Notes under the pieces: model-generated | What the model saw: only the letters and a program-made list of their open reading frames with translations | Database searches by the model: none | Told to the model about the DNA's origin: nothing | Shown here: piece after piece, positions 1 to 64,000 of the stretch | Layout of the letters: each line of letters starts with the position of its first letter | Numbering within the stretch: the stretch's first letter is position 1 | Assembly: GCA_028281045.1 (NCBI GenBank) | Contig: JANQKP010000006.1 | Span: forward strand, 62,001 to 126,000 | Length of the DNA: 64,000 nucleotides | Reading direction: 5' to 3' | Origin: Candidatus Altimarinota bacterium | GTDB lineage: Bacteria; Patescibacteriota; Gracilibacteria; UM-FILTER-43-11 | Translations under genes and position numbers: made by a program

Positions 1-126
1 TGGCGTAAATAAAAAGTATTCGTTCGTTTTATCTACTTTCGCAAGTCCACGAAGTAAATTTCTAGTGTACTGTCCAATGCCGGTGTAAGGATGGATTAAA
101 AACCTAGCCTGGATTCCAATTCTCAT
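1..126 (-). CDS. Glycosyltransferase family 4 N-terminus (partial)
   Basis: The minus strand from base 126 encodes 42 residues that run off the left edge of the window. They begin MRIGIQARFL and continue with HPYTGIGQYTRNLL, the typical N-terminal strand and Gly-rich turn of GT4 (GT-B fold) glycosyltransferases, where the loop binds the acceptor. The ATG lies 2 nt after the murG stop, so it is the third gene of an ftsW-murG operon. This position suggests a role in cell-wall or surface glycan synthesis. Only the first strand and turn are visible, so donor and acceptor cannot be named. Confidence 0.75.
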   Translation of the reverse strand, partial: MRIGIQARFLIHPYTGIGQYTRNLLRGLAKVDKTNEYFLFTP

Positions 127-128
127 AA

Positions 129-1169
129 TTAGCTTAAAATTAGATCAGCAAGTTCCTCGGTCGCATGTGGACGAGAAAGTTCTTTAAGCGATTTTTTCAT
201 CGCTTCTCTTTGGGCTTCATTTTGCCATAGCCCATTTAATAACTTAAATAGTTTTTCATCTTTTAAAACAATACTTCCGCCATGGTCTTCAAAGTATTTT
301 GCATTCAGCTCTTGGTCTTTATTAATTTTCAGCGGAAGAAGCACGTTTGGTTTTTGTACTAGTGCTAGCTCATAAAGTGAATTTGCTCCCGCTCTACCAA
401 AGACCATATCCGTAATCGCATAAATGTCTTTGAGCTCATCTTCTAAGTACGTGAACTGCTTGTAATTTGCATGTTCTAACTTGGTTTCTTTACCTTTTCC
501 AGTGACATGAATCACCTGGAAAACGCTTACAATTTGGTCAAAGTCTCTAGCCAGTAAATCGTTTACTTCTAGGGCTCCAAGGCTTCCTCCCCATACCAGT
601 AGCACTGGTTTTTCAGCGTTAAATCCAGTGAGTTTGTAACCTTTTTCTTTGCTTCCTCCTAGAATAGAACTGCGCACAGGGTTTCCTGTAAATTGTACCT
701 TTTTACCGGTCGCTACATTGGGGAATGAAATACAAATCGTTTCTGCAAAACGAGAGCAAATACGATTAGATAACCCCATGGTGCTATCGGCTTCGTGCAG
801 AAGAATGCGCTTTCTAAAAAGGGCTGCAGCTAGTACCACCGGCACAGATACAAAACCTCCTTTAGAAAAAACAACGTCTGGTTTAAAGCGAAGCATAATC
901 CCTAGGCTTTGAAAAAATCCTAGGATTAATAGGAATGGGTCTACAAAGTTTCTCCAAGAAAAATAACGGCGAAGCTTCCCTGTAAAAATCGCTTTAAAAG
1001 GTAGCCCAGAAGGGGCAACCACTTCTTGGTCTAACTTGGATCTAGATCCCACATAAAGAAATTCTAAGTTGGAATCTTTCTCTTTAAGTGCGGACGCGAT
1101 AGCGAGGTTGGGTACGACGTGTCCCGCCGATCCTCCTCCGACTAGCAAAATGCGTTTCGACTTCTGCAT
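129..1169 (-). CDS. murG: MurG, undecaprenyl-PP-MurNAc-pentapeptide GlcNAc transferase
   Basis: This 346-residue protein transfers GlcNAc from UDP-GlcNAc to lipid I to make lipid II on the inner face of the membrane. The N-terminal glycine loop GGGSAGH (residues 11-17), the acceptor-side HEADSTMGLSN segment (about 125) and the C-terminal donor-binding GRAGANSLYELA (about 258-269) are all MurG features. Length is normal for the family. The start is fixed by the glycine loop, so its first 86 bases truly overlap the end of ftsW in another frame. It is flanked by ftsW upstream and a GT4 gene downstream. There is no ribosome binding site; translation is probably coupled to ftsW. Confidence 0.95.
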   Translation of the reverse strand: MQKSKRILLVGGGSAGHVVPNLAIASALKEKDSNLEFLYVGSRSKLDQEVVAPSGLPFKAIFTGKLRRYFSWRNFVDPFLLILGFFQSLGIMLRFKPDVVFSKGGFVSVPVVLAAALFRKRILLHEADSTMGLSNRICSRFAETICISFPNVATGKKVQFTGNPVRSSILGGSKEKGYKLTGFNAEKPVLLVWGGSLGALEVNDLLARDFDQIVSVFQVIHVTGKGKETKLEHANYKQFTYLEDELKDIYAITDMVFGRAGANSLYELALVQKPNVLLPLKINKDQELNAKYFEDHGGSIVLKDEKLFKLLNGLWQNEAQREAMKKSLKELSRPHATEELADLILS

Positions 1170-2334
1170 AACGAGAAATATTAAGTAAAACTCCGGCGGC
1201 TAGCATATTCGCAAGAAGCGAAGAGCCACCATAAGAAATAAAAGGTAGGGTAATCCCTGTAAGCGGTAAAATAGCGATATTTACCCCTATGTTAATGAAA
1301 GCTTGGAAAGCGAACCAAGAGGTGATTCCAACCGCTACTAGCATTTCAAAACGATTACGAGCGCGCCCTGCAATAGAGTAGCCACGCCAAGCGATAATGA
1401 GGTAAGCAATAACAAAGAAAGAGACGCGGAAGAATCCCAGTTCTTCAGCGGCAGCGGCAAAAATGGTATCTGATTGTACCTCTGGTAAGTATCCAAATTT
1501 TTGAATAGATTTTCCAAATCCGGTTCCAAAGAAGCCTCCAGATCCAATGGCAATTAAGGCCTGTTTCACCTGGAAACCAATGTTCAGCGGATCAATACTT
1601 GGATCTAAGAACGCCAAGAAACGATTGCGAATATACTCCTTACTCATAATGATCGGATACGCCATAAGGGCTGCAAGTAAGGCTCCTCCAAAGAGGTGAA
1701 GTACTCTACCTCCAGCAGCGAAGAACATCGTCGCTGCAATAGTAGAAATCACGAGTACAGATCCAAAGTCAGGCTGCATAGCCAGAAGAATCACTACCGA
1801 ACTTAAAAGAATCGTAAACGGCATAAATCCATACTGGAAAGATTGCACCAGCTCTTGTCTTTTTTCCATCCATACCGCCAGGTAAAAGATAAGCCCAAGC
1901 TTCACGAATTCCGCGGGCTGAAGCGATGGCAGGAATGGAAGTAAGATCCAACTGGTACTGGTTCCATAGTTCGCTCCAATCCCTGGTAAGAACAGGGCGA
2001 TTAAAAGGAAAATACCCAGAATAAACAGGGGCATCGCGGCTTTTTTCCAAATCCCCATAGGCAAATACATAGCCACAATCCACACGGGAATCGCAATAAA
2101 CACACGGATCATATGGCGCCATAAATAGAAGCTATTGCTGGGCTCTTCAAGAAGCCCAGCACGTACCATACCTTCTGTCAGCTGATACGATTCATAAACA
2201 CTCACACTCGAGATCATTACAATCCCAAACAGCATCAAAGCAAAAATGGTAATCGCCAGTGTTTTATCGATCTGTCTTTTTCTCAAGAAGATGTTATTGT
2301 TTATAGCGTGTCGAGTATACCTAATTTTACCCAT
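1084..2334 (-). CDS. ftsW: FtsW/RodA-family lipid II polymerase
   Basis: This 416-residue SEDS protein has about ten membrane segments. SEDS proteins polymerise lipid II into glycan strands with a partner class B PBP. Visible family motifs are the SWILLPFLPSLQPAEF segment (about 127-143) and the C-terminal TGITLPFISYGGSSLLANM (about 361-379). FtsW is favoured over RodA because murG follows directly, as in dcw clusters. The last 25 residues are a basic Arg-rich tail encoded over the first 86 bases of murG. Its ATG shares two bases with the ATG of the divergent lspA (CCATGG), so it must have little or no leader. Confidence 0.92.
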   Translation of the reverse strand: MGKIRYTRHAINNNIFLRKRQIDKTLAITIFALMLFGIVMISSVSVYESYQLTEGMVRAGLLEEPSNSFYLWRHMIRVFIAIPVWIVAMYLPMGIWKKAAMPLFILGIFLLIALFLPGIGANYGTSTSWILLPFLPSLQPAEFVKLGLIFYLAVWMEKRQELVQSFQYGFMPFTILLSSVVILLAMQPDFGSVLVISTIAATMFFAAGGRVLHLFGGALLAALMAYPIIMSKEYIRNRFLAFLDPSIDPLNIGFQVKQALIAIGSGGFFGTGFGKSIQKFGYLPEVQSDTIFAAAAEELGFFRVSFFVIAYLIIAWRGYSIAGRARNRFEMLVAVGITSWFAFQAFINIGVNIAILPLTGITLPFISYGGSSLLANMLAAGVLLNISRYAEVETHFASRRRIGGTRRTQPRYRVRT

Positions 2335-2791
2335 GGAGCACAGTAAATTTAATCCCTATTCGGTCTTTATTCTCACCTTCATTTTTTACCTCGGTTTAGA
2401 CCTTGGAACAAAAGGAATGATAAATAGTAGTGCCTTTGAAAATAAGGTGCTAATCGAAGGCCTTTTGGAGTTTAAAAAAACAGCCAATACAGGCATTGCT
2501 TTCAGCATCGATTTCCCTAAGGAAATCATCATTGGGGTCTCTATTTTAATCATCGTAGCGCTGCTTTACTTTGGATTCGAATACTTCAACGTTAAAAAGA
2601 ATTTCTTAAATCAATTCTTATTCGGTATAATTATCGGTGGAGCTTCTGGGAATTTAGTAGAAAGAATTACCGAAGGTGCTGTCACTGATTTCATTGCCGT
2701 TTCATCCTTTCCAGTGTTCAATATCGCAGATATTGGAATCACCGTTGGGCTCCTAATACTCTTCCTCCGCTCTTACAAAACTATAAATTAA
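2333..2791 (+). CDS. lspA: Lipoprotein signal peptidase (LspA)
   Basis: This 152-residue inner-membrane aspartyl protease cleaves prolipoproteins before the lipidated Cys. It has four hydrophobic segments. Family motifs are LDLGTK near residue 20, TANTGIAF, GGASGNLVERI, and the two catalytic Asp in VTDFI and NIADIG. The start MEHSKF is chosen because residues upstream of it would lie inside ftsW and are not LspA-like. Its substrates could include the lipobox proteins at 7351, 35848 and 43192. A TATACC -10-like box at 2316-2321 leaves a leader of only about 5 nt. Divergent from ftsW, with overlapping start codons. Confidence 0.93.
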   Translation: MEHSKFNPYSVFILTFIFYLGLDLGTKGMINSSAFENKVLIEGLLEFKKTANTGIAFSIDFPKEIIIGVSILIIVALLYFGFEYFNVKKNFLNQFLFGIIIGGASGNLVERITEGAVTDFIAVSSFPVFNIADIGITVGLLILFLRSYKTIN

Positions 2792-2797
2792 AACAAA

Positions 2798-3514
2798 ATG
2801 AACGAAAAAAGACCTTTAACTTTCTCTCTTTTCCTCCTTAGACTTCTAAGTGGATTTACAGGTGGAATTGCCGGAACCCTAGCGGTGTTTGTGGTGTATT
2901 TCCTATTCCTTTCACTACTTCCAGCAGGAGAAGAAACTTCTCTTTCTGTTTTCTTCATTATTGTTATTGCGTTCCTAGGAACCCTTACCGCCAATACCGT
3001 AGCAGCCCTTATGGTGAGCTTTTTAGATAGCGAAAAATATAGTCGTAGAAAAACCATGCTCACGCAGGTATTTCTTTTTAATCTCATTTTGTTCTTCCTA
3101 ACCATTCCACTTTATATGCTTGGAATTACCTTAGGAATTACAGAGGGTATTGCCGCCATGCACCTACTACTTAGTGCTTTTGTTTCTGCGCTTATTCTAG
3201 AAATCCTAGCCGGATACGAATACAGCTTGGTAGGAGTTTATAGTGTTTCTCTTGGAATCTTTGTCACCATTGGCCTAGCCCTTGTAGCCATGAGCCTAGA
3301 AGTAGAATCTGTAACCTTGCTATTTGCTGCTATGCCTGCCGTATGGGTAACGCTTCAGCTCGTTTCTGGAATTACAGAACTCATTTACGACAACTTCCTT
3401 CGCTTCTACGGCGTAGACGCGCTCAACACAAAAACAGACCTTGGTGGAGACTCTGAGGTAGATGTTGAAGACGAAGAGGAAGACAATACAGAAGACGAAA
3501 CAGACGGAGAATAA
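2798..3514 (+). CDS. Polytopic membrane protein with acidic C-terminal tail, unknown
   Basis: I do not recognise this 238-residue protein. It has about six hydrophobic helices spanning residues 10-205. A C-terminal cytoplasmic tail of about 25 residues is almost entirely Asp and Glu (EVDVEDEEEDNTEDE). It starts 6 nt after lspA and is followed 9 nt later by another small membrane protein, so the three form one transcript. There is no signal peptidase site or enzymatic motif. The acidic tail resembles those on LemA and the 8944 protein in this window and may bind basic partners; that is inference only. Confidence 0.7.
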   Translation: MNEKRPLTFSLFLLRLLSGFTGGIAGTLAVFVVYFLFLSLLPAGEETSLSVFFIIVIAFLGTLTANTVAALMVSFLDSEKYSRRKTMLTQVFLFNLILFFLTIPLYMLGITLGITEGIAAMHLLLSAFVSALILEILAGYEYSLVGVYSVSLGIFVTIGLALVAMSLEVESVTLLFAAMPAVWVTLQLVSGITELIYDNFLRFYGVDALNTKTDLGGDSEVDVEDEEEDNTEDETDGE

Positions 3515-3523
3515 TAAATTACT

Positions 3524-3715
3524 ATGATGAAAACAGCTAAAAAAGTTATTGGAATCATTTCTATTGCTAGCGTAATTGCTTTCACCTTACTCGCTATTTT
3601 AGGTATTTGGGGGATCGTAGATAAAGACGTTGCTTTAAGAGCCGTGAGCACTGTAGCAGTGGTCTTTTTTGCCTCTCTAATGAGCCTAATCATTATCGGC
3701 AAAGTAGATAAATAA
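3524..3715 (+). CDS. Small two-helix membrane protein, unknown
   Basis: This 63-residue protein has two hydrophobic helices (about 8-30 and 38-58) joined by a short charged loop, VDKDVALR, and ends in KVDK. It lies 9 nt downstream of the preceding membrane protein in the lspA transcript. Its stop codon abuts the stop of the convergent tsaE gene with no spacer. ATG ATG at the start allows either of two initiation codons. No family is recognised. The clean spacing and typical codon use argue that it is real. Confidence 0.6.
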   Translation: MMKTAKKVIGIISIASVIAFTLLAILGIWGIVDKDVALRAVSTVAVVFFASLMSLIIIGKVDK

Positions 3716-4759
3716 CTATTTCACGTCTTTTGGCTCAATCTCTAGATCTTTAAAGAGTTCTTTTTCTAATTCTAGTAGGGCTTTTTCTGCATCTTCATAA
3801 AAAGCCGTGGTCTCTGGATTATCAAACTGAGCGTAGCGCTTACGTCCATCTTCAAAACGATCTTTTATAGAAACAATTTTGTCATGTGCGGCTCTTTTAT
3901 CTCCGTACATCACTAGTGTTTTTTCCATGGTGTCGTAGGCATTTGGCTCTGTCATAAAGCGCTCGCTAATGTGCAACCGAATCACTTCGGCTGTTTCCGT
4001 GTAACCATCTGCAATCAGGGCTTCATTGGCAATATCAGAATGATTTCTTCCGGCATGTTCTGCTCTTAACTCTTCCCAACGCTTCATTTTCTCATCCGTA
4101 ATTTCTTCAGAAAAATAACTCGTGTCTAAATCTTTAAAATCACAAACGCGGGCCATGTCATGAAGGAGTCCAGCGGTTTCTACTAGGTCTAAATTAATCA
4201 CCTGTCCTTGTTTTACCTGAGCTTCTGCCACTTGCATGGCAACACTTGCTACGGCCTTGCAGTGCTCTTGCACATGCATAGGCGTAGCCCATTTTTCATA
4301 GTAGCTCTCAACAGCCTCCATAGGCACTACACGGGGGTCTACAAACTCTATGTTAATACCACGGTAATTGCCTTCAATTTTAAAATCTACACGTATGAAA
4401 CGCTCTGGGTAGTTGCCTTCAAGGCGGTCTGCCCACTCCACTAAATTAATAACGGTGTCATCGTTAATGGTTTCTTCAAAACCCAGAGAAGTTAAATCAT
4501 CTCCAGGGTTTAAACGATATAAATCATAATGATAAACTGGGGCTTTTTTAGCCGCATAATGGTTCACATAGGCAAACGTAGGACTTTTAATGGTCATCTC
4601 TATTCCAAGCTCCTCAGCCATCCCTTTTACAAAGGTAGTTTTTCCTGCTCCAAGGTCACCAAAAAGAAGCACTGTATCTCCTGGTCTTAAGCGTTTGGCT
4701 AGCTCATGGCCAAGTCTTTCTGTTGCCTGTGGATTTTGGGTCACATAAGTCGCAAACAT
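3716..4759 (-). CDS. tsaE: TsaE ATPase fused to a C-terminal HD-domain phosphohydrolase
   Basis: Residues 1-140 are TsaE, the P-loop ATPase that drives the TsaB-TsaD complex making t6A37 on ANN-decoding tRNAs. The Walker A is GDLGAGKTT (34-42), followed by SPTFAYVN, YHYDLYRL and LVEWADR, all canonical. Residues 160-347 form an HD domain with HVQEH (162-166), the HD pair in LLHDMAR (H200, D201) and later His residues in HAGRNHSD and IRLHISERF. TsaE is normally about 150 residues, so this is a fusion. The start MFATYV is chosen because upstream codons lie in the terminator and cassette of the neighbouring GC-rich gene. A TTTAAT box sits about 10 nt before the ATG. The HD substrate is unknown. 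Confidence 0.9.
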   Translation of the reverse strand: MFATYVTQNPQATERLGHELAKRLRPGDTVLLFGDLGAGKTTFVKGMAEELGIEMTIKSPTFAYVNHYAAKKAPVYHYDLYRLNPGDDLTSLGFEETINDDTVINLVEWADRLEGNYPERFIRVDFKIEGNYRGINIEFVDPRVVPMEAVESYYEKWATPMHVQEHCKAVASVAMQVAEAQVKQGQVINLDLVETAGLLHDMARVCDFKDLDTSYFSEEITDEKMKRWEELRAEHAGRNHSDIANEALIADGYTETAEVIRLHISERFMTEPNAYDTMEKTLVMYGDKRAAHDKIVSIKDRFEDGRKRYAQFDNPETTAFYEDAEKALLELEKELFKDLEIEPKDVK

Positions 4760-4770
4760 AGTGTCATCAT

Positions 4771-4816
4771 TAAAGCAAAAGGTGGGGTCCGGCGCAACAG
4801 CACCGGACGACCCACC
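4771..4816 (-). terminator. Strong GC-rich terminator of the 4833 cassette gene
   Basis: On the minus strand, GGTGGG plus CCGGAC (complement of 4803-4816) pair with the complement of 4781-4792 to give a 12-bp stem with a 2-nt bulge and a 10-nt loop. A short U-run follows (4777-4780). It lies just after the stop of the GC-rich gene and directly before the tsaE start. It would insulate tsaE from readthrough. Confidence 0.8.
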
Positions 4817-4832
4817 TTCAGCGATCATTTGA

Positions 4833-5894
4833 TTACAAGGGAATCTTCCAACTGCGGACGATCCCTTGATGAATACCTCCTCCCGGATCTCCTTGCACAA
4901 AGACGGGACGAGGGGCGTGATTGCCATAGCCAATTTGCAGAAGCACCGCGTCGACACCAATGGGAATGAAGGTGCGCGATTGCGAGTTGCTGAAAATCGA
5001 CTTTTCGCCACGAGGATCCTTGTCCATAAGCAGGGTCAGGGTCAGCTCGAGGGCGTTGGCAGGCACAAAGGGTACGCCGAGTTTGTTGCTGAAGTTCCTA
5101 AGTTCAGCCATTTGGTCGTTCCAATCCAGGCCGTCGGCGAACGGCTTGGCAAAGCGGATAGCAGCGCCGCCTTGGGTTTCATAAACGAAAACGAAGTGAG
5201 TGTTTGGCAGGGTGCCCATATCATCGGGACCAAGGTAGCGCATCATACGCGCCCAGGTCGGGGCAGCCGGCGGCGGGGTGGTAGTAGAGGGAGTCGCGGT
5301 CGTCGAAGGCGCAGGCGGAATTGCTGCGTTATAAATATCGACCAGGCTCATCTCTTTTGGATCAACGGTGATGTACAGGCCTTCGCGCTTGAGTCGCGCG
5401 ACGGTCCACCCAAGTTCGCTAATCCAATAATTCACCACCGCGCACAGCGTGTTCACATCGTTCATGACTTTCATTACTTCGCCGGGTCCGTACGAATGGC
5501 TACCGAAGCGCTCAGTCAAATGGTCCACGCCAAAGACGGGAATGCCATTTTTCTTGAGAAACTCGCAGGAGTCCACCCGATACGTGATGCCGAATTCTGG
5601 CCGCGCCGAGACTGAGGTCGTGGGCAGCGGCAGGGCGACATACGGATACGGATAGATGGCAGCCGGTACGCTGGCAACAACGGTTGCGGGCGTCGGCGCA
5701 GTGGCCGCCGCGGTCGCAGTCACCGAGGTCGTTGCCGTCATGGACGTAGCGGAGGTAATGGAAGTGGTTGAAGTAATGCTAGCGGTTGCAGTCGTTGCCG
5801 TAGGTCCGGTAACGGTCGCTTGTGCCAGCGCTTGAGTTGGGAAAAGGGCGTGGGCACACAAAAGGCCCAGCACCGCAAATACAAATCGGGTCAT
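4833..5894 (-). CDS. GC-rich secreted protein of unknown function (foreign-looking cassette)
   Basis: This is a 353-residue protein I do not recognise. A signal peptide covers residues 1-25 (MTRFVFAVLGLLCA, cleavage near ALAQA). A low-complexity Thr/Ser/Ala stretch (about 26-80) and a Pro/Thr linker (about 195-215) flank two globular regions with two Cys in total. The start at 5894 is chosen because AGGAC lies 7 nt upstream; an in-frame ATG at 5921 lacks one. The gene is much richer in G+C than its neighbours, prefers GCG, CGC and CTG codons, and has only one CTAG. It has its own promoter, SD and GC-rich terminator. These traits suggest acquisition from another lineage. Secretion to the cell surface is likely. 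Confidence 0.85.
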   Translation of the reverse strand: MTRFVFAVLGLLCAHALFPTQALAQATVTGPTATTATASITSTTSITSATSMTATTSVTATAAATAPTPATVVASVPAAIYPYPYVALPLPTTSVSARPEFGITYRVDSCEFLKKNGIPVFGVDHLTERFGSHSYGPGEVMKVMNDVNTLCAVVNYWISELGWTVARLKREGLYITVDPKEMSLVDIYNAAIPPAPSTTATPSTTTPPPAAPTWARMMRYLGPDDMGTLPNTHFVFVYETQGGAAIRFAKPFADGLDWNDQMAELRNFSNKLGVPFVPANALELTLTLLMDKDPRGEKSIFSNSQSRTFIPIGVDAVLLQIGYGNHAPRPVFVQGDPGGGIHQGIVRSWKIPL

Positions 5895-5948
5895 CGGTTT
5901 GTCCTTATTTAAAATGTGCAAGAGGGGGGTTAAGTTAGTTCAAATGAT

Positions 5949-6022
5949 CGCTGTCTAGTATTGGTAAATCTGTGGTGCCAAGAAGGCCCAAACAGATTTA
6001 GAAAACCAATAGTCAGACAGCG
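5949..6022 (-). repeat. Long imperfect inverted repeat in the cassette leader
   Basis: CGCTGTCT (5949-5956) pairs with AGACAGCG (6015-6022). ATTGGT pairs with ACCAAT, and AAATCTGT with ACAGATTT, further in. The result is a hairpin of about 22 bp with small internal loops and a GC-rich 14-nt apical loop. It lies in the 5' UTR between the promoter at 6075-6103 and the SD site of the GC-rich gene. It could be a regulatory leader, an mRNA stabiliser or a recombination site. I see no integron core sites. Confidence 0.7.
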
Positions 6023-6074
6023 AAAAGCTACAGTGTAAAAGATCAGCTAATCCCAGAGAGAGAATTAGAATGAA

Positions 6075-6103
6075 ATTCTACCATATTTTGCTATTTTCGT
6101 CAA
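6075..6103 (-). promoter_or_regulatory. Sigma70-type promoter of the GC-rich cassette
   Basis: On the minus strand TTGACG (6098-6103) is followed by a 17-nt spacer and TAGAAT (6075-6080). This predicts a transcript starting near 6068 with a leader of about 170 nt, containing the long inverted repeat, before the SD-preceded ATG at 5894. It lies just upstream (in the minus sense) of the cassette and just after the O-antigen-ligase-like gene stop. Confidence 0.7.
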
Positions 6104-6110
6104 TAGAAGC

Positions 6111-7331
6111 TTAAGAGCCATTTTTTAGCCTAAAAAAGCCTAAAACAAGGGCTATAAGCATCATTCCAACGAAGCTATCTACCAAGAAGTGGTCGAAGGG
6201 GGCCAGGAAGAGAAGCATAAGAATAGGGATGTCCGTTCCCCTATGCCAATAGGTGTAAATCAGCAGGGTAATTGCTGCCAAAAACAAGATGAATCCTTGA
6301 ATTCCAAGCTCTGCGAGCATCAAGAAATAGCTGTTGTGTACTGGCTGAAACTCCCATGGAGCTAGTTTTTTATCAGCGTAATTTTCTATTTCTAGAGTGT
6401 AATTACGAATCCCTACTCCAAATGGATGATCTACTACAATCTCTTGGGCAATCACATTCTGATCTAATCTTTCCTGAAGTGATGCATCTTCTGAGCTCAG
6501 TAAATGACTACTGGCAAACAGCCATGTATTTACTAGGGCTAGCAGCACCAATAAGAATAAACTGAAGCTCTTTTTAACCTGTACGGATTTAATAGCCTTA
6601 AAGACAATCGCAAGTAAAAGCGTAAGCCCACCTACTACGTAAGCCGCATCGCTTCCTGCAAGGAAAAGCCCCAAAATAACCACAGCCAGCCAAAAGAGTT
6701 TGTTGGAATATTTAAGATAAGAAAGCGCTATAAAAAAGACAGTAAGCAGGTATCCGGCCAGGATATTTGGGTGAGGCAGAAGACCATAACCACGCACTTG
6801 TTTACCAGTTTCTAAATCAATTTTAGCCACCCCAGGAACTTCTGGGCCAATAGCACTTTCACCCAGTAACCCTAGACCAATAGAGCCATTGATTTCTACC
6901 TGTATAAAGGCCAGAAAAACTTGGAAAAGTGCTCCCACAAGAAGCAGCTTTACCATTAGTTTTTCTTCTAAAACTTTATTGGTAATTAGCATGTAAAACG
7001 CCACGAGTTCAAAAAGGCGTAGCACAAAGAATCCAGCCAGAGTTATGTCTCCAAAGAGACCGGTCACCAGCACTGCGTTTAGAGCAAATAAGCCTAAAAT
7101 AATCCAAAGATAATTGTGCCCAATATCCACTTTTACCTTGTTCTTTTTCTTGTCATAAAGCCACAGTAAAAAGGCTACAAGTAGGAGTAGTTCTGGCACA
7201 TAAACAAATTCAGCTACCCAGGGGTTAAATTTCCCAAAGCGGTAGGCCGCATCTTCATACGCTAAAAAACGAATCGAAAAAGGAAACGTGAAGAGGAATA
7301 GGCCAAATAAAGTCTGAATGAATTTATGCAT
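6111..7331 (-). CDS. O-antigen ligase / Wzy-type polymerase family membrane protein
   Basis: This 406-residue protein has about eleven hydrophobic helices. A large extracytoplasmic loop near residues 295-335 contains HPFGVGIRNY and PVHNSYFLMLAELG. This Wzy_C arrangement is typical of O-antigen ligases and polysaccharide polymerases, where the His and Arg in the loop take part in glycan transfer from a lipid carrier. The gene follows the solute-binding protein gene by 19 nt and is probably co-transcribed with it. Together with the GT4, GT2, epimerase and nucleotidyltransferase genes in the window, it suggests a surface polysaccharide or S-layer glycan. Substrate unknown. Confidence 0.82.
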   Translation of the reverse strand: MHKFIQTLFGLFLFTFPFSIRFLAYEDAAYRFGKFNPWVAEFVYVPELLLLVAFLLWLYDKKKNKVKVDIGHNYLWIILGLFALNAVLVTGLFGDITLAGFFVLRLFELVAFYMLITNKVLEEKLMVKLLLVGALFQVFLAFIQVEINGSIGLGLLGESAIGPEVPGVAKIDLETGKQVRGYGLLPHPNILAGYLLTVFFIALSYLKYSNKLFWLAVVILGLFLAGSDAAYVVGGLTLLLAIVFKAIKSVQVKKSFSLFLLVLLALVNTWLFASSHLLSSEDASLQERLDQNVIAQEIVVDHPFGVGIRNYTLEIENYADKKLAPWEFQPVHNSYFLMLAELGIQGFILFLAAITLLIYTYWHRGTDIPILMLLFLAPFDHFLVDSFVGMMLIALVLGFFRLKNGS

Positions 7332-7350
7332 CGGACTTATTATAACTTAT

Positions 7351-8826
7351 TTATTGGTAGATCTTACAATCGGTTTCAGTCCCCACAAGCCCTTTCTGCT
7401 TACGAATCACACAGGTGATTTTTTCTTGTGCCGTAGTCAGCGCTTGGCTTGGTGTTGAAACATTTCTCACGACTTCTTGAATCGCATCAGAGAAGACTTT
7501 TTTGTAAACTTCGTCGTCGTAAATTTTGTAGCTTTTCGCAAACGGTGCTTGGAAAGCAAAGGTTCCAAAATTAGGCTCTGTTTGCTGCTGAGCCACCATA
7601 TCTTTACGACTTGTTGGGCGATTGGTTTTCTTGTGATAAGTCTGAAGAGCATCTGCAGAAGTCAAGAACTGCACTAGGCTCCACGCTTCACGAGACATGT
7701 CTGAAGTACGTGCTACCACCAGTGGGAAATAACTCGCATAAGTGTCTCTACGTGTGCTCTCTGCACCACTTACAAGCTGTGGAAAAGGTGCAATGCCAAC
7801 GTCTGCTATATTGATGTGCTTATCTCCTGATTTTTGCTTATTTTGAATCGTGGTATCAATCACATCATACAGGTATGGATAACTGAGAATCATGGCTACT
7901 TTTCCACGTACAAATGGGTCTACTTCTTTTGCTTCTGGGGCGAATCCAGTAATGGTGTCATTCCAGCTGTAGTTTTTAAAGCTAGGCAACGCAAAACTAG
8001 TAAATTGGGTAAAGGCATCTATCCCTGGAGTTTCTCCGCCTTGGCGATTGGCAAAGATCGCACGTTCTTCTTTTTCATCGTAAAATTCCGTTCCAAATTG
8101 CAGCATCATTCCATAAAGAATGTCTACCGCAGAAGAAAGATTATCTGCGCGTCCAAGGGCAATTCCTGCTAGAGAGAATCTTTCTGGGCTATTGTCTTTT
8201 TTAGTTAAATTAAAGACCTGATCTTTAATTTCTTCCCATAAATTTCCTGGATTATCTGTGGTGGCTAGAAGATCTTTAAAGATCTGTTTGTTGTAGTAAA
8301 TCGCCAGATTATCTATGGCCAGCGGCATTCCGTAGATCTGTTCATCTACAATAAGATCTTCGGCAGCTTGTTGGAAATACACTTGGCGGAATAGGTCTGC
8401 GTTCATCACAATCGGCTGATCTAGTGGCAGTGGTTGTACCTTTTTCGTAAACGAAGGCATCCATGAATTGTGAATCATAAATACATCTGGTCCTTCTCCA
8501 TCTGCAATCTCAGAAATCACAAGATCTTTATATTCTTCTTGGTTCACAAACTTTTTAACACGTACCACGGTTCCTGGATTTTGACTCTGGAAAGCTTGAA
8601 TTTGCTCCTGATAATCATCGGTATTATCAAAGAGCACATACATGTTAATTTCCTTTAATCCTTGTTGCGCTACCTCGGGCTCCTCAAAGGCACAATCGGT
8701 TCTAAACTCAGGGGTTCCTGGAATATTTTCAGTAGGCTTAGGACATTTTGGCTGGCAACCAGACAAAAAGACCGGTGCGGCTAGCACCAGAATTATCGCT
8801 AAAGCTTTTGAGATTCTTTTGTTCAT
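7351..8826 (-). CDS. Extracellular solute-binding lipoprotein (ABC type 1, sugar-like)
   Basis: This 491-residue protein begins with a lipoprotein signal (hydrophobic 8-20, lipobox FLSGC, lipidated Cys near 24). Next come features of family 1 solute-binding proteins: NMYVLFDN strand, YKDLVISEIADGEGPDVFMI (about 100-120), and a C-terminal ASYFPLVVARTS plus SLVQFLTSADAL helix. The family binds sugars or oligosaccharides for ABC importers. No permease or ATPase gene is nearby, so it is an orphan here; it may use a distant transporter or have a surface role. It is read from its own promoter region at 8827-8890, divergent from the 8944 gene. Confidence 0.85.
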   Translation of the reverse strand: MNKRISKALAIILVLAAPVFLSGCQPKCPKPTENIPGTPEFRTDCAFEEPEVAQQGLKEINMYVLFDNTDDYQEQIQAFQSQNPGTVVRVKKFVNQEEYKDLVISEIADGEGPDVFMIHNSWMPSFTKKVQPLPLDQPIVMNADLFRQVYFQQAAEDLIVDEQIYGMPLAIDNLAIYYNKQIFKDLLATTDNPGNLWEEIKDQVFNLTKKDNSPERFSLAGIALGRADNLSSAVDILYGMMLQFGTEFYDEKEERAIFANRQGGETPGIDAFTQFTSFALPSFKNYSWNDTITGFAPEAKEVDPFVRGKVAMILSYPYLYDVIDTTIQNKQKSGDKHINIADVGIAPFPQLVSGAESTRRDTYASYFPLVVARTSDMSREAWSLVQFLTSADALQTYHKKTNRPTSRKDMVAQQQTEPNFGTFAFQAPFAKSYKIYDDEVYKKVFSDAIQEVVRNVSTPSQALTTAQEKITCVIRKQKGLVGTETDCKIYQ

Positions 8827-8894
8827 ATTTTTTCTTTTTGTCTAGACCACTATACCTTAAATAGGGTTAAATTACAATGAAACCGGGCATATTA

Positions 8895-8922
8895 TTGACA
8901 AATTTAAAAAAATTAGTAAAAT
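8895..8922 (+). promoter_or_regulatory. Promoter with C-rich mini-leader
   Basis: TTGACA (8895-8900), a 16-nt spacer and TAAAAT (8917-8922) precede the 8944 gene. The predicted leader is only about 15 nt and ends in CCCTCCT immediately before ATG. This is the sequence of the 16S anti-SD rather than its complement. The same layout occurs at 16091 and 22072. Confidence 0.75.
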
Positions 8923-8943
8923 ATACACACTTTAATCCCTCCT

Positions 8944-9327
8944 ATGGTAAATAATATTTTATCTTTTGTTGAAGAGGCAGACCTCGTTTCAGCACTAGCT
9001 ACCTACAAAAAGCCAAAATATCAGCTCGCTACTCCTCTTTTGAAAACCTTCAGAGAAAGTATGGAATCTCTTATGGACAGCTGTGGAAAGGAGGAGGCCA
9101 ACGCCTATGATGGAGACCTGCGGAAGGTGAGGGACATTATTTTTAAGGCCCTAAAAGAGGCTAAGGCAAAAGGCGCAAAGCATAAACTCGTTGACGGACT
9201 TAATGAGGTGTTTCAGCTCATTACACCGGACGGGGAGGCCATTGTTGAAGAAGAAATTCTAGACGAAGATCTAGAATTGGATAATGAAATAGGAAACCTG
9301 GAGGGGGACGATGACAATCTTGGTTAG
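8944..9327 (+). CDS. Small acidic helical protein, unknown
   Basis: I do not recognise this 127-residue soluble protein. Residues 1-95 are predicted helical with mixed charge (for example RKVRDIIFKALKEAKAKG). Residues 96-127 form a strongly acidic tail ending GDDDNLG. It has its own near-consensus promoter and a C-rich leader. Its TAG overlaps the TAA of the convergent GT2 gene (9324-9327). Size, promoter and codon use support a real gene. The acidic tail recalls other tails in this window. Confidence 0.72.
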   Translation: MVNNILSFVEEADLVSALATYKKPKYQLATPLLKTFRESMESLMDSCGKEEANAYDGDLRKVRDIIFKALKEAKAKGAKHKLVDGLNEVFQLITPDGEAIVEEEILDEDLELDNEIGNLEGDDDNLG

Positions 9328-10175
9328 GCTTGCTTAACCCCTTTCATAAATTCTTTCCAACTTCTTACTTTGTAGTAGAAGTTTTTTCCAAATAGACGAG
9401 TGAGTGGTAGTAGTAATCCAGCCAATTGGATCAGGCTTTTTTTAATGCCCTTAGGAATGACATTTACTTCTGGCTGAAGCTTTTCAAATTGCACAGCACT
9501 TTGACCTACTTTGTTCATTTTCTTAGGTAAATCTTGAGGCAATATTTCATGATGATGATACGCTTTTGCCTCTGGTTCGTAGAAAAGTTTCATATCGTGA
9601 TTCTTAAAGAGCCTGTACCCCACCTCTATATCTTCCCAGCCATAAACCCTAAAGTGCGCATTGAATTGTTCTTTGTTAAAGAAGCTTTTTCTAAGCGAAA
9701 TATTAGACGTATAAAAGAACTTGTAAGGTTCTTTTTCTACGAAACCTAGGCTTAAAAAATTGTAGCCAAATTGCCATCCAGATTTTTCTAAAAATAGCAT
9801 GTAATCGTTAATTTTTAGATCCGTATCCCAGGTAGAAAACCCAAGCACCACTACGTTTTCTGCGTTATTTTTTTCGTGAGCTTCTACATGTTTTTTCACC
9901 CAACCCGGCTCAACAAAAATATCGTCTCCAATAAAGGCCACCAGCTCACCTTTGGCCTCTAAAACGCCGCGGTTTCTGGCTACGCCTTGCCCAGAATTAG
10001 ATTGGTGTATGTATTTCACATCTTCAAAAGAAGTCACCACTTCTTTGGTGTGATCTTCGCTTCCATCGTCTACAACAATCACTTCAAAATCCCCTTCTTG
10101 TGCAGTTAATTTTTCTAAACAAGTTTTTAAGGTGTCTGCCCGATTATATGTAGGAATTACGACTGAAACTTTCAT
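9324..10175 (-). CDS. Glycosyltransferase family 2
   Basis: This 283-residue GT-A enzyme starts MKVSVVIPTYNRADTL, the classic GT2 N-terminus. VVDDGSEDHTKE (about 35-46) supplies the first nucleotide-binding Asp. A DDI motif follows at GDDIFVEPGW (about 89-98), in the DXD position. GWEDIEVGYR (about 180) matches the ED acceptor/base motif. It lacks membrane helices but has a basic C-terminus. Likely role: adding a sugar to a surface glycan or lipid-linked intermediate; donor unknown. It is divergent from cysS with about 50 nt between. Confidence 0.88.
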   Translation of the reverse strand: MKVSVVIPTYNRADTLKTCLEKLTAQEGDFEVIVVDDGSEDHTKEVVTSFEDVKYIHQSNSGQGVARNRGVLEAKGELVAFIGDDIFVEPGWVKKHVEAHEKNNAENVVVLGFSTWDTDLKINDYMLFLEKSGWQFGYNFLSLGFVEKEPYKFFYTSNISLRKSFFNKEQFNAHFRVYGWEDIEVGYRLFKNHDMKLFYEPEAKAYHHHEILPQDLPKKMNKVGQSAVQFEKLQPEVNVIPKGIKKSLIQLAGLLLPLTRLFGKNFYYKVRSWKEFMKGVKQA

Positions 10176-10225
10176 TAGGGGTGTCTCTGGGTTATCATGC
10201 TTTTTGCAGTATAACTTATTATAGC

Positions 10226-11605
10226 TTGCAGCTCTACAACACCCTTACAAGACAGAAAGAGGAATTTAAACCGGTGGACCCATCGGAGGTGAAACTTTAT
10301 ACCTGTGGTCCTACAGTTTATAACTATGCTCACATTGGTAATTTACGTACTTATGTGTTCGAAGATATTCTTCGAAGAGCCTTGGAATTTGAAGGGTACC
10401 TGGTAAATCATGTGATGAATATCACAGATGTAGGCCACCTGACTTCTGATGCTGATGAAGGAGAAGATAAGATGGCCAAAGGGGCCAAACGTGAAGGAAA
10501 AACCGTTTGGGAAATTGCAGAGTATTATACGGATGCTTTTATGCGTGATATGGAAAGACTCAACCTAGTTGAGCCTCATATTAAATGTAAAGCCACCGAT
10601 CATATTCAAGAAATGATCGACCAAGTAAAAGCACTGGAAGAAAACGGATATGCCTACGTGGCCGAAAACGGAAACGTTTATTTTGATACCGCGGCCTTTA
10701 AAGATTACGGAGCTATGGCTCAATTAGATAAACAAAATCTAGAAGCAGGAGCCCGTATTGAAGTGGATGACAACAAAAGAAGTCCAAATGATTTTGCGCT
10801 TTGGTTTGTAACCAGTAAGCACGGAGATCAGGATATGCAATGGGACAGTCCTTGGGGGCGTGGTTTCCCGGGTTGGCACATTGAATGTAGTGCGATGTCG
10901 ACCAGATATTTGGGAGAACAATTCGATATTCACTGTGGTGGAATCGATCACATCCCTGTGCATCACACCAATGAAATCGCTCAAGCCGAAGGAGCCACTG
11001 GAAAAAGCCCGTGGGTAAATACATGGCTACATGGAAACTTTTTAGTACTCGAAGATGACGCCAAAATGGCAAAATCTGGAGAGAACTTTTTAACACTTCA
11101 GGCGCTTATAGATAAAGGTTACGACCCACTGGAATACCGCTATTTTATTTTAAATGCCCACTACAGAAAAGAACTTCGTTTTAGTTTCGATAATCTAGAT
11201 GCGGCTAAGACAGCGCTTCGTAAATTAAAGACCAAAGTGGCTAAACTTGGGGACAAGGAAGGCACTGAAAATGCTAAATATATTGAAGAATTTTCTGCAG
11301 CGGTTTCAGATGATTTAAATATGCCTCAGGCGCTAGCCATCACTTGGAATTTAATCGATGATGACAAAGTTTCAGATGAAGACAAGCTAGCCACTATTAA
11401 AAAATTCGACACAGTACTTGGGCTAAAACTAGACGAAGAAATTCACTTTGAAATTCCAGCAGAAGTGCAGGAGCTTCTGATAGAAAGAAACAAGGCCAGA
11501 GAAGATAAAGACTGGGCTAAATCCGATGAACTCAGAGATAAAATCGATGAACTTGGATTTGAAGTTCACGATTTATCTGGAGGATCTGAAGTAAGACCAA
11601 AATAA
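10226..11605 (+). CDS. cysS: Cysteinyl-tRNA synthetase
   Basis: This class I synthetase charges tRNA-Cys. The HIGH motif appears as AHIGN (near residue 36) after TCGPTVYN, whose Cys is a zinc ligand. The other ligands fit WHIECSAMS and the [15 protein letters not shown] segment. KMSKS appears as KMAKS. The start is taken as TTG at 10226 ([14 protein letters not shown]), matching the conserved family N-terminus; an in-frame GTG at 10181 would add 15 unrelated residues. TATAAC and TATTAT boxes at 10210-10222 lie directly upstream, suggesting a nearly leaderless message. About 459 residues, normal length. pdxT follows 4 nt downstream. Confidence 0.93.
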
Positions 11606-11609
11606 CTTT

Positions 11610-12134
11610 ATGACAGTAGGTGTTTTTGCATTACAGGGTTCTTTTAAAGAGCATTTAGACATGCTTAAAAAGATGAATGTAAATGCGCATGAAGTGCGCA
11701 GCCTTAAGGATGTTGAAGATGTGGATGCCGTTATTCTCCCAGGAGGAGAAAGCACCACTTTAATGAAACTCCTTAAAAAAACAGGCCTAGATGAATGGCT
11801 TCAAAATACAGAAGCCCCTATTTATGGAACCTGTGCCGGCATGATTGCGCTTTCTAACGGATACCTCAATTTAATTGATGTAGATGTGGAAAGAAATGCC
11901 TATGGAACTCAGCAAGACAGCTTTGAAGACACCATTATGTTTTATAAAAAACCTTTCCCGGGGATTTTTATTAGAGCTCCTAAATTCGCCAAAATTGGGG
12001 ATGAGGTGGAGGTGTTGGCTAAGCATATCGATGAACCTGTGCTGGCTAAACAAGGCAGAGTAATGGTGGGAACTTTTCATCCAGAGCTCACAGGTGAAAC
12101 CGCCATACATGAGTTCTTCCTTTCATTGGCCTAA
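11610..12134 (+). CDS. pdxT: PdxT-type glutamine amidotransferase
   Basis: This 174-residue class I glutaminase normally feeds ammonia to PdxS to make pyridoxal 5'-phosphate from ribose 5-phosphate, glyceraldehyde 3-phosphate and glutamine. Motifs are LQGSFKEH (8-15), PGGEST (oxyanion loop), the nucleophile Cys in YGTCAGMI (about 74) and the His/Glu pair in GTFHPELT. It is slightly shorter than typical PdxT (about 190). pdxS is not in this window; a missing partner here does not show that it is missing from the genome. It follows cysS by 4 nt and is likely co-transcribed. Confidence 0.88.
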   Translation: MTVGVFALQGSFKEHLDMLKKMNVNAHEVRSLKDVEDVDAVILPGGESTTLMKLLKKTGLDEWLQNTEAPIYGTCAGMIALSNGYLNLIDVDVERNAYGTQQDSFEDTIMFYKKPFPGIFIRAPKFAKIGDEVEVLAKHIDEPVLAKQGRVMVGTFHPELTGETAIHEFFLSLA

Positions 12135-12176
12135 ATACAAAAATAGTAGTATAATAGTTCTTCCAACAACAGAAGA

Positions 12177-12575
12177 ATGAATCAATTGCCCGAAGCCAAA
12201 CAGCAGAAGCTAACCAAGCTTTATGAGCTAGAAGAAACGCTCATAGATTTTATGTGGCAAATTGAAGCTTATAGGGACATCATCACTAAAATGACTAAGC
12301 AAAAAGCAGGCCTTTCTAGAACAGGGAATTTTTTTAATGGCATTGTAAATGAATCAACGGGAGCTTTGGTGGGCATTTTATCAAACATATCTGGGCGCAT
12401 TCAAATGATGGAACAATTTCAAAACTATATGTTTGAGGGTGATATAGAGACTCTAAGAGCCAAGGTGGAAAAAGCTAAGGCTACTGCAGCAGAAATACTC
12501 GGAACTACAGTAGAAAAACTATCTATTGTTCCAAAAAAGAAAGGGAGAAGTGGGCTCAATGAAGAAAAGCTTTAA
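12177..12575 (+). CDS. Coiled-coil-like protein, unknown
   Basis: I do not recognise this 132-residue protein. It is predicted mostly helical, with amphipathic heptad-like stretches at residues 1-40 and 75-115 and a central Gly-containing linker, and a basic tail (KKKGRSGLNEEK). A TATAAT at 12150-12155 with a weak TTGGCC 18 nt upstream gives it a promoter that overlaps the pdxT stop. It precedes prs but has its own promoter. It has no membrane segment or signal peptide. Confidence 0.65.
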   Translation: MNQLPEAKQQKLTKLYELEETLIDFMWQIEAYRDIITKMTKQKAGLSRTGNFFNGIVNESTGALVGILSNISGRIQMMEQFQNYMFEGDIETLRAKVEKAKATAAEILGTTVEKLSIVPKKKGRSGLNEEKL

Positions 12576-12631
12576 AATTCGGTTTTTCTCTTATGAAAAT
12601 ATGCTAAGATAAGGGCAACTAATTAGTTTAA

Positions 12632-13579
12632 ATGCCAACAAGTAAATTCAAAATCTTCGCGGGATCTTCTCACAAAGAACTTGCGAAAGAGGTTGCAAAA
12701 TCGCTTAAAATGAAGCTCGGGGATATCGAGCTAAAGCGTTTTTCTTCGGGCGAAAACTATATAAAACTCAATGAAACGGTTCGTGGTCACGAAGTCTTCA
12801 TTGTACAAACTTGTAGAGAAGAGTTTGTAAATGAAGATTATATGGAGCTTTTCCTGATGTGCGATGCCATGAAACGTTCTTTTGCGACAAAAGTACATGT
12901 GATTCTTCCCCATTTCGGGTATGCACGCCAAGATAAAATTCACGATCCTCGTGAGCCTATTTCTGCCAAAGTAATGGCAGATCTTCTAGTAGCTTCTGGT
13001 GCAGACCATGTGGTAACAGTAGATCTTCACTCGGATCAGAACCAGGCTTTCTTCGATGTTCCGGTAGATAATCTAAACACCAGAAAGCTTTTTGCAGACT
13101 ACTTTAATAAAAAGAAATTGAAAGACGTAGTCGTAGTTTCTCCAGATGCTGGTGGGGCTAAAATGGCCAAGAAATTGGCCGATGACCTAGATGCGCCTAT
13201 TGCGATTCTTCATAAGTCTCGCCCAGAGCACAACAAGTCTGTGGTGACTCATGTGGTAGGGGAAATCGAAGGTAAAACTTGTATCATCTACGATGACATG
13301 GTCGATACCGCAGGTAGCGTAGTTTCTGCTAAAGAAGCCCTAATTGCTAACGGGGCTAAAAAAGATGTTTATCTGGCAACGACACATGCTATTTTTTCTG
13401 GACCAGCTCAGAAACGTCTTTCAAAAGCAGCCTTTAAAGAAGTGGTGACTTCAAACACCATGCCTATTGATAAAGAAAAGAAATTCACAGGTCTTAAACA
13501 AATCTCTATCGCTCCTCTACTAGCTAACGTAGTCAAAGGAGTTATGAATCAAAAATCAGTTAGCTCCCTCTATTATTAA
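12632..13579 (+). CDS. prs: Ribose-phosphate pyrophosphokinase (PRPP synthetase)
   Basis: This 315-residue enzyme makes PRPP from ribose 5-phosphate and ATP for nucleotide, NAD and His/Trp synthesis. Motifs are RFSSGENYIKL, the ATP-flap region HFGYARQDK (about 92-100), VDLHSDQNQAFF (about 131-142) and the PRPP-binding loop DDMVDTAGS (about 218-226). The length is standard. It begins 56 nt after the coiled-coil gene. The NAD-type gap gene follows 14 nt downstream, so the two are likely co-expressed. Confidence 0.95.
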   Translation: MPTSKFKIFAGSSHKELAKEVAKSLKMKLGDIELKRFSSGENYIKLNETVRGHEVFIVQTCREEFVNEDYMELFLMCDAMKRSFATKVHVILPHFGYARQDKIHDPREPISAKVMADLLVASGADHVVTVDLHSDQNQAFFDVPVDNLNTRKLFADYFNKKKLKDVVVVSPDAGGAKMAKKLADDLDAPIAILHKSRPEHNKSVVTHVVGEIEGKTCIIYDDMVDTAGSVVSAKEALIANGAKKDVYLATTHAIFSGPAQKRLSKAAFKEVVTSNTMPIDKEKKFTGLKQISIAPLLANVVKGVMNQKSVSSLYY

Positions 13580-13593
13580 TCTAAATTTGTATC

Positions 13594-14604
13594 ATGAAAG
13601 TTGCTATTAATGGATTCGGTCGCATCGGTCGTCAAACCATGCGTATTATTCAAGAAAACGACGTTAAGCTTGAGATCGTTGCCATCAACGATTTAACCGA
13701 CGCTGAAACCTTAGCTCATTTATTCGAATATGATTCTACCTACGGTAAATTTCCTGGAACAGTAGAAGTTCAAGGCGATATTCTTAAAATAGATCGCCAT
13801 GAAATTAAAATCTTCTCTGAACCAGATCCGGAGCAACTGCCTTGGGAAGAGCTTGGGGTAGATCTTGTTTTAGAATGTTCTGGTCATTTTAGAACGCATG
13901 AAAAAGCCAGCAAACATTTAACGGCTGGAGCTAAAAAAGTAATTGTTTCTGCACCTTGTAAGGGTGAAAACGGTGGGGCAGATGCCACCATTGTAATGGG
14001 AGTAAATGAAGACATTTATGATGCGGAAAAACACAATGTTTTAAGTAATGCGAGCTGTACCACCAACTGTATGGCCCCTGTGATTAAAACGATTAACGAT
14101 AACTTCGGAATTAAACGTGGAATGATGACCACGATTCATTCAGCAACGAACGATCAACGCATTCTAGATCTTCCGCACAGCGACATGCGCCGTGCTCGTA
14201 GCACCTTACAATCTATGATTCCAACCACTACAGGTGCCACTAAATCTGTAGGAGTTGTTTTGCCGGAGCTTCAAGGAAAATTCAGTGGAACCTCTGTGCG
14301 TGTGCCACTGCCTACCGTGTCTCTTGTAGACCTGACCATTGAAGTAGACAACGATGTAACTGTAGAACAAGTAAACAAAGCTTTTGAAGACAGAGCCAAA
14401 GAAATCCCTACCATTCTAGCGGTAGAAAAAAAGCCACTGGTTTCTAAAGATTTCACTGCAGATTGTCACAGTGCCATCGTAGATGCACCTTCTACAGAAG
14501 TGTTAGATGGAAAACTAGTTAAAGTAATGGCTTGGTACGACAACGAATGGGGTTACTCTTGCCGCCTAGTAGACCTAGCGGAATACGTAGCTAAACAAGG
14601 TTAG
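13594..14604 (+). CDS. gap: Glyceraldehyde-3-phosphate dehydrogenase, NAD-type
   Basis: This 336-residue type I GAPDH oxidises glyceraldehyde 3-phosphate in glycolysis. The Rossmann loop is NGFGRIGRQ (7-15). The coenzyme-selecting loop is AINDLTDAETLAH, with the Asp typical of NAD enzymes. The catalytic Cys is in SNASCTTNC (about 150-158), and a TIHSATNDQ helix supplies the His. The C-terminal WYDNEWGYS is canonical. It follows prs by 14 nt and precedes a beta-CASP nuclease by 43 nt. A second gap gene at 50609 differs at the coenzyme loop, suggesting a division of labour. Confidence 0.95.
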   Translation: MKVAINGFGRIGRQTMRIIQENDVKLEIVAINDLTDAETLAHLFEYDSTYGKFPGTVEVQGDILKIDRHEIKIFSEPDPEQLPWEELGVDLVLECSGHFRTHEKASKHLTAGAKKVIVSAPCKGENGGADATIVMGVNEDIYDAEKHNVLSNASCTTNCMAPVIKTINDNFGIKRGMMTTIHSATNDQRILDLPHSDMRRARSTLQSMIPTTTGATKSVGVVLPELQGKFSGTSVRVPLPTVSLVDLTIEVDNDVTVEQVNKAFEDRAKEIPTILAVEKKPLVSKDFTADCHSAIVDAPSTEVLDGKLVKVMAWYDNEWGYSCRLVDLAEYVAKQG

Positions 14605-14647
14605 ATAAACTACAACTGCGAAGGTAAATAAACGCTAAAATAAAAAC

Positions 14648-16045
14648 ATGAAACTCACCTCTTTTGGAGCTGCCCTAGAGGTAACAGGCTCTCAACATCT
14701 ACTGGAAGTAAATGGAAAACGCATTCTCTTAGACTGCGGTCTTTTCCAGGGGCATCGTAAAACCGCCATGGAAAAGAATGCTGAGTTTGGCTTTGATGCT
14801 TCTACTATAGATGCTGTTTTAGTGTCACATGCCCATATAGATCACACGGGAAATATTCCAACATTGGTAAAACGTGGATTCCAAGGTGTGGTGTACTGTA
14901 CGCACGCCACAGAAAGCCTGTGTGAGGTGATGCTGCTCGACTCTGCACACATCCAAGAATCTGATGCAGAATACTTCGCAGAAAAGCATCCAGAAACCGC
15001 TCTGCAACCTATAGAACCCCTATATACCCAAGAGGATGCGGAAAAGAGCATGGATCACTTTAAAGGCGTAGATTACAACGAACGCTTTGAGCTTTACCCA
15101 GGAATAGATGTAACGTTCCGCGAAGCGGGACATGTACTTGGATCTGCCATTATTAGACTAGACATTAAAGATGAAGAAGATGGGCAAGAAAAATCTATCG
15201 TATTCACTGGAGATCTAGGAAGAGCAAGGCTGCCTATTTTAAATGACCCTCATCAACCGGCTCGCGCAGACTATTTAATTTGTGAAAGTACTTACGGAAA
15301 CCGTAACCATGACCCTATTGAAGAAGGAATTCCTGTACTGGCGCGCATTATTAATCGCACCGCAGAGCGTGGGGGCAAAGTAATCATTCCTGCATTCGCT
15401 TTAGAGCGTACCCAGGAGCTTATTTATTCGCTTCATTTACTAGATCATGAAGGGCAAATTCCAAAGAATATTCCTATTTATATAGATAGTCCTTTGGCCA
15501 GCACCATCACAAGCATTTTTAAGAAGCATAAAGAGCTTTACGATGAAGAATTGCAAACGGCATTCAAAACGGGTCATAGTCCGTTTGAAATGCGTCAGTT
15601 AAAGCACACAGCGTCCGTAGAAGAGTCTAAAGACCTGAATTATCTTATTGGCCCTGCCATTATTATTTCAGCCTCTGGAATGATGGAGGCGGGACGCATT
15701 CGGCATCATCTAAAAAACAACTTAGAAGACCCTAAAAACACTATTGTAGTAGTGGGTTATCAAGCAGAAGACACGCTAGGGCGTAAAATTGTAGAACAGG
15801 CTGAAAAGGTAAAAATCTTCGACCGTATGTACGACGTAAAAGCAGAGGTGGTTATACTAGAATCTTTCTCTGCCCACGCCGGCATGGACGATTTGGACAC
15901 CTTCGTACAAAGTATTGAAGGGTTAAAGAAAGTAATACTAGTACACGGAGAAGAAGATCAGAGCCAACCTTTTGCTGAAAGAATTAAAGAAAACACAGGC
16001 GCCGAGGCCATTATTCAGGAGCCAATGGTGCCTGTAGACCTGTAA
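14648..16045 (+). CDS. Metallo-beta-lactamase/beta-CASP RNA-processing exonuclease
   Basis: This 465-residue protein has the MBL signature HAHIDHTGN (about 60-68), further metal ligands in GHVLGSA (about 164) and FTGDLGR, and a beta-CASP domain with IPAFALERTQEL and the C-terminal ESFSAHAGMDDL and HGEEDQ motifs. This matches the YSH1/CPSF73-like family of RNA nucleases rather than RNase J. Substrate in this host is unknown. It has a 43-nt gap from gap. The window also encodes an RNase J at 18623, so two beta-CASP nucleases are close together. Confidence 0.9.
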   Translation: MKLTSFGAALEVTGSQHLLEVNGKRILLDCGLFQGHRKTAMEKNAEFGFDASTIDAVLVSHAHIDHTGNIPTLVKRGFQGVVYCTHATESLCEVMLLDSAHIQESDAEYFAEKHPETALQPIEPLYTQEDAEKSMDHFKGVDYNERFELYPGIDVTFREAGHVLGSAIIRLDIKDEEDGQEKSIVFTGDLGRARLPILNDPHQPARADYLICESTYGNRNHDPIEEGIPVLARIINRTAERGGKVIIPAFALERTQELIYSLHLLDHEGQIPKNIPIYIDSPLASTITSIFKKHKELYDEELQTAFKTGHSPFEMRQLKHTASVEESKDLNYLIGPAIIISASGMMEAGRIRHHLKNNLEDPKNTIVVVGYQAEDTLGRKIVEQAEKVKIFDRMYDVKAEVVILESFSAHAGMDDLDTFVQSIEGLKKVILVHGEEDQSQPFAERIKENTGAEAIIQEPMVPVDL

Positions 16046-16090
16046 CAAAAAGCAGCATTTTTTGCATACAAATAAAAGAGGCAACTATAC

Positions 16091-16118
16091 TTGACATTTT
16101 TTGTTAAAATTGTATAAT
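16091..16118 (+). promoter_or_regulatory. Consensus promoter with C-run leader
   Basis: TTGACA (16091-16096), a 16-nt spacer and a perfect TATAAT (16113-16118) precede the 16139 gene. The predicted leader is about 14 nt and ends in GCCCCCCT directly before ATG. There is no SD. The architecture matches those at 8895 and 22072. Confidence 0.85.
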
Positions 16119-16138
16119 TAAGCCTTAATTGCCCCCCT

Positions 16139-17362
16139 ATGGTTAATGGAGGATTACCCGACATCAGATATTTAGACGGAAATAAGCTACAAGAAATAGC
16201 TCCTACCGTCGCAGATGAAGTTCGCATGAAAATGCGACAAGGCTTCAATTCTTTCGTTTTCGATGCAGCGGCTAGAACCATTAAGTGTCAGGGAGATAGC
16301 GTCCCTCCAAGCGTTGTTGCGCTTAGCCAGGAAACGGTTAGGGAGCTTATTGCAGACGTTATAGAAACTAAGCAGCCTGAAGAAACATCGTCTCTACCAG
16401 AATCTAGTTTTAATACGGTGCATTTTCATTATCTAGATGCTGAGCCAAATATGAGCGATGCATTGAAAGAGGCATTTGAAACACATAATGATGATGCGCT
16501 AGACCCTGAAAGAATCCAGAGCGGCTTTAAAAGAATGACAGATCCTGTGGTTTTATTAAGCGCCGCAGAAAATATTTTAAATAATATAGATGCGAAATTT
16601 GGCTCATCAGATCAAATGGCCTTTGAAGCTAAGCGTTATGTTGCTCAACTTCTTATTTTTAGTCTATTAAGAGAATATAAAAAGGGTTATCAGGGTCCTC
16701 ATTTTGTAGACCGCAAAGTTATTGCTGAGAGAATCACTTGGGCCATGACGACCAAGTATATTACGCCCGATGAAATACGAGCCTTAAAAGAAGGAGATGC
16801 GGGACAAGAAGCCTGGCTTGAAGACATGGACAAGCTTAGAGAAAAGATGGATCCGAAGTTAAACGAGCTCGCTGGAATGATGCCTTTCTATCTAGGAGAA
16901 ACAGTTGTATCTAGTGTGGAGATAGAGGTGATGCTGGGAGAATATGCACAGTACAACAAAGGCCAACAAGAGGCTCTAGCAAAAGGTAATGCAGAAAAAG
17001 AAGAGGTAGATCTTTTACTAAGAGCCATATACCAAAATCTATTACGTGTTCTTGCGGAATATCCAAAAAACGAGCGCATGCTGCAGTTTAAACAGCTGCT
17101 CGAAAGAAAATATAGCGCCCACAAACTACCTGCTGTATTCAACATGGATTTTGTGCAAGGCGACGAAGTAATTAAAACTTTTGGAAGTACAGAGCAGGGA
17201 AAATGGGAAGCTATTATGTCTAGCACCTCAAGTTTTGAAACAGATAGAAATAAAATGCGTACACTGCTCGCTGAGGCACGCGAAGTAAGACATAATTCTT
17301 ACTTTAAGGAGACGTTCTTAACGATGCGCGCTTTCCTACGTAGAAAATTCGACCAAGCCTAA
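16139..17362 (+). CDS. Large soluble protein, unknown
   Basis: I do not recognise this 407-residue protein. It lacks a signal peptide and membrane helices. It is predicted mainly alpha-helical, with a longer disordered-looking region around residues 80-115 and a basic C-terminus (MRAFLRRKFDQA). It has its own consensus promoter and the C-run leader shared with two other unknown genes (8944 and 22124). A tRNA-Ser gene follows 57 nt later. Typical codon use and strong promoter support expression. Confidence 0.75.
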   Translation: MVNGGLPDIRYLDGNKLQEIAPTVADEVRMKMRQGFNSFVFDAAARTIKCQGDSVPPSVVALSQETVRELIADVIETKQPEETSSLPESSFNTVHFHYLDAEPNMSDALKEAFETHNDDALDPERIQSGFKRMTDPVVLLSAAENILNNIDAKFGSSDQMAFEAKRYVAQLLIFSLLREYKKGYQGPHFVDRKVIAERITWAMTTKYITPDEIRALKEGDAGQEAWLEDMDKLREKMDPKLNELAGMMPFYLGETVVSSVEIEVMLGEYAQYNKGQQEALAKGNAEKEEVDLLLRAIYQNLLRVLAEYPKNERMLQFKQLLERKYSAHKLPAVFNMDFVQGDEVIKTFGSTEQGKWEAIMSSTSSFETDRNKMRTLLAEAREVRHNSYFKETFLTMRAFLRRKFDQA

Positions 17363-17418
17363 GCTTTTTCTTATAGACAAAAATGGCCTATTTGTTACAA
17401 TAGCTCCGCTTTAGTCGC

Positions 17419-17511
17419 GGAGAGATACTCAAGTGGCTGAAGAGGCGGCTTTGCTAAAGCTGTAGGGGGGTGTATGCCCCCGCGAGGGTTCGAATCCCTC
17501 TCTCTCCGCCA
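17419..17511 (+). tRNA. tRNA-Ser (anticodon GCU)
   Basis: The acceptor stem GGAGAGA (17419-17425) pairs with TCTCTCC (17501-17507), followed by discriminator G and an encoded CCA. The anticodon stem CGGCT/AGCTG holds the loop TTGCTAA, anticodon GCT, reading AGC and AGU. The long variable arm GGGGG...CCCCC is typical of tRNA-Ser. The T arm is GAGGG TTCGAAT CCCTC. The convergent ribD gene ends 2 nt downstream. Confidence 0.97.
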
Positions 17512-17512
17512 T

Positions 17513-18442
17513 TTAAAGTTCTATGGGTATTCCAGATCCTAGAGCTTTTTCTGATTCATACACAATAAGCTCATCAATGAGCTTTCCTTTTTTAAGAGCC
17601 TTATAAAGTTTTGGCCCAGGCTCCACTAAAATAGATGAAATACCTTCTTTAGCTAAATGCCTTAGGGTTCTACGCAAACAAGCATGGTGCTTGGTAGGGC
17701 TTCTCCAGGTATTTAACTTGGTGGGCTCATCTGTGGTGACTATGGTCAGATAATTATCGTCTTTATATACGTTGTAATCTGCAGGCACCTTGAGCTTAGA
17801 ATCTAAAATAATACGCAAGGGGTCTTTTCCTTCTACATGCCGCACATTAAGCTGAGGATTATCGTTTAAAACCGTGCCACTACCCACCATAATGGCCTGA
17901 TGATTTGCTCTAAGCTTATGCACTGCCTCATCTTGCTTTTTAGACGTTAAATGGACAACTTGGCCACCTTGACCAGCAACGAATCCATCGCTAGATACAG
18001 CCACTTTCACAGTTATGTAAGGCCTTTTCTCTTTCACCCAAGTAAAAAAGAACTTATTAAGTATGTCGCATTCTTTTTCAAGATTTCCGCCAATAAATTC
18101 ATAATCCCCTGTTTTCTTCTGAAAAAGGTCTTTAGATCCACACACCACTCTTTTAATGCCATGTTTTTTAACTAATTCTTCACAAGGTGGTGTTTTACCC
18201 TGGTGCTGACAAGGCTCTAACGTGACATACAAAGTAGATCCTTCTAAATCTGCTTTGTTTTTCACGCTATTTACCGCATCTACTTCTGCATGCGGTCCAC
18301 CATAAATCTCATGGTAGCCTTCACCAATAATTTTTCCGTCTTTTACAATCACAGCACCCACCATGGGATTAGGTGCCACATCGCGCCCACCTTTCTTGGC
18401 TAGTTCCAACGCCCGCTTCATGTATTTTTCATCTGCATTCAT
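17513..18442 (-). CDS. ribD: RibD, diaminohydroxyphosphoribosylaminopyrimidine deaminase/reductase
   Basis: This protein covers two riboflavin-synthesis steps. The deaminase domain (1-145) has the zinc ligands HAEVDAV (about 50) and PCQHQGKTPPCEE (about 77-89). The reductase domain (150-309) has TVKVAVSSDGFVAG and a C-terminal LVEPGPKL. At 309 residues it is shorter than most RibD (about 360), mainly in the reductase half, so reductase activity is less certain. The start MNADEKY at 18442 is chosen over an in-frame ATG six codons upstream because it matches the family; TATCAT lies just upstream. No other rib genes are nearby. It ends 2 nt from tRNA-Ser. Confidence 0.9.
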   Translation of the reverse strand: MNADEKYMKRALELAKKGGRDVAPNPMVGAVIVKDGKIIGEGYHEIYGGPHAEVDAVNSVKNKADLEGSTLYVTLEPCQHQGKTPPCEELVKKHGIKRVVCGSKDLFQKKTGDYEFIGGNLEKECDILNKFFFTWVKEKRPYITVKVAVSSDGFVAGQGGQVVHLTSKKQDEAVHKLRANHQAIMVGSGTVLNDNPQLNVRHVEGKDPLRIILDSKLKVPADYNVYKDDNYLTIVTTDEPTKLNTWRSPTKHHACLRRTLRHLAKEGISSILVEPGPKLYKALKKGKLIDELIVYESEKALGSGIPIEL

Positions 18443-18545
18443 AAATATATGATAAACCACTCAGAAAAAATTTATATACAAAAATTTTAGATCTAATATT
18501 TTGGCTTATTTAAGCCATTATTTTGATATAGGTTCATTTTTTAAA

Positions 18546-18574
18546 TTGATATTTTCCTTTTTCAATGCTATAAT
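18546..18574 (+). promoter_or_regulatory. Promoter of the RNase J gene
   Basis: TTGATA (18546-18551), a 17-nt spacer and TATAAT (18569-18574) with a TGC extension lie upstream of RNase J. A GGGGG run at 18588-18593 sits 2 nt before an in-frame TTG and 29 nt before the ATG, too close or too far to be a normal SD. Confidence 0.75.
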
Positions 18575-18622
18575 GTTTAAGACAATTAGGGGGAATTGAA
18601 GATTACAAATGAATTAATAATA

Positions 18623-20470
18623 ATGAAAAAATTAACGAATTGGGTTAAGAAAAATGTTGCTGAAGATGCACCCAAAGAAGAAAAGACAAAGCATCAAAAG
18701 GACTTTCATGTAAAAAATCGTCCAGTAAAGAACAGACATCCACGTAAACTTAAAAAAGAAGAATCTCATCCAAAAGCTAAGGGTAAATCTTTTGGAGGTG
18801 GAAAGCGCATGCGCATTGTTCCACTAGGAGGACTTGAAGAAGTAGGTAAAAACATCATGGCCGTAGAATACGGAAATGACATTGTTATTATCGATGCCGG
18901 AATGTCCTTTGCAGGACCAGATATGCTAGGAGTAGATTACATTGTTCCTGACGTATCCTATTTAAAAGAGCGCAAGAAACACGTAAAAGGAATTCTAATT
19001 ACCCATGGTCATTTAGATCATATTGGAGCCATTCAACATGTACTTCCAGAACTTGGAAATCCACCTGTATATGGAACTAAACTGACTTGCGGACTAATTC
19101 GCAACAGACTTGCTGAATTTGGCCTAGATAAAACCGCTAAAATCCATGAAATTACGGAAGAAAGTAAATTCAAACTGGGTGAATTCCAGTGTGAATTCTT
19201 CCACGTGAATCACAGTATTCCAGAGCCTGTGGGTATTTATTTAAAAACCCCAGCAGGAAGTATTGTACATACAGGAGATTTCAAATTCGATTTCGATCCT
19301 GCTATAGATAAACCTGCTAATTTCCAGCGTATTGCTGAAATTGGTCGTGAAGGTGTAGATGTGCTTCTTATTGATAGTACAAATGCTCTAAGACCAGGAT
19401 ATTGTAAATCAGAGCGTGAGGTCGCGGACAATCTAGAAAACATTATTGCTAAAACTAAGGGGCGTCTTATTATTGCCGCCTTTTCTTCTCTAGTAGGTCG
19501 TGTAGATCAGATCATTGAATATGCTGCAAAACACAACCGTAAGGTATTCCTTTCGGGAAGATCTATGATTAATAATGTAGAACTTTCGCAACAACTGGGC
19601 TACATCAATCCACCTAAAGGATTGGTGCGCAAAATGGGGCCACAGGTGAATAGTTTGCCCCCTAATCAGGTGATTGTTTTAACTACGGGAGCCCAAGGAG
19701 AAGCCATGTCAGCGCTCACTCGCATGAGTATTGGGGAACATAGACAAATGAAACTCCGTGAAGGAGATACGGTAGTTATTTCAGCTAGCCCTATTCCAGG
19801 AAATGAACTGGCTGTAGTAAATGTAATTAATAATCTGTACGAACAAGGAGCAAAAGTAATCACCAATGGTGATATGGATGTTCACGTATCAGGTCATGCA
19901 CATCAGGAGGAATTAAAACTGATGTACAACCTGATCAAACCAAAATGTTACGTGCCGGTTCATGGAGAAATCTACATGCGCATAGGTCACGGGGAAATGA
20001 TTAAGAAAATCGCCGAACCAGGACTGAATATCACCATTTTAAATAATGGTGATGTACTGGATATTTCAAAGAAAAACGGAATTCGTAAGTCTAAAGAAAA
20101 GATTCCAGCAAACGACATTCTTATTGATGGACTTGGATTTGGAGACATTGGTTCTAAAGTAATTCACGATCGTAAACAGATGTCCGAAGATGGCATTGTA
20201 ATGGTGCTCTTCAAAGCTTATGACAAGTCTAAAAACCTTATTAATGAGCCAGACATTATCTCTCGTGGATTCTTATACCTAAAAGAATCTAAAGAGATTT
20301 CTCAAGAAACGAAAATGGTCGCCAAAAAAGCCTTTGAGCAAATCACTGCAAAGGACCAAAATATTGGCCTTAAAGATTTAAAGCTGGAAATTGAAAGACG
20401 CTTAGCGCAGTTTATTCGTAAGCGCTTAGGACGCGAACCGATGATTATTCCAATCATTCATTACGTTTAG
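18623..20470 (+). CDS. rnj: Ribonuclease J
   Basis: This 615-residue beta-CASP MBL nuclease degrades and matures RNA as 5'-3' exonuclease and endonuclease. A Lys-rich N-terminal extension of about 55 residues precedes the core MRIVPLGGLEEVGKN. The metal motif is THGHLDHIGA (about 131-140), with further ligands in FHVNHSIPEPVG and HTGDFKFD. Beta-CASP motifs include SGRSM and SGHAHQEEL plus PVHGE. The C-terminal RNase J domain ends with RRLAQFIRKRLGREP. ATG at 18623 is preferred; an in-frame TTG at 18596 would add nine residues. The basic extension may bind RNA (inference). Confidence 0.93.
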   Translation: MKKLTNWVKKNVAEDAPKEEKTKHQKDFHVKNRPVKNRHPRKLKKEESHPKAKGKSFGGGKRMRIVPLGGLEEVGKNIMAVEYGNDIVIIDAGMSFAGPDMLGVDYIVPDVSYLKERKKHVKGILITHGHLDHIGAIQHVLPELGNPPVYGTKLTCGLIRNRLAEFGLDKTAKIHEITEESKFKLGEFQCEFFHVNHSIPEPVGIYLKTPAGSIVHTGDFKFDFDPAIDKPANFQRIAEIGREGVDVLLIDSTNALRPGYCKSEREVADNLENIIAKTKGRLIIAAFSSLVGRVDQIIEYAAKHNRKVFLSGRSMINNVELSQQLGYINPPKGLVRKMGPQVNSLPPNQVIVLTTGAQGEAMSALTRMSIGEHRQMKLREGDTVVISASPIPGNELAVVNVINNLYEQGAKVITNGDMDVHVSGHAHQEELKLMYNLIKPKCYVPVHGEIYMRIGHGEMIKKIAEPGLNITILNNGDVLDISKKNGIRKSKEKIPANDILIDGLGFGDIGSKVIHDRKQMSEDGIVMVLFKAYDKSKNLINEPDIISRGFLYLKESKEISQETKMVAKKAFEQITAKDQNIGLKDLKLEIERRLAQFIRKRLGREPMIIPIIHYV

Positions 20471-20524
20471 TTTTGCGGAATCCCGCCTGCTTATATAAAA
20501 TAAGTATGAACTAAACAAAAACAA

Positions 20525-21289
20525 ATGATGTTTCCGCTTATTATTACCTTCGTGCTTGGTCTCGTCTTCGGGAGCTTTGCTAGTGTGGTGATCCACAGGC
20601 TTCACAGCCGCCAGAAAGGTATTGTTATGGGGCGTTCTAAATGTCCTAAGTGTGAAAATACGCTCACCACTTTAGATTTGGTGCCTCTTTTTAGTTATTT
20701 ATGGCATCACGGAGCATGTCGTTTTTGTAAAAAGAAAATATCAGTGATGTACCCGCTTCTAGAGGCGGTAATGGCATCATCATTTGCATTAACCACGTAC
20801 CTTATTGGGGTAACTAACGTGTGGTATCTAGCCTTTTATCTACTCATTACTTTCATCTTTGTTACCGTGAGTTTTTACGACGGTCTTTTCCAAGAAATTC
20901 CAGATGAAGTGATGCTTCCTGCAATTGTTTTTGTGGGACTTGTAATGTACTTAGGTGGATTTGAGTCTGGACAAAGTCTGGCCTACGGATTCACCGTACC
21001 AGTGCTTTTCTTTGGATTCTTATTCTTTGTTTCTCGTGGAAACTGGCTTGGGGGCGGAGATCTTCGTATTGGAGCCCTTATGGGGCTAATTTTAGGATGG
21101 CCCAACATTATTGTTGGTCTCTTTTTAGGCTACCTACTTGGATCTATTTATAGCGCCATTGGAATTGTGGCAGGTAAGCTCACCAGAAAAAGCCATATCC
21201 CTTTTGCACCCTTTCTCTTTTTAGGAACCTATATCACTATATTCTGGGGCGGACTCATTATGCAGTGGTACCTTGGATTAATAGGCTGA
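20525..21289 (+). CDS. pilD: Type IV prepilin peptidase (A24)
   Basis: This 254-residue membrane aspartyl protease cleaves and usually methylates type IV pilin precursors. The N-terminal domain has the paired CxxC motifs CPKC and CRFC (about 39-70). The catalytic Asp residues lie in SFYDGLFQEIPDE (first) and GGGDLRIG (second). About eight hydrophobic helices are present. No pilin genes are in the window, but its presence implies type IV pili or a competence pilus. It ends with TGA, one of the few UGA stops here, and the next gene starts 1 nt later. Confidence 0.93.
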   Translation: MMFPLIITFVLGLVFGSFASVVIHRLHSRQKGIVMGRSKCPKCENTLTTLDLVPLFSYLWHHGACRFCKKKISVMYPLLEAVMASSFALTTYLIGVTNVWYLAFYLLITFIFVTVSFYDGLFQEIPDEVMLPAIVFVGLVMYLGGFESGQSLAYGFTVPVLFFGFLFFVSRGNWLGGGDLRIGALMGLILGWPNIIVGLFLGYLLGSIYSAIGIVAGKLTRKSHIPFAPFLFLGTYITIFWGGLIMQWYLGLIG

Positions 21290-21290
21290 T

Positions 21291-22064
21291 ATGTCACAAA
21301 CCATATTACTAGCACTGGTTTACTTTGCTTTCATAGGGGTTCATCTCCTCACCAGACGCTACGTTATTTTTACCTGGGCACTGCTTTTATTACCCTTTTT
21401 AATTGCCCCTTATTTCATCACCCACGATAGCGCCGGAGTATTTATATGGGTGAAGCTCTTTAGCGTGTTTATAGGAATAGCCGCCTTGGATATTTTTAGA
21501 TTTCACTCTGTTTTAAATCCCAAATGGCTGGGGCCATTTATCTATTTGCTGCTTCAGATCAATATACTAGAAGCCGTTATTGCTGGGCTTAATGCAGGAG
21601 AACTATACAACATGATTAACGCCCTGGCAGGAGCTATTCTTATGATTACCTTAACGGGAATAAGCAGTATTAAAGTCGATAAAAGGAGTAAATATCACAG
21701 CTTAAAATGGGGCAGCATGGGTATAGGCTGGATTATCTTCTACACCATTTGGAACTGGGCTTTTATAGTAATGAATTTCCCCGATGTAGCCGGTATACAA
21801 CTCATGGCCTTACTGGCTGCGTTTACCATTGCCCTTAAAGATCCATCTAGATGGTTACAAACCAGGGCCTACACCTTATTTGCGGCCTTTCTGGGGATCT
21901 TTTTCTACTTTAAACATGCCGGCACCTACACAAATGGGGGCATGTTAAGCCCGCTAGATACTACAAGTTGGGCAGACCCAGATCTTTTTATGGGACTGGC
22001 CCTTGCTAGCATTACTTATGCCGTGATTTATTTAATTCGTTTCACGAAAAAAGAACTTAGTTAA
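21291..22064 (+). CDS. Polytopic membrane protein, unknown
   Basis: I do not recognise this 257-residue protein. It has about eight hydrophobic helices with aromatic-rich segments (for example IGWIIFYTIWNWAF). It starts 1 nt after the prepilin peptidase stop, so the two are co-transcribed and probably translationally coupled. No catalytic motif is visible. Context hints at pilus or envelope function; that is inference. Confidence 0.72.
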   Translation: MSQTILLALVYFAFIGVHLLTRRYVIFTWALLLLPFLIAPYFITHDSAGVFIWVKLFSVFIGIAALDIFRFHSVLNPKWLGPFIYLLLQINILEAVIAGLNAGELYNMINALAGAILMITLTGISSIKVDKRSKYHSLKWGSMGIGWIIFYTIWNWAFIVMNFPDVAGIQLMALLAAFTIALKDPSRWLQTRAYTLFAAFLGIFFYFKHAGTYTNGGMLSPLDTTSWADPDLFMGLALASITYAVIYLIRFTKKELS

Positions 22065-22071
22065 AGCTACA

Positions 22072-22099
22072 TTGACAAAAAATAGTTTTTTGTTATTAT
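22072..22099 (+). promoter_or_regulatory. Promoter with C-run leader
   Basis: TTGACA (22072-22077), a 16-nt spacer and TATTAT (22094-22099) precede the 22124 gene. The leader is about 18 nt and contains GCCCCCCTCT (22111-22120) shortly before ATG. It is the third example of this promoter and leader layout in the window. Confidence 0.8.
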
Positions 22100-22123
22100 A
22101 GCTTCCTTTAGCCCCCCTCTATA

Positions 22124-22561
22124 ATGCAAAATATTCCTCTATCTTCTGAAAGAGATCGTAGTCTAGACCCTAAGCCTGGAGAAATTAACCCAGGAAAAGG
22201 AGTTCATTTAATTAATCCTGGGAATCTAATCTACTGGGATCCTTCATCAAGACTCGAATCTGATTATCCGAGACTTCCCTTAAGATCAACCATTGCTTGG
22301 GAAAAACAGATTTCTGATATTAGAGAACGTGGAGATGGTTTCATTATTGATTTTGCAACAGGCAATATTTCAGACTATGCCATACTATCCCTTGAGATGA
22401 GAGATGTTATAGCCCAGCTTACAAAAGGACCTGTTGTGTGGGTGGTGGATTATAGAAATTTTATGCTTAGAGCCATAGAACAAAATGGGGAATTTGTATT
22501 TACTACAGATGAAATGTTCCCACACCCTCTAGAAAAAGATAATCGTAAAGCCTGGTCATAG
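22124..22561 (+). CDS. Small soluble protein, unknown
   Basis: I do not recognise this 145-residue protein. Residues 1-60 are rich in Pro, Gly and Asn. Residues 65-145 look like an alpha/beta fold with hydrophobic strands (GFIIDFATG, VVWVVDY). It has no signal peptide or membrane helix. It has its own promoter and C-run leader. Its 3' end overlaps the 3' end of the convergent GNAT gene by 6 nt. Confidence 0.68.
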   Translation: MQNIPLSSERDRSLDPKPGEINPGKGVHLINPGNLIYWDPSSRLESDYPRLPLRSTIAWEKQISDIRERGDGFIIDFATGNISDYAILSLEMRDVIAQLTKGPVVWVVDYRNFMLRAIEQNGEFVFTTDEMFPHPLEKDNRKAWS

Positions 22562-23065
22562 AGCAATCCAATAGTGCATCACTCTTGGATGTTTTTCTCC
22601 TACATAAATTTCCTTTTCTTTTGTAGCGCCAAATTTTTTCACAATTTTTTCGCTGCCTATGTTCCCATGATCTATGGTGATCAGGGCTTTATCTATACCC
22701 ATTTCTTTTACTAGGGGTAATACGCGCCTTGTCATCTCGGTGCCATAGCCTTTGCGTCTTTCAGAGCTAATAACGGCATAACCAATGTGGCCTCCGTATT
22801 TACTGAGGTGCTCATTCAAATAATGTCTCATTACAATGCGCCCTACAAACTTGCCATCTACAATGGCCCAATACATGGTCTCTGGTACCTCATCTGGCTT
22901 TAAGTCTATGCCTTTTCTTTTTTTCTCCCATTCACTACAAAAAGCCCGGAAATTATTTTCTATATCCATAATATTAAGCTCTGTAGATATATTGTCTGCC
23001 CGAAATTCCTGGAGTGCTTCCAAGAAAGTTTCTTTATACTTTATGTCTGGATAAACCAGTTCCAT
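22556..23065 (-). CDS. GNAT-family N-acetyltransferase
   Basis: This 169-residue protein has the GNAT core. A beta strand KFVGRIVMRHYL leads to HIGYAVISSERRKGYGTEMTRR (about 94-115), containing the acetyl-CoA binding R-x-x-G-Y-G motif A. ALITIDHGNIGSEKIVKKFGA (about 125-145) is the typical N-x-x-S motif B. It most resembles the small-molecule or ribosomal-protein acetyltransferase type. Substrate is unknown. It lies 4 nt downstream of the PBP1A gene and is likely co-transcribed with it. Confidence 0.88.
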   Translation of the reverse strand: MELVYPDIKYKETFLEALQEFRADNISTELNIMDIENNFRAFCSEWEKKRKGIDLKPDEVPETMYWAIVDGKFVGRIVMRHYLNEHLSKYGGHIGYAVISSERRKGYGTEMTRRVLPLVKEMGIDKALITIDHGNIGSEKIVKKFGATKEKEIYVGEKHPRVMHYWIAL

Positions 23066-23069
23066 AAAG

Positions 23070-26000
23070 CTATCTTATCACGATAGGGATCTTTTCGCTG
23101 AAACGCGTCTTACCGTTGGTAAGATTTACTTTAAGTTGTAGGTCATAAGTTCCAGACAGTGGGCTATCCCAAATGAAGGTGGCCGTTTGGCTTGGGCCTT
23201 CTACTTCAAATAGATCTTCTGTCTTTTCTCCAGATTTTTTCAGGGTGATTTTAGCGCTTTCAAATAGCTCCTGAGCTTCATCATCTAGATAAATTTTCAC
23301 AAATAGGGGCTCACCCTGATCGTAAGAAATATTTTTACGTGGCTCTAAGATTCTAGAAACTCCTGTGAAGTTATTGCTTGGGGTTTTAGACTGGAAATCT
23401 ACAGTAGTAGACTTGGTATTACCGGCAAAGTCATGTACCACAGCTTTTAGGGTGTGCTCCCCAAGTTCTTCTGGCACTTGGAATTGCACAATGTAAGGTG
23501 CCTCTCTGTCTGTTTCTAGGGGTTCTCCATCTAGAGAAAACTCCACGCGGGCCACATCTCCGCTTGGATCATAGGCATCCACTTGAGCCACAAGCAGATC
23601 TCCCGCATCCAGTTTTGCATTATTGCCAGGGTAGGTAAATTCAGCCACCGGCGGTGTTTTATCTTCTCCAATTTTCACCTGCACCGTTGAAGCATTGCTA
23701 TTTAGCAGCCCATCAAAGACTACGGCTTTAATCTTATGCTTGCTGCCATCTTTTAGGCGCTTAGAAATTGGAATAGTTCCTTTGTAAGGCGCCGATTCTG
23801 CAGTGTCTACCAATTCTCCATTCCAGTAGTAATCTACACGGCTTACACCTACTTTGGATTTAATATCTACCACTACCCCCACACTTGGTGCAGTTACCAC
23901 TCCAAGACTGCGTGGACTTGTAATAGTAACGTCTGGCTTAACATTAACCGTTTCTGCCGTGTGAACATCATCGTATTCCGTAGGAATCTCAGAGGCTTGA
24001 TCATTTTCTTCGGCCCAAAGCTCTACTCCCTCTTGCCAGTTTGGATTATCTGGAAGAATACTTTGATGCGCAAAGAATGGTTTTTCTTCTCTGGCTTCAT
24101 CTGGCGTAAATTCTGTCGCTAGTTTTCCAGAAACCGTATCGATTTCTATCAGCTGATAGCTTTCATCGTACTCACGTGGCACAGAGAAGCTAGCGAATGG
24201 CGCGGTAATAATATCTTCTTCTTTGGTATTTTCAGAAGGCAGCTTACCACTGCGTTTAGACACCTTAAGCCACTTAATTCCCTCTGGTCTTTCAAACGGA
24301 ACCTCTTCCTGTTCTTTGGTGGCCTCTGTCATGTAGTAGCTCCAAATTCCACCAGCGGTGTCTAGCCCAGAAGCTTTTTGAGCAAGTCCGGTACCATCTG
24401 CATTTCCAGCCCATACTCCAGCTACTAAATTACGTGTGTAACCAATGGTCCAGGTATCGAATGGGAATTTAATTTCATTCTTTTCTTTGTTCGAAGTTCC
24501 TGTTTTAGCCGCATTGATTTGCCCAGGAATACTCAGACGATCTCTCCACCATCCCTCAGGACGAGCAGAGATATCTGAAAGCACATCGTTAATTAGGTAG
24601 GCCACTTGTGGGTCTAAAATAAGATCTTTTTTACGTGGCGGTTCATATTCCTCAAGAATATTTCCATCTTTATCTTCGATTTTGAGAATAGAAACAGGCT
24701 CTTCTCTGTATCCACCGCTAGCAAACACTCCGTAGGCGTAAACCATGTCTATTAGGCGGGCTTCACCGGCTCCAAGCGCTAGTGAAAGTCCGTACCAATC
24801 GTCTGGTTGATTCAATTGAATCCCCATTTTACGGGCTAGATCTAGCACATTTGGAATCCCTGCAAGATGCCCAGCTTTAATCGCTGGAATATTTCTAGAT
24901 TGAGCGAGTGCATTACGGAAATCGATAGGCCCAAGGAATTCTCCATCAAAGTTTTCTGGTTCATACCATGAACCGAACTTGGTCAGCACATCATAAACCA
25001 CTGTACTTGGCGCATATCCTTGTAGGAATGACGCTGCATAGGCAATAGGCTTGAATGATGAACCTGGAAGACGTGGGCGAAGTGCCACGTTTACTTTTCC
25101 ATCGATCTCATCATCCCAGAAGTCTTTAGACCCCACCATAGCCAGAATATGACCTGTGTTAGGATCTACAGAAACTAGACTAGCATTGGTTGCTTTATAG
25201 CGTTGCTCATTTTGCTCTGCATAAAATGCCACCGCTGCTTCGGCATGCTCTTGAAGCACTGGGTCTAAAGTGGTGGTGATTTTAAGTCCTCCGCGTTCAA
25301 TTTGATCTTTTCCATATTTTTCTTCTAGTTGCTCACGTACGTAGAACACAAAGTGAGGCGCCACAATGTTTTCGCGGCTCGCTTTAAATTCTTTTTCAGC
25401 CACTTCTACAAGGGCATCATCATGTTCATCTTCGGAAATATATCCTAGATCTACCATGCGATCTAAGATGAAATCTGTACGACCTTTTACATAAAGAGGT
25501 TCCCCTTCTTTAATGATTTCGCCCTCTTCATCTAGCTCTTGGCCAATATAGTAGGTTTTACCCACAAGCCCCTTGGTAATTAGCCCAGCGTCTGCCAGTT
25601 CTTGTTCTGTGGTAATGCCTCTTTCAATGATTTCTTCATCAGAAATATCGATCTTCGCATAACGATTTCCTCCATATGGAGAATAATACGTTGGTGCCTT
25701 TGGAATAGAGGCCAAAATAGCTCCTTCCGCAAGAGTCAGTTCTGAGGCAGATTTTTCAAAGAAGTTATTGGCCGCCAGTTCAATACCGTAGGTATTCGAT
25801 CCGTATGAAATACGGTTTAGATAGAATTCTAGAATTTCATCTTTAGAAAACTTCTGCTCAAGCTTAAGAGCAAGAAGTATTTCTTTGGCTTTACGGGTAT
25901 AGCTCCGCTCCGGACTTAAAAAAGCGTTTTTCACAAACTGCTGGGTGATCGTAGATCCTCCACGAGCTTGTCCACAGACTTTAAGTTCTGCACAAATCGC

Positions 26001-26387
26001 TTTTAGGATTCCTCCAATATCAATCCCACTATGGTTGTAGAAATTATCATCCTCAATGGCTAGCACAGCTAGTGTCGCAAATTCTGAGATTTCATCCAGA
26101 GGAATGTTTTTACGGTTTTCTTCTCCGAAAATTTGATAAAGTTCATTTCCTTCTTTATCTAAAATCACTGAGCTCTGATCTGGAACAATGTCTTCTAAAC
26201 TAGAAACACTTGGAAGAAGCGGGAATACAATTAAGTTCATGAACAGATAGAACATCACAAAGGCTGTGAAGATTCCAAGAAGGGTAAGCCCAATGTAATA
26301 AGACACAGGATGTGTGTTCTTACGAATAGCACGATTGTGCATTTTAATCTGAACCCAAAGTTGTTTCGGTGTAAGTTTCTTCTTCAT
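23070..26387 (-). CDS. Class A penicillin-binding protein (PBP1A-like) with Ig-like C-terminus
   Basis: This 1105-residue bifunctional enzyme polymerises and crosslinks peptidoglycan. One membrane anchor is near residues 27-50. The GT51 domain has EDDNFYNHSGID (about 110-121), GGSTITQQFVKN (about 142-153) and RKAKEILLALKLE. The transpeptidase has the SxxK Ser in PGSSFKP (about 445), SRN, and KTGTSN (about 632). Residues 820-1105 hold about three Ig-like or Big-type repeats (for example SRVDYYWNGELVDTAESAPY), unusual in most PBP1A and perhaps binding wall polymers. It ends 4 nt before the GNAT start and begins 2 nt after mfd. Confidence 0.94.
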   Translation of the reverse strand: MKKKLTPKQLWVQIKMHNRAIRKNTHPVSYYIGLTLLGIFTAFVMFYLFMNLIVFPLLPSVSSLEDIVPDQSSVILDKEGNELYQIFGEENRKNIPLDEISEFATLAVLAIEDDNFYNHSGIDIGGILKAICAELKVCGQARGGSTITQQFVKNAFLSPERSYTRKAKEILLALKLEQKFSKDEILEFYLNRISYGSNTYGIELAANNFFEKSASELTLAEGAILASIPKAPTYYSPYGGNRYAKIDISDEEIIERGITTEQELADAGLITKGLVGKTYYIGQELDEEGEIIKEGEPLYVKGRTDFILDRMVDLGYISEDEHDDALVEVAEKEFKASRENIVAPHFVFYVREQLEEKYGKDQIERGGLKITTTLDPVLQEHAEAAVAFYAEQNEQRYKATNASLVSVDPNTGHILAMVGSKDFWDDEIDGKVNVALRPRLPGSSFKPIAYAASFLQGYAPSTVVYDVLTKFGSWYEPENFDGEFLGPIDFRNALAQSRNIPAIKAGHLAGIPNVLDLARKMGIQLNQPDDWYGLSLALGAGEARLIDMVYAYGVFASGGYREEPVSILKIEDKDGNILEEYEPPRKKDLILDPQVAYLINDVLSDISARPEGWWRDRLSIPGQINAAKTGTSNKEKNEIKFPFDTWTIGYTRNLVAGVWAGNADGTGLAQKASGLDTAGGIWSYYMTEATKEQEEVPFERPEGIKWLKVSKRSGKLPSENTKEEDIITAPFASFSVPREYDESYQLIEIDTVSGKLATEFTPDEAREEKPFFAHQSILPDNPNWQEGVELWAEENDQASEIPTEYDDVHTAETVNVKPDVTITSPRSLGVVTAPSVGVVVDIKSKVGVSRVDYYWNGELVDTAESAPYKGTIPISKRLKDGSKHKIKAVVFDGLLNSNASTVQVKIGEDKTPPVAEFTYPGNNAKLDAGDLLVAQVDAYDPSGDVARVEFSLDGEPLETDREAPYIVQFQVPEELGEHTLKAVVHDFAGNTKSTTVDFQSKTPSNNFTGVSRILEPRKNISYDQGEPLFVKIYLDDEAQELFESAKITLKKSGEKTEDLFEVEGPSQTATFIWDSPLSGTYDLQLKVNLTNGKTRFSEKIPIVIR

Positions 26388-26389
26388 AA

Positions 26390-29300
26390 TTAAGCATTAA
26401 CTTTTTCTTCCTCTTCTGGTTTTTCGGCTTTCTGCTCCTTTTTTTTTAATTTTGGAATAAGCTGTCTAATACTTTCTTTCAGCCCTTCCATCCAATTGAA
26501 TCCAAGGTCTTTCATGTCGATCTTAAGCTTATCCCCAGAAATAAGCCACTTCATATTGTGCTTAAGCACATTCATGATTGGCTCTGGAGTAACGTTTGGT
26601 CCCATGTGAAGGACAATTTCTTTACCAGCATTTCCTTTTACTACCGCTTTTACATTAAGGAGCCCGGCTTGTTTACCAAGAATCTTAATTTCTAGTACTT
26701 GTAGCAGTTTACGCACTTGTTCTGGAAGTTGTCCGTACTCGGTTTCTAGGTCTTTTTCGAATTCATCTAGGATTTCTAGATGATCTACAGAAGAAAGTTT
26801 TTGGTAGACATTAATCTTAGACTTCGTGTCTGGAATGTAGGTATCTGGAATATACGCTTCTATTGGAAGCTCAATGGTTACATCTTGTTTCTCTTCGGTA
26901 TCTACCGATTCTTTACCAGCACGCATTTCTTCCACGGTTTTATTCAGCATGCGCAGGAAATGATTTACCCCCACTACATTAATAGAACCAGACTGATTAA
27001 TCCCAAGAATATCCCCGGCTCCACGGATTTCAAGATCTCGCATAGCCACTTGGAATCCAGACCCTAGTTCTGAGGCATCTACGATGGCTCTCAGACGTTT
27101 TTTAGCGTCTAACCTCGGTTGACGAGATTGGTACAAGAAGTACGCGTATGCTTGCGTTTTACCACGTCCAATACGTCCACGTAATTGATACAGCTGTGAA
27201 AGCCCAAAGTTTTCGGCATTATCTACAATAAGGGTGTTGGCATTTGGTAGGTCGATTCCATTTTCTACAATTGTAGAAGAAACAAGTACCTGCGCTTCAC
27301 CTTTTTTGAACTTCATAATTCTTTCCTCAAGGTCTTGAGGCGAAAGTTGTCCATGGGCCACAATAAAGGACACATTTGGCACTAATTTACGTAGTTTTTC
27401 GGCAATACCTTCAATCGTTTGTACGCGATTGTGCAGGAAATACACCTGCCCACCACGTGCAATTTCACGTTCAATAGATTCAATGATCAGTTGATCACTA
27501 TAACGACGCACCTCGGTAATAATAGGCAGACGCCCTGGAGGTGGGGTAGTAATAGTAGAAATATCACGTAGTTTATTTAGGGCAAAGTTCAGCGTACGTG
27601 GAATAGGCGTTGCCGTCATAGTTAGAATATCTACACTAGTACGAAGTTCTTTAAACTTTTCTTTTTGCTTCACTCCGAAACGTTGTTCCTCATCAATGAT
27701 CACAAGACCAAGGTTGAAGAAATTCACATCAGGCTGAAGCAAACGATGGGTTCCAATTACAATGTCTACATCTCCTTTTCTAAGAGCCTCAATAATTTCT
27801 CTTTGTTGTTTAGGGGTTTTAAAGCGGCTCAGCTGTTCAATGCGAATATCAAAGTCTGCGGCACGCTTTTTAAACGATTTGTAATGCTGATCTGCAAGAA
27901 TGGTAATAGGAGCAATAAAAGCGACTTGTTTACCTCCTTGCACTGCTTTAAACGCGGCGCGCATCGCCACCTCAGTTTTACCAAACCCTACATCACCACA
28001 AACGAGGCGATCCATAGGCTGATCTCCCTCCATATCTTTTTTAACATCGGCAATGGCTTTCATTTGCCCCGGAGTTTCTTCATATGGGAACGCAGCGTCA
28101 AACTTCTGCTGATCATCTGTGTCTGCCCCATAATCGTGCCCCTTAACTTGAGCGCGTTTTGCATAAAGCTTGAGGAGTTCTTTTGCAATTTTCTTGGTCT
28201 CTTTTTTAATCTTTTGCGTTACATTTTTCCATTCGGCAGAACCTAGTCTACTTAGGTTAGGTTCATTATCTTCACCCCCTACGTATTTACTGATTTTATC
28301 TGCCTGATCAATCGGCACAAATAGGCGATCGTTCTCGGCATAAGCAATTTCTAAGTACTCGCGAATGATTTCATCAATGGTTCTAGGCACCACCCCAAGG
28401 AATCTTCCGATTCCGTGGTCAAAATGAACGACCAAATCCCCCATTTTAAGACTAGTGAGGAAGTCTATATTTACCTTTTGGGACTTAATCTGCTTCGTAT
28501 TTCTAGAGATGTTAAAGATCTCTTTGTCGGTCAGAAGCTGGATCTTATATTCCGGATTTTGGAATGAGGCTGGAACATTTTCTAGATCCTGTGCATCTAT
28601 AATTCTAATCTGGGCCTCATCTTTATCATTCGTTGAATAGCGAATTTTTTCTTCGTTTAAAATGGCGGTTAGTTCTTTAACCCGCTTAGTTAGAATATTA
28701 ATGGTCCAATCTCTTTGGTATTTATCGCGAACGTCATTAAGAAGATCGAAAATATTGTAATACTTAAGCACTGAAAGATAGCGCATGTGGAAATATTTTT
28801 CGTCATTTTTTGGGAATGACGTAAAAATAAACTTACGTGCACTGCAGGCCTCAATAGCTTCATCAAGACCCTCTACATGTTCATCGATATCATCAATGAT
28901 CAGTAGGTCATCTTCAGTAATGTGTCCAAAAATATTAGAGGTCGCATCTTGAATTCCAATTGGCAGGAAATCTACTTTTTCAATTTCACTATCAATGGCT
29001 TTCTTTTCTTGGTCAAAGAGCCACATTCCTTCTACTTTTCCAAAGTCTACTTCAATTTTAATCGGATGATCATAAGTAGGGGGAAACACATTAACCACAC
29101 CTCCACTACGGCGGTATTCACCCTTGCTTAGGATCACATCGGCACTTGGTTGGTATCCAAGACCAATAAGTCTATTAAAGAACTCTACAATGTTAATATC
29201 GTCGTCTTTATTTACCACAACCCCTTGGGCCTTTAATTCATCATAAGTAGGCAAAGGTAGTTGCATATCCTTCTGATTTAGAAGGTAAACTCGATTGGTT

Positions 29301-29608
29301 TCGTTGTGGATAGCGTTAATAGCCTCTGTAATACGGTAATCATCTTGGTCTTCTTGCATTAAGTGGTCCATAGGAACCACAGCGCCATCACGCCAAAATG
29401 GGAAGTTGTTTTTAATCTCATAAATAATATTGTCGTCTGCAGAAACCCAGAAAATATTTCTGAACTTTTTACCTTGAACATAATCACTGATTAAAAAGGT
29501 TTTTGCAGAAGAATTATTTACACCAGAAACAACCAGTGGTTCATTTGCACTGGCCCCGGCATCTAGCTCCTTATGGAGTCCGGTGGGGAAATAAGAGTAT
29601 ATATTCAC
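26390..29608 (-). CDS. mfd: Mfd, transcription-repair coupling factor
   Basis: This 1072-residue translocase removes stalled RNA polymerase and recruits UvrA. The RNAP-binding domain contains GDLVVHFDHGIGRFLGV (about 391-407). Walker A is CGDVGFGKTEVAMRA and the helicase box II is DEEQRFG. Later motifs include TATPIPRTL, HGQLSPQDLEERI and QLRGRIGRG. The C-terminal TRCF domain has YIPDTYIPD. The last 20 residues are Lys/Glu rich. The 2-nt gap to PBP1A implies one transcript. It is slightly shorter than E. coli Mfd (1148), mainly at the N-terminal UvrB-like part. Confidence 0.95.
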   Translation of the reverse strand: MNIYSYFPTGLHKELDAGASANEPLVVSGVNNSSAKTFLISDYVQGKKFRNIFWVSADDNIIYEIKNNFPFWRDGAVVPMDHLMQEDQDDYRITEAINAIHNETNRVYLLNQKDMQLPLPTYDELKAQGVVVNKDDDINIVEFFNRLIGLGYQPSADVILSKGEYRRSGGVVNVFPPTYDHPIKIEVDFGKVEGMWLFDQEKKAIDSEIEKVDFLPIGIQDATSNIFGHITEDDLLIIDDIDEHVEGLDEAIEACSARKFIFTSFPKNDEKYFHMRYLSVLKYYNIFDLLNDVRDKYQRDWTINILTKRVKELTAILNEEKIRYSTNDKDEAQIRIIDAQDLENVPASFQNPEYKIQLLTDKEIFNISRNTKQIKSQKVNIDFLTSLKMGDLVVHFDHGIGRFLGVVPRTIDEIIREYLEIAYAENDRLFVPIDQADKISKYVGGEDNEPNLSRLGSAEWKNVTQKIKKETKKIAKELLKLYAKRAQVKGHDYGADTDDQQKFDAAFPYEETPGQMKAIADVKKDMEGDQPMDRLVCGDVGFGKTEVAMRAAFKAVQGGKQVAFIAPITILADQHYKSFKKRAADFDIRIEQLSRFKTPKQQREIIEALRKGDVDIVIGTHRLLQPDVNFFNLGLVIIDEEQRFGVKQKEKFKELRTSVDILTMTATPIPRTLNFALNKLRDISTITTPPPGRLPIITEVRRYSDQLIIESIEREIARGGQVYFLHNRVQTIEGIAEKLRKLVPNVSFIVAHGQLSPQDLEERIMKFKKGEAQVLVSSTIVENGIDLPNANTLIVDNAENFGLSQLYQLRGRIGRGKTQAYAYFLYQSRQPRLDAKKRLRAIVDASELGSGFQVAMRDLEIRGAGDILGINQSGSINVVGVNHFLRMLNKTVEEMRAGKESVDTEEKQDVTIELPIEAYIPDTYIPDTKSKINVYQKLSSVDHLEILDEFEKDLETEYGQLPEQVRKLLQVLEIKILGKQAGLLNVKAVVKGNAGKEIVLHMGPNVTPEPIMNVLKHNMKWLISGDKLKIDMKDLGFNWMEGLKESIRQLIPKLKKKEQKAEKPEEEEKVNA

Positions 29609-29685
29609 GTTAAAAACCGAAGCGGTTTAAGTAGCCCGAACTTAAATCGGGCAAAGATATTAACGAAGAGTTAAAAATTAATCAA

Positions 29686-30789
29686 TTAAATTTTAAGCGG
29701 CATAATAATATGGGTGTAACCCTCTTTACCGGTAGGCTGAACAATCATAGGGTTAACTTTTTCTCCAAGTTTAAGAGTGGCTTCATCTGTACCAAGGCTT
29801 CCAAGTACATCTAGCATGTATTGCGAGTTCACAGCAATTTCACTATCTGCACCATCTACTTTAGCTTTAAGCTCCACAGTTCCTTCACCAAGTTGGGTAC
29901 TATCTGAAGTAATTTTAATTCCAGAACCTGAAACAGAAAGAATAATTTTATTATTATTTTCTTTAGCGAATAGATTCACACGTTTAAGATCTAGACTTAA
30001 GTCTGAAGTGCTAATGGTTACTGTGGTTTTGGACTCTTTTGGAATAATTTGTTGGTAATTCGGGAATTGTCCTTCAATAAGTCTTGAGGTGATTTCAATT
30101 TTATCTACAGTAAATAAAACTTGGTTTTTGGAAATAACCACAGTTACATCTTGTTTTTTATCTAGAGACCCAAGAATATGAGCCACTTCAATCATGGTTT
30201 TAGCTGGAATAATACAACTGATTTCACCTGATGATTTTTGCACCTTAACGGTTTTTTCAGAAAGTCTATAACTATCTGTAGCAGCCATGGTTAAACTGTC
30301 TTTTCCTACATTAAAATAAACTCCAGCGAGAATAGGTCTTGTGGTATTTAATGAGGCTGCAAATACAACCTGATTAATTCCCTCAAGTAAAACATCTGAA
30401 GAAACCACCACTTCACCTTCTTTCTCCACCATTGGAATTGGTGGGAACTCTGTCGCAGCAATTCCTTTAATCTTAGTTTTAGAATCTGAGGTTTGCACGA
30501 GAACTGCATCACCATCTTCAGCAGAAATATCTACCTTATCATCCTTAAGATAACCTACATAACTTGTAAGTAGCTTAGATGGAATGGTGATTTGTCCTTC
30601 ATTTTTAATATCGGTTTCAATCCAATAACGAATAGCAATTTCTAGATTGGTGGTTGTAAAACTTAAACGCTTTCCTTCCGCTTGGAGTAAAACATTATTA
30701 AGGACAGGAAGTGTACTATTTGCATCTACAGCTTTGCTGGTGATACCAAGTGCACTATTAAGTTCTTTTTGGCTACATGTGAGTTTCAT
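29686..30789 (-). CDS. dnaN: DNA polymerase III sliding clamp (beta subunit)
   Basis: This 367-residue protein forms the ring-shaped processivity clamp. It starts MKLTCSQKELNSALGI, with FTTTNLEIAIRY, TDSYRLSEK (about 168-176), EGQFPNYQQIIPKE, and ends YTHIIMPLKI, all typical. Length is standard. A promoter lies at 30876-30904, and the upstream gap carries DnaA-box-like repeats, so this is a possible origin neighbourhood. dnaA itself is not in the window. mfd follows 77 nt downstream. Confidence 0.96.
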   Translation of the reverse strand: MKLTCSQKELNSALGITSKAVDANSTLPVLNNVLLQAEGKRLSFTTTNLEIAIRYWIETDIKNEGQITIPSKLLTSYVGYLKDDKVDISAEDGDAVLVQTSDSKTKIKGIAATEFPPIPMVEKEGEVVVSSDVLLEGINQVVFAASLNTTRPILAGVYFNVGKDSLTMAATDSYRLSEKTVKVQKSSGEISCIIPAKTMIEVAHILGSLDKKQDVTVVISKNQVLFTVDKIEITSRLIEGQFPNYQQIIPKESKTTVTISTSDLSLDLKRVNLFAKENNNKIILSVSGSGIKITSDSTQLGEGTVELKAKVDGADSEIAVNSQYMLDVLGSLGTDEATLKLGEKVNPMIVQPTGKEGYTHIIMPLKI

Positions 30790-30875
30790 TTCTTAGGTGA
30801 GTTACGATGGGAAAAGTCACCCCCTGTTTGACCAAAGAGATGACATGTTTTATTGAAGATAATTTCTTCACTTCA

Positions 30876-30904
30876 ATTCTATTGTTTTTAACAGTTTTTG
30901 ACAA
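30876..30904 (-). promoter_or_regulatory. dnaN promoter
   Basis: On the minus strand TTGTCA (30899-30904), a 17-nt spacer and TAGAAT (30876-30881) predict a start near 30869 and a leader of about 80 nt before the dnaN ATG. This is one of the longer leaders in the window. Confidence 0.7.
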
Positions 30905-31083
30905 CCCCATTTTCCCTATAAAAAGAGATAGTAAATATTATTTATATAAATAGTCGTAGTAAGGGGTTTACAAAGATTAATAAATCTAAAATAAACACAC
31001 TATTTCCAGTAGAAAGTAGTTATCAACAGTTTCGAATGAATTGTTGATAAGTTGTTAATAAGTCCCAAAACTTCAAATAGGTT
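30905..31083. other. Putative oriC-like AT-rich region with DnaA-box-like 9-mers
   Basis: No gene is seen here. At its right end lie TTATCAACA on plus (31020-31028), TTATCAACA on minus (31042-31050) and TTATTAACA on minus (31053-31061). The first two differ at one base from the E. coli DnaA box TTATCCACA. To the left is an AT-rich stretch (about 30920-31015) that could unwind. Adjacency to dnaN supports an origin. Against it, dnaA is absent and no strand-skew computation was possible here. Confidence 0.45.
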
Positions 31084-31854
31084 TTATTTGATCTTAATTG
31101 TCCCCAGTGGGGTTTCGAACATATTAGGATCGTTCACATCACACCATGAATGCGGAGGATTCCCCAGCGCATGCATAGGATAGCGTGAATCAAATATAAG
31201 GATACGATCATATTCAATTTGCTGATCCCATTCCTGTTCCCACTTAGCATTTTTTGGAATGCGCCCCATAAATGTATCTATAAACTTACAAAAGTTTATG
31301 GCCCCAAGCTGATCTAAAATACTATTAAACATGTGCTTGGTCAGTAGACCAAAGGGGGTTGCATTAACAGCTCTACCATCAACACTGTATAAAGCCTCAT
31401 GACCTAAAATAAGATCAATTTGCTGCCTTGAAACTCGAAGGCCGTCGTTCAAATATTCATCGTCAAACAAGTTTTCATCTCCCAATATATCAGCTACATG
31501 TCTTCTACCCAGTAAAACGGTATTAATACTGCGAGAAACTCCTGCCGAAGCCATCAAGGCAAAGGCAGCGCAGTCTTCATCTTCATGCGTGTGGGCGGCT
31601 TTAGCCCTTGGATTATTCACCATCCATCTTTTGAATTTTTTGTCTAAATCACTTCTAGGGTCAACGACCATATTAAGAAAACCAAAGGTAGATAAAGCCT
31701 CCCTCGCTTCGCTGTTATTTGCATCAAATAAAATACTCTCTGCTTCGTCAGCTTGCATGATAGCTCCATCATTTACCCTAAAACCAAAATCCCGGTATCT
31801 AGAATCCTTACCGCCATCAAAATTTTCGATGATTGGAGAGCCCTTAATACTCAT
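31084..31854 (-). CDS. Unknown protein, paralogue A of a tandem pair
   Basis: This 256-residue soluble protein is clearly related to its upstream neighbour (31857-32666). Shared features are the start GSPIIENFDGGKDS, an HTHEDED segment (about 92-98), LLGRRHVA, an ILDQLGAINFCKF helix and a C-terminal PMHALGNPP. The conserved His-x-His, Asp and distal His could be metal ligands, as in cupin or Fe(II)/oxoglutarate folds, but I cannot assign a family. It is 2 nt downstream of the paralogue, in an operon with the SLH-sortase. It is the gene nearest the putative origin. Confidence 0.75.
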   Translation of the reverse strand: MSIKGSPIIENFDGGKDSRYRDFGFRVNDGAIMQADEAESILFDANNSEAREALSTFGFLNMVVDPRSDLDKKFKRWMVNNPRAKAAHTHEDEDCAAFALMASAGVSRSINTVLLGRRHVADILGDENLFDDEYLNDGLRVSRQQIDLILGHEALYSVDGRAVNATPFGLLTKHMFNSILDQLGAINFCKFIDTFMGRIPKNAKWEQEWDQQIEYDRILIFDSRYPMHALGNPPHSWCDVNDPNMFETPLGTIKIK

Positions 31855-31856
31855 AT

Positions 31857-32666
31857 TTATAGGTTAGCACTAGTATTTATTCTTGGTTTTTCTCTGCAAT
31901 ACATAGGAATAATCGTACTAATTTCTTTGTAGACCCATGGGTAACTTTCCGGTGGATTTCCTAGTGCATGCATAGGAGTATTAGCATCGAAAACAACAAT
32001 TTTTGAAAAATCATCTTCTTCGTCCCACGGCACTTCTAAATAACCATCCTCAGGCAACTCCGCCTGGAAGTCCGCAAGCCAATGGCAAAAATTGCGAGCT
32101 CCCATGGTTCCTAAAATGGTATCAAAAGCGTGTTCAATCACAACCTCAGGAGAGTCTTCGGTGTATTTTTCATCATCATAAAGTTCCCCTGTTTCCAGAA
32201 GCTGCATCAGAGCAGCTCTTTTTTTCTTGTATTCAGCACGCGAAACGCCCCACACCCTAGATCTTAAGGTTTGCTTTGGGTAAGTTTTTGCGAGTGTCGC
32301 AGCTACGGCTCTACGCCCAAAGAATAAGGTGGGCGCCAACCTAGTTTTTCCGGCCTCCAAATAAAAGGCCATAAAATCAAAATGATTATGAGCATGAGGA
32401 ATTCTAGCTTCTGGATCCTTAGAATAACAAGGCGCAAAACGATCGCCAAAGAAATCGAAATCACCCTCGTCTTCATTCATAGCCATGGTAATCACTCCAT
32501 ATTTTTTAAGGGTCTCTTTTAAATCAGAAAACTCAGAACCAAATAAAATAGAGTTCGCTGTGTCTGTAGATACAGGCTCATTATTTTCCACCATAAAACC
32601 AAACTCATTAAAATAAGAGTCTTGTCCAGAGTCGAAGTCGGGGATGAGGGGAGAGCCGTTTAGCAT
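31857..32666 (-). CDS. Unknown protein, paralogue B of a tandem pair
   Basis: This 269-residue protein parallels the 31084 gene along its length. The start GSPLIPDFDSGQDS, HAHNHFD (about 92-98), FFGRRAVA, ILGTMGARNFCHW and PMHALGNPPES match the paralogue block by block. Only H1, H3 and D7 of the His-rich block are common to both. The C-terminal ~25 residues are longer here. Its ATG overlaps the sortase stop by 1 nt (TAATG), implying coupled translation after the SLH-sortase. Function unknown; a metal-dependent enzyme is a guess. Confidence 0.75.
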   Translation of the reverse strand: MLNGSPLIPDFDSGQDSYFNEFGFMVENNEPVSTDTANSILFGSEFSDLKETLKKYGVITMAMNEDEGDFDFFGDRFAPCYSKDPEARIPHAHNHFDFMAFYLEAGKTRLAPTLFFGRRAVAATLAKTYPKQTLRSRVWGVSRAEYKKKRAALMQLLETGELYDDEKYTEDSPEVVIEHAFDTILGTMGARNFCHWLADFQAELPEDGYLEVPWDEEDDFSKIVVFDANTPMHALGNPPESYPWVYKEISTIIPMYCREKPRINTSANL

Positions 32667-33769
32667 TAGAATACAGGGTCAGCGTGAATCACATAACGAT
32701 GTGAAATACTATCTGGTGGCCAGCAAGTATACATGGCCAGTTCTTCACGTCCATAGTCTTCCATCACAATATAATCTTGTTCTTGAGGAATAATTTGTCT
32801 GTTCGCTACGCGATACGCGTGAGCCTTTTCACGATAGTTGATATAAATCATGTCCCCATCTTGCAACTGGTCGATTTGTCTAAGCACCACTTTAAATGGC
32901 GACTGATCCCAGGCATAAGCACTACTATGAGCAAAAAGAACAAACTTCTTACCGTGTCCTGGCCCTGCTAAATAATGACCAAAAGGTACACGACGAAGTA
33001 GCTCAAGAGCAGAAGCACCATCGTATGGATCTGCAAATTCAATTGAATGATCAACAATTCCAAGGCGTGGAATTGTAATACGATATTCATTTGAAGTGGC
33101 TACTTCTGTTTCAATAAAAGCTTTTCCACCGCGGCTTCTTACAATTTCAGCGCGATAAACAAGCTCCGCAAATTCTCCACGAGTAATGGCTTGTCCTGGG
33201 TGGTAAAACTTACGGTTGTTAATCATGTTACGGCTCGCCGCATAGGTGAAATATCTAGCAAACCAATCATTTGCGTTCACATAGTGATACTGATTAGGTC
33301 TGAAGATAATACGAGAATAATCTAGGCCGTAAGCTTCAATCACCATTTTAAGGGCTTCGGCAAAATTCACTGTTCCATCAGGATGGAAAAGGCCATCGTC
33401 GTATCCAGCCACAACACCTTTGCTGTGCGCCAGGTCTACGTATGGAGCAAACCAAATATCCACAGGAACATCTGCAAAATCAGCATACCAATGGCTATTG
33501 TCTTTATGATAATTCAAAGTAGAACCCACCTCATGTTTACGAGTGGCCTCCATTAAAACTTTCACCATTTCCGCCCGGTTAATATGACCGCTTGGGCTAA
33601 ACCCACCGGTTTCATAACCCTTTAAAATGCCACGGCTGCTTAAATTAGAAACAGCAGTGTAATGCTTGTGGTTACTAGGTAAATCTATGAACGATTGAGC
33701 ATGGGTCATTCCAGGCATAAGAAGCCCAATCATTAAAGCGCCGATGATAAAAGAATAAAGCTTTTTCAT
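32666..33769 (-). CDS. S-layer-homology domain protein fused to a C-terminal sortase
   Basis: A signal peptide (1-24, cleavage near THAQ) is followed by three SLH-type repeats (about 27-75, 93-150 and 155-210; for example WFAPYVDLAHSKGVVAGY and GGFSPSGHINRAEMVKVL). A sortase domain covers about 218-367. All three sortase catalytic residues fit: H281 in LFAHSSAY, C349 in MYTCWPP, and R358 in SHRYVI. The TxTC-type motif resembles class D/E sortases. Sortases normally have a membrane anchor; here SLH domains would tether the enzyme to the wall. Upstream gene 33770 abuts its ATG, and the 31857 gene overlaps its stop. Confidence 0.9.
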   Translation of the reverse strand: MKKLYSFIIGALMIGLLMPGMTHAQSFIDLPSNHKHYTAVSNLSSRGILKGYETGGFSPSGHINRAEMVKVLMEATRKHEVGSTLNYHKDNSHWYADFADVPVDIWFAPYVDLAHSKGVVAGYDDGLFHPDGTVNFAEALKMVIEAYGLDYSRIIFRPNQYHYVNANDWFARYFTYAASRNMINNRKFYHPGQAITRGEFAELVYRAEIVRSRGGKAFIETEVATSNEYRITIPRLGIVDHSIEFADPYDGASALELLRRVPFGHYLAGPGHGKKFVLFAHSSAYAWDQSPFKVVLRQIDQLQDGDMIYINYREKAHAYRVANRQIIPQEQDYIVMEDYGREELAMYTCWPPDSISHRYVIHADPVF

Positions 33770-34192
33770 TTACTTAGATTTTGGGAAAGGACCTTTAAGT
33801 ACAACTACTTTTTCATTTCCAAGCTCCCCATAAAGAGCATCATCTTCAATATATAGTCTGTGATAAAATCCTAATTCTTTTCCATCTCTATTAAGGAACT
33901 GAAGAGCCCCACGTGTTGTAATTTTGTATCCAGGACCTATTTTTTCAGCTAGTAGTATATTATTACGAATTTCTTGCTGCCTCCTTTTACACATTGGGTC
34001 GGTGTCATATTTCATGTCTCTTACAGAATCTGCAGAAGAATCCTCAAGATCTGCAATAGGGGGGTTACATAGTTCCCCTATTTTTCTGCTTACATCAGCG
34101 CGAGCATCAGTAACAGCAAGAGATAAAACAGTACCCATTAGGGCTACCGTGTTTACGGCGTTAAAACCATTTTTTAATCTGTTGATAGGCAT
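33770..34192 (-). CDS. Secreted small protein, unknown
   Basis: This 140-residue protein has an N-terminal signal-like helix (about 10-30, cleavage near ARA). A helical segment with two Cys follows (LCNPPI and PMCKRR), and then a beta-rich C-terminal half with GYKITTRGALQFLNRDG. The stop codon is immediately followed by the ATG of the SLH-sortase, so the two are likely co-translated. It may be exported and act with the sortase, but no family or sorting signal is visible. Confidence 0.68.
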   Translation of the reverse strand: MPINRLKNGFNAVNTVALMGTVLSLAVTDARADVSRKIGELCNPPIADLEDSSADSVRDMKYDTDPMCKRRQQEIRNNILLAEKIGPGYKITTRGALQFLNRDGKELGFYHRLYIEDDALYGELGNEKVVVLKGPFPKSK

Positions 34193-34251
34193 TCTATGTA
34201 GTTAATAGATTGCTATTTTACAATGAAAACACCCATTTTGTCAAGTATTAC

Positions 34252-34452
34252 TTAAACAGGTTTTTCACCTTCCATATCGCGGGCAATTCTAGAGTATTCT
34301 CCTACCTTTTTGCGTACCCAGCCTACAGCGTCCATTTGCTCCGTACCGCCTAAAGCTTTATCAGCTTCACAGGCGTCCGCCATCATTTGACGCCAAATAG
34401 ACTCATCTCCATCAGCTCTAATGAGCATGTCTCCGAAAGTTTCCATAAGCAC
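34252..34452 (-). CDS. Small acidic protein, unknown
   Basis: This 66-residue protein is soluble and helical (for example SIWRQMMADACEADKALGG), with one Cys. It starts 4 nt after the nucleotidyltransferase stop, so it is in that operon. METFGD at 34446 is an alternative start two codons in. A 59-nt gap separates it from the secreted gene at 33770. No family is recognised. Confidence 0.55.
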   Translation of the reverse strand: MLMETFGDMLIRADGDESIWRQMMADACEADKALGGTEQMDAVGWVRKKVGEYSRIARDMEGEKPV

Positions 34453-34456
34453 AAAA

Positions 34457-35755
34457 TTATTTCAATTTCTCCCTGCTATCAGTATTGGCCATTTTATTGT
34501 TCTTGGTTACTGTCCAAGACTGTTTCAGGAGAACCATTTTACCTTCTTCGATGTCTTTGTCCACTGAAACTCCACTACCAACAAAACTGTTGGCTCCAAT
34601 CTTCATTCCTGGATTCACGCTGCTATTTACACCAAATCTTGCACCAGAGCCAATAACAGCTCCAAATTTATGGGTACCAGTATCTGTTCTGTCTCCTTTA
34701 ATATCCACCTTCACGTTCGCTTCATCAAAGCGTAAATTCGCTAGAACCGTTCCGCTCCCAAAGCTTACATTTTCATCAATAATGCTATCCCCTACATAAG
34801 TTCCATGGGTCCATACATCGTGGTTTAAATAACTGCGTGTGACTTCGCTGCTATAACCAATAACACAGTTATTTCCCAGCATGCTTTCAATAATTAGGGC
34901 GTTGTTTCCAATAACGCAGCCTTCCCCAATATAAGCAGGCCCTTTAATGTGCGCGTTGTTATACACTTTTACTTTTGGTCCAATCACCACATTGCCTTCA
35001 ATCACTGCTGTCTTAGAAATCTCAGCCGATTTATCTATTTTAGGCTCTTGGTTATCAAAGTAATGCGCCATCACATTTAGTACATGCCATGGGTATTTAA
35101 TTGGTTGCCAATACCCTGCGTATTTCACCACAGCCATCTTAGCTTTTCCTTTTTTAATGTATTCATCTAGGGCATGTTCATAACGACCATCTGCCTTAGA
35201 TTTATCTTTTTTAAGCCTGTCTGTAAAAGCAGGGAAATCATTATAAATGTGCAACACAATATTCACCCAATTACTTGGTTCTTTGCCTTCACCAGGTTTT
35301 TCCACAATGTCGGTAAGCATCTTATTCTTATCGAATTTAAGATATCCTCCTGGGAAATAGCTTTCTACTTTGGCTCCTACAATGGCGCCATCTACGTCAC
35401 CTTTGGCCCCTGCGATGGCTTGCTCAAAAACAGAAGGGTCCACGACATCATTGGTGCTCATCACCATGATGTTTTTGTGGCCCACTTTGGCAGCTCCAGC
35501 AAGAACTCCCCCAGCCATACCTTCTTTTAGATTCTTTTGCTCAACCACAACCACATTCTTATAAGGCTTAAGAATGCTTTTTAGTTTTTCTAGATTGTGT
35601 TCACCGCCCACTACAACAATATCGCGCATCTTGGCTGCTTTAAGTGCAGCCACCTGATGCTCTATAAGAGCTTTACCGTTAAATTCCAGTGTATTTTTAT
35701 CTGAAATAGGCTTAAGTCTTGTGCTTTGTCCGGCGGCGAGAAGAATAACCTGCAT
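34457..35755 (-). CDS. Bifunctional sugar nucleotidyltransferase with left-handed beta-helix (GlmU-like)
   Basis: This 432-residue protein has an NTP-transferase N-terminus, MQVILLAAGQSTRLKP, with EGMAGGVLAGA and the metal Asp in STNDVVD (about 100-106). Residues 240-410 form hexapeptide repeats (for example AVIEGNVVIGPKVKVYNNAHIKG) typical of a left-handed beta-helix, ending with KNNK. The layout is that of GlmU or archaeal Sugar-1-phosphate nucleotidylyltransferases. An acetyl-transferase active site cannot be confirmed by eye. It probably makes a UDP- or dTDP-sugar for wall or surface glycans. Confidence 0.85.
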   Translation of the reverse strand: MQVILLAAGQSTRLKPISDKNTLEFNGKALIEHQVAALKAAKMRDIVVVGGEHNLEKLKSILKPYKNVVVVEQKNLKEGMAGGVLAGAAKVGHKNIMVMSTNDVVDPSVFEQAIAGAKGDVDGAIVGAKVESYFPGGYLKFDKNKMLTDIVEKPGEGKEPSNWVNIVLHIYNDFPAFTDRLKKDKSKADGRYEHALDEYIKKGKAKMAVVKYAGYWQPIKYPWHVLNVMAHYFDNQEPKIDKSAEISKTAVIEGNVVIGPKVKVYNNAHIKGPAYIGEGCVIGNNALIIESMLGNNCVIGYSSEVTRSYLNHDVWTHGTYVGDSIIDENVSFGSGTVLANLRFDEANVKVDIKGDRTDTGTHKFGAVIGSGARFGVNSSVNPGMKIGANSFVGSGVSVDKDIEEGKMVLLKQSWTVTKNNKMANTDSREKLK

Positions 35756-35805
35756 AGGCTGTAAGTTAAATCGTGTTCATTCTACCATAGAATATCCAAC
35801 TTTAT

Positions 35806-35834
35806 TTGACATAATAATTAATTTTATGAATAAT
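35806..35834 (+). promoter_or_regulatory. Promoter of the 35848 lipoprotein gene
   Basis: TTGACA (35806-35811), a 17-nt spacer and AATAAT (35829-35834) precede the lipoprotein ATG by 13 nt. The message would be nearly leaderless. The nucleotidyltransferase gene is read in the other direction from the same gap, with TAGAAT on the minus strand near 35783. Confidence 0.65.
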
Positions 35835-35847
35835 ACCATCTAACCTA

Positions 35848-36315
35848 ATGATTATGAAATCAAGAACCTTAAGATTACTGGCACCGGTAGTGGTTACACT
35901 AGCAGGAATGCAGGGCTGTGAAACAAAACCCTTAACTAATGTAGAAAAAGCAGAGTTAGTTGCACAAGAAATGGGTGTTAATCGTGCCAAGATGGAACAC
36001 TGTTTTAACTTGTTAGATAAGCATGATGCTATTCTTGAAAAAGGGCCTGTCACTATACAAATGGCCCCAGGATCTGAAGAAGCTACTCGGCCAGTAAGCA
36101 GTCCTCCACCAGCCACAAGCGCAGAAGAACAGGCGTGGCGTGATGAAATGGCTGAAACCGCACTTGAGGTAATACGCCTAGCTGAAAACCTGGAAGATTC
36201 CCTTGATGCCCTTGAAGACAATGTAATAAAATTTGAAGCCCTGGGTGCTGTTATAGGTGAAATCAATAGAGATTGTCCGGATGATCACGACCCAAGGCTT
36301 TACGGTTTTGAATAA
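35848..36315 (+). CDS. Lipoprotein, unknown function
   Basis: This 155-residue protein has a lipoprotein signal: basic start MKSRTLR, hydrophobic core and lipobox LAGMQGC with Cys near residue 24. The mature part is helical with a Pro-rich linker (VSSPPPATS) and a C-terminal acidic stretch. ATG ATT ATG offers two starts (35848 or 35854). It has its own promoter, and an intrinsic terminator lies at 36333-36366 inside the convergent gene. The stop abuts the convergent stop with no gap. Confidence 0.75.
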   Translation: MIMKSRTLRLLAPVVVTLAGMQGCETKPLTNVEKAELVAQEMGVNRAKMEHCFNLLDKHDAILEKGPVTIQMAPGSEEATRPVSSPPPATSAEEQAWRDEMAETALEVIRLAENLEDSLDALEDNVIKFEALGAVIGEINRDCPDDHDPRLYGFE

Positions 36316-37161
36316 TTAAAAAATCTTAAATAGCACAGCACCCTCTTCAGAGGTGCTGTGTGTTTTTAAATGCGACACTTTGTCCATAACTTCTTCGTGA
36401 GGGTGCCCAAAGTGATTATCGTGGCCTGCAGAAATAACCCCAACCTCGGGATTCACCGCTTTTAAGAAAACATCTATCGTAGAGCTACTAGACCCATGGT
36501 GCCCTAGTTTTAATATATTGGCAGATAAGTCTTGCCCAGAAAGTACTAGCTCACGCTCCTGATCTGCTTCCGCATCTCCAGAAAGCATGGCAACAGCTTT
36601 GCCATTATGAATAAGCCGCAGGGTTATAGAGGTATCGTTTTTGTTTTTAACATCTTGTCCCAAAAGAGAAACATCGGCGTAAGGGTATAGAATATCCAAA
36701 TAGGTTTCTTTTCCTATTTGGAGATCCTCATCATGTCTTGGATAAACAATAGGAATATTCTGCCTTTTAATTTCATCTAAAAAGGCTAAGTAAAATTTAT
36801 CTGAATTTGCTATACCTGTTAGCATTACCTGTTTTATCTTATATTTTCCTAGAACCTCTAATACGCCCACATAATGATCCCTATCTGGATGTGTCAGAAT
36901 AAATAGGTCTATTTCTTTCTCAAAGAAGGGTAGGGCTTTTCCAAGTTCTTCCACTACTTTCGTATCTAGCCCCGCATCTATGAGTATATTTTTGTGCTCC
37001 GGAGTACGAATTAAAATGCTGTCACCTTGTCCAATATCTAAAAAGATAAGCTCTGTTTTTTGGCTTATTAAAGGCAAAACAGACCATAGGGTTAGTATGA
37101 CCAACATTGTCAAAAATAAATGGGAGAGCGCCCACTGTTTTTTAGAAAGCACAGGCGCCAT
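36316..37161 (-). CDS. ComEC/Rec2-like MBL-fold hydrolase, membrane-anchored
   Basis: This 281-residue protein has one N-terminal membrane helix (about 12-32). The MBL domain follows, beginning LIFLDIGQGDSILI (about 38-51). The metal-binding motif is THPDRDHYVG (about 90-99), with further ligands in LSGDAEADQE, LKLGHHGSSSS and SAGHDNHFGHP. This is the C-terminal domain arrangement of ComEC, which acts in DNA uptake, but the ten-helix channel domain is missing. It could be a nuclease or phosphodiesterase at the outer membrane face. The convergent lipoprotein terminator lies inside its last codons. Confidence 0.86.
   Translation of the reverse strand: MAPVLSKKQWALSHLFLTMLVILTLWSVLPLISQKTELIFLDIGQGDSILIRTPEHKNILIDAGLDTKVVEELGKALPFFEKEIDLFILTHPDRDHYVGVLEVLGKYKIKQVMLTGIANSDKFYLAFLDEIKRQNIPIVYPRHDEDLQIGKETYLDILYPYADVSLLGQDVKNKNDTSITLRLIHNGKAVAMLSGDAEADQERELVLSGQDLSANILKLGHHGSSSSTIDVFLKAVNPEVGVISAGHDNHFGHPHEEVMDKVSHLKTHSTSEEGAVLFKIF
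36333..36366 (+). terminator. Intrinsic terminator inside a convergent coding region
   Basis: CACAGCACC (36334-36342) pairs perfectly with GGTGCTGTG (36352-36360) around a 9-nt loop, and TGTTTTT follows. It ends the plus-strand lipoprotein gene, yet its bases also encode the last residues of the minus-strand ComEC-like protein. Confidence 0.85.
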
Positions 37162-37247
37162 AGGTAAAGTACTATAACAAATTATTAAAATTTGTCAATA
37201 TGCGCATTTCCATTTGCTTTTTAGCTAGGGTATCCCTAAAATGCCTC

Positions 37248-37322
37248 TGCGGGGTAGAGCAGTGGCAGCTCGTCGGGCTCATAACCCGGAGGTCGTTGGT
37301 TCGAATCCAACCCCCGCAACCA
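37248..37322 (+). tRNA. Initiator tRNA-Met (anticodon CAU)
   Basis: The acceptor stem TGCGGGG (37248-37254) pairs with CCCCGCA (37312-37318), with discriminator A and encoded CCA. The anticodon stem has three consecutive G:C pairs (GGG/CCC) next to loop CTCATAA, anticodon CAT, and the D stem GAGC/GCTC gives A11:U24. Both are initiator hallmarks. The first pair is U1-A72 rather than the usual C1xA72 mismatch. The D loop is short. A terminator follows at 37330. Confidence 0.92.
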
Positions 37323-37329
37323 AAAGCGT

Positions 37330-37353
37330 CCAAGCCTTAGCTTGGGCTTTTTT
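37330..37353 (+). terminator. Terminator after the initiator tRNA
   Basis: CCAAGC (37330-37335), a CTTA loop and GCTTGG (37340-37345) are followed by a U-rich run ending near 37353. It overlaps the last codons of the convergent FtsB/DivIC-like gene. Confidence 0.85.
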
Positions 37354-37840
37354 GTTCATCTTGTTCTTCAATCTCAAGCAGACTTTCCTGATCTGCATTA
37401 AAGCTTTCTTCAGGGTCCTTGCTTGGGGCCTCTTCTTTTACTTGTACGCTCAGGGTTTGCCCAAAGAAGTAATCACGCCATTGCATAGGATTTGGCAGCG
37501 TTAGTACTTTGTTTGGAGTGAAACGCTCTATCGCAATCTCTGGTTTCACCACTCTTTCCTCCTGCGGAATAATAATCAGTTTCTCTCCAGGGTTTAGTAG
37601 ATTTAAATTTTCTTTTGCGTACTTGTCTTTGTATTCCTCAGATTGGAAATATAAAACATCCTCAGGCTTTTGCTTGGCTAGGCGCGCTAGCTCATCTATT
37701 TCAGATTCGAAACCACGAATAGTACTTTCTATTTTATAGTCTTTATAAATAGAAGTCGTGAGCGCAAAAAAGATATAAAGGAAAATAAGGAATCCTCCAA
37801 TCACTATCGCCTGCATTACAAAGGGCTGTTTGTTTGTCAT
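37337..37840 (-). CDS. FtsB/DivIC-like septum-formation protein
   Basis: This 167-residue protein has a short basic N-terminus MTNKQPFVM, one membrane helix (about 10-30) and a coiled coil (about 35-60, with SEIDELARLAKQKPED). NLLNPGEKLIIIPQEE (about 80-95) matches the motif after the coiled coil in DivIC/FtsB. These proteins link FtsQ and FtsL to septal synthesis. The start at 37840 is chosen because the longer reading frame would run into murC. Its acidic C-terminal tail ends QDEQKSPS. It is divergent from murC across a 49-nt promoter gap. ftsQ is at 44779. Confidence 0.8.
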   Translation of the reverse strand: MTNKQPFVMQAIVIGGFLIFLYIFFALTTSIYKDYKIESTIRGFESEIDELARLAKQKPEDVLYFQSEEYKDKYAKENLNLLNPGEKLIIIPQEERVVKPEIAIERFTPNKVLTLPNPMQWRDYFFGQTLSVQVKEEAPSKDPEESFNADQESLLEIEEQDEQKSPS

Positions 37841-37889
37841 AAGCTTTTTTAACGATGCAAAGTATACCAAAAATAGGTACAATGTGGCC

Positions 37890-39176
37890 ATGCTCGATAA
37901 AAAACATATTCATTTCATCGGCGTAGGGGGGATAGGAATCTCCGCCCTAGCTTATCTGGCCCTTGAGTCTGGGAAAACCGTGCATGGCTCAGATAGCAAT
38001 ACATCTGCCATTACAGATGATCTTAAGGCCAATGGCGCAGAAATCTTTGTTGGACATAGCAGAGACAACGTGTCCAATAAATGCGACCTTGTTATCTATA
38101 CAGAGGCCATAGATAAGGCAACCAATGAAGAGTATTTAAAAGCAGAAGAGTTAGGGATTCCAACGCTAAGCTATTTCCAGGCGCTTGGACAACTGACCCA
38201 CACTAAAAAGGCCATTGTGGTGACCGGAACCCATGGAAAAACCACAACCACTGCTATGCTGGGCCAAGCCCTTGTCGAGGATGATCTAGACCCTACCGTC
38301 ATTGTAGGAACTAAGGTAAGAGCTTTTAACAATAGAAACATCCGCATAGGAAAAGACGACCTTATGGTCGTAGAAGGCTGCGAATACCGCAGATCTTTTC
38401 TAAGTCTGCACCCCTTTGGAGTAGTGCTACTTAATATAGAGCTAGAGCATGTAGATTATTACAAAGACGAAGAAGACTATGTGAATGCCTTTATAGAACT
38501 CGTAAAACAAATTCCTGTAGAAGGATTCTTGGTGGCTAACGTAGAAGATGAAAATGTAAAAAAAGTAATCCCCCACTGCGTGGGAACTGTTATAGAGGTG
38601 ACTGAGAAAGAAACCAAAGAAGCAAGCTTCAAATTACAAGTACCAGGCTTCTTTAATGAAATGAATGCCATGCAAGCAGTGAAAGCGGCTGAAGCCATAG
38701 GCTCAGATGGGCATCTTATTAAATGCGCTATAGATAATAGTTTCCAAGGTACCTGGCGTAGACTAGAAAAAGTAGGCGAACTAAAGGGGGCCATCATCTT
38801 AGATGATTACGGGCACCACCCTACGGAAATTAAAGCCACCCTTGGAGCGCTTAAAGAAAAATATCCAGAACGTAATATTGTATGTATATTTCAACCACAT
38901 CAGTATTCACGTACCCATGAGCTCCTAGAGGACTTTAAAACCTCTTTCGGAGATGCAGATAAAGTTATTATTCCTAATATCTACGAAGCGAGGGACACAG
39001 AAGAAGATAAAAAGAAAATTTCTGCTGCAAAGTTAGCAGAAGCGATTCCTAATGCCATTTATGGCGATGGACTCGAAAACACAGCAGATCTTATAAGAAA
39101 AGATATACAAGAAAAAGATCTTATTATTACTATGGGCGCTGGAAATGTTAGACAGGTCGCTGAAAGCCTTGTCTAA
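37890..39176 (+). CDS. murC: UDP-N-acetylmuramate-L-alanine ligase
   Basis: This 428-residue Mur ligase adds L-Ala to UDP-MurNAc. The N-terminal HFIGVGGIGISALAYLAL (6-23) is MurC-type, Walker-like GTHGKTTTTAMLG (about 113-125) binds ATP, and DDYGHHPTEI (about 307-316) is a family signature. The start MLDKKH at 37890 fits the family. A TACAAT at 37878-37883 ends 6 nt before it, so the message is probably leaderless. Divergent from the FtsB-like gene; 169 nt separate it from the DHH gene downstream. Confidence 0.95.
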   Translation: MLDKKHIHFIGVGGIGISALAYLALESGKTVHGSDSNTSAITDDLKANGAEIFVGHSRDNVSNKCDLVIYTEAIDKATNEEYLKAEELGIPTLSYFQALGQLTHTKKAIVVTGTHGKTTTTAMLGQALVEDDLDPTVIVGTKVRAFNNRNIRIGKDDLMVVEGCEYRRSFLSLHPFGVVLLNIELEHVDYYKDEEDYVNAFIELVKQIPVEGFLVANVEDENVKKVIPHCVGTVIEVTEKETKEASFKLQVPGFFNEMNAMQAVKAAEAIGSDGHLIKCAIDNSFQGTWRRLEKVGELKGAIILDDYGHHPTEIKATLGALKEKYPERNIVCIFQPHQYSRTHELLEDFKTSFGDADKVIIPNIYEARDTEEDKKKISAAKLAEAIPNAIYGDGLENTADLIRKDIQEKDLIITMGAGNVRQVAESLV

Positions 39177-39246
39177 CTTTTATTTTCCTGCTAATATGCC
39201 CCTCTTCTAAGAGAAAAATAGTAAAATAAAAAGAACATGAAATACT

Positions 39247-39275
39247 TGACATGTCAATTATTTTATTGTATAATA
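39247..39275 (+). promoter_or_regulatory. Strong promoter of the DHH phosphoesterase gene
   Basis: TTGACA (39247-39252), a 17-nt spacer and TATAAT (39270-39275) are both perfect consensus hexamers. The start near 39282 leaves a leader of about 65 nt. A nine-codon ORF (39282-39311) begins right at the predicted start and could be a leader peptide, but nothing else supports that. Confidence 0.85.
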
Positions 39276-39345
39276 GCCTAATGACATCGAAAAAACTTTA
39301 CAAAATTTAAATAATATTATCCTTTAAAACTGTAGTAGATAAGCC

Positions 39346-41124
39346 ATGAATCAAGAGATTTATGATCAAATCACCGGGCTGATCGACAAAAGTCAGAGCA
39401 TTCTGCTTATGACCCATGCGAGAAGCGATGCAGACGGACTTGGTGCCATGCTATCTATGTATAAAGTTCTTAAAGGAATGGGTAAAGATGTTTCTGCTGT
39501 TACCAATGATCCAGCTCCAGAAGAGCTTGGATTCCTTCCTTCTTTAGATATAGTACAAAACAGTATTGGAGGCGGAGACGACTTTGTAATTAGTGTAAGC
39601 ACCGCCAACGCGGAAGCGAGTAAGATCAAATACAATGTACTTGGAGATAAGGTAAACATTGTTATTTCTCCAAAAGAAGGTGGATTTAAGCCAGAAGATG
39701 TTTCGTTCCTACAAGGATCTGCCCAGTTCGATCTCATTATGACCTTCGATACCGGCAACCTAGAACATCTAGGGCCTATTTACGATGAAAATGCAGAACT
39801 CTTCTTTAAAACCCCTCTTATTAATGTAGATCATCATGCGAGTAACACAGATTATGGTCAGATTAATTTAGTGGATGTAGTAGCGGCTTCTGCTACAGAA
39901 GTCCTGTTTGGCCTTCTTAAAGATATGGAAAAGAAACAGAACAAGAAACTCGTAGATGAAGACATTGCCACGCTACTTCTTGCAGGGATTATTACAGACA
40001 CTGGTTCATTCCAGCATAGTAATACATCGCCACAAGCCATGGCTACTTCGGCAGAACTTCTAGACCTTGGTGCAAGACAACAAGAGATTATTAAGAATAT
40101 TTATAAGACCAAAAAGCTTTCTACGCTTAAGCTATGGGGAATTGTACTAAGTAAAGTACAAGTAGACCCAGTTTATAGAATGGTATGGTCTACGCTTTCA
40201 GAGCAAGATCTTAGAGAAGCAGGTGCTAAAGCAGATGAAACAGGTACCATCATAGATGACCTACTTGCTACAGCCCCAGGAGCCGAAGTTATTTTCCTTA
40301 TTAAACAGGGGGATAATGGCGTAACCTCTGTAAGTATGCGCTCTACTTCAAACGCTGTAGACGTAGGAAAACTTTCTACAGAAATGGGCGGAGGAGGACA
40401 TATCCGCGCAGCTGGATTCAGAGTAAGCGGACAGTCTTTCGAAGAAGCCGTGAACACCGTGGTAAGTAAAGCTCGTGCTTTCCAAGCAGAACGTCTTAAT
40501 ATACAACCAGGCAATGTGCCTGCCCCTGCACAAGAAGTTCCACAAGTGGAAGAATCCAAAGAGGAAGTGCCCCAAGAACCACAAGGGGAACGTGTAGAAA
40601 CTCCACTAGAGTTTGCAGCGCCAGAAGTTAAAGCTGCGCCCAAGAAAGAAGTAAAACCAGAGAAGAAAGCAGCCCCTAAAAAGCAGGAGAAAAAAGAAGA
40701 AAAGCCAAAGGCTGAAAAGAAACCTGCTGAACGTAAATCTAGAAAGCAAACGACTAAAAAAGAGCAATCTAAGCAAGAAAAACCCACAGAAGCACCAAAA
40801 CCTGAAGTAAAAGTAGAGCCAGCGGCTCCTAAACCAGTTGAGCCTGCACCAGCTCCTACGCCAGAAGTGAAAGCAGAACCTGCACCTGAGGTAGCTCCAG
40901 AACCAGTAGTTGAGGCTCAGCCTGCACCTCCTGTTCAGGAGGCTCCTGCTCCAGCTCCAGTTGCGCCGGAGCCTACGCCAGCGCCGCCTACTCCTGAAGT
41001 AGCACCACAGGCACCAGCAGGCACCGTAATTAATCCAAAAACAGGTGACGAAGACACCTCTGCTCCAGACCCTGCAGCAGAAAAAAGACCACCTGATGTA
41101 CCCGATTGGCTTAAGCCAGAATAA
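39346..41124 (+). CDS. DHH/DHHA1 phosphoesterase (NrnA-like) with long Pro/Ala/Glu/Lys tail
   Basis: Residues 1-385 form a DHH-family hydrolase of the NrnA/RecJ type, which degrades oligoribonucleotides, cyclic dinucleotides or pAp. Motifs are HARSDADGLGAML (about 24-36), FDTGN, VDHHASNTDYG (about 162-172), GIITDTGSF and the DHHA1 GGGGHIRAAGF (about 347-357). Residues 390-592 are a low-complexity tail: first Lys/Glu/Ala (basic), then Pro/Ala/Glu repeats (APAPTPEVKAEPAP). Normal family length is about 320, so the tail is an addition, perhaps for RNA or wall tethering. Two small genes follow closely in the same transcript. Confidence 0.9.
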   Translation: MNQEIYDQITGLIDKSQSILLMTHARSDADGLGAMLSMYKVLKGMGKDVSAVTNDPAPEELGFLPSLDIVQNSIGGGDDFVISVSTANAEASKIKYNVLGDKVNIVISPKEGGFKPEDVSFLQGSAQFDLIMTFDTGNLEHLGPIYDENAELFFKTPLINVDHHASNTDYGQINLVDVVAASATEVLFGLLKDMEKKQNKKLVDEDIATLLLAGIITDTGSFQHSNTSPQAMATSAELLDLGARQQEIIKNIYKTKKLSTLKLWGIVLSKVQVDPVYRMVWSTLSEQDLREAGAKADETGTIIDDLLATAPGAEVIFLIKQGDNGVTSVSMRSTSNAVDVGKLSTEMGGGGHIRAAGFRVSGQSFEEAVNTVVSKARAFQAERLNIQPGNVPAPAQEVPQVEESKEEVPQEPQGERVETPLEFAAPEVKAAPKKEVKPEKKAAPKKQEKKEEKPKAEKKPAERKSRKQTTKKEQSKQEKPTEAPKPEVKVEPAAPKPVEPAPAPTPEVKAEPAPEVAPEPVVEAQPAPPVQEAPAPAPVAPEPTPAPPTPEVAPQAPAGTVINPKTGDEDTSAPDPAAEKRPPDVPDWLKPE

Positions 41125-41144
41125 TAAGTTAACCCTTCCCTAAA

Positions 41145-41387
41145 ATGGTAGATCAATCCCTAAGTAAAAGGTATGAGCTTACAGAGGCTCAACTAACAAA
41201 ACTTGATGAAATTGCTGAAGATAATAGCGAAGTAAAACAGAATTTACAGCAATACAGAACGCTTATAACTGGCCTCTTAAATGGAAGCTTCTCTAGTTTT
41301 CCAGATGCATCTTTTGAAGCTAAGATGAAACCTGTGTTTAATGCCTTAATCAAGGGCGGACGTCTTAAGAAAAAACAAGTTAAATAA
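41145..41387 (+). CDS. Small helical protein, unknown
   Basis: This 80-residue soluble protein is predicted helical (YELTEAQLTKLDEIAEDN) with a basic tail RLKKKQVK. It starts 20 nt after the DHH gene and is followed 1 nt later by another small gene, so it is in that operon. No family recognised. Conserved-looking codon use and tight spacing support it. Confidence 0.6.
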   Translation: MVDQSLSKRYELTEAQLTKLDEIAEDNSEVKQNLQQYRTLITGLLNGSFSSFPDASFEAKMKPVFNALIKGGRLKKKQVK

Positions 41388-41388
41388 T

Positions 41389-41646
41389 ATGAATAAAGTT
41401 GAAATCCCCACCGCGCAAGACTTTCAAAAAGAGCTATATAACTTACTAGATGAGGTTGTTGATGCTATAGATGGTAATGATGCAGCCTCTGCTGCCTTTG
41501 GTTTACTAGAGGCAGCTGTTACTGTAGCCCATAGCCAAGAGGTAAATAGCAGAAACCCTATCTCAGAGCAAAAAATGAAAGAGCTTAGAGCTGAATTTAA
41601 TCGCATTCTTAGAATGGCAGGCTACCAGCCAGCAATAAAAAACTAG
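41389..41646 (+). CDS. Small helical protein, unknown
   Basis: This 85-residue soluble protein is helical (FQKELYNLLDEVVDAI, EQKMKELRAEFNRILRMAGY). It begins 1 nt after the preceding small gene and ends 32 nt before an intrinsic terminator. It may form a helical pair with its neighbour, like a toxin-antitoxin or adaptor couple, but I see no motif for that. Confidence 0.6.
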   Translation: MNKVEIPTAQDFQKELYNLLDEVVDAIDGNDAASAAFGLLEAAVTVAHSQEVNSRNPISEQKMKELRAEFNRILRMAGYQPAIKN

Positions 41647-41678
41647 GCTCACTTAATTATATTGGATGTTGGTAAAAG

Positions 41679-41700
41679 GCCCTCGAAAGAGGGTCTTTTC
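41679..41700 (+). terminator. Terminator of the DHH operon
   Basis: GCCCTC (41679-41684), a GAAA tetraloop and GAGGGT (41689-41694) are followed by CTTTTC. It lies between the DHH operon and the convergent yidD stop, and may serve both directions weakly. Confidence 0.85.
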
Positions 41701-41964
41701 TTATGCCAAATCTTGGCCTCCTTTGCTCCATGGATTACAACGAAGTATGCGCCATATGGTTTTAAACACACCGCGTACAAAGCCATATTTTTTAAAAGCT
41801 TCCTTGCTGTACATGCTGCAGCTTGGAGTGAATTTACAGTGGCCACCAGGAAAAAGAATCTTCCCCATTTGGCTATGATCCGGAGAGATGGTTTTCTGAT
41901 AACCCTCAATCAATTTAATTGAGAGATTTCGTGGAATATGCCAGATAAACTTCAACAAGTTCAT
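41701..41964 (-). CDS. yidD: YidD, membrane protein insertion efficiency factor
   Basis: This 87-residue protein has the YidD signature. YQKTISPDHS (about 22-31) is followed by CKFTPSCSMYSKEAFKKYG (about 43-61), with three Cys, then RILRCNPWSKGGQD. It assists YidC-mediated insertion of membrane proteins. yidC and rnpA, its usual neighbours, are not here. It starts 1 nt after the M23 peptidase stop, suggesting coupling to it. Confidence 0.93.
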   Translation of the reverse strand: MNLLKFIWHIPRNLSIKLIEGYQKTISPDHSQMGKILFPGGHCKFTPSCSMYSKEAFKKYGFVRGVFKTIWRILRCNPWSKGGQDLA

Positions 41965-41965
41965 A

Positions 41966-42958
41966 CTAGAAGAATTGCATTGGATTGTATTTCACTCCAT
42001 TAATACGTACTTCGTAATGAAGATGAATACCCGTTACTCCGTATACACGTCCAGAGCGCCCCATCCAAGCTACTGTTTGCCCAGCTTCTACATACTGACC
42101 TTTGCTCACATAAAGTTTTTCGTTATGCGCGTAAAGCGTCTGCATACCATTTCCATGATCGATGATTACATAGTTTCCATAACCACCGTTCCAACCGTAT
42201 GAAGCTTTAACCACACGACCTGCTGCAGAAGCATAAATAGGCCCTTTAGCACGGTTTGCAATATCTAAAGCATAATGCCCACGGCGGAATCCTTGAGTGA
42301 TCTGTGCCCCTTTAGATACTGGCCAAAGTAGACGACCTGTTTTAGGCCCACTGTATGAAGCCACCGCAGAGCTTGGTGCACTGTTGTAACTTGGAGCAGA
42401 AATAGATTTCTTACCTCCTGGAATAATAAGGCGAGTATCGGCTAGAAGCTCATCTCCTTCTTCCAGTTGATTCTGCTTCATAAGCACTTCTTTTTCGATC
42501 TTATATTTCTTCGCCACCTTGTCTATAGTGTCGCTTTTCTTCACTAGGTGAGAAATACCGTCTACAGGAAGAATATTAAGCACCATTCCTGTTCTAACTT
42601 TGTTAGCATTCCAAAGATCATTCTCCATAAGAACCGTTTCTTTCTTCAGTCCAAATTGAGAGGCAATACTTGAAATACTATCTCCAGGCTTAACGGTATA
42701 AGCAAAGATATCGCTAAACCCACTGCGATCTCCTTCGGTCGTATTCAAGGCAGGTTTTAGCAGGAAACCATCTTCAGTCATCACATCAGCCAGGGTGTTT
42801 TCTAGGTCTTGTTCAGTGAATTCTAGCACTCCAATTTCATCTTCAAAGAAATCCCCATGCACACTAGATGGCATAAGTGGAGTAATAAGTAAGAATGAAG
42901 CCACAAGAGCTCCTACTTTCTTAGAAAGATCACGAATCATCGTGTTCTCATGGGTCAT
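41966..42958 (-). CDS. M23 peptidoglycan endopeptidase with two LysM domains
   Basis: This 330-residue protein has a signal/anchor helix (about 13-33). Two LysM domains follow, starting YTVKPGDSISSIASQFGL (about 87-104) and LVKKSDTIDKVAKKYKI (about 137-153). The M23 domain (about 205-330) has HYALDI (His and Asp zinc ligands) and HLHYEV (third ligand). It probably cleaves wall crossbridges or activates amidases at division. The frame stays open for 51 codons upstream to 43111 with no ATG, GTG or TTG, so a non-standard start is possible. A TATAAT on minus lies at 43127-43132. MIRDLS at 42940 is another candidate start. Confidence 0.9.
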   Translation of the reverse strand: MTHENTMIRDLSKKVGALVASFLLITPLMPSSVHGDFFEDEIGVLEFTEQDLENTLADVMTEDGFLLKPALNTTEGDRSGFSDIFAYTVKPGDSISSIASQFGLKKETVLMENDLWNANKVRTGMVLNILPVDGISHLVKKSDTIDKVAKKYKIEKEVLMKQNQLEEGDELLADTRLIIPGGKKSISAPSYNSAPSSAVASYSGPKTGRLLWPVSKGAQITQGFRRGHYALDIANRAKGPIYASAAGRVVKASYGWNGGYGNYVIIDHGNGMQTLYAHNEKLYVSKGQYVEAGQTVAWMGRSGRVYGVTGIHLHYEVRINGVKYNPMQFF

Positions 42959-43191
42959 AAGTTTATGTACACCACGAACAGGGGCTGCCTTTGAAACCGT
43001 CTCTTTAAGAGAGGTTTTCTTGGCCTCTAAATTGAGTCTTTCATGACGTTCTTGGCGGGCTTGATGATTAACTTTATGCTCAGTGATAAGTCTAAGGATT
43101 AATTTGTTTATTTACCCCTAAAAGGCATTATATCATTCAACTGGCATATTTTAACTGATTTTATTGTTTTGGCAAGATATTTTGACAAAGC

Positions 43192-43782
43192 CTAAAACCA
43201 ATTTTCTTTACCAGCTGATACTAGTACGTAAGCCATGTTTCGGATGTCCTTAACGGCATCAAAAATATCAGATTCTGTTATTTCTTGAGCCATGTCCCCC
43301 TTAGTACAGCTGAGCCTTCTGTTTTTATCATCTTCTGGGTTTATTACTGAGCACTCAAGAACATCTTCACTTTCTGCAGTTTTTAGGCTTATTTTTTGAA
43401 TTTCTCTACCACCCATAAATGCACCACCCCACCAATTAACATCAGTTTCATATTCAGTTCCATCACTTAATACTAGTCTTTCTATGCGCTTGCGAAAACC
43501 CTCAGAAATATCTCTTTTTTCTGCACTAAATGTGCCAGAAACAGTTTCTCCGCCCTTTACTACAACCTCAAAATTCACTGAAAAGGAATTTTCCCCACCT
43601 TCATGATAATCTGCACTGACTGGCTTTGCAGTTTTATCAGAAAGTAAAGTAAAATCAGTAATTGCAGTCATTCTGTCTTTAAAACTCTTTAATTCCTTTT
43701 TCGCGTCTATGCCATTGTCATCACAACCAAAAAGAGTTAATAAAGTGGAGAGAGCGGCAATTTTTCCAAGGCCTTTTTTCAT
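43192..43782 (-). CDS. Lipoprotein, unknown function
   Basis: This 196-residue protein has a lipoprotein signal MKKGLGKIAAL with lipobox LTLFGC (Cys near 20). The mature part begins with a helical segment, then a beta-rich region with Trp-Trp-Gly-Gly (VNWWGGAF, about 115). Two further Cys (ECSV, LSCTKG) could form a disulfide. I do not recognise a family. It sits alone, with about 100 nt of AT-rich sequence separating it from the D,D-carboxypeptidase gene. Confidence 0.72.
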   Translation of the reverse strand: MKKGLGKIAALSTLLTLFGCDDNGIDAKKELKSFKDRMTAITDFTLLSDKTAKPVSADYHEGGENSFSVNFEVVVKGGETVSGTFSAEKRDISEGFRKRIERLVLSDGTEYETDVNWWGGAFMGGREIQKISLKTAESEDVLECSVINPEDDKNRRLSCTKGDMAQEITESDIFDAVKDIRNMAYVLVSAGKENWF

Positions 43783-43886
43783 ATAAATATCTAGAGAGCT
43801 AAAATCACAAGCTCACCCTAATTGATTTATTCATTTTAATAAATGAATTGCACAAATAATTTAAGAATTTTTTAAGTTTGGATTTT

Positions 43887-44762
43887 TTACCACTTATGAC
43901 TTCTAAAAGACCAGTCTATAAGACTTTTGTTTTCAGAGAATCTGGCTGGGCTATTTAAAACCACAGAAATCACCTCATTTCCCCTAGCATTTACGGCCAG
44001 ATTTACTAGGCTTGGCCCTGCGGCTTTGGTGGTTCCTGTTTTAACCCCACGAATATCTAAATAACTATTTAGAAGGTAATTGGTGTTATCAAAAGTATGA
44101 CTCAGTCTTCCATCGGTAGATTTCACGGTTGCTTTTTTAAGGTTCACAATGCGTCTGAAATCTTTATTTTTCAGCGCATGCTTGGTCATAATCGCTAAAT
44201 CAAAAGCACTGGAATAATGATCTTCATGATCAAGTCCAATAGGATTTGTAAAATTTGTATTTTCTAAATTCAGTTCTTTTAGTTTTGCATTCATAGCTTC
44301 TACAAAACCGTCTACATCACCGCTGTGATGCTCTGCTAGTGCCATAGCGGCATCTCCTCCAGATCTAACTAGTAGGCCAATGAGTAAATCGCCTACGGTA
44401 ATTTTCTCCCATTTTTGTAGCCAGATTCGCACTCCAAGTTCTTGCCCAGGGTAAGTGTTTTGCACTTGAACAATTTCATCTAAATCATGGTTTTCCATGA
44501 TCACAATGGCTGTCATTATTTTAGTAAGTGATGCCATTGGAACTCTTTCATGAATGTTTTTGGCGTAGAGTAAAATACCTGTTTCGCCGTCCATAATTAA
44601 CGCTGCATCTGCCTCTACTTCTGGCGCCACAGAGTCTCCGCTGTGGCTTGGAATTGGAGCAACTTCAAGGAGCGAAGTCATATCAAAAACGTCCACATCT
44701 GTGGCAGGGGTGCTGGCTCCAAGTCCGGCAACAAACAACAATGTAAAAAGGCTTCTTGTCAT
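43887..44762 (-). CDS. D-alanyl-D-alanine carboxypeptidase (S11, PBP5-like)
   Basis: This 291-residue serine peptidase trims the terminal D-Ala from stem peptides. A signal peptide covers about 1-20. Catalytic motifs are SxxK in MASLTKIMTA (about 75-84), SGN-type as RSGGDAAMA (about 132-140) and KTG in GVKTGTTKAAG (about 237-247). The family's C-terminal beta-domain and anchor are missing, so it may be soluble outside the membrane. It starts 16 nt after the ftsQ stop, linking it to division. Confidence 0.93.
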   Translation of the reverse strand: MTRSLFTLLFVAGLGASTPATDVDVFDMTSLLEVAPIPSHSGDSVAPEVEADAALIMDGETGILLYAKNIHERVPMASLTKIMTAIVIMENHDLDEIVQVQNTYPGQELGVRIWLQKWEKITVGDLLIGLLVRSGGDAAMALAEHHSGDVDGFVEAMNAKLKELNLENTNFTNPIGLDHEDHYSSAFDLAIMTKHALKNKDFRRIVNLKKATVKSTDGRLSHTFDNTNYLLNSYLDIRGVKTGTTKAAGPSLVNLAVNARGNEVISVVLNSPARFSENKSLIDWSFRSHKW

Positions 44763-44778
44763 CGCCGGGTATTATACC

Positions 44779-45879
44779 CTACTTGTCACAAGTCGCATAC
44801 CGCGGACAATAGATTACTTTTTCTCGAATACGAAGATCTATATAAGAAAGATCTTCTTTATCGAGTTCTGCCGCTTGGTAAATTGCAGCAAATTTATCCA
44901 CTTGGGTTTTGTATGGGCGCTCCATGTTAATCCAAAGCGTCAGATTATTCGAAAGCCTAAAGTGCACTTCACGAGCAATAGGCAGATAATCTGTGTTAAG
45001 TACCTCAAGCCCAGAAACGCCTTTTAAGTATTCAAGAGATTCAAAAATGTAATCCATCCGATCTCTTTCAATCACAATTTCACGATCTTGAACCGGCTGA
45101 GAAAGTCCACGTACAGAAATGGTCATAAGCTCTAGATTTTCTTCCTGATCAAAGATCGCCTGCCCAATTCTATTAAGCAAAGAGCGTTGCTCAATAGGAG
45201 TGAGTTCCTCTTTGGTTTCTACCAAAATTTCCTCTTCAGGAGCCGGTTCTAAACTAAACACACTGTTGGTCACCACGGCATCCTCAAGTGGGCTAATTTC
45301 CTCCGTAATTTCAGGTTCTGGTGGCAGTTCATCCACTCCCTCCAGTTCATGAATCGCTTTTTCAAGCGCCTTAAACTCTTCTACCGGTTTTTCTACATCT
45401 GGAAGAATATAAAAGGCACGTAAATTGGCCACCACAGGATAAGAAGTAAGTTCTACACTGATGCTATGAGGTAATACCTTCTTCACAATAATTTCAGAAA
45501 ACTCAGGATATTTATCTTCAATAGATTTTACGGCCAAACGCTTTTGGAAAAATAGAATATTTTTACCTATGTATTTATTAAGATCATTTTCAATCGCAGC
45601 ACTATCTACATTAAAGTTTCCTCTCACCACTTCTACATTTGTAATGCGGAAATACGAAGAAAAGAATAGGAATATAAATAAGATTAAGAAAATACCCCCT
45701 ACTATGAAATAGTAAACAAAGTCTTTAAAGACTCTGGTGAAATGGGTGCGTATTCCTCCGCGAAATAATTTACGTCTTGGTCGCAATGTCTTTTTATTTG
45801 CCCGGCGCTTACGTGTGTACATCTTATTCCCAGTACGTACGTAGAGTCTTTTTGGTTGTTTTTTTCTCATAGCTTGCAA
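44779..45879 (-). CDS. ftsQ: FtsQ-type division protein
   Basis: This 366-residue protein has a very basic cytoplasmic N-terminus (about 1-50, e.g. RKRRANKKTLRPRRK) and one membrane helix (about 55-77). The POTRA domain follows, starting FRITNVEVVRGNFNVDSAAI. A Pro/Glu-rich insert (about 165-215) splits the usual FtsQ beta domain, which resumes with LMTISVRG and ends with LSYIDLRIREKVIYCP. MRKKQP at 45870 is an alternative start. The insert is unusual for the family. The D,D-carboxypeptidase follows directly. Confidence 0.85.
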   Translation of the reverse strand: MQAMRKKQPKRLYVRTGNKMYTRKRRANKKTLRPRRKLFRGGIRTHFTRVFKDFVYYFIVGGIFLILFIFLFFSSYFRITNVEVVRGNFNVDSAAIENDLNKYIGKNILFFQKRLAVKSIEDKYPEFSEIIVKKVLPHSISVELTSYPVVANLRAFYILPDVEKPVEEFKALEKAIHELEGVDELPPEPEITEEISPLEDAVVTNSVFSLEPAPEEEILVETKEELTPIEQRSLLNRIGQAIFDQEENLELMTISVRGLSQPVQDREIVIERDRMDYIFESLEYLKGVSGLEVLNTDYLPIAREVHFRLSNNLTLWINMERPYKTQVDKFAAIYQAAELDKEDLSYIDLRIREKVIYCPRYATCDK

Positions 45880-45915
45880 GTATTATAATCTAAAGCGCCC
45901 TTTTAAAAAATTCTT

Positions 45916-45944
45916 TTGATTTTTTACCTGAAATAAGCTAAAAT
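45916..45944 (+). promoter_or_regulatory. Promoter of the 45978 gene
   Basis: TTGATT (45916-45921), a 17-nt spacer and TAAAAT (45939-45944) lie 33 nt upstream of the 45978 ATG. No SD follows. Confidence 0.7.
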
Positions 45945-45977
45945 CAGGGCAAATATAAAAACCTAAAAACATCACAT

Positions 45978-46328
45978 ATGAGAAATAAAGCTCCCTCTTT
46001 AGTTCATCAAGATATTGATGAACGCACTCACAGTCACCTATATGGCCCTGAGGCTTCTAACGAAACCCCAGAAAAAGCCGTAGGTGGTATTAGAGCAAGT
46101 ATTACAAGAATTGCTTCTGCCGTTGGAGTTGTCACCGGCGTAGGTCTTGCTGTAGCAGCCACCACTCTGTATCCGCCCGTTGATGCTGAGGCTGGACAAG
46201 ATGCAGATATGACCCTTGAAGAATGGAATGCACAAACAGGTAAAACACGTTGGAAAAATAGCATTCCAGTAACCTATGTTGGGATAGATAAGGCTGGAAC
46301 AAAAGTAGCAAAGCTAGAACAGAAATAG
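45978..46328 (+). CDS. Single-pass membrane or secreted protein, unknown
   Basis: This 116-residue protein has a 40-residue hydrophilic N-terminus with several His. One hydrophobic helix follows (about 46-65, VGVVTGVGLAVAAT), then a C-terminal domain with EEWNAQTGKTRW and basic end. The hydrophobic stretch could be a late signal peptide (cleavage near DAEA) or an anchor. It has its own promoter and a strong terminator, so it is a monocistronic unit. No family recognised. Confidence 0.65.
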   Translation: MRNKAPSLVHQDIDERTHSHLYGPEASNETPEKAVGGIRASITRIASAVGVVTGVGLAVAATTLYPPVDAEAGQDADMTLEEWNAQTGKTRWKNSIPVTYVGIDKAGTKVAKLEQK

Positions 46329-46365
46329 CCCTAAACGATAAATAATCTAGTCTAAAACTTAGAAG

Positions 46366-46389
46366 CCCACACCTCGGTGTGGGTTTTTT
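46366..46389 (+). terminator. Terminator of the 45978 gene
   Basis: CCCACAC (46366-46372), a CTCG tetraloop and GTGTGGG (46377-46383) are followed by six T. This is an ideal intrinsic terminator. Confidence 0.95.
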
Positions 46390-46442
46390 GTTGCCTCTAA
46401 AAATGCATTCACCTAAACTGTTTTCGTACTTAATAAATAAAA

Positions 46443-47405
46443 ATGGAACGCGTACTTGTCACTGGTGGTGCAGGCTTCATAGGCTCTAACTTCTGTAATC
46501 TAAACAAAGAAAAATTCAGCGTTGTGGCGCTAGATAATCTTTTTTTAGGAGACCCTGCAAATCTAGATGAAGACGTTGAATTTATTGAAGGCTCTGCAAA
46601 TAACAAAGAAGATTTAGATAAGACTGGCGATGTAAATTACGTAGTCCATTTAGCCGGAACTAGTAGTGCCCCAATGTTCATGGACGATGGCTTTGTAGAC
46701 GGATACGTAAACAGTATTCAATCTTTTGCCACCGTTCTAGATTGGGCTAGAAAGAAAGGGGCGAAGAAGGTTTTATACGCAAGTACCAGTAGCCTTTATG
46801 GGAATAATCCTCTGCCACTACTTGAAACCCAGAGCGTTACGCCTATTAATCACTATGCGGTAACCAAACGTGCTTATGAACACATGGCCCGTTGTTATAA
46901 CAAGGTGTATCCAAATATGGATATTATTGGGTTTAGATTCATGTCTGTTTACGGACCTAATGAAGAAGCCAAAGGAAAGTTTGCGAATTTAATTTCACAG
47001 TTCTGTTGGGATTATGCTCGCGAAAGAGTACCTGTGATTTATGGAGACGGGGAACAAACCAGAGATTTCACCAATGTGCGTGATGTGGTTCAAGGGCTCA
47101 CAAAAGCGATTGAACTAGATAAACAATTAGGGGCTGAAGTATTTAACATTGGAACTGGAAGAGCCACTTCTGTGAATGAAATTGCAGAGGCTCTAGAAAA
47201 AGCTTTCGATAACGGCATTAAGGCCAAGCACATTGAAAACCCTGTAAAGGAAGATTATGTAGAAGGACAATACGCAGACATTTCCAAGATTAAAGAAGTG
47301 TTGGGCTATGAGCCAACAGTAAAACTAGAAGACGGCATTAAAGAACAGGTAGAGAACCTGCGCATGGAACGCATTCGTGGAACGAGCTCAGACGAGCTTC
47401 GCTAA
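46443..47405 (+). CDS. NAD-dependent nucleotide-sugar epimerase/dehydratase (extended SDR)
   Basis: This 320-residue protein has the NAD loop GGAGFIGSN (8-16), the catalytic Ser in YASTSSLYG (about 114-122) and the YxxxK pair in HYAVTKR (about 138-144). FRFMSVYGPNE and RDFTNVRDV are typical of UDP-glucose 4-epimerase-like enzymes. It probably interconverts UDP-sugars for surface glycan. The exact substrate cannot be read from sequence. Its stop abuts that of the small gene 47406 on the other strand. Confidence 0.88.
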   Translation: MERVLVTGGAGFIGSNFCNLNKEKFSVVALDNLFLGDPANLDEDVEFIEGSANNKEDLDKTGDVNYVVHLAGTSSAPMFMDDGFVDGYVNSIQSFATVLDWARKKGAKKVLYASTSSLYGNNPLPLLETQSVTPINHYAVTKRAYEHMARCYNKVYPNMDIIGFRFMSVYGPNEEAKGKFANLISQFCWDYARERVPVIYGDGEQTRDFTNVRDVVQGLTKAIELDKQLGAEVFNIGTGRATSVNEIAEALEKAFDNGIKAKHIENPVKEDYVEGQYADISKIKEVLGYEPTVKLEDGIKEQVENLRMERIRGTSSDELR

Positions 47406-47570
47406 TTAAACCTTACAATCTTTGTTGCAGTCGAATCCTTTTGCTCCAATAAGAGTAAAGGCTATTCCGCTAAGCACCGGTGGAGTAAGTGCTCCCCAGT
47501 TGGTTCCAATCATATAAAGACCAATGATCAGAATAATAGCGTGGATAAGTAAGTTGATGTTGTTTTTCAT
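47406..47570 (-). CDS. Small membrane protein with C-terminal Cys pair, unknown
   Basis: This 54-residue protein starts MKNNINLLIHAIILIIG. It has two hydrophobic segments (about 6-22 and 32-44) and ends GFDCNKDCKV, with a CxxxC pair. It starts 1 nt after the stop of the stomatin-like gene, so the two form an operon. Stop abuts the epimerase stop with no spacer. The tight spacing at both ends supports a real gene despite its size. It may partner the stomatin homologue in the membrane (inference). Confidence 0.65.
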   Translation of the reverse strand: MKNNINLLIHAIILIIGLYMIGTNWGALTPPVLSGIAFTLIGAKGFDCNKDCKV

Positions 47571-47571
47571 A

Positions 47572-48327
47572 TTATTGTTTTTTAGATTTCAAGTAGTCTC
47601 CCACTTCCTCAAGGGCGCGAAGCGTTTCAACAGGAAGCATCCAAATAGTGGTATTACTTTGATCTGAAGACAGATCATTTACAGATTGCAATGTTCTTAA
47701 GTGAAGTGCTCCAGGGGCTTCATGTAACGTATTTGCTGCTTTAGCCATGTTGTCTGCTGCCTCTACTTCCCCTTGTGCCTTAATAATTACCGCGCGTTTT
47801 TCACGTTCTGCTTCGGCTTCTTTCGCCATAGTACGTTTCATGTTTTCTGGCAGTACCACGTCTTTAAGTTCCAGCATTTCTACTTTAATTCCCCATGGAT
47901 CACTTGCAGTATCTACAATGGTTTTAATTCTTTCTGCCACTTCATCACGGCTTTTAAGAAGTTCATCTAAAGTCACTTCCCCTACCGCATTACGCATAGT
48001 AGTTTGCGCGAGCTGTGAAATAGCGAATTTAAAGTGTTCTACTTCAAGAATTGCTTTTTCTGCCGCACTTACTTTGTAGTAGATTACAGCGTTAATATTC
48101 ACTGAAATATTGTCTTTCGTAATCGCTTCTTGGTCTGGCACATCTACCGCTTTAACACGAAGATCTACCTTCATCATTTTCTGGAAAATAGGTACCACAA
48201 GGCGCCATCCTGGCTTTTTAATCCCACGATAAACCCCAAGAGTAAAATACACTCCGCGTTCGTATTCGTTTACCTGACGAATACTGATAAGGATGATAAA
48301 TAAAATAAGAGGAATTAGTTCGTACAT
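47572..48327 (-). CDS. SPFH/Band 7 stomatin-like protein (slipin)
   Basis: This 251-residue protein starts with one membrane helix (about 3-16), then the SPFH domain: VNEYERGVYFTLGVYRG (about 19-35), PGWRLVVPIF, DVPDQEAITKDNISVNI, and the FAISQLAQTTMRNAVGEVTLDEL helix. A coiled coil follows (about 165-200, AEAEREKRAVIIKAQGE). It matches bacterial slipins, which scaffold membrane microdomains. Slipins usually pair with an NfeD protease; here the partner is only the 54-residue gene downstream. It is divergent from lemA across 95 nt. Confidence 0.92.
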   Translation of the reverse strand: MYELIPLILFIILISIRQVNEYERGVYFTLGVYRGIKKPGWRLVVPIFQKMMKVDLRVKAVDVPDQEAITKDNISVNINAVIYYKVSAAEKAILEVEHFKFAISQLAQTTMRNAVGEVTLDELLKSRDEVAERIKTIVDTASDPWGIKVEMLELKDVVLPENMKRTMAKEAEAEREKRAVIIKAQGEVEAADNMAKAANTLHEAPGALHLRTLQSVNDLSSDQSNTTIWMLPVETLRALEEVGDYLKSKKQ

Positions 48328-48422
48328 TTTGATTTTTATTACTGATATAAATTAACTATACCAAATGTTTTGCTTTTTGAAATTTAATTGTTAAACTTGA
48401 GTCAAATAGTAACAAAAACCAA

Positions 48423-49202
48423 ATGAGCATCATCATTTTGATCATCCTTGTGATCACGCTGTACGTAGTGGTAACGTACAACTCGCTCGTGAAAATGCGC
48501 AACCATGTAAAAGAAGGTTGGGCAGATATTGATGTGCAACTAAAACGCAGATACAACCTGATCCCCAACATTGTAGAAACGGTTAAAGGGTACGCCGCTC
48601 ATGAAGAAGCAGTGTTTACTAAAGTAACAGAGGCTAGATCTGGAGCTATTAACGCAGGTAACGTACATGATCAAGGAGCTGCAGAGAACATGCTTAGTGG
48701 AGCCTTGAAGTCTCTTTTTGCATTAGCTGAAAACTACCCAGATTTAAAAGCAAATGACAACTTTAAACAACTGCAAAATGAACTGGTAGACACAGAAGAT
48801 AAAATTCAGGCCTCACGCCGTTTCTATAACAGCACCGTGCGTGAATTTAATACAAAGGTAGAACAGTTCCCAGCGAAAGTAGTGGCTGATATGTTCAAAT
48901 TTAAATCTGAAGAATTCTTTGAAATTGAAGAGGAAGAACAAAAAGAAGTGGTTGATGTAGATTTCAACAAAGGAGAAACCATGCAAGCTGCGCCAGCTCC
49001 AGAGGCTGCTCCTGAACCAGAACAAAAACCAGAAGAAAGCGCTCCAGCTCCTGAAGCGAAAGAAGAGGAGGCCGCCCCTGCAGGCGATACTGCAGAAACT
49101 TCACCAAGCGAAGGCGAGGAGCCTTCCCAAGCTGAAGCCTCGCCAGAGGCTACTGGCGAGGAATCTACTCCTGAAGAGGAGAAGAAAGAAGGTGAAGCTT
49201 AA
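48423..49202 (+). CDS. lemA: LemA family protein with acidic Pro/Ala/Glu tail
   Basis: Residues 1-185 are LemA: one membrane helix (about 2-20), VTYNSLVKMRNHVKEGWADIDVQ (about 17-39), LKRRYNLIPNIVETVKGYA (about 40-58) and the C-terminal ASRRFYNSTVREFN helix. Residues 190-259 are an added tail rich in Glu, Pro and Ala (EEKKEGEA at the end). LemA proteins are normally about 185 residues. Function of the family is not firmly known; often near stress proteases. It is divergent from the stomatin-like gene; both are membrane scaffolding proteins. Confidence 0.9.
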   Translation: MSIIILIILVITLYVVVTYNSLVKMRNHVKEGWADIDVQLKRRYNLIPNIVETVKGYAAHEEAVFTKVTEARSGAINAGNVHDQGAAENMLSGALKSLFALAENYPDLKANDNFKQLQNELVDTEDKIQASRRFYNSTVREFNTKVEQFPAKVVADMFKFKSEEFFEIEEEEQKEVVDVDFNKGETMQAAPAPEAAPEPEQKPEESAPAPEAKEEEAAPAGDTAETSPSEGEEPSQAEASPEATGEESTPEEEKKEGEA

Positions 49203-49256
49203 ATTTGTTAATTCCCCCTCCAGGGATTTAAGCTTTATATCTTAATTAACACCACT

Positions 49257-49445
49257 ATGAGTGGAGCAGAAGTTGTCTCAGGCCAACAAGAATCTATTGA
49301 AGGTTCTGATCACGAAATGACCCTATCAGCAGCTCAAGAAACCGAGTTAGCTATAGGTGATCAACGTGATACGTTTGGATTTGCCCTCACAGGATATGAG
49401 GACATTGAAGGGACGGATCACGGATTTATTCGTGCCATAGACTAA
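49257..49445 (+). CDS. Possible small acidic protein
   Basis: This 62-residue ORF encodes a soluble acidic peptide with an internal partial repeat: SIEGSDHEMT (about 13) and DIEGTDHGFI (about 49) look like two copies of one motif. TTATATCTTAAT upstream could be a -10. No SD. The internal repeat and location after lemA make it plausible but not certain. Confidence 0.45.
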   Translation: MSGAEVVSGQQESIEGSDHEMTLSAAQETELAIGDQRDTFGFALTGYEDIEGTDHGFIRAID

Positions 49446-49505
49446 TGTCTACATTGCATCGCCAAGGGGTTTAAAAACACTTACCCAAAGTGCTAAAGAC
49501 TCTTG

Positions 49506-49572
49506 TGTGACTAAAATCACAACAAAAAATTTTAAAAAGAAGTAAGTACTGCTAGAATGGTCGTGCTTACTT
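49506..49572 (+). promoter_or_regulatory. CRP/FNR-type operator and promoter region of fba
   Basis: TGTGA (49506-49510), six bases and TCACA (49517-49521) form a perfect palindrome identical to the E. coli CRP consensus. Downstream, TGC TAGAAT (49550-49558) is an extended -10 box. Flanking it, AAGTAAG (49540-49546) and CTTACTT (49566-49572) form a second dyad across the predicted start. The CRP-like centre is near -51. The next gene is fba at 49587. Confidence 0.6.
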
Positions 49573-49586
49573 TTTAATTTGAAAAT

Positions 49587-50543
49587 ATGCCTCTAGTTGG
49601 AACAACTGAAATGTTTAAACAAGCTTATGAGCGCGGTTACGCGATTGGAGCTTTCAATGTAAATAACATGGAAATTATCCAAGGGATAATGGGGGCTGTT
49701 GCCGAAAAGAATTCTGCGGTTATTTTGCAGATTTCTAAAGGGGCACGTGAGTATGCAAACCCACATTATCTAACGGCTTTAATCAAAGCAGCCATTGAAG
49801 AATATCCAAATATTCCAGTAGCAATGCATTTAGATCATGGACCAGATTTTGAACTAGCTAAAGAAGCTGTAGACGGGGGATACACCTCTGTGATGATTGA
49901 CGCCTCACATGATCCTTTTGAAGAAAATGTAAGACGCACCAAAGAGGTTGTAGATTATGCTCACAGCAAAGGAGTGCTGGTAGAAGCAGAGCTTGGACAA
50001 CTGATTGGGGAACAATTCGATTCCGGTGAAGGTGGAGCCATGGGAGAAGGAATCTATACCGATCCAGATCAAGCGGTAGAGTTTGTGCAACAAACCGGAT
50101 GTGACTCTCTTGCAGTTGCTATTGGAACCAGTCATGGAGCCTATAAATTCACCAAAGGTGAACCATCTCTAGACTTTGAAAGGCTAGAAAAGATTCAAGA
50201 AAAACTACCTAATATGCCACTAGTGCTTCACGGAGCTTCTACGGTAATTCCAGAGTTCGTAGAAATGTGTAACGAATATGGAGGAGACCTACCAAGTGCT
50301 AAAGGAGTACCAGAAGAATTCATTTCAAAGGCTTCTAAAATGGGAGTATGTAAAGTAAACATCGATACCGATCTTCGCCTAGCAATGACCGGAACGATTC
50401 GTAAGGAATTCATCGATAACCCAGGAAACTTTGATCCACGTAAATACCTAGGCCCAGCACGTGAAGCCATTAAACAAATGGTGCTTCGCAAGCTTGATGT
50501 TCTAGGATGTGAAAACAGTGTTGATCATGTAAATGCAGGGTAG
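49587..50543 (+). CDS. fba: Class II fructose-bisphosphate aldolase
   Basis: This 318-residue zinc enzyme interconverts FBP with DHAP and GAP. Features are AIGAFNVNNMEIIQ (about 20-33), the catalytic HLDHGPD (about 80-86, Asp and His ligand), VEAELGQLIGE (about 133-143), LVLHGAST (zinc His, about 212-219) and VNIDTDLR (about 265-272). It leads a cluster with NADP-type gap and fbp, so the direction is probably gluconeogenic or anabolic. A CRP-type palindrome and second dyad lie upstream. No SD. Confidence 0.95.
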   Translation: MPLVGTTEMFKQAYERGYAIGAFNVNNMEIIQGIMGAVAEKNSAVILQISKGAREYANPHYLTALIKAAIEEYPNIPVAMHLDHGPDFELAKEAVDGGYTSVMIDASHDPFEENVRRTKEVVDYAHSKGVLVEAELGQLIGEQFDSGEGGAMGEGIYTDPDQAVEFVQQTGCDSLAVAIGTSHGAYKFTKGEPSLDFERLEKIQEKLPNMPLVLHGASTVIPEFVEMCNEYGGDLPSAKGVPEEFISKASKMGVCKVNIDTDLRLAMTGTIRKEFIDNPGNFDPRKYLGPAREAIKQMVLRKLDVLGCENSVDHVNAG

Positions 50544-50608
50544 TAATAAATACTACTAGCCCTTTTTCATTTTTTCGCTACAATAGAGTTACTTTAAATT
50601 TCTATAGA

Positions 50609-51616
50609 ATGATAAAAGTTGCTTTAAATGGTTACGGACGTATTGGACGCCTAGTGCATAGACAGCTGCTGGGTGACCCCGATATGAAAGTCGTGGCTAT
50701 TAATGCTAGATCAGAAGATACGCATATGAGAGCGCATCTTCTTAAAAGAGATTCACTTCATGGAGTGATTCCTAACAAAGTAGATTACGCCGAAGGAAAA
50801 ATCATTATCGATGGAGAAGATGTTCCTTGTCTTGCGGTGAAAAACGCAGAAGATCTCCCATGGAAAGATATGGATATTGATATCGTTCTAGAATGTACCG
50901 GTAAGGCTAAAAAGTACGATATTGCAGAGCGCCACATTACAGCTGGAGCTAAACGCGTTGTGGTTTCTGCACCAATGAAAGACGACACTCCTACTTTTGT
51001 ACTTGGAGTAAATGCAAATGACATGACTGGTGAAGAAAAAGTAATTTCAAATGCGAGTTGTACCACTAACTGTATTGCTCCTCCGATTAAATTACTTCAC
51101 GACAAATACGGAATTAAATCAGCTTCGGTTTCAAGTATTCATTCTTTCACTCACTCGCAAAATCTTCTAGATAATAATGGAACGGACTTACGCCGTGCTC
51201 GTAGCGCGGTGCAATCTGTAATCCCTACAACGACTGGTGCTGTAAAAGCGACTGGGCAAATCATTCCAGAGCTAAAAGGAAAACTAGACGGTATGGCCTA
51301 CCGTGTACCTATTGCAACAAGCTCTGTATCAGACCTTGTGATTCATTTAGAAAAAGCGGTAACTGCAGATGAGATCAACAAGTTCTTCAGTGAAATGGCA
51401 CACACCAAAGAATATGAAAATATTCTCGATGTAAACGACGAAGAACTAGTGTCTATCGACTTTAAAACCAACCCACATTCAGGAATCATAGACCTTGGAC
51501 TGACCCAAGTGGTCGATGACCACTACTTGAAACTAGTCGTATGGTACGACAATGAATGGGGTTACGTAAGCCGCTGTGTAGATATGATGAAACTCGTGGC
51601 TTCTAAGATGAAATAA
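50609..51616 (+). CDS. gap: Glyceraldehyde-3-phosphate dehydrogenase, likely NADP-type (GapB-like)
   Basis: This 335-residue GAPDH has NGYGRIGR (7-14) and the catalytic SNASCTTNC (about 148-156). The coenzyme loop reads AINARSEDTHMRAH, with Ala-Arg-Ser where the 13594 paralogue has Asp-Leu-Thr. In B. subtilis, NADP-preferring GapB likewise replaces the Asp with Ala. It therefore probably uses NADP(H), in the gluconeogenic direction. It sits between fba (65 nt) and fbp (30 nt). The C-terminal WYDNEWGYV is intact. Confidence 0.93.
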   Translation: MIKVALNGYGRIGRLVHRQLLGDPDMKVVAINARSEDTHMRAHLLKRDSLHGVIPNKVDYAEGKIIIDGEDVPCLAVKNAEDLPWKDMDIDIVLECTGKAKKYDIAERHITAGAKRVVVSAPMKDDTPTFVLGVNANDMTGEEKVISNASCTTNCIAPPIKLLHDKYGIKSASVSSIHSFTHSQNLLDNNGTDLRRARSAVQSVIPTTTGAVKATGQIIPELKGKLDGMAYRVPIATSSVSDLVIHLEKAVTADEINKFFSEMAHTKEYENILDVNDEELVSIDFKTNPHSGIIDLGLTQVVDDHYLKLVVWYDNEWGYVSRCVDMMKLVASKMK

Positions 51617-51646
51617 GGTACAATAAAACCCACTTAACAAGTTAAT

Positions 51647-52570
51647 ATGCTAAAACTTCTAGACGATCATCTATTCGAATCAGGAATTGAAGATAGCCTG
51701 CGCCACCTCATCAATTACATCAGCCGTGCAGGAAAGTATATTAACCACCACCTCCAAACAGGAGACCTTGGATACGCAGATACAGAGAATAAATCTGGAG
51801 AAAAGCAACTGGCTCTAGATGTTTTTTCTAATCAGATCATTCTAGATAACCTAAGTATTTGTCGCCTTGTAGCGGCGGCTGCTTCGGAAGAAGAAGACGA
51901 TATTAAAACCTGTGAACATGATGATTCCCATGGTTCTTATGCCGTTTGTTTCGATCCTCTAGATGGATCTTCTCTAGCAGAAACCAACCTTTCTGTAGGG
52001 TCTATTTTTGGAATTTACGAAGGGAATAGCTTTGTAGGAAAAACAGGAAGAGAACAAGTGGCTGCTGTGTACCTTGTATACGGACCACGTACCACATTGG
52101 TTTACAGCGTTGGAAAAGGAACTCATGAATTCACGCTAAATGATGTAGGGGAATACACTCTAACCAAAGAAAGCATTAACGTAGGTGATGTGGCTAAAAA
52201 CTTTGCCCCAGGAAATCTAAGAGCTGCAGCAACAGATGAAAACTACAAGAAGCTTATGGACTCTTGGATTGGTGAAGAATACACCCTTCGCTACAGCGGA
52301 GGAATGGTGCCAGACATCAATCACATTTTCATGAAAGGTGAAGGGGTCTTTGTGTACCCACCTCAAAAAGAAAAGTATCCAAACGGAAAACTAAGACTTC
52401 TATTTGAAGCGAACCCTATTGCTTACCTTATGGAAAATGCAGGAGGGCTAGCCCAAAGTGGTAGCGGTTCTATTCTAGATGTGAAGATAGAAGAACTGCA
52501 CCAAAGAATTCCAGTTTACTTCGGTTCTAAAAACGAAGTAGAGAAGGCAGTAAAAATCATTCATGGATAG
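51647..52570 (+). CDS. fbp: Class I-type fructose-1,6-bisphosphatase
   Basis: This 307-residue enzyme hydrolyses fructose 1,6-bisphosphate, the committed step of gluconeogenesis. The metal-binding signature is CFDPLDGSSLAE (about 104-115), preceded by the metal Glu pair in ASEEEDD (about 82-88). Later motifs are RYSGGMVPDINHIF (about 222-235) and NPIAYLMENAGG (about 261-272). Spacing of 30 nt after gap and 38 nt before lysS suggests one transcript from fba. It confirms the anabolic direction of this cluster. Confidence 0.93.
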   Translation: MLKLLDDHLFESGIEDSLRHLINYISRAGKYINHHLQTGDLGYADTENKSGEKQLALDVFSNQIILDNLSICRLVAAAASEEEDDIKTCEHDDSHGSYAVCFDPLDGSSLAETNLSVGSIFGIYEGNSFVGKTGREQVAAVYLVYGPRTTLVYSVGKGTHEFTLNDVGEYTLTKESINVGDVAKNFAPGNLRAAATDENYKKLMDSWIGEEYTLRYSGGMVPDINHIFMKGEGVFVYPPQKEKYPNGKLRLLFEANPIAYLMENAGGLAQSGSGSILDVKIEELHQRIPVYFGSKNEVEKAVKIIHG

Positions 52571-52608
52571 TTGCCTATAGGGCACTTACTTGGTAAGCTA
52601 ACGTAAGT

Positions 52609-54789
52609 ATGAATAACGATCCTCTTTTTCAAGAACGGCTGAAAAAACTCAACAAGCTTAAAGAGCTTGGAGTAAACCCTTATCCAGAACGCTTCGAGCG
52701 CTCTCATTTTAGCGCTGAGGCGCTAGAACTTGGAGAAAAGGGAGTAAGAGACCTTGAAGAGGTAACTAAGTCTAATAAAGGCGATATTACGCTTGCTGGA
52801 CGCATGCTAAATATGCGCGAGTTTGGGAAGCTAAACTTTGTCCACTTACAGGACGATAAAGGGCGTATTCAACTGTGTTTCATGGATGGACAACTTGACG
52901 ACAATGATGTCGAAGTTTTCAAATTACTGGGGACTGGAGACATTATTGGGGTTTCTGGAGAACTATTTCAAACGAAACATGGAGAAACCACGCTAATGGT
53001 GAATAAACTCACCATGCTTTCCAAGGCACTACGTGGGCTTCCAGAAAAATGGCATGGAGTTAAAGACCAAGAAACTCAGTATCGCCAAAGATATCTACAA
53101 ACCATTATGGATCCCGAAGCTAAGAAGCGCTTCGAGTTCCGCTTTGAGCTGACTAAAAAGATCAGAGATTTCTACTACGACAACGGATTCATTGAAATTG
53201 AATCCCCTGTTCTTGAGAATATTTCATCAGGAGCTGCGGCTAAGCCATTCCAAACCCACCACAATGCTTTCGATATTGATGTTTATCTTCGTATTGCAGC
53301 GGGAGAACTTTGGCACAAAACCGCAGTAGTAGGAGGCTTTGAAAAAGTCTTTGAAGTATCTAAGTGTTTCCGTAACGAAGGAATAGACCCAAGTCATTTG
53401 CAAGAGTTCACCATGATTGAACACTATGCAGCTTTCTGGAACTACGAAGACAACATGGATTTCATGGAAAGAATGTTCGAATACATTCTTAAAGAAACCA
53501 TTGGAACCACAAAGGTAACCGTAAATGATCCAGAGGGGAATCCAGCCGAAGTAGACTTTAAAACTCCATGGCCTCGCATAGATTACGCGGAGCAAATCAA
53601 GAAAGATTCAGGAATTGATATTCACAAATATGATAATGCTAAAGACCTTCTGAAAGCGATTGAAGAAAAAGGAATTAAGATCGAAAAAGCCAGTGACATG
53701 GGATACGGAAACTTGGTCGATCACCTTTACAAAAAGGTGACCAGACCAAAGCTGATTCAACCTGCTTTTGTGATGAAGCATCCTATCGATACCAAGCCAC
53801 TAGCTCGTAAAAACGATGAAGATCCAAAGGTGTGCGATAGTTTCCAACTGCTTGTAAATGGATGGGAAATCATCAACGCCTACGGGGAAATTGTAGATCC
53901 ACTGGATCAACGTGAGCGCTTCGAAGCGCAAGCGGCTGCTAAGGCGAGTGGGGACGAAGAAGCCATGAGTATGAATGAAGAATATCTTCTAGCTATGGAG
54001 CATGGAATGCCACCAATGTCTGGAATGGGAATGGGAGTAGATCGCCTTGTGAGCCTACTGACCCAACAAGATAATCTGAAAGATGTAGTGTTATTCCCGC
54101 TAATGAAACCACAGCATGGGCAGGCCAATGTGGACAAAGTGGACACGGAAGAAAAAGGCAGCAGTAAGCCAAAAAAAAAGTCTAGTGCGACAGGTGATGG
54201 ACTCACTGTCGACATTGGAATTTCATACGATGAAGCCCTAGCCTTAGCCAAAGAACATATTAAAAATCCAAATGTGATGAACCACAGTTTGGAAGCAGAA
54301 GCGGTAATGCGTGGCCTGGCCAAGCACTTTGGAGCAGATGAAGAAGCCTGGGGAATTCTAGGGTTACTTCATGATATAGATTGGGATCCAGAAACGGTAA
54401 AACCAGAAGAACATGGAATGAAATCGAGAGAGATTCTTTCTGCCGCAGGGGTTACCGATGAGGCTATTACCATCATCGAATCTCACATTTACGGATTCGG
54501 TGGAGGAGTGTTCCAAGACAGAGAGCGCAGTGGTCTTGTGCAGCACGCTCTAGCTTGTGGTGAAACCATTACGGGCCTTATTCATGCAGGAGCCTTAGTG
54601 CGTCCAGATAAGTCCGTGGCAAGCATGGAAGTTAAATCTATTAAGAAGAAATTCAAAGACAAAAGCTTCGCGGCTGGGGTAGATAGAGATGTGCTTCGTG
54701 AAGCAGAAAAAATCGGCCTAGAAATGAACGACCTTTTCCAAATTGCACTAGATGCGATTAAGCCTATAGCAGACCAAGTAGGGCTTTAA
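52609..54789 (+). CDS. lysS: Lysyl-tRNA synthetase (class II) fused to a C-terminal HD domain
   Basis: Residues 1-510 are class II LysRS: an OB-fold anticodon-binding domain (about 55-150), motif 2 in CFRNEGIDPSHLQEFTMIEH (about 255) and motif 3 in GMGMGVDRL (about 472). A basic Lys/Ser linker (about 518-526) leads to an HD domain (about 540-726) with NHSLEAEAV, the HD pair in LLHDIDWD and SHIYGFGG. LysRS normally ends after motif 3. No frameshift separates the halves. The HD substrate is unknown; nucleotide or alarmone hydrolysis is a hypothesis. Its stop overlaps the convergent acs stop. Confidence 0.93.
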   Translation: MNNDPLFQERLKKLNKLKELGVNPYPERFERSHFSAEALELGEKGVRDLEEVTKSNKGDITLAGRMLNMREFGKLNFVHLQDDKGRIQLCFMDGQLDDNDVEVFKLLGTGDIIGVSGELFQTKHGETTLMVNKLTMLSKALRGLPEKWHGVKDQETQYRQRYLQTIMDPEAKKRFEFRFELTKKIRDFYYDNGFIEIESPVLENISSGAAAKPFQTHHNAFDIDVYLRIAAGELWHKTAVVGGFEKVFEVSKCFRNEGIDPSHLQEFTMIEHYAAFWNYEDNMDFMERMFEYILKETIGTTKVTVNDPEGNPAEVDFKTPWPRIDYAEQIKKDSGIDIHKYDNAKDLLKAIEEKGIKIEKASDMGYGNLVDHLYKKVTRPKLIQPAFVMKHPIDTKPLARKNDEDPKVCDSFQLLVNGWEIINAYGEIVDPLDQRERFEAQAAAKASGDEEAMSMNEEYLLAMEHGMPPMSGMGMGVDRLVSLLTQQDNLKDVVLFPLMKPQHGQANVDKVDTEEKGSSKPKKKSSATGDGLTVDIGISYDEALALAKEHIKNPNVMNHSLEAEAVMRGLAKHFGADEEAWGILGLLHDIDWDPETVKPEEHGMKSREILSAAGVTDEAITIIESHIYGFGGGVFQDRERSGLVQHALACGETITGLIHAGALVRPDKSVASMEVKSIKKKFKDKSFAAGVDRDVLREAEKIGLEMNDLFQIALDAIKPIADQVGL

Positions 54790-56711
54790 TGCCTCTCTGT
54801 TAGTCCTGTTGTATTCTTGAGCGGTTTACCTGCCTCATGGTCTTTCAAGAGTCTTCTCATTACCTTTCCACTACGGGTTTTAGGCAGTCCTTTTACAAAC
54901 TCAATTTCATCGGTCACGGCAATAGGCCCCAGCTGTTTGCGAATAGTTTTCTTAATGTCTTTTTCTAGTTTTTCATCTGGAGAAAAGCCGTCTTTAAGTA
55001 CCACAAAGGCCTTCGCAGACTCCCCTTTTATTTTATGTGGCTTACCAATAACCGCGGCTTCTGCTACAGATTTATGGGCTGTTACAGCCGCCTCTATTTC
55101 AGCGGTTCCTATGCGGTGCCCAGCAATCTTAAGCACATCATCGGTGCGACCTTGCATCCACAGGTATCCGTCTTTATCTCGCACGGCTAAATCCCCTGTG
55201 AAATAGTAGCCTGGAATAGGTTCAAAATAGAGTTCTTTGAACCTTTGAGGTTCACCCCAAATGGTGCGCATCATAGATGGCCATGGCTTTTTAATCACGA
55301 GGAATCCAGATTTATTCACTGGCATTTTTCTTCCTTTTTTATCTACTACAGCAGCTTCAATGCCTGGCATCGCCATAGTGGCAGAGCCTGGCTTAAGCGG
55401 CATGGTAGGTTGAGGGGCAATCATAAAGCTACCGGTTTCGGTTTGCCACCAAGTATCTATAATAGGGCATTTTTTACGCCCTACTTTGGTGTAATACCAC
55501 TTCCAAGCTTCTGGATTAATAGGCTCCCCAACAGAGCCTAGTAATCTAAGTGATTTTAATAGCTCTGGTTTTACCCATTTATCGCCTTGGGCCATAAGCG
55601 CACGAATAAACGTAGGTGCTGTGTACAGTATGGTGACCCCGTACTTGTTAATGAGTCTCCAGATCTTATCTGGACGTGGAAAATCTGGAACACCTTCGTA
55701 CATAATCGTGGTAATTCCAGCCATCAGCGGTGCGTAAATGGTGTAACTATGCCCGGTGATCCAACCTGGATCTGCCGTAGACCAAAAGACATCTGTGTCT
55801 TTGATATCGAAAGCGAGTTTAAAGCTCTGATTCACCCCTACAGCGTAGCCTCCGTGTACATGTACCGTAGCCTTAGGGCGCTCCACCGTTCCACTGTTAA
55901 ATAGAATGAATAAAGGGTCTTCAGCGTCCATCATTTCCGTGTCGCAATACTTGGGTTGTGGCTGCACTAATGCTTCGTAAAAAACATCCCGATTCTTCTT
56001 CATATTCACCGGTTTTTTACCATGTTGCACTACAATAACGTTTTGCACGGTGCGGTTTCCTTGAAGCGCTTCATCTACAATGTGTTTCATATCAAGTTCC
56101 TTGTCTCTTCGGTATCCCACATCTGAAGTAATAAGTATTTTAGCCCCCTCATCGTCTATTCTTTTTCTAAGGGCAGAGGCTGCAAAACCAGCGTAAGTGA
56201 CGCTGTGAATAGCTCCAATTTTGGCGCAGGCTAGCATGGCAATAGCGGCCTCTGGAATATTCTGTAAATAAATGGCCACACGATCTCCTTTTCCAATTCG
56301 TAGTTGCTTTAAGCCATTGGCCAATTTGTTCACTTCGTAAAACAGCTGCTTATAGGTAAGTTTTCGTTTTAGACCGCTATCAGATTCCCAAATAATGGCG
56401 GTTTTATTCTCCACTTCAGTGCCAATATGACGATCTAAGCAGTTCGCTACAATATTGGTTTTTCCGTCTACAAACCATTTATAAAAAGGTTTTTCGCTAT
56501 CATCGAAAACCTTTTGCCAAGGCATGTACCAAAAAAGGTCTTTAGCCGCCTTTTCCCAGTAAGCCAGCGGGTCTTTATTGGCCTTTTCTCTAAAGGCATT
56601 CCACTGCTTTACATTCGCTTTTTTCACAAAAGAAGCCGTAGGCTTATAGGCCTTCTGATTATGCAGGTAGGCATTCTTTATCTCTAGTTTTGGTAGGTTG
56701 CTAGCGTCCAT
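54786..56711 (-). CDS. acs: Acetyl-CoA synthetase-like AMP-forming ligase with altered P-loop
   Basis: This 641-residue protein has the length and layout of acetyl-CoA synthetase, which makes acetyl-CoA from acetate, ATP and CoA. DTWWQTETGS (about 412-421), YFTGDLAVRDKDGY (about 495) and the C-terminal KTRSGKVMRRLL (acetylatable Lys) are canonical. The A3 phosphate loop is not: it reads NSGTVERPKATVH where the family has SGTTGxPK, replacing Thr-Gly with Val-Glu. That could reduce adenylation or change specificity. It is convergent to lysS and starts from its own region at 56712-56760. Confidence 0.88.
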   Translation of the reverse strand: MDASNLPKLEIKNAYLHNQKAYKPTASFVKKANVKQWNAFREKANKDPLAYWEKAAKDLFWYMPWQKVFDDSEKPFYKWFVDGKTNIVANCLDRHIGTEVENKTAIIWESDSGLKRKLTYKQLFYEVNKLANGLKQLRIGKGDRVAIYLQNIPEAAIAMLACAKIGAIHSVTYAGFAASALRKRIDDEGAKILITSDVGYRRDKELDMKHIVDEALQGNRTVQNVIVVQHGKKPVNMKKNRDVFYEALVQPQPKYCDTEMMDAEDPLFILFNSGTVERPKATVHVHGGYAVGVNQSFKLAFDIKDTDVFWSTADPGWITGHSYTIYAPLMAGITTIMYEGVPDFPRPDKIWRLINKYGVTILYTAPTFIRALMAQGDKWVKPELLKSLRLLGSVGEPINPEAWKWYYTKVGRKKCPIIDTWWQTETGSFMIAPQPTMPLKPGSATMAMPGIEAAVVDKKGRKMPVNKSGFLVIKKPWPSMMRTIWGEPQRFKELYFEPIPGYYFTGDLAVRDKDGYLWMQGRTDDVLKIAGHRIGTAEIEAAVTAHKSVAEAAVIGKPHKIKGESAKAFVVLKDGFSPDEKLEKDIKKTIRKQLGPIAVTDEIEFVKGLPKTRSGKVMRRLLKDHEAGKPLKNTTGLTERH

Positions 56712-56782
56712 TTTGCTTTTTATTTAGCCAAATTATAGCAAAAACAGGAGGCTTTTCACAGGAAAAAGACAGGTTCAAACAC

Positions 56783-56811
56783 TTGCTTTTTAGAGTGAAA
56801 TTTGCTATAAT
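56783..56811 (+). promoter_or_regulatory. Promoter of the LPXTG protein gene
   Basis: TTGCTT (56783-56788), a 17-nt spacer and TATAAT (56806-56811) with a TGC extension lie 30 nt before the ATG at 56842. A strong promoter fits a surface protein. Confidence 0.82.
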
Positions 56812-56841
56812 ATTAAGATTTAAAAAAATAAAAATCACAAA

Positions 56842-58113
56842 ATGAACACGAAAAAAAGTTTAATTACATTAATCATCGCTGCCGTAATGGCTAGCCCACT
56901 TGCTGCTCTTGCTGGAGGAATTCCAGAGAGTGTAACAGGTCTTGCTGCTACTGCTGCAAGCGGTGACACAATTAACCTAACTTGGGACAACGCCAAAGAT
57001 GAAGATGGTGACCCTGTGGCCAACTACCGCGTTTATTACAGTGTAAATTCTGTATTTGAAGCCGGTGAAGGTGAATACGATGTTGAAATCGATACCACAG
57101 ATAACACTAATTCATATGCGGTTGAAAACCTTGAAGCAGAGACCACTTATTACTTCTCTGTAACAGCGTTCTCTACCGATGGAATTGAATCTGAAGAATA
57201 CAGCTTCGAAGCTAGCGCAGAAACTCTTTCTGCTGTTATTGAAGAAGTTGTGGAGGAAGAAGCTCCAGCAGAAGAACAACCTGCTGAAGAAGGAGAAGAT
57301 GTTACTTCTCCAACAGTAGAATCTGCTTCTGCTCCAGATAATAAAACCGTTAAAATCGTGTTCTCTGAAGCTGTTAAACTCCCTGAAATTCTAGCGGAAG
57401 CTAGCTTCGGAATTGTAGAGCAAATCAATAGTAACAATACACTTGAAGTAGTGGCTGCATCACTAGATGCAGAAGATACTGAAGGACGTACTGTAGCTCT
57501 TGAAACTGCAGAACAAACAGCGAATGTAAACTACATTGTGACCGCAGGCGTTGCGGTTCAAGATAACGCTGGAAACCCTATTGTTTCTGGAAACACAGAC
57601 TCTGCTCTTTTCCTTGGTTCTAGCATTGCTCCTACTGTAGAAGAAGTAGTTGAGGAGCCAGTAGAAGAACCAGTGGCTGAAGAAACTCCAGAACCAGAAC
57701 TATTTGAAGAGCTTGAACCTGAAGTAGATGTTACCGCTCCAGAAGACGTAACTAATCTAGTGGCTTCATTTAAAGAGCAACTAGATAGCTTCTACACAGT
57801 AATGCTTTCTTGGACGCCTTCTGTAAATACCGCTCAAGATCTAGTAGATCAGATTCTATACATGTCTACAGATCGTGGTGCTTCTTACGACTCTGGTAAA
57901 TCTCTGGGAGTGCTAGCGAGTGAAACAGAAGTAAGCAATCTAGAAGGAGGTAAAGAATACACCTTCAAAGTAACGACTAAAGATGACTCTGGAAACGAGT
58001 CTGTAGGTGCTATTCGCGCCATTCGTCTTCCGTCTACGGGAGCTGGAGCAGCTGCTCTAATGCTTATGTCTGCAGGTGCTGCTCACCTTGGACTAAGACG
58101 CAAAGAAAAATAA
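56842..58113 (+). CDS. Secreted fibronectin-type-III protein with C-terminal LPXTG sorting signal
   Basis: A signal peptide (1-24, cleavage near LAALAG) precedes an FnIII domain (about 28-128, with INLTWDNA and ETTYYFSVTAFS). An acidic Glu/Pro linker, an Ig-like domain (about 150-265), another acidic linker and a second FnIII domain (about 295-390, with TVMLSWTPS and KEYTFKVTTKDD) follow. The C-terminus has LPSTG, a hydrophobic helix and RRKEK: a classic sortase signal. The SLH-sortase at 32666 is a candidate enzyme. It is likely anchored to the wall. Its own promoter and terminator make it monocistronic. Confidence 0.9.
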   Translation: MNTKKSLITLIIAAVMASPLAALAGGIPESVTGLAATAASGDTINLTWDNAKDEDGDPVANYRVYYSVNSVFEAGEGEYDVEIDTTDNTNSYAVENLEAETTYYFSVTAFSTDGIESEEYSFEASAETLSAVIEEVVEEEAPAEEQPAEEGEDVTSPTVESASAPDNKTVKIVFSEAVKLPEILAEASFGIVEQINSNNTLEVVAASLDAEDTEGRTVALETAEQTANVNYIVTAGVAVQDNAGNPIVSGNTDSALFLGSSIAPTVEEVVEEPVEEPVAEETPEPELFEELEPEVDVTAPEDVTNLVASFKEQLDSFYTVMLSWTPSVNTAQDLVDQILYMSTDRGASYDSGKSLGVLASETEVSNLEGGKEYTFKVTTKDDSGNESVGAIRAIRLPSTGAGAAALMLMSAGAAHLGLRRKEK

Positions 58114-58157
58114 TCAAAATTTCAAAGAGATATCTATGAGAAATCATAGATTGGAAG

Positions 58158-58184
58158 CCCCGCTGGAGAGCGGGGTTTTCTTTT
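58158..58184 (+). terminator. Terminator of the LPXTG protein gene
   Basis: CCCCGCT (58158-58164), a GGAG loop and AGCGGGG (58169-58175) are followed by TTTTCTTTT. A strong intrinsic terminator 45 nt after the stop. Confidence 0.95.
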
Positions 58185-58216
58185 GTGTTAAACTAAATTC
58201 ACTTAACAAAAAACAA

Positions 58217-58387
58217 ATGGAAAATGTATATGCGATTATTGTGGGGGTTGTGGTAGGAGCTGTTTTTGGCCTTTTAAAATTACCCATTCCAAGCCCTAAT
58301 GTTTTACCAGGAATACTAGGTATTTTTGGCTTGTATTTAGGAGGTTTTCACGTAGCACCTTGGATCATAAAAACCCTGATGAAGTAA
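58217..58387 (+). CDS. XapX-domain small membrane protein
   Basis: This 56-residue protein has two hydrophobic helices separated by LKLPIPSPNVLPG, the Pro-rich turn of the XapX (DUF1427-like) family, then GILGIFGLYLGG. The start MENVYA is chosen because the longer frame would run back through the upstream terminator. Family function is unknown. It is a short gene between the LPXTG gene terminator and the promoter of the second cassette. Confidence 0.78.
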   Translation: MENVYAIIVGVVVGAVFGLLKLPIPSPNVLPGILGIFGLYLGGFHVAPWIIKTLMK

Positions 58388-58389
58388 CA

Positions 58390-58418
58390 TTGACAAATTA
58401 TACAAAATATTTTAAAAT
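58390..58418 (+). promoter_or_regulatory. Promoter of the second SD-bearing cassette
   Basis: TTGACA (58390-58395), a 17-nt spacer and TAAAAT (58413-58418) overlap the end of the XapX gene region. The leader is about 85 nt and ends with AAGGAG 6 nt before the ATG at 58508. Confidence 0.8.
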
Positions 58419-58507
58419 AGATACTTCGGGAAAACTGTCTTTATGACTGGTTTGACCGTGATCTTTCACACACTGGTGTTAGCTCATACAAGCTTAAGGA
58501 GCTTCGT

Positions 58508-59080
58508 ATGGACTCAATACTCAACTCAATGACCCTAGAAGAACAAGTCATGTTTGCCATCGGCATGGTGGGCATGGTTGTTGTTCTGATTGGAATGACA
58601 ATCGATTATGAATCCCAGCGAGTTAAACGCCAAAACATCCTGTCAGCGGGCTCGTTCCTGCTGGTGCTGATGTCAGCTTATCCAAAGCTGCACATCGCAT
58701 TTTTTGTTTTGGAGTCGATCGCTGGCGTAGTTGGTTTACTCAACCGAAAAAATGGCGAAGAAAAAGTGATCAAGGCTGTACTGATCGTTGGATCTATAGC
58801 TGGTGTCACACTAACCCTTGGTCAGGGATTCGCTTTGGCAAATTGGTTTGCTACCTTTGGGCTCATTGGTATTGCTATTGGTTACGGCTCACCTGCCGAA
58901 ACCGATGGTGGCCATCAATACAAAGCCCTCACGATTGGCGCTATTTTCATGATTATGTACAGCGCCATCGAAATCGATGCTGGTATCCAGCAAGCCATCC
59001 CTTTTCTCATTCTCAATATCATCTCGGCCTGTATAACAGGACGGGATTACGCCATCTTCAAATGGCGGCCAACCCCCTGA
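58508..59080 (+). CDS. Polytopic membrane protein of unknown function (foreign-looking cassette)
   Basis: This 190-residue protein has about six hydrophobic helices (first at about 16-34, VMFAIGMVGMVVVLIGM) and a short polar tail KWRPTP. I do not recognise it. Unlike native genes it has a strong SD (AAGGAG, 58496-58501), higher G+C, one CTAG and a UGA stop. It has its own promoter, 85-nt leader and GC-rich terminator. It is laid out like the secreted-protein cassette at 4833. Likely acquired from another lineage. Confidence 0.8.
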   Translation: MDSILNSMTLEEQVMFAIGMVGMVVVLIGMTIDYESQRVKRQNILSAGSFLLVLMSAYPKLHIAFFVLESIAGVVGLLNRKNGEEKVIKAVLIVGSIAGVTLTLGQGFALANWFATFGLIGIAIGYGSPAETDGGHQYKALTIGAIFMIMYSAIEIDAGIQQAIPFLILNIISACITGRDYAIFKWRPTP

Positions 59081-59102
59081 GTTAGCACCATGTGTGTCAT
59101 TT

Positions 59103-59134
59103 AGCCCGGCGTGAAACCCGGGCTCTATTTTTTT
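59103..59134 (+). terminator. GC-rich terminator of the second cassette
   Basis: AGCCCGG (59103-59109), an 8-nt loop and CCGGGCT (59118-59124) are followed by CTATTTTTTT. The T-run is also the complement of the last codons of the convergent LOG gene, so the foreign hairpin uses host coding sequence as its U-tract. Confidence 0.88.
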
Positions 59135-60690
59135 CTGTAGGCTCTAGAATTGAGAGCTTTTTCAGTAAGCGTTCTTCCTTGTAAGGCCTGCATGAGTACG
59201 GCATGAGCTCTTTCGGCCTCCGGGCCTTCTCTTTGTTCAATTTCTCCCATTACTTGCTTAAGGGTATCCATATCAACAAGTGGATTTTCAAGGAATTGTT
59301 TTCTAAGTTCAATAGAATCAATAACCCCCTCAAACCCTGCATCACACAGGTGTCTTTGAGTGTCTCCCTGACAAAGATAAATGTTAATCTCAGTAAGAAG
59401 TTTAATCAGGCGCTTCGTTTCCTCTCCTTCTAGCTGATTTGGTAGGTTTTCTTCTTCTTTGAGCTTCTCATGGTCTACAGGCACGTAGTAGAACAGAGGT
59501 CTACCATCAAGATGCTTATTAGCCCACTTATTCATTTCAATAATAACGTGTCTAAGAAGCAACGCACGCTGATCATCCCCTACAACCACAAGGTTGGGCA
59601 CAATCGCACCAGGCTTTTCAATGATATTCGAGTAGTCTGTTAGTAGCTCTACAATACCATCGTAAAACTCCTGATCAGTTCCGGCTCGCCCTGGTTCAAT
59701 AAGGACACACTTATTGGTACGAAGTAGTAGCTTACGAATGTCTAAATCGTAGTGATCTACCCTCATGGTCATGGCATCACTTGGCTCCTCGTTAAGCTTG
59801 GCAAAGTTTCCAGGAAGCCCAATAGCCTCTACCCCAGGATCCTCCCCTTTTTCTAGCTTTTCGTCTATAAAACGACGTGTTCCACTAAGGGCGGCACCCA
59901 TGGTTCCAGGACCTCCTCCACTGACTCCTGAAATACCGTAGTGGGCCGATTGATACATAACCTCGTTGGTGATAACGTCATAACAACGGTCGCTACGTGC
60001 AGAGCCCCAAACAGCAACGGTATTGGGTTGCTCTAAAACAGCAATTCCATCCATACACTCGCGAATAGAATGGAAGGCTTTATCTTGCATCATTTGAAGC
60101 TCAGGACTATTCGATTCACGATACTCTTTAGTTTCTTTGTAAACCACAGCGCTCATAGCAGCGAGCATTTCCATCATGGCTTCCGCAGGGTGAGCTCTTT
60201 GGCTAATAATGTCGCCCACAGCTCTATCAGTAATCTTTGTTAGTCTGGCCTGGATTTCTCCCCATTTTTTAAGATCAGCAGGGCTACCAAAACCATTTTT
60301 TTCAAGCTGTTTAGTTTTGCTACGTCTAATGTGAATAGCACCCAGTAGCTGGAATCTATGTATGTATTTAGCTAATTTTGGATCTAACTTATCTGCCTCT
60401 TCATTAATAAAGGCACAGAGCTCACTTAAGTGATGAATGTCTCCGTCGCGCATCTTATCCATCACGCTTTGCCTAAATTCTTTTAGTTCAGGATGCTCTC
60501 TACAAAGATCTTCAACATTAGGAACACCCTGTCTTGTGTGGCGGCCACCAATAAGGTGATAAATCGCACGTCTAACACGCGTATCCCAAATATCAATCTC
60601 ATTTGGAGGAGTAATGATATCCGATTGATCACTGTTCCACTTTTGAACAGCGATAATTTGCTCCCTAATTTTAGGATTACTTCCTGCCAT
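59125..60690 (-). CDS. LOG-family (lysine-decarboxylase-like) nucleotide phosphoribohydrolase, extended
   Basis: This 521-residue protein has a Rossmann core with VAVWGSAR (about 226-233), GVSGGGPGTMGAAL (about 256-269) and EPGRAGTDQEFYD (about 338-350), the LOG signature close to PGGxGTxxE. LOG enzymes release ribose 5-phosphate from nucleoside monophosphates, including cytokinin precursors. An N-terminal helical region of about 220 residues and a C-terminal helical region of about 100 are additions; LOG alone is about 180. Its ATG overlaps the CYTH stop (TAATG), so the pair is coupled. Substrate unknown. Confidence 0.85.
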   Translation of the reverse strand: MAGSNPKIREQIIAVQKWNSDQSDIITPPNEIDIWDTRVRRAIYHLIGGRHTRQGVPNVEDLCREHPELKEFRQSVMDKMRDGDIHHLSELCAFINEEADKLDPKLAKYIHRFQLLGAIHIRRSKTKQLEKNGFGSPADLKKWGEIQARLTKITDRAVGDIISQRAHPAEAMMEMLAAMSAVVYKETKEYRESNSPELQMMQDKAFHSIRECMDGIAVLEQPNTVAVWGSARSDRCYDVITNEVMYQSAHYGISGVSGGGPGTMGAALSGTRRFIDEKLEKGEDPGVEAIGLPGNFAKLNEEPSDAMTMRVDHYDLDIRKLLLRTNKCVLIEPGRAGTDQEFYDGIVELLTDYSNIIEKPGAIVPNLVVVGDDQRALLLRHVIIEMNKWANKHLDGRPLFYYVPVDHEKLKEEENLPNQLEGEETKRLIKLLTEINIYLCQGDTQRHLCDAGFEGVIDSIELRKQFLENPLVDMDTLKQVMGEIEQREGPEAERAHAVLMQALQGRTLTEKALNSRAYRKK

Positions 60691-61469
60691 TAAAATCTTG
60701 GGATTAGTTCGTAAGCTTCCATGATTTTTTGAACCACGCGTTTCTGATCTGCAGGAATAGCATCCACTTGTTTGGCAATGTCTAGCGGTAGTCCATGTAG
60801 TGCTAAATGGAATGACTTCAAGTCTTTGCGACCATGCACAATTTGCTCAAAAATTGCTGGAAGTTTTCCAGCTTGAAGCCAAGCATTTAAAGTTCGTATT
60901 TTTTCTGCTTCGTCATCTCCTTCGGGTTCAACTTCAACAAGCATTAGACCGTTATGAGAAGCAAGGATATCATGCTCTACTTTGATCTGCTCACCATCTA
61001 TATCAAACAGAAGATCGTGCCATACTTTGTCGACACGTCCGCGAATGTAGTCACGTAGTCCAAATTTGTCTACAACGATGTCTACTTGTTCACTATAATC
61101 TTCAGGGGTTTCCAGTTGGTCACAGCTAATACCTCCATGAGTAGGTTGCCCCTTGATAGTAAGCTGACTTATACCTTGATTCGGTTTGATCATAAGCCTA
61201 AGTTCACGAGCGGCCTCTGTGTTTCCAAGGGCCCCTTGTTCTTCCGATGTCCCAAAAGGCACATCGAGTGCATTTAGGCCTGCAATAACCTCATCAAATA
61301 TATGTTGCTTACTCGTATCTAAATACAGCTGGTGTACAGGACCACGGCGATCAAAATAATCACTATCTCTGTTTTCCAGCATAGCTTCAAGCATTTCTTT
61401 GGGTAGTAGATTTGGATCAAAGTGCAATGCTTTAATCTCAGGCTCATGAGCCTCAGGTATTTCACTCAT
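60690..61469 (-). CDS. CYTH-like triphosphate tunnel metalloenzyme
   Basis: This 259-residue protein has an ExExK-type motif near the start (EPEIK, residues 9-13). Further CYTH-like strands follow: RELRLMIKPNQG (Arg/Lys-rich strand), QLTIKGQ, KVEHDIL and LMLVEVEPEGDD (metal-binding Glu). CYTH enzymes hydrolyse or make triphosphates such as thiamine triphosphate, polyphosphate or cAMP. A helical C-terminus of about 70 residues resembles the CHAD-like or other additions of the family but is not assigned. Coupled to the LOG gene. Strong promoter at 61494-61522. Confidence 0.75.
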   Translation of the reverse strand: MSEIPEAHEPEIKALHFDPNLLPKEMLEAMLENRDSDYFDRRGPVHQLYLDTSKQHIFDEVIAGLNALDVPFGTSEEQGALGNTEAARELRLMIKPNQGISQLTIKGQPTHGGISCDQLETPEDYSEQVDIVVDKFGLRDYIRGRVDKVWHDLLFDIDGEQIKVEHDILASHNGLMLVEVEPEGDDEAEKIRTLNAWLQAGKLPAIFEQIVHGRKDLKSFHLALHGLPLDIAKQVDAIPADQKRVVQKIMEAYELIPRF

Positions 61470-61493
61470 ATGAGGGCATAATTAAAGGATATG

Positions 61494-61522
61494 ATTTTAA
61501 TACATATATAAATATTTGTCAA
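61494..61522 (-). promoter_or_regulatory. Promoter of the CYTH-LOG operon
   Basis: On the minus strand TTGACA (61517-61522), a 17-nt spacer and TAAAAT (61494-61499) lie 25 nt before the CYTH ATG. No SD. Confidence 0.85.
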
Positions 61523-61771
61523 GTATAAGAATGCACCTAAAATAACAAGTGTCTAAACTGTCCATTCCACTAATAGAAAAACCTCGTAACAAATGGACAG
61601 CTTTTGTGTATACCCTGTCCTCTATATGTCAAAAAACCATATTACAGTAGTAATGCAAGTGAAAGTGTGACACAAATTTAGACATTTTTAGTTATATAAA
61701 GTGAAAATTTCGCTAGGCAAATGCTCTTTCTAACATAGTGACGATAATATGGCAGACCCACCTATAGTGTA
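61523..61771. other. Intergenic region with an inverted repeat
   Basis: I see no gene here. CTGTCCAT (61558-61565) and ATGGACAG (61593-61600) form an 8-bp inverted repeat with a 27-nt loop. Short GTCTAAA/TTTAGAC-like words recur here and on into the leader (61551, 61677, 61811). The region lies between two divergent promoters and may hold regulator sites. Confidence 0.45.
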
Positions 61772-61800
61772 TTGACATTGTAGACGGTCTCGCGTAAAAT
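61772..61800 (+). promoter_or_regulatory. Promoter of the large SLH protein gene
   Basis: TTGACA (61772-61777), a 17-nt spacer and TAAAAT (61795-61800) predict a start near 61807, at the first base of a perfect hairpin. The resulting leader of about 455 nt is far longer than any other here. Confidence 0.8.
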
Positions 61801-61806
61801 CTCTGC

Positions 61807-62261
61807 GATTGTCTAAAAATTGTGTCCAACAATGACAATCTGCCCACTATAGAAAAAGCCTCCAGCTGACATGGATTTCCGCTCAAAAATAATTGATGCG
61901 GAAAAAAAATTTTAATATCCATGCCATCTGCGTCTGTGCGTGCAAAAATATTTGACCCCACGACTTAGCTCTAAAGATCTAGATCGTGTGATCAATCCGG
62001 TCACAATTGCTCATTAACAACATCGGGGTAGACAAGAGGACATGTCTGTCTACCAAACAGAATAGTCTCCTACTGGGAGACAGTCTGGTGAAAATCCAGA
62101 CACACTTATTTCATATAGGTAGGCAAGTTCATAAACAGCCGAACTCTGTGAAGCTTAGGGCGGAGGTGGTACCACACCGACCTTTAAGCCGACCATTGCG
62201 GCAAATAATAATATTTATAAGAACGAGCCGAATATATTATTTATTAACCCATATATTTATT
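61807..62261 (+). ncRNA. Long structured 5' leader of the SLH gene, T-box-like elements
   Basis: Five perfect or near-perfect hairpins are visible: GATTGTC/GACAATC with ATTGT/ACAAT at 61807-61840; CATGGAT-TTCCGC with its mate at 61870-61923; an 8-bp stem at 62027-62054; GTCTCC/GGAGAC at 62065-62081; and GTCTGG/CCAGAC at 62083-62101 with loop TGAAAAT. GGAGGTGGTACCACACC follows at about 62163-62179, close to the T-box antiterminator consensus, with GGTGAAAATCC upstream resembling the post-Stem-I element. I cannot identify a specifier loop. No ORF is convincing. Confidence 0.5.
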
Positions 62262-64000
62262 ATGGATATCTCTTTGAAAATTAAGAGAGTAATTGCTTCT
62301 GTGAGCGCGTTTGCACTTCTTGTTGCTTACACTCCACTAGCTCTTGCTCAAACGTTCAACGATGTACCATCTGATGCATGGTTCTTCGATTACGTTGAAC
62401 AAGGAGTTGATCAAGGGATTTTCGATTCATCTGACAATTTCCGTCCAGGTGACGCACTTAACCGTGCTGAACTAGTTAAGATTGTAGTTACTGCAATCGA
62501 CGGTCTTGCTGGATACGAAGCTCCTGCTACTCCAACCTTTGACGATGTTCCTACAGATGCATGGTTCTACGACTACGTAGAAGCTGCTGTAGCTGAAGGA
62601 ATCGTTTCTGGTTACACTGATGCGAACGGTAACCTTACCGGTCAATTCGGTCCTGGTGACACGGTTAACCGTGCTGCCGCTACTAAGATCCTTGTAAACG
62701 CTTTCGCGATTGCTACTGATCTTAACCCAGGAAACACCTTTGGTGATGTTTCTTCTGGTGACTGGTTCCACGACTTCGTGGTTACTGCGTACAACCAATC
62801 TGTACTAGATGGTTACGATAACGGTAACTTCGGTCCTGCTGATCCTGTTACTCGTGCACAAGTTGCAAAACTTACTCAAACTGCACAAAACCCAGTTGAA
62901 CGTGTGGTTGCTTCTGACGATGACGACGAACCAGTTGTTTCATCTTCTGACGGTGACCTAGAAGTGTCTCTAAACGATGACACTGCTGCTTCTGCAACAG
63001 TTCCTCGTTCTGGACACGCGATCGACCTTATCTCTATCGACCTTACTGCAGCTGACGACGATGTTGTTCTTAACAACCTAGTTGTTACTCGTGGTGGTGT
63101 AGGGGTAGCTTCTGACTGGGAAAACCTATACATCTACGACGGTACTGAGCGTCTTACTACTGGACGTTCAATCAACAGTGATACCAACGTAGCTACTTTC
63201 GCTATCAACGTTGAAATTGATGCTGGTACTACTAAATCACTACGTGTTGTAGGTGACATGGCGTCTACTGCTACAGCGACTAACCAACATTACTTCTACG
63301 TAGCTTCAGCTTCTGACGTTTCTTCAAACGCTCAAGCTGTTGTTGGTGACTTCCCTGTAACTGGTAACACCTTCACTACTGGTCAACAAACAGTAACTTC
63401 TCTTACTGTTGCTACCGGTACTCAGCCTGCTAACCCACAAGTTGGAGAGCAAGGTGCTGAAATCGCTGCAGTTAAAATGACTGCTGGAGCTGAAAATGAC
63501 ATCGCTCTACACCAAATCACTCTTACTCAAAACGAATCACTTTCTGTTTCTAATCTAGAAAACCTAGAACTAATTGTAGCTGGTGAAACTGTTGCGACTG
63601 CTGATGGATTCGGTGATTCAGAACGTGTTACTTTCGTTCTAGACACTCCATACATCATTCCTGAAGGACAAATCAAAAACTTCTTCGTGAATGCTGACAT
63701 CGTTGGAGGTCGCCCAGGTGATGATCAAATCGAACTTTACCTTGATGAAGACAGTGATGTAATCGCTATCGATCAACAATACGGTTTCGGTGCTTCAATC
63801 ACTAACAACCTAACCACTGCTCTAGTAACTGAACTTACTCTTGAAGGTGGTGACATTACTATTACTGATAACGGTCCTGCTGCAACTCAAATTGCACAGA
63901 ACGACGACAATGTGCCTCTATTTGACATCACTGTTGTTTCTGACCGTCACGTTCTAGTTAAAGAAATGGATCTTACTGCTCGTATTGGTATCGGAGGAGA
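62262..64000 (+). CDS. Large S-layer-homology surface protein (N-terminal part)
   Basis: At least 579 residues are encoded, running off the right edge. A signal peptide (1-30, cleavage near ALAQ) precedes three SLH domains (about 32-84, 87-145 and 148-205; for example TFNDVPSDAWFFDYVEQG). A poly-Asp linker follows, then beta-rich repeats with TTKSLRVVGDM-like strands. This is the layout of an S-layer protein. Codons are strongly biased to CGT, AAC, ATC, GGT and TCT, unlike most genes here, pointing to very high expression. Long structured leader upstream. Probably the main S-layer subunit. Confidence 0.93.
   Translation, partial: MDISLKIKRVIASVSAFALLVAYTPLALAQTFNDVPSDAWFFDYVEQGVDQGIFDSSDNFRPGDALNRAELVKIVVTAIDGLAGYEAPATPTFDDVPTDAWFYDYVEAAVAEGIVSGYTDANGNLTGQFGPGDTVNRAAATKILVNAFAIATDLNPGNTFGDVSSGDWFHDFVVTAYNQSVLDGYDNGNFGPADPVTRAQVAKLTQTAQNPVERVVASDDDDEPVVSSSDGDLEVSLNDDTAASATVPRSGHAIDLISIDLTAADDDVVLNNLVVTRGGVGVASDWENLYIYDGTERLTTGRSINSDTNVATFAINVEIDAGTTKSLRVVGDMASTATATNQHYFYVASASDVSSNAQAVVGDFPVTGNTFTTGQQTVTSLTVATGTQPANPQVGEQGAEIAAVKMTAGAENDIALHQITLTQNESLSVSNLENLELIVAGETVATADGFGDSERVTFVLDTPYIIPEGQIKNFFVNADIVGGRPGDDQIELYLDEDSDVIAIDQQYGFGASITNNLTTALVTELTLEGGDITITDNGPAATQIAQNDDNVPLFDITVVSDRHVLVKEMDLTARIGIGG

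Follow-up and report, generated by a model that had tools for sequence, protein, structure and literature searches.

The window analysed here is a stretch of 64,000 nucleotides from the genome G000. At 4771-6103 it carries a minus-strand unit composed of a promoter, a leader hairpin, an SD, an ORF of 353 codons and a terminator-like hairpin. The unit is flanked upstream by wzy (O-antigen ligase family, 6111-7331) and downstream by tsaE-HD (3716-4759), both also on the minus strand. GC at the locus is 0.55-0.57 against about 0.41, and the GC3 of the ORF (0.63) is the highest among the 727 ORFs of at least 100 aa in 861 kb of G000, for which the median is 0.359 and the robust sd 0.051. An earlier note on this DNA had described a unit of one gene that stands apart in composition and has signals of its own, and our analysis bears this out for the GC3, the promoter, the hairpin and the SD.

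The promoter, TTGACG-17-TAGAAT (6075-6103, minus strand), came from a promoter scan in which promoter-like sites were overall not more numerous than in shuffled sequence. The 46 bp around it are 83% alike to another promoter region of the genome (G000:C9:45044-45089). A boxA-like element, TGATCTTTTACA, lies at 6034-6045 on the minus strand with 0 mismatches to the consensus TGNTCTTTNAMA, which was itself derived in part from units of the class described below. It is followed on the same strand by the leader hairpin (5948-6023; -36.9 kcal/mol, z -8.2, equalled by 0 of 200 shuffled sequences) and by the SD, AAGGAC, at 5901-5906, so the SD that the note had seen is present. The CDS runs on the minus strand from the ATG at 5894 to the TAA at 4833.

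The repeat finder returned a perfect 14-base inverted repeat whose arms lie on either side of the coding region. The leader arm b (5940-5953, minus strand) extends into the base of the hairpin in the leader. The trailer element c (4819-4832, minus strand) begins at the first base 3' of the stop codon, and this post-stop sequence can pair with the leader. The unit ends in a terminator-like GC-rich hairpin at about 4776-4818 on the minus strand (-36.6 kcal/mol, z -7.7). Its T-tract is broken and it was not among the terminator-scan results. The note had overlooked the boxA and the 14-base inverted repeat. Rfam 15 gave no match at gathering score in positions 1-12000 of the window, and further Rfam searches gave matches only below gathering score.

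The 353-aa product is a secreted, Thr/Ala/Pro-rich ORFan. As the note had it, this is a secreted protein of unknown function: no significant relative was found in Pfam, PHROGs, NCBIfam, PDB, plasmids, phages, viral contigs, genome contigs or the 57 relatives, the best nonsignificant scores being an E of 0.098 in PHROGs and of 0.99 in NCBIfam. The AlphaFold single-sequence model had a pLDDT of 37 and was useless.

Similar units across the genome

The stretches of G000 that we analysed cover 861 of 1207 kb (71% of the genome) and hold the 727 ORFs mentioned above. The GC3 distribution of these ORFs has a high tail. About 18 scattered units combine high GC3, an SD, a boxA and leader-trailer complementarity, and we refer to them as the class. 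A strong promoter, a boxA-like element and, 3' of the stop codon, a short trailer are common to them; a leader hairpin is often present and a terminator hairpin usually. In the remaining genes of G000, SD sites, boxA and complementarity were not found beyond about chance.

The features occur together. An SD at the first start or first ATG was present in 10 of the 18 ORFs with a GC3 z above 3 and in 20 of the 709 others (Fisher 1e-10); in G008 the corresponding counts were 3 of 4 high-GC3 ORFs and 0 of 134 others. Perfect boxA elements precede 6 of 37 SD-positive ORFs compared with 4 of 800 SD-negative ones, for ORFs of at least 60 aa (Fisher 9e-7). The anti-SD of the 16S rRNA is intact (G000:C8:14266), with the 16S located at a contig end. 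A Peregrinibacterium is counted among SD-scarce organisms in a passage of PMC10783764. The class also uses codons that the rest of G000 avoids, e.g. CGA, CGG, TTG and GTC. Low CTAG, to which the note had pointed, is a weak feature of the class genes (26 observed, 32 expected), and the rest of the genome has 2723 where 2480 are expected.

Most of the cargos are ORFans predicted to be membrane or exported proteins. The exceptions include NhaA in G000 and an aconitase and a HAMP-cyclase in relatives. A second unit is present in the window on the plus strand. It has a boxA, TGATCTTTCACA, at 58459-58470 and a CDS for a 190-aa membrane protein at 58508-59080 with the SD TTAAGGAG, and its 13-base trailer (59078-59090) pairs with the leader at 58474-58486, with two G-U pairs. 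Some units with unrelated cargos have leader stretches in common. This holds for L064:12022-13107 and L078:16054-16680 in G000 (29 nt at 93%) and equally for L080:7836 and L106:5437 (107 nt at 73%). Two class units, L080:14878-15631 and L081:5219-6070, adjoin tRNA genes (Leu-CAA and Glu-TTC), which may be chance.

Complementarity of leader and trailer

From a list of 38 G000 ORFs with an SD at the first start or a GC3 z above 3, 18 were taken into a duplex-energy test. We left out four high-GC3 ORFs lacking an SD (window:62472, L074:2735, L074:1097 and L107:5242) and 16 low-GC3 SD-positive ORFs lacking a boxA at up to 1 mismatch. The trailers of 12 of the 18 chosen units, and that of the focal unit, had already been inspected before the choice; L071:6899, a unit inspected along with the 12, was discarded because it was too short. 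For L077:6722 (nhaA) the leader used was that of the small ORF upstream of it. One of the omitted ORFs, at 62472-62798 of the window, has a GC3 of 0.61, carries neither SD nor promoter and is probably an antisense frame.

In 29 units selected on SD, boxA and GC3, the duplex energy of a unit's own leader and trailer was -18.9 compared with -13.9 for permuted pairs (0 of 20000 permutations as good). The 18 G000 units alone gave the same result (0 of 20000). With a 60 nt trailer and 31 units including those of relatives, we obtained a z of 12.7 (0 of 20000), and a z of 9.2 for G000 alone. To remove the bias of choice, the test was rerun on rule-chosen sets, from which ORFs too near the end of a stretch drop out. 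The set with an SD and either boxA or high GC3 (n=14) gave 23.6 against 17.8 ± 1.0 for permuted pairs (z 6.0, 0 of 5000). The set with SD and boxA (n=12) gave a z of 5.3 (1 of 5000) and the set chosen by GC3 alone (n=23) a z of 7.5 (0 of 5000). The controls showed no such excess, neither for SD in the absence of boxA or high GC3 (n=14, z -0.2) nor for boxA in the absence of SD (n=32, z 0.8). Among 654 background genes the duplex energy was -11.17 for own and -11.26 for permuted pairs, while three random sets of 60 background genes had z values of 1.8, 2.3 and 1.1, a slight excess for which we have no explanation. An earlier test with other sequence intervals was weak, with 5 of 13 units where 1 was expected; the focal gene was absent from that set because an extended tsaE frame overlapped it.

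Several units have a trailer that pairs either directly with boxA or with bases no more than a few away from it. About a third of the 31 units have no helix beyond chance, e.g. L080:7836, L106:5437, L102:13691 and the aconitase unit of G011. No common end sequence was found across the units: the repeat arms differ from unit to unit, and trailers are alike only among relatives of genus g9 and in short stretches. G-U wobble had been considered as a sign that the helices form in RNA and not DNA. An unbiased count of helix mismatches (G-U 7, A-C 9, other 9) did not support this, and since G-U is not in excess over A-C, the repeats may have a role at the DNA level.

The wzy-tsaE slot and class units in relatives

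A match to tsaE was found in 54 of 58 genomes of the same taxonomic class, G000 among them; of the 17 further genomes in its family, 16 had one. Synteny with these 16 relatives confirms the clean placement upstream of tsaE that the note had proposed. In 9 of the 16 (G001-G006, G012, G013 and G016) the gap between wzy and tsaE is about 2-255 bases, compared with 1351 in G000. Other ORFs fill it in two (G007 and G014). In the remaining five (G008, G009, G011, G015 and G017) a GC-rich, SD-led cassette lies upstream of tsaE. Since comparable cassettes occupy the same slot in five other genomes, a misassembly of the focal unit is unlikely. G012, whose slot is empty, has class units elsewhere.

The five cassettes have a common leader with promoter, boxA and hairpin. 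The hairpin covaries: of its 33 pairs, 15 have changes on both sides in one or more of the sequences. A covariance model of this leader found one match in each of these five genomes, always at the wzy-tsaE slot, and none in the other 52 of the 58 genomes; a weak match in G002 (E 0.002) was judged to be chance. All five carry, past the last stop codon, a short sequence complementary to the leader hairpin's 3' arm. The layout is the same in the focal unit, whose leader sequence is unrelated to theirs and which faces the other way relative to tsaE. Position alone is therefore no proof of orthology. The note had named homologues of host-like composition at this locus as evidence against its own reading; what we found are cassettes as compositionally distinct as the focal unit.

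Three cargos of genus g9 allowed us to follow GC3 over time. Their aa identity is 27-37% and their fourfold third-base identity 0.35-0.43, so that synonymous sites are saturated, and their GC3 is nevertheless 0.73, 0.74 and 0.73, compared with 0.45-0.62 for tsaE and wzy in the same genomes. Since GC3 was kept despite this saturation, the odd composition in g9, the one genus in which this was examined, is maintained and is not a residue of recent transfer. By analogy, the odd composition of the focal gene may likewise be maintained.

The nhaA gene is present in 6 of the 58 genomes, G000 included. In G001 and G009 the unit retains boxA, SD and a leader-trailer helix, of 17 and 13 bases respectively. 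In the G000 unit the leader and the trailer both differ from those of G001 and G009, yet they match each other. The copy in G012 keeps SD and boxA, with its frame cut and the trailer beyond the sequence seen, while that in G027, of another family, has an SD-like site and ordinary GC3. Further candidates for the class were found in G034 and G033 (other families), and no clear class units in G041 and G055. Two enzyme genes of relatives also have an SD and a perfect boxA: the aconitase gene of G011 (L050:1928-3865), a small genome, with a helix not beyond chance, and the HAMP and adenylate/guanylate cyclase gene of G012 (L150:9759-11402).

Readings of the class and known systems

We consider it reasonably probable that the focal unit is one of a dispersed, native class of mRNAs with rRNA-like ends, made of a boxA and a leader-trailer helix. 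The steps at the RNA level and the function proposed here are deduced from sequence. NusB, which is present in G000 (E 4.6e-30), would bind boxA together with S10 and keep the leader near RNA polymerase. The trailer, once transcribed, would pair with the leader, in several units at or beside boxA, and this pairing would free the complex and let the terminator work. The product would be a full-length message with closed, protected ends, translated from its SD. Its cargo would be a protein facing a partner or host cell, and a long-lived expression platform would carry cargos that evolve fast or get replaced. Our best guess at the benefit is protection and the delivery of only full-length host-facing messages. 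The usual anti-Rho purpose of boxA would not apply, since Rho is missing from G000; in a search for its RNA-binding domain it was missing from 57 of the 58 genomes of the taxonomic class. The sole match to this domain came from a fragmented genome that is 77% complete.

If this is correct, two sets of expression rules coexist in one small genome, SD-less ordinary genes and GC-rich SD-led messages that have boxA and paired ends and encode membrane and exported proteins. A device of rRNA transcription would serve mRNAs, and boxA would gain a purpose in Rho-less cells. The signature would also allow probable host-facing proteins to be listed for a group that can hardly be cultivated.

A different origin was implied by the note, which took the unit for an isolated foreign insert. 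In its general form, the units would be single genes recently acquired from SD-using, GC-richer bacteria, perhaps the hosts, with SD and GC3 as donor residue. High GC3, the SD and codons avoided elsewhere in the genome fit such a history, as do the mostly ORFan cargos and the slot that is empty in 9 of 16 relatives. Random imports, however, would not be expected to carry boxA and leader-trailer complementarity. The leader hairpin is conserved across genera where the cargo is not, boxA and SD of nhaA are kept across genera, and the GC3 of g9 outlasted synonymous saturation, so we regard recent acquisition as unlikely. The isolated insert itself does not agree with an architecture scattered through G000 or with the persistence of odd codon usage in g9. 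Another reading places the repeats in DNA, as the termini of small gene-carrying elements, either non-autonomous mobile or invertible ones, whose flipping would give phase variation. In the focal unit and in G011 the coding region lies between perfect 14-base repeats, G-U mismatches are not commoner than A-C ones, and the orientation at the slot in G000 is not that of the relatives. Against this, the repeat sequences vary by unit and offer no common recombinase site, the trailer is found next to the terminator or within it, the leader arm comes after boxA, and in the stretches read we noticed neither an inverted copy nor a recombinase nearby. Such elements seem to us quite improbable.

The units could also be messages for another cell, that is, stable end-closed RNAs or transferable DNA translated in the host under its codon usage and SD rule. 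The codon usage of the G000 class correlates better with that of the G011 class (r 0.89) than with its own genome (0.68), high GC3 is maintained in g9, and boxA persists in genomes that lack Rho. A case from the recoded G048 (UGA=Gly) points the same way. In this genome 86% of glycine-type codons are TGA, and 146 of 148 sampled ORFs have TGA in frame. The gene for a secreted glucosaminidase (PF01832, L185:11056-11580), with GGAG before its ATG, stands out among the 148 with 12 GGN and 0 in-frame TGA. It is a single gene with no convincing boxA, however, and could be a recent acquisition. The codons of the G008 class correlate less with those of the G000 class (0.62). No delivery system was found; the VirB4 model PF03135 had no match in G000, but only 1 of 14 controls matched. 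Delivered messages of this kind are in our opinion a long shot. The same very low probability applies to the fuller version, in which a second gene repertoire for the host is kept as silent rRNA-like RNAs or DNA units whose membrane and exported proteins are translated there after delivery. In that version the repertoire would follow the host in its SD sites and codon usage and, in UGA=Gly relatives, in its standard code as well. The recoded relatives make the idea of translation in the host directly testable, since class genes there either use or avoid TGA as glycine. The native, dispersed class of mRNAs with paired ends is the reading that we prefer to the lone foreign cassette, and the interpretation given in the note is partly supported.

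Our literature search found no publication on boxA-bearing, end-paired mRNAs in these bacteria. Phage morons are single-gene units with their own promoter and terminator and a foreign-looking GC. The class units resemble them in all of this, including one gene per unit, but have a conserved leader, boxA and trailer, and no phage context was seen. In the icaR mRNA of Staphylococcus aureus the 3' UTR reportedly pairs with the SD itself. The focal helix, in contrast, lies at -59 to -45, upstream of the SD (-12 to -7) and not on it, and the pairing here is a class trait joined to boxA. What the two have in common is a 3' UTR complementary to the 5' UTR within one mRNA, the 5'-3' UTR pairing of icaR being described in an excerpt of PMC3868564.

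In E. coli the Nus complex targets boxA outside rRNA, according to a part of PMC5725501, and the class likewise has boxA on transcripts other than rRNA. It differs in that its members form a set across the genome in which boxA goes with an SD, a shifted GC3 and trailers. The closest parallel is pre-16S rRNA. Antitermination complexes of E. coli resist termination of both the intrinsic and the Rho-dependent kind, and the helix between the pre-16S leader and trailer is essential, as stated in a section of PMC10250234. The class units differ from this in that there are many of them, that they enclose SD-led protein genes (in the focal unit a 353-codon ORF, not a structural RNA) and that their helices are mostly 10-20 bp. 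As far as that section of PMC10250234 describes pre-16S rRNA, they share with it a boxA that closely follows the promoter, helices in the leader, and a complementary leader and trailer around the product, in a genome where NusB is present.

Follow-up and report, generated by a model that had tools for sequence, protein, structure and literature searches.

Introduction

Standard sortases carry an N-terminal signal anchor, and the field generally assumes that the enzyme sits in the membrane and encounters its secreted substrates at the translocon. The usual ligand of SLH domains is a pyruvylated wall polymer, and in Firmicutes the SLH ligand is made by CsaB. A sortase family was noted to be enriched in CPR (PMC6744442), and both S-layer genes and "a sortase A" were reported for Peribacteria, without connecting them (PMC4736985). 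Here, we analyzed a protein of a Candidatus Altimarinota bacterium that combines three SLH repeats with a sortase domain (SLH-sortase) and is encoded in a stretch of 64,000 nucleotides (the window). A preliminary description of the window, made from the sequence alone, did not recognize this fusion as a standard sortase architecture. In agreement, no account of a sortase anchored by SLH domains was found in the literature, mostly open-access, and an earlier listing of the architecture is possible.

Results

Gene structure and domain assignment

The SLH-sortase gene (367 aa) occupies positions 32666..33769, as first described, and lies on the minus strand, a detail missing from that description, with its ATG at 33769. 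It is supported by the open reading frame, Pfam matches to three SLH repeats and Sortase, an AlphaFold2 model and orthologues. The ATG immediately follows the stop codon of an upstream 140-aa gene, and the stop codon shares one base with the start of the next gene. From its N-terminus, the protein consists of a signal peptide and an SLH unit of three repeats, which a short linker joins to a complete sortase domain. The predicted signal peptide (residues 1-24, MKKLYSFIIGALMIGLLMPGMTHA; 33698..33769, minus) would be cleaved before a Gln (…MTHA/Q). SLH repeat 1 (33566..33685, minus) contains an INRAE motif, in which R65 and E67 were invariant in 25 orthologues, repeat 2 (33353..33460, minus) a VNFAE motif and repeat 3 (33167..33271, minus) an ITRGE motif with an invariant R197; all were assigned by a Pfam search of the genome, alignment and motif positions. 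The sortase domain (32672..33079, minus) was assigned by PF04203 and by Foldseek matches to sortases A/C/D/E.

Pfam detected SLH in three stretches (E=6.8e-24, 84 bits vs a cut-off of 20.8) and Sortase PF04203 at residues 232-366 (E=2.3e-13, 50.4 bits vs a cut-off of 26.6). Both families were matched by 25/25 aligned members, which excludes chance. The predicted catalytic residues, His281 (FAHSSAYAWD; 32927..32929, minus), Cys349 (YTCWPPD; 32723..32725, minus) and Arg358 (32696..32698, minus), were unchanged across 25 aligned orthologues with identity down to 24%, and fell on the GH, TC and R catalytic motifs in a profile alignment with solved sortases. In an AlphaFold2 model built on the 25 orthologues (mean pLDDT 89.6, pTM 0.85), the predicted fold was a sortase fold: the Foldseek matches in PDB included SrtA/C/D/E (E down to 4e-9), along with the SLH structures of Sap (3pyw) and of SpaA with pyruvylated ligand (7sv3/7sv4). 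The order of signal peptide, three SLH repeats and sortase triad first read from the sequence was thus confirmed by profile and structure searches. The refuting outcomes set out in that description did not materialize, as the HMM search did hit the sortase family and the model had a sortase fold.

None of the NCBIfam sortase class models passed its curated cut-off: class D scored best (39.9 bits vs 165), followed by class C (35.8 vs 160) and class E (25.5 vs 160), and sortase_fam scored 34.6 vs 39.35. The class C lid, DP(F/W/Y) before the first strand, was not found; the sole DPY of the protein (residues 247-249) lies past the first two strands, 34 residues N-terminal of His281. The family has its own conserved signatures, HSSGYxWD and YTCWPPD, and conservation is higher in the sortase domain than over the whole protein (59% vs 41% mean column identity).

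A predicted signal peptide in place of the membrane anchor

In 76 of the 79 full-length family members, the N-terminus was hydrophobic and led into an AxA-type signal-peptidase site. A further segment above a lenient hydropathy threshold occurred in just three of these 79, in line with the earlier statement that no membrane helix follows the signal. The N-terminal transmembrane anchor of membrane-anchored sortases was therefore not found, and a cleavable-type signal peptide occupies its place. A membrane helix was present in 48 of the 51 sequences without an SLH call (which include a truncated SLH-type fragment, L149), mostly behind a cytoplasmic tail. The second sortase of the genome (258 aa; G000:C2:166282-166710, L011 8277-9050) is also of the ordinary membrane kind. 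Because these other sortases have the usual N-terminal anchor, the replacement proposed in the preliminary description is a real contrast.

Distribution and origin of SLH-sortases

We searched 98 related genomes. In the window's own family (f1), full-length orthologues, 44-50% identical, were present in 15 of the 18 genomes, the source genome counted; the three lacking one were only 81-89% complete. Family f19 had one SLH-sortase (34% identical), and all 11 genomes of family f5 had SLH-sortases of 380-445 aa. Orthologues sharing this architecture recur throughout Peribacteria. The full single protein used as a query gave no related loci, whereas a sortase-domain profile (A2) did, yielding 83 confirmed loci over 84,980 species. 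Among the matches listed (80 of the 83 loci), nearly all were labelled Ca. Peregrinibacteria or Peribacteria (Ca. Peregrinibacteriota), which are tiny bacteria not yet in culture. A contig labelled Kiritimatiellales (L161) bears a Peribacteria-type SLH-sortase and is probably a mis-binned MAG contig. When plasmids were searched for such fusions from Firmicutes, only SLH proteins were detected, and none of them covered 80% of the query.

Members of f1 and f5 were well separated by the profile score: in 380 genomes of the phylum they scored 183-212 bits, and every other sortase at most 113. SLH repeats were present in 81/81 intact members vs 0/50 other CPR sortases, and in the tree all SLH-sortases fell on one side of a branch with support 100/99. 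What had been noticed in a single protein is therefore a conserved, lineage-specific family and not a lone oddity, and SLH and sortase were fused in one event; the fusion has since been retained across the candidate phylum, alongside an ordinary membrane sortase.

UGA is read as glycine in Gracilibacteria/Absconditabacteria; sortase genes with in-frame TGA, which fit this reading, were observed in three genomes of family f22 (G076, G093 and G131).

Sorting-signal proteins

To find sorting signals, defined as a motif, a hydrophobic stretch and a basic tail, we scanned the tails of ORFs directly. Exactly two ORFs with such signals were found in 1.19 Mb of the 1.21-Mb assembly (98.6%), and three scrambled-motif controls gave zero matches in the same scan. 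The TIGR01167 model missed one tail (LPSTG) and scored the other (LAATG) below its cut-off. One ORF, found by the scan and supported by orthologues, encodes a secreted fibronectin-III protein with an LPSTG signal (56842..58113, plus; motif 58027-58041). The other, also from the scan, is a secreted CnaB-fold protein of 231 aa with an LAATG signal (G000:C9:93473-94165, L210 3474-4166). Each has conserved counterparts in the family, LP[QSK]TG proteins for the first and LA[AVQE]TG proteins for the second.

The LAXTG protein was kept in 12 of the 18 family genomes and was found only in f1. In its predicted layout, a signal peptide precedes one CnaB-like domain, which is followed by a disordered low-complexity linker and the sorting tail; its best structural matches were pilins (Foldseek). 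The LPXTG protein, with intact LP[QEKA]TG tails, also occurred in families having only membrane-type sortases. These distributions suggest, with moderate confidence, that the LAXTG CnaB-fold protein is the favored client of SLH-sortase in the window's family, and that the membrane sortase more probably handles the LPXTG fibronectin-III protein. However, phylogeny confounds the client distribution. Peribacteria have SLH-sortase but lacked the LAXTG protein, apart from a single weak match to the tail only, and carry other signals (genome G059 was scanned over ~65%); Peribacteria must use other clients.

A stand-alone metallo-beta-lactamase resembling the ComEC C-terminus (36316-37161 in the window, minus, and L330-L342) was found beside the LPXTG fibronectin-III gene in many families of the class.

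SLH ligand and other SLH proteins

A gene for a CsaB-like pyruvyl transferase is present in the genome (PF04230, 129.8 bits, above cut-off); the TIGR03609 CsaB score of its product, 186.5 bits, is slightly below the cut-off of 213.1. A pyruvylated wall polymer is therefore a plausible SLH ligand in this organism. SLH repeats were also fused to an S41/CtpB-like peptidase (L011 1718-3460), a thioredoxin-like domain (L200 2203-3231), RlpA-like plus CAP domains (L199 2503-5361) and a CAP domain (L205 1936-2967). With SLH joined to this range of exported enzyme domains, SLH tethering of enzymes is, judged from the gene content, a general habit of this organism. A large SLH protein of ~1500 aa begins at 62007-64000 of the window on the plus strand and extends beyond it (L206 4008-8522).

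Neighboring DNA

We considered an operon of SLH-sortase with the genes at 31857-32666 and 31084-31854 and rejected it, since relatives have different upstream neighbors and a search of the family gave no homologues of the gene at 31857-32666. These two minus-strand genes lie in the same tight gene string and encode paralogous soluble proteins (35% identical), a third copy of which is located at C4:201399. They had no Pfam or PDB match and are apparently missing from the rest of the family. Between SLH-sortase and dnaN, an AT-rich non-coding gap (30790-31083 in the window; L112-L125) is conserved across the family. In relatives it has 24-34% GC, is mostly 450-700 bp long and contains several DnaA-box-like 9-mers; this gap is possibly a replication origin.

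Discussion

The reading that we favor, and consider fairly probable, is that of a sortase tethered to wall polymer, with the LAXTG CnaB-fold protein as its likeliest client in the window's family. We infer wall-polymer attachment, catalytic activity, action within the S-layer, client choice and the nucleophile as follows. SLH-sortase would be exported by its Sec signal peptide and cut by signal peptidase I, after which the SLH trimer would bind pyruvylated wall polymer made with the CsaB-like enzyme. Cys349 would then attack the T-G bond of an LPXTG/LAXTG-type signal in a secreted protein whose C-terminal tail is still in the membrane, and the acyl enzyme would be handed to an amine, located either in the wall or on a different surface protein. 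The predicted topology suggests that the place from which SLH-sortase acts is probably the wall or S-layer and not the membrane. Against this tethered model, an enzyme free to leave the membrane must still reach a membrane-near motif.

A simpler topology would leave the N-terminal hydrophobic segment uncleaved, such that SLH-sortase is an ordinary membrane-anchored sortase and its SLH unit a stalk that also grips the wall. This would agree with the signal anchor of standard sortases and of nearly all sequences without SLH, but is improbable given the AxA-type site right behind the hydrophobic stretch in 76/79 members and the very short n-region. In the other sortases the helix lies deeper, after a long cytoplasmic tail, and the other SLH proteins of the genome have a similar signal-peptide appearance. 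It is very doubtful that the sortase domain is a degenerate structural remnant and SLH binding the function: the failure of all curated NCBIfam class models would fit such decay, yet the triad is invariant (25/25), both signatures are strongly conserved and the sortase domain is the better conserved part of the protein. Action in trans, in which SLH-sortase is released with wall polymer or reaches a neighboring cell and joins symbiont and host proteins, would suit the CPR lifestyle and the lack of a membrane anchor, but seems just as far-fetched considering that the genome itself encodes proteins with matching sorting signals.

The pairing of enzymes and clients is the point at which another reading deserves most weight. 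SLH-sortase might act on the LPXTG fibronectin-III protein, with the LAXTG protein left to the membrane sortase, or both enzymes might serve both. In seven family genomes the LPXTG gene is co-oriented with SLH-sortase at a distance of 2.4-8.3 kb, and the listed membrane sortases of these genomes are on other contigs. However, the LPXTG gene has the same ComEC-like neighbor in families whose sortases are all of the membrane type and which lack SLH-sortase. The linkage therefore predates SLH-sortase or is independent of it, and we rejected it as proof of pairing. Together with the restriction of the LAXTG protein to the family having SLH-sortase, this makes a reversed or shared pairing rather unlikely. 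A division of labor built on the favored pairing can be proposed tentatively: the membrane sortase would anchor the LPXTG fibronectin-III protein, and the SLH-held sortase would have an LAXTG CnaB (pilin-like) protein as its dedicated client, which it would process outside the plane of the membrane and might couple to the S-layer. If true, no earlier sortase would have been shown to operate from wall polymer and not from the membrane.

A conserved clade with a wall-polymer-binding module in place of the membrane anchor would represent another solution for sortases. SLH-sortase predicts that sorting can take place away from the membrane, with two named candidate client genes, and is one of few concrete handles on surface building in Peregrinibacteria and Peribacteria, on which the literature found offers no more than S-layer genes and "a sortase A" (PMC4736985).

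Compared to SLH proteins (PF00395) such as Bacillus anthracis Sap and Paenibacillus alvei SpaA, SLH-sortase has the same three SLH repeats with NRAE/TRGE motifs, a signal peptide and a CsaB-like enzyme in the genome; its predicted cargo, however, is a transpeptidase, whereas theirs is an S-layer lattice, autolysin or polysaccharide enzyme. With the pilin-type sortase systems of Gram-positive bacteria it shares a candidate client (LAXTG) that combines a CnaB-like domain with a low-complexity linker and a sorting signal. It differs from these systems in that the sortase is predicted to be wall-tethered, the client has one CnaB domain, and neither a pilin operon nor a class C lid was identified. 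Sortases of classes A-F (peptidase C60, PF04203) resemble SLH-sortase in their beta-barrel fold, His-Cys-Arg triad, export and sorting-signal proteins in the same genome, but have an N-terminal signal anchor where SLH-sortase has three SLH repeats behind a cleavable-type signal peptide; the HSSGYxWD and YTCWPP signatures are distinct, and no class cut-off was passed. The membrane sortase of the same genome belongs to the same catalytic domain family and shares the GHSSxYPWD and TC..R motifs, but has a cytoplasmic N-tail and a transmembrane helix, lacks SLH repeats and falls on the opposite side of the 100/99 branch.

Follow-up and report, generated by a model that had tools for sequence, protein, structure and literature searches.

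A putative rRNA-type boxA antitermination leader upstream of the major S-layer gene in a class of CPR bacteria

In the 64,000-nt stretch of Candidatus Altimarinota DNA that was analyzed (the window), a major S-layer gene occupies positions 62262 to 64000 of the + strand and runs past the window end, to about G000:C1:128524. The gene is 4.3 kb long and encodes a protein of 1420 aa with a signal-peptide-like start and three SLH domains. The leader region that we address here is intergenic, lying between this SLH protein gene and a divergent gene on the − strand (60690-61469). Every one of the 18 family genomes contained a match to the S-layer protein (SLH paralogues included), and a match was present in 110 of the 117 genomes of the class. 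Besides the window's own protein, six matches covered most or all of the length at 47-51% identity, and further family genomes carried partial copies of the gene at contig ends; those relatives that carry a name are metagenome-assembled genomes of Candidatus Peregrinibacteria/Gracilibacteria. A DNA-level search with the leader recovered no family relative except itself, and the homologous leaders were therefore gathered via the protein, which yielded an alignment of the upstream regions of 12 orthologues (that of the window included) and one contig-end leader (G012).

A sigma-70-type promoter, TTGACA-17-TAAAAT, with an 11/12 match to the consensus was predicted at 61772-61800 (+ strand). The form TTGACA-17-TANNNT was observed at a conserved position in 9 of the 13 aligned leaders (the window and eight of the 12 others). 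From the position of this promoter, transcription would start at about 61807, which coincides with the left end that the initial annotation had given to a 455-nt structured leader; that annotation had named a start much closer to 62262 as an observation that would speak against it, and the predicted promoter is distal. The structured leader itself proved to be real, in that the predicted promoter lies just ahead of it, its architecture recurs in orthologues, and it folds at −123.7 kcal/mol compared with −95.1 ± 5.6 for shuffled sequences (z −5.14; none of 100 shuffles was as stable). Farther upstream, about 80-110 bp ahead of the −35 hexamer, a conserved DNA block, AAGTGTGACACA...TTTTTAGTTATA (61663-61696, + strand), was aligned in the orthologues, with the form TGTAACAAA.TGTC..AGTTATA in relatives. 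It contains several TGTC/GACA motifs, and in the 750 nt upstream of the 12 orthologues its 12-mers rank second and fourth in conservation; it is likely a regulator site or a second promoter site.

The most conserved 12-mer upstream of the gene was TGCTCATTAACA (62008-62019, + strand), an rRNA-type boxA that the initial annotation had missed. In the 750-nt upstream regions of the 12 orthologues, aligned without reference to boxA, its conservation was 0.90 compared with a mean of 0.50. The boxA consensus in gammaproteobacteria is GYTCTTTAANA (Baniulyte et al. 2017, PMC5725501); GCTCATTAACA agrees with this E. coli consensus at 10 of 11 positions, and the sole deviation (A) is also found in GTTCATTAACA of the genome's own 16S leader. 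In the latter, located via RF00177, a promoter and a GCTTA..TAAGC hairpin are accompanied by TGTTCATTAACA, which stands 248 nt ahead of the 16S gene. The S-layer boxA lies on the same strand as the transcript and downstream of the predicted promoter, ∼200 nt from the predicted start site and ∼240 nt upstream of the start codon. The exact boxA pattern has five matches in the 1.2-Mb genome, with those in the S-layer and 16S leaders among them.

Several hairpins accompany boxA, and the features common to the aligned leaders are the upstream DNA block, H1, the motif NGNTCNTTAA.A, H2, H3, and H4 (all on the + strand). H1 (61952-61995), seen in the predicted fold just upstream of boxA, corresponds in position to the hairpin found ahead of boxA in rRNA leaders; a hairpin in this place was present in most leaders, and the homologous stem in relatives reads TCGAT..TAGACA/TGTCTA.GATCGA. 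Its covariation was modest (score 0.198 vs. 0.139 shuffled, 2/500), partly because the H1 sequence TAGACA/TGTCT is itself conserved. Directly after boxA, the inverted repeat GGTAGACA...TGTCTACC forms H2 (62027-62054), with a counterpart, GGTAGACA...TGTCTATC, in six relatives. H3 (GTCTCC...GGGAGAC, 62065-62081) was found in predicted folds, and most relatives have a hairpin of different sequence in its place. The initial annotation had named a lack of covariation among homologous leaders as an observation that would speak against it, and we found covariation in H4 (GTCTGG-TGAAAAT-CCAGAC, 62083-62101): across the 13 leaders, 92% of cells were paired, five of the nine pairs showed two-sided compensatory changes, and the score was 0.419 compared with 0.223 for shuffled alignments (0/500), with slid controls at most 0.134 and 21-48% paired. 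The covariation tests of H4 and H1 are stronger evidence than earlier helix statistics, for which the arms had been picked from predicted folds. Besides H1 to H4, the predicted fold contains a stem at 62154-62188 (+ strand). Up to the start codon extends an A/U-rich stretch (62236-62261, + strand; TTTATTNNTTAATACCCATACAAATT in relatives), the third most conserved block; a Shine-Dalgarno sequence was absent before the S-layer start codon in the aligned leaders, which carry a conserved TTTATT..TTAATACCCATACAAATT there instead.

The distribution of boxA was analyzed with a position weight matrix (PWM) trained solely on the rRNA-leader boxA sites of 28 genomes and applied to the 500 nt upstream of S-layer genes. 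The training sites were chosen by their resemblance to the boxA consensus, so that the PWM is a boxA matrix by design, and no S-layer region was used to build it. One 16S locus of G005 (L038, contig C76) was excluded from the training set; its 16S start was unlike those of all relatives and its leader had no boxA, and it is probably a contamination of that assembly. The boxA of the window scored 18.7, compared with a mean of 5.1 (sd 2.6) for shuffles. Within the family, all 12 S-layer orthologue leaders reached at least 12 bits, compared with 1.3% of shuffles (0.013) and none of the 12 on the reverse strand. In the other families of the class, at least 10 bits were reached in 36 of 48 S-layer leaders, compared with 5.3% of shuffles (0.053) and one of 48 on the reverse strand; about a quarter of the class-level S-layer leaders had no site above the threshold. 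Nearly all class-level sites lay 130-440 nt before the start. In addition, S-layer and rRNA boxA sites of the same genome shared 11.3 of 18 identities compared with 10.4 of 18 for re-dealt pairs (p 0.002), a similarity that is partly phylogenetic. Because the same boxA arrangement recurs across the class, the coat gene appears to borrow the transcription machinery of rRNA.

We searched for two of the Nus factors, NusB and NusA. NusB scored over the cut-off in this genome and in eight of the nine relatives checked, and this genome also has a NusA gene. No Rho factor turned up in eight genomes of the class (G000, G005, G008, G011, G045, G059, G106, and G117), which include two single-contig genomes; the only matches were far below the cut-off and probably represent ATP-synthase-type ATPases. 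In most of these eight genomes the rRNA boxA was retained, as was NusB where searched. Since Rho was not found, the target of a boxA complex here would not be Rho-dependent termination, and the blocking of Rho as the purpose of boxA is not favored.

Taken together, we consider it probable that the leader is an rRNA-type boxA antitermination leader before the major S-layer gene, on which NusB-S10, with NusA and NusG, makes the polymerase processive. Transcription would begin near 61807, and the nascent RNA would form H1 and expose boxA. NusB-S10 (NusE) would then bind boxA and join the elongating RNA polymerase with NusA and NusG, as on pre-rRNA, and the modified polymerase would resist pausing and intrinsic termination from H2 onwards and through the 4.3-kb gene. 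Such antitermination could support a very high output of surface-coat mRNA, and S-layer output may be tied to how much S10 and Nus factor the cell has available. The binding of NusB-S10, the antitermination, and the positive sign of the effect are inferred from the sequence; no boxC-like element was recognized in the leader.

The leader shares several features with rRNA operon leaders (boxB-boxA-boxC, with NusB/NusE/NusA/NusG/SuhB, in E. coli and other bacteria), namely the boxA sequence, a hairpin upstream of boxA, a TTGAC-type promoter, and an untranslated leader, and the same motif stands in the genome's own 16S leader. It differs from them in that it drives a protein-coding gene, places boxA farther from the promoter, has several conserved hairpins after boxA, lacks a recognizable boxC, and belongs to a genome apparently without Rho. 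Targets of LoaP/RfaH-type processive antitermination include surface polysaccharide operons. The LoaP/RfaH systems (PMC12691694, PMC6370827) resemble our proposal in modifying the transcription complex over long protein-coding units, whereas they employ dedicated NusG paralogues and other sequence elements rather than the general rRNA boxA. In E. coli suhB, the one well-studied protein gene with boxA, the element likewise lies in the leader of a protein-coding gene, the 5′ UTR, and there the Nus complex represses (PMC5725501); however, the suhB boxA is close to the gene start and represses with Rho, whereas the S-layer boxA precedes a major structural gene at a distance and is conserved across much of a bacterial class.

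Because boxA represses in suhB, the sign of the effect in the S-layer leader could also be negative. Leader-bound NusB-S10 might act as a brake: with free Nus factors or S10 in plentiful supply, transcription or translation of the S-layer gene would fall, and coat synthesis would thereby be coupled to ribosome assembly. Brakes of this type are documented for suhB and for a ParE-like toxin gene in enterobacteria (PMC5725501), and the heavy folding of the leader and its lack of a Shine-Dalgarno sequence would suit one; however, repression of suhB involves both Rho and a boxA near the gene start, neither of which was found here, and a major coat protein would be expected to need high output, so that we consider a brake rather unlikely. 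The leader might also serve mainly to stabilize the mRNA or to aid translation, with the boxA-like motif in another role, such as direct contact with the 30S subunit or the binding of some other protein. Several hairpins lie far from boxA, one of them with clear covariation, and the A/U-rich stretch at the start codon is conserved, which would fit such a function; yet no other element is as strongly conserved as the motif, which also agrees with the boxA in the rRNA leaders of these genomes, and a stabilizing or translational role would be compatible with boxA antitermination. As the main function of the leader, we judge it quite improbable.

A further rival reading is a T-box riboswitch sensing uncharged tRNA; the initial annotation had pointed to T-box-like elements. 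The letters resembling the core of the antiterminator (GAGGTGGTACCACACCG, 62163-62179) and the upstream element (GGTGAAAATCC, 62087-62097) are indeed present, but they fall within two plain hairpins that are formed from different sequences in relatives: GGTGAAAATCC makes up the loop and inner stem of H4, and GAGGTGGTACCACACCG belongs to the simple stem 62154-62188, at whose position most relatives carry a long GCGAAG...CTTCGC stem instead. Neither sequence is kept in the orthologous leaders, and the segment 62163-62179 has no counterpart in 11 of them; thus, neither is a T-box element. Even with E values of up to 10 allowed, the T-box model RF00230 had no match in 61460-62500, nor does the leader precede an amino-acid gene. 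The likeness is superficial, and we regard a T-box as extremely improbable. Sub-threshold matches to other Rfam families in 61460-62500 were at chance level, and the whole window at gathering scores gave two tRNAs only. The fallback proposed in the same annotation, a leader RNA of a type not yet described, here ahead of a surface protein gene, is supported and can now be made specific as a leader resembling the boxA-type (NusB/S10) antitermination leaders.

Antitermination by boxA and the Nus factors is usually regarded as dedicated to rRNA, with a handful of small regulatory targets besides. The literature searched, which excluded most subscription papers, yielded no boxA target in an S-layer gene or in CPR bacteria. 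An element of this kind is known; its use before a major structural gene, across a class and apparently without Rho, is new within the reach of our tests. If antitermination at the S-layer gene is correct, boxA and the Nus factors would constitute a system for the mass production of a structural protein, and the leader would provide a first regulatory signal for CPR surface coats. We more tentatively suggest, as a possibility that falls somewhat short of probable, that an ultra-small and apparently Rho-less class anciently put its main coat gene under rRNA antitermination, so that a single NusB-S10 pool serves both coat and ribosome synthesis and keeps the two in balance, its target being intrinsic termination, pausing, or RNA folding and not Rho. 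Since Rho was not found, these genomes would also be a natural setting in which to look for functions of the Nus complex other than the blocking of Rho.

As a general feature of SLH genes, boxA was rejected, since at least 10 bits were reached in only 2 of 27 SLH paralogues and in none of the Clostridia SLH genes. As a general feature of CPR S-layers it was unsupported: when 20 genomes from other CPR classes that encode a related S-layer domain were scored, three reached at least 10 bits, and the reverse strand gave one of 20. In one family among them (f34), however, the motif ATTTGC.C.TTAA.AAT.AGGGTAA is shared by two genomes. One SLH paralogue (L030, G016:C54) is preceded, at a distance of about 212 nt, by a strong boxA-like site, TGTTCTTTTACATTATTG, which lies downstream of a TTGACA..TAACAT promoter-like sequence. 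In the genome of the window, two further intergenic boxA-like sites, L078 1501-1514 (G000:C1:221773) and L063 1501-1514 (G000:C1:55065), lie 61 and 140 nt, respectively, upstream of genes whose products start like signal peptides and match no Pfam family; these two are possible further members of a boxA regulon. Both of their leaders carry CATGTGGAA after boxA, and, in contrast to the S-layer gene, both genes have purine-rich sequences resembling a Shine-Dalgarno sequence.
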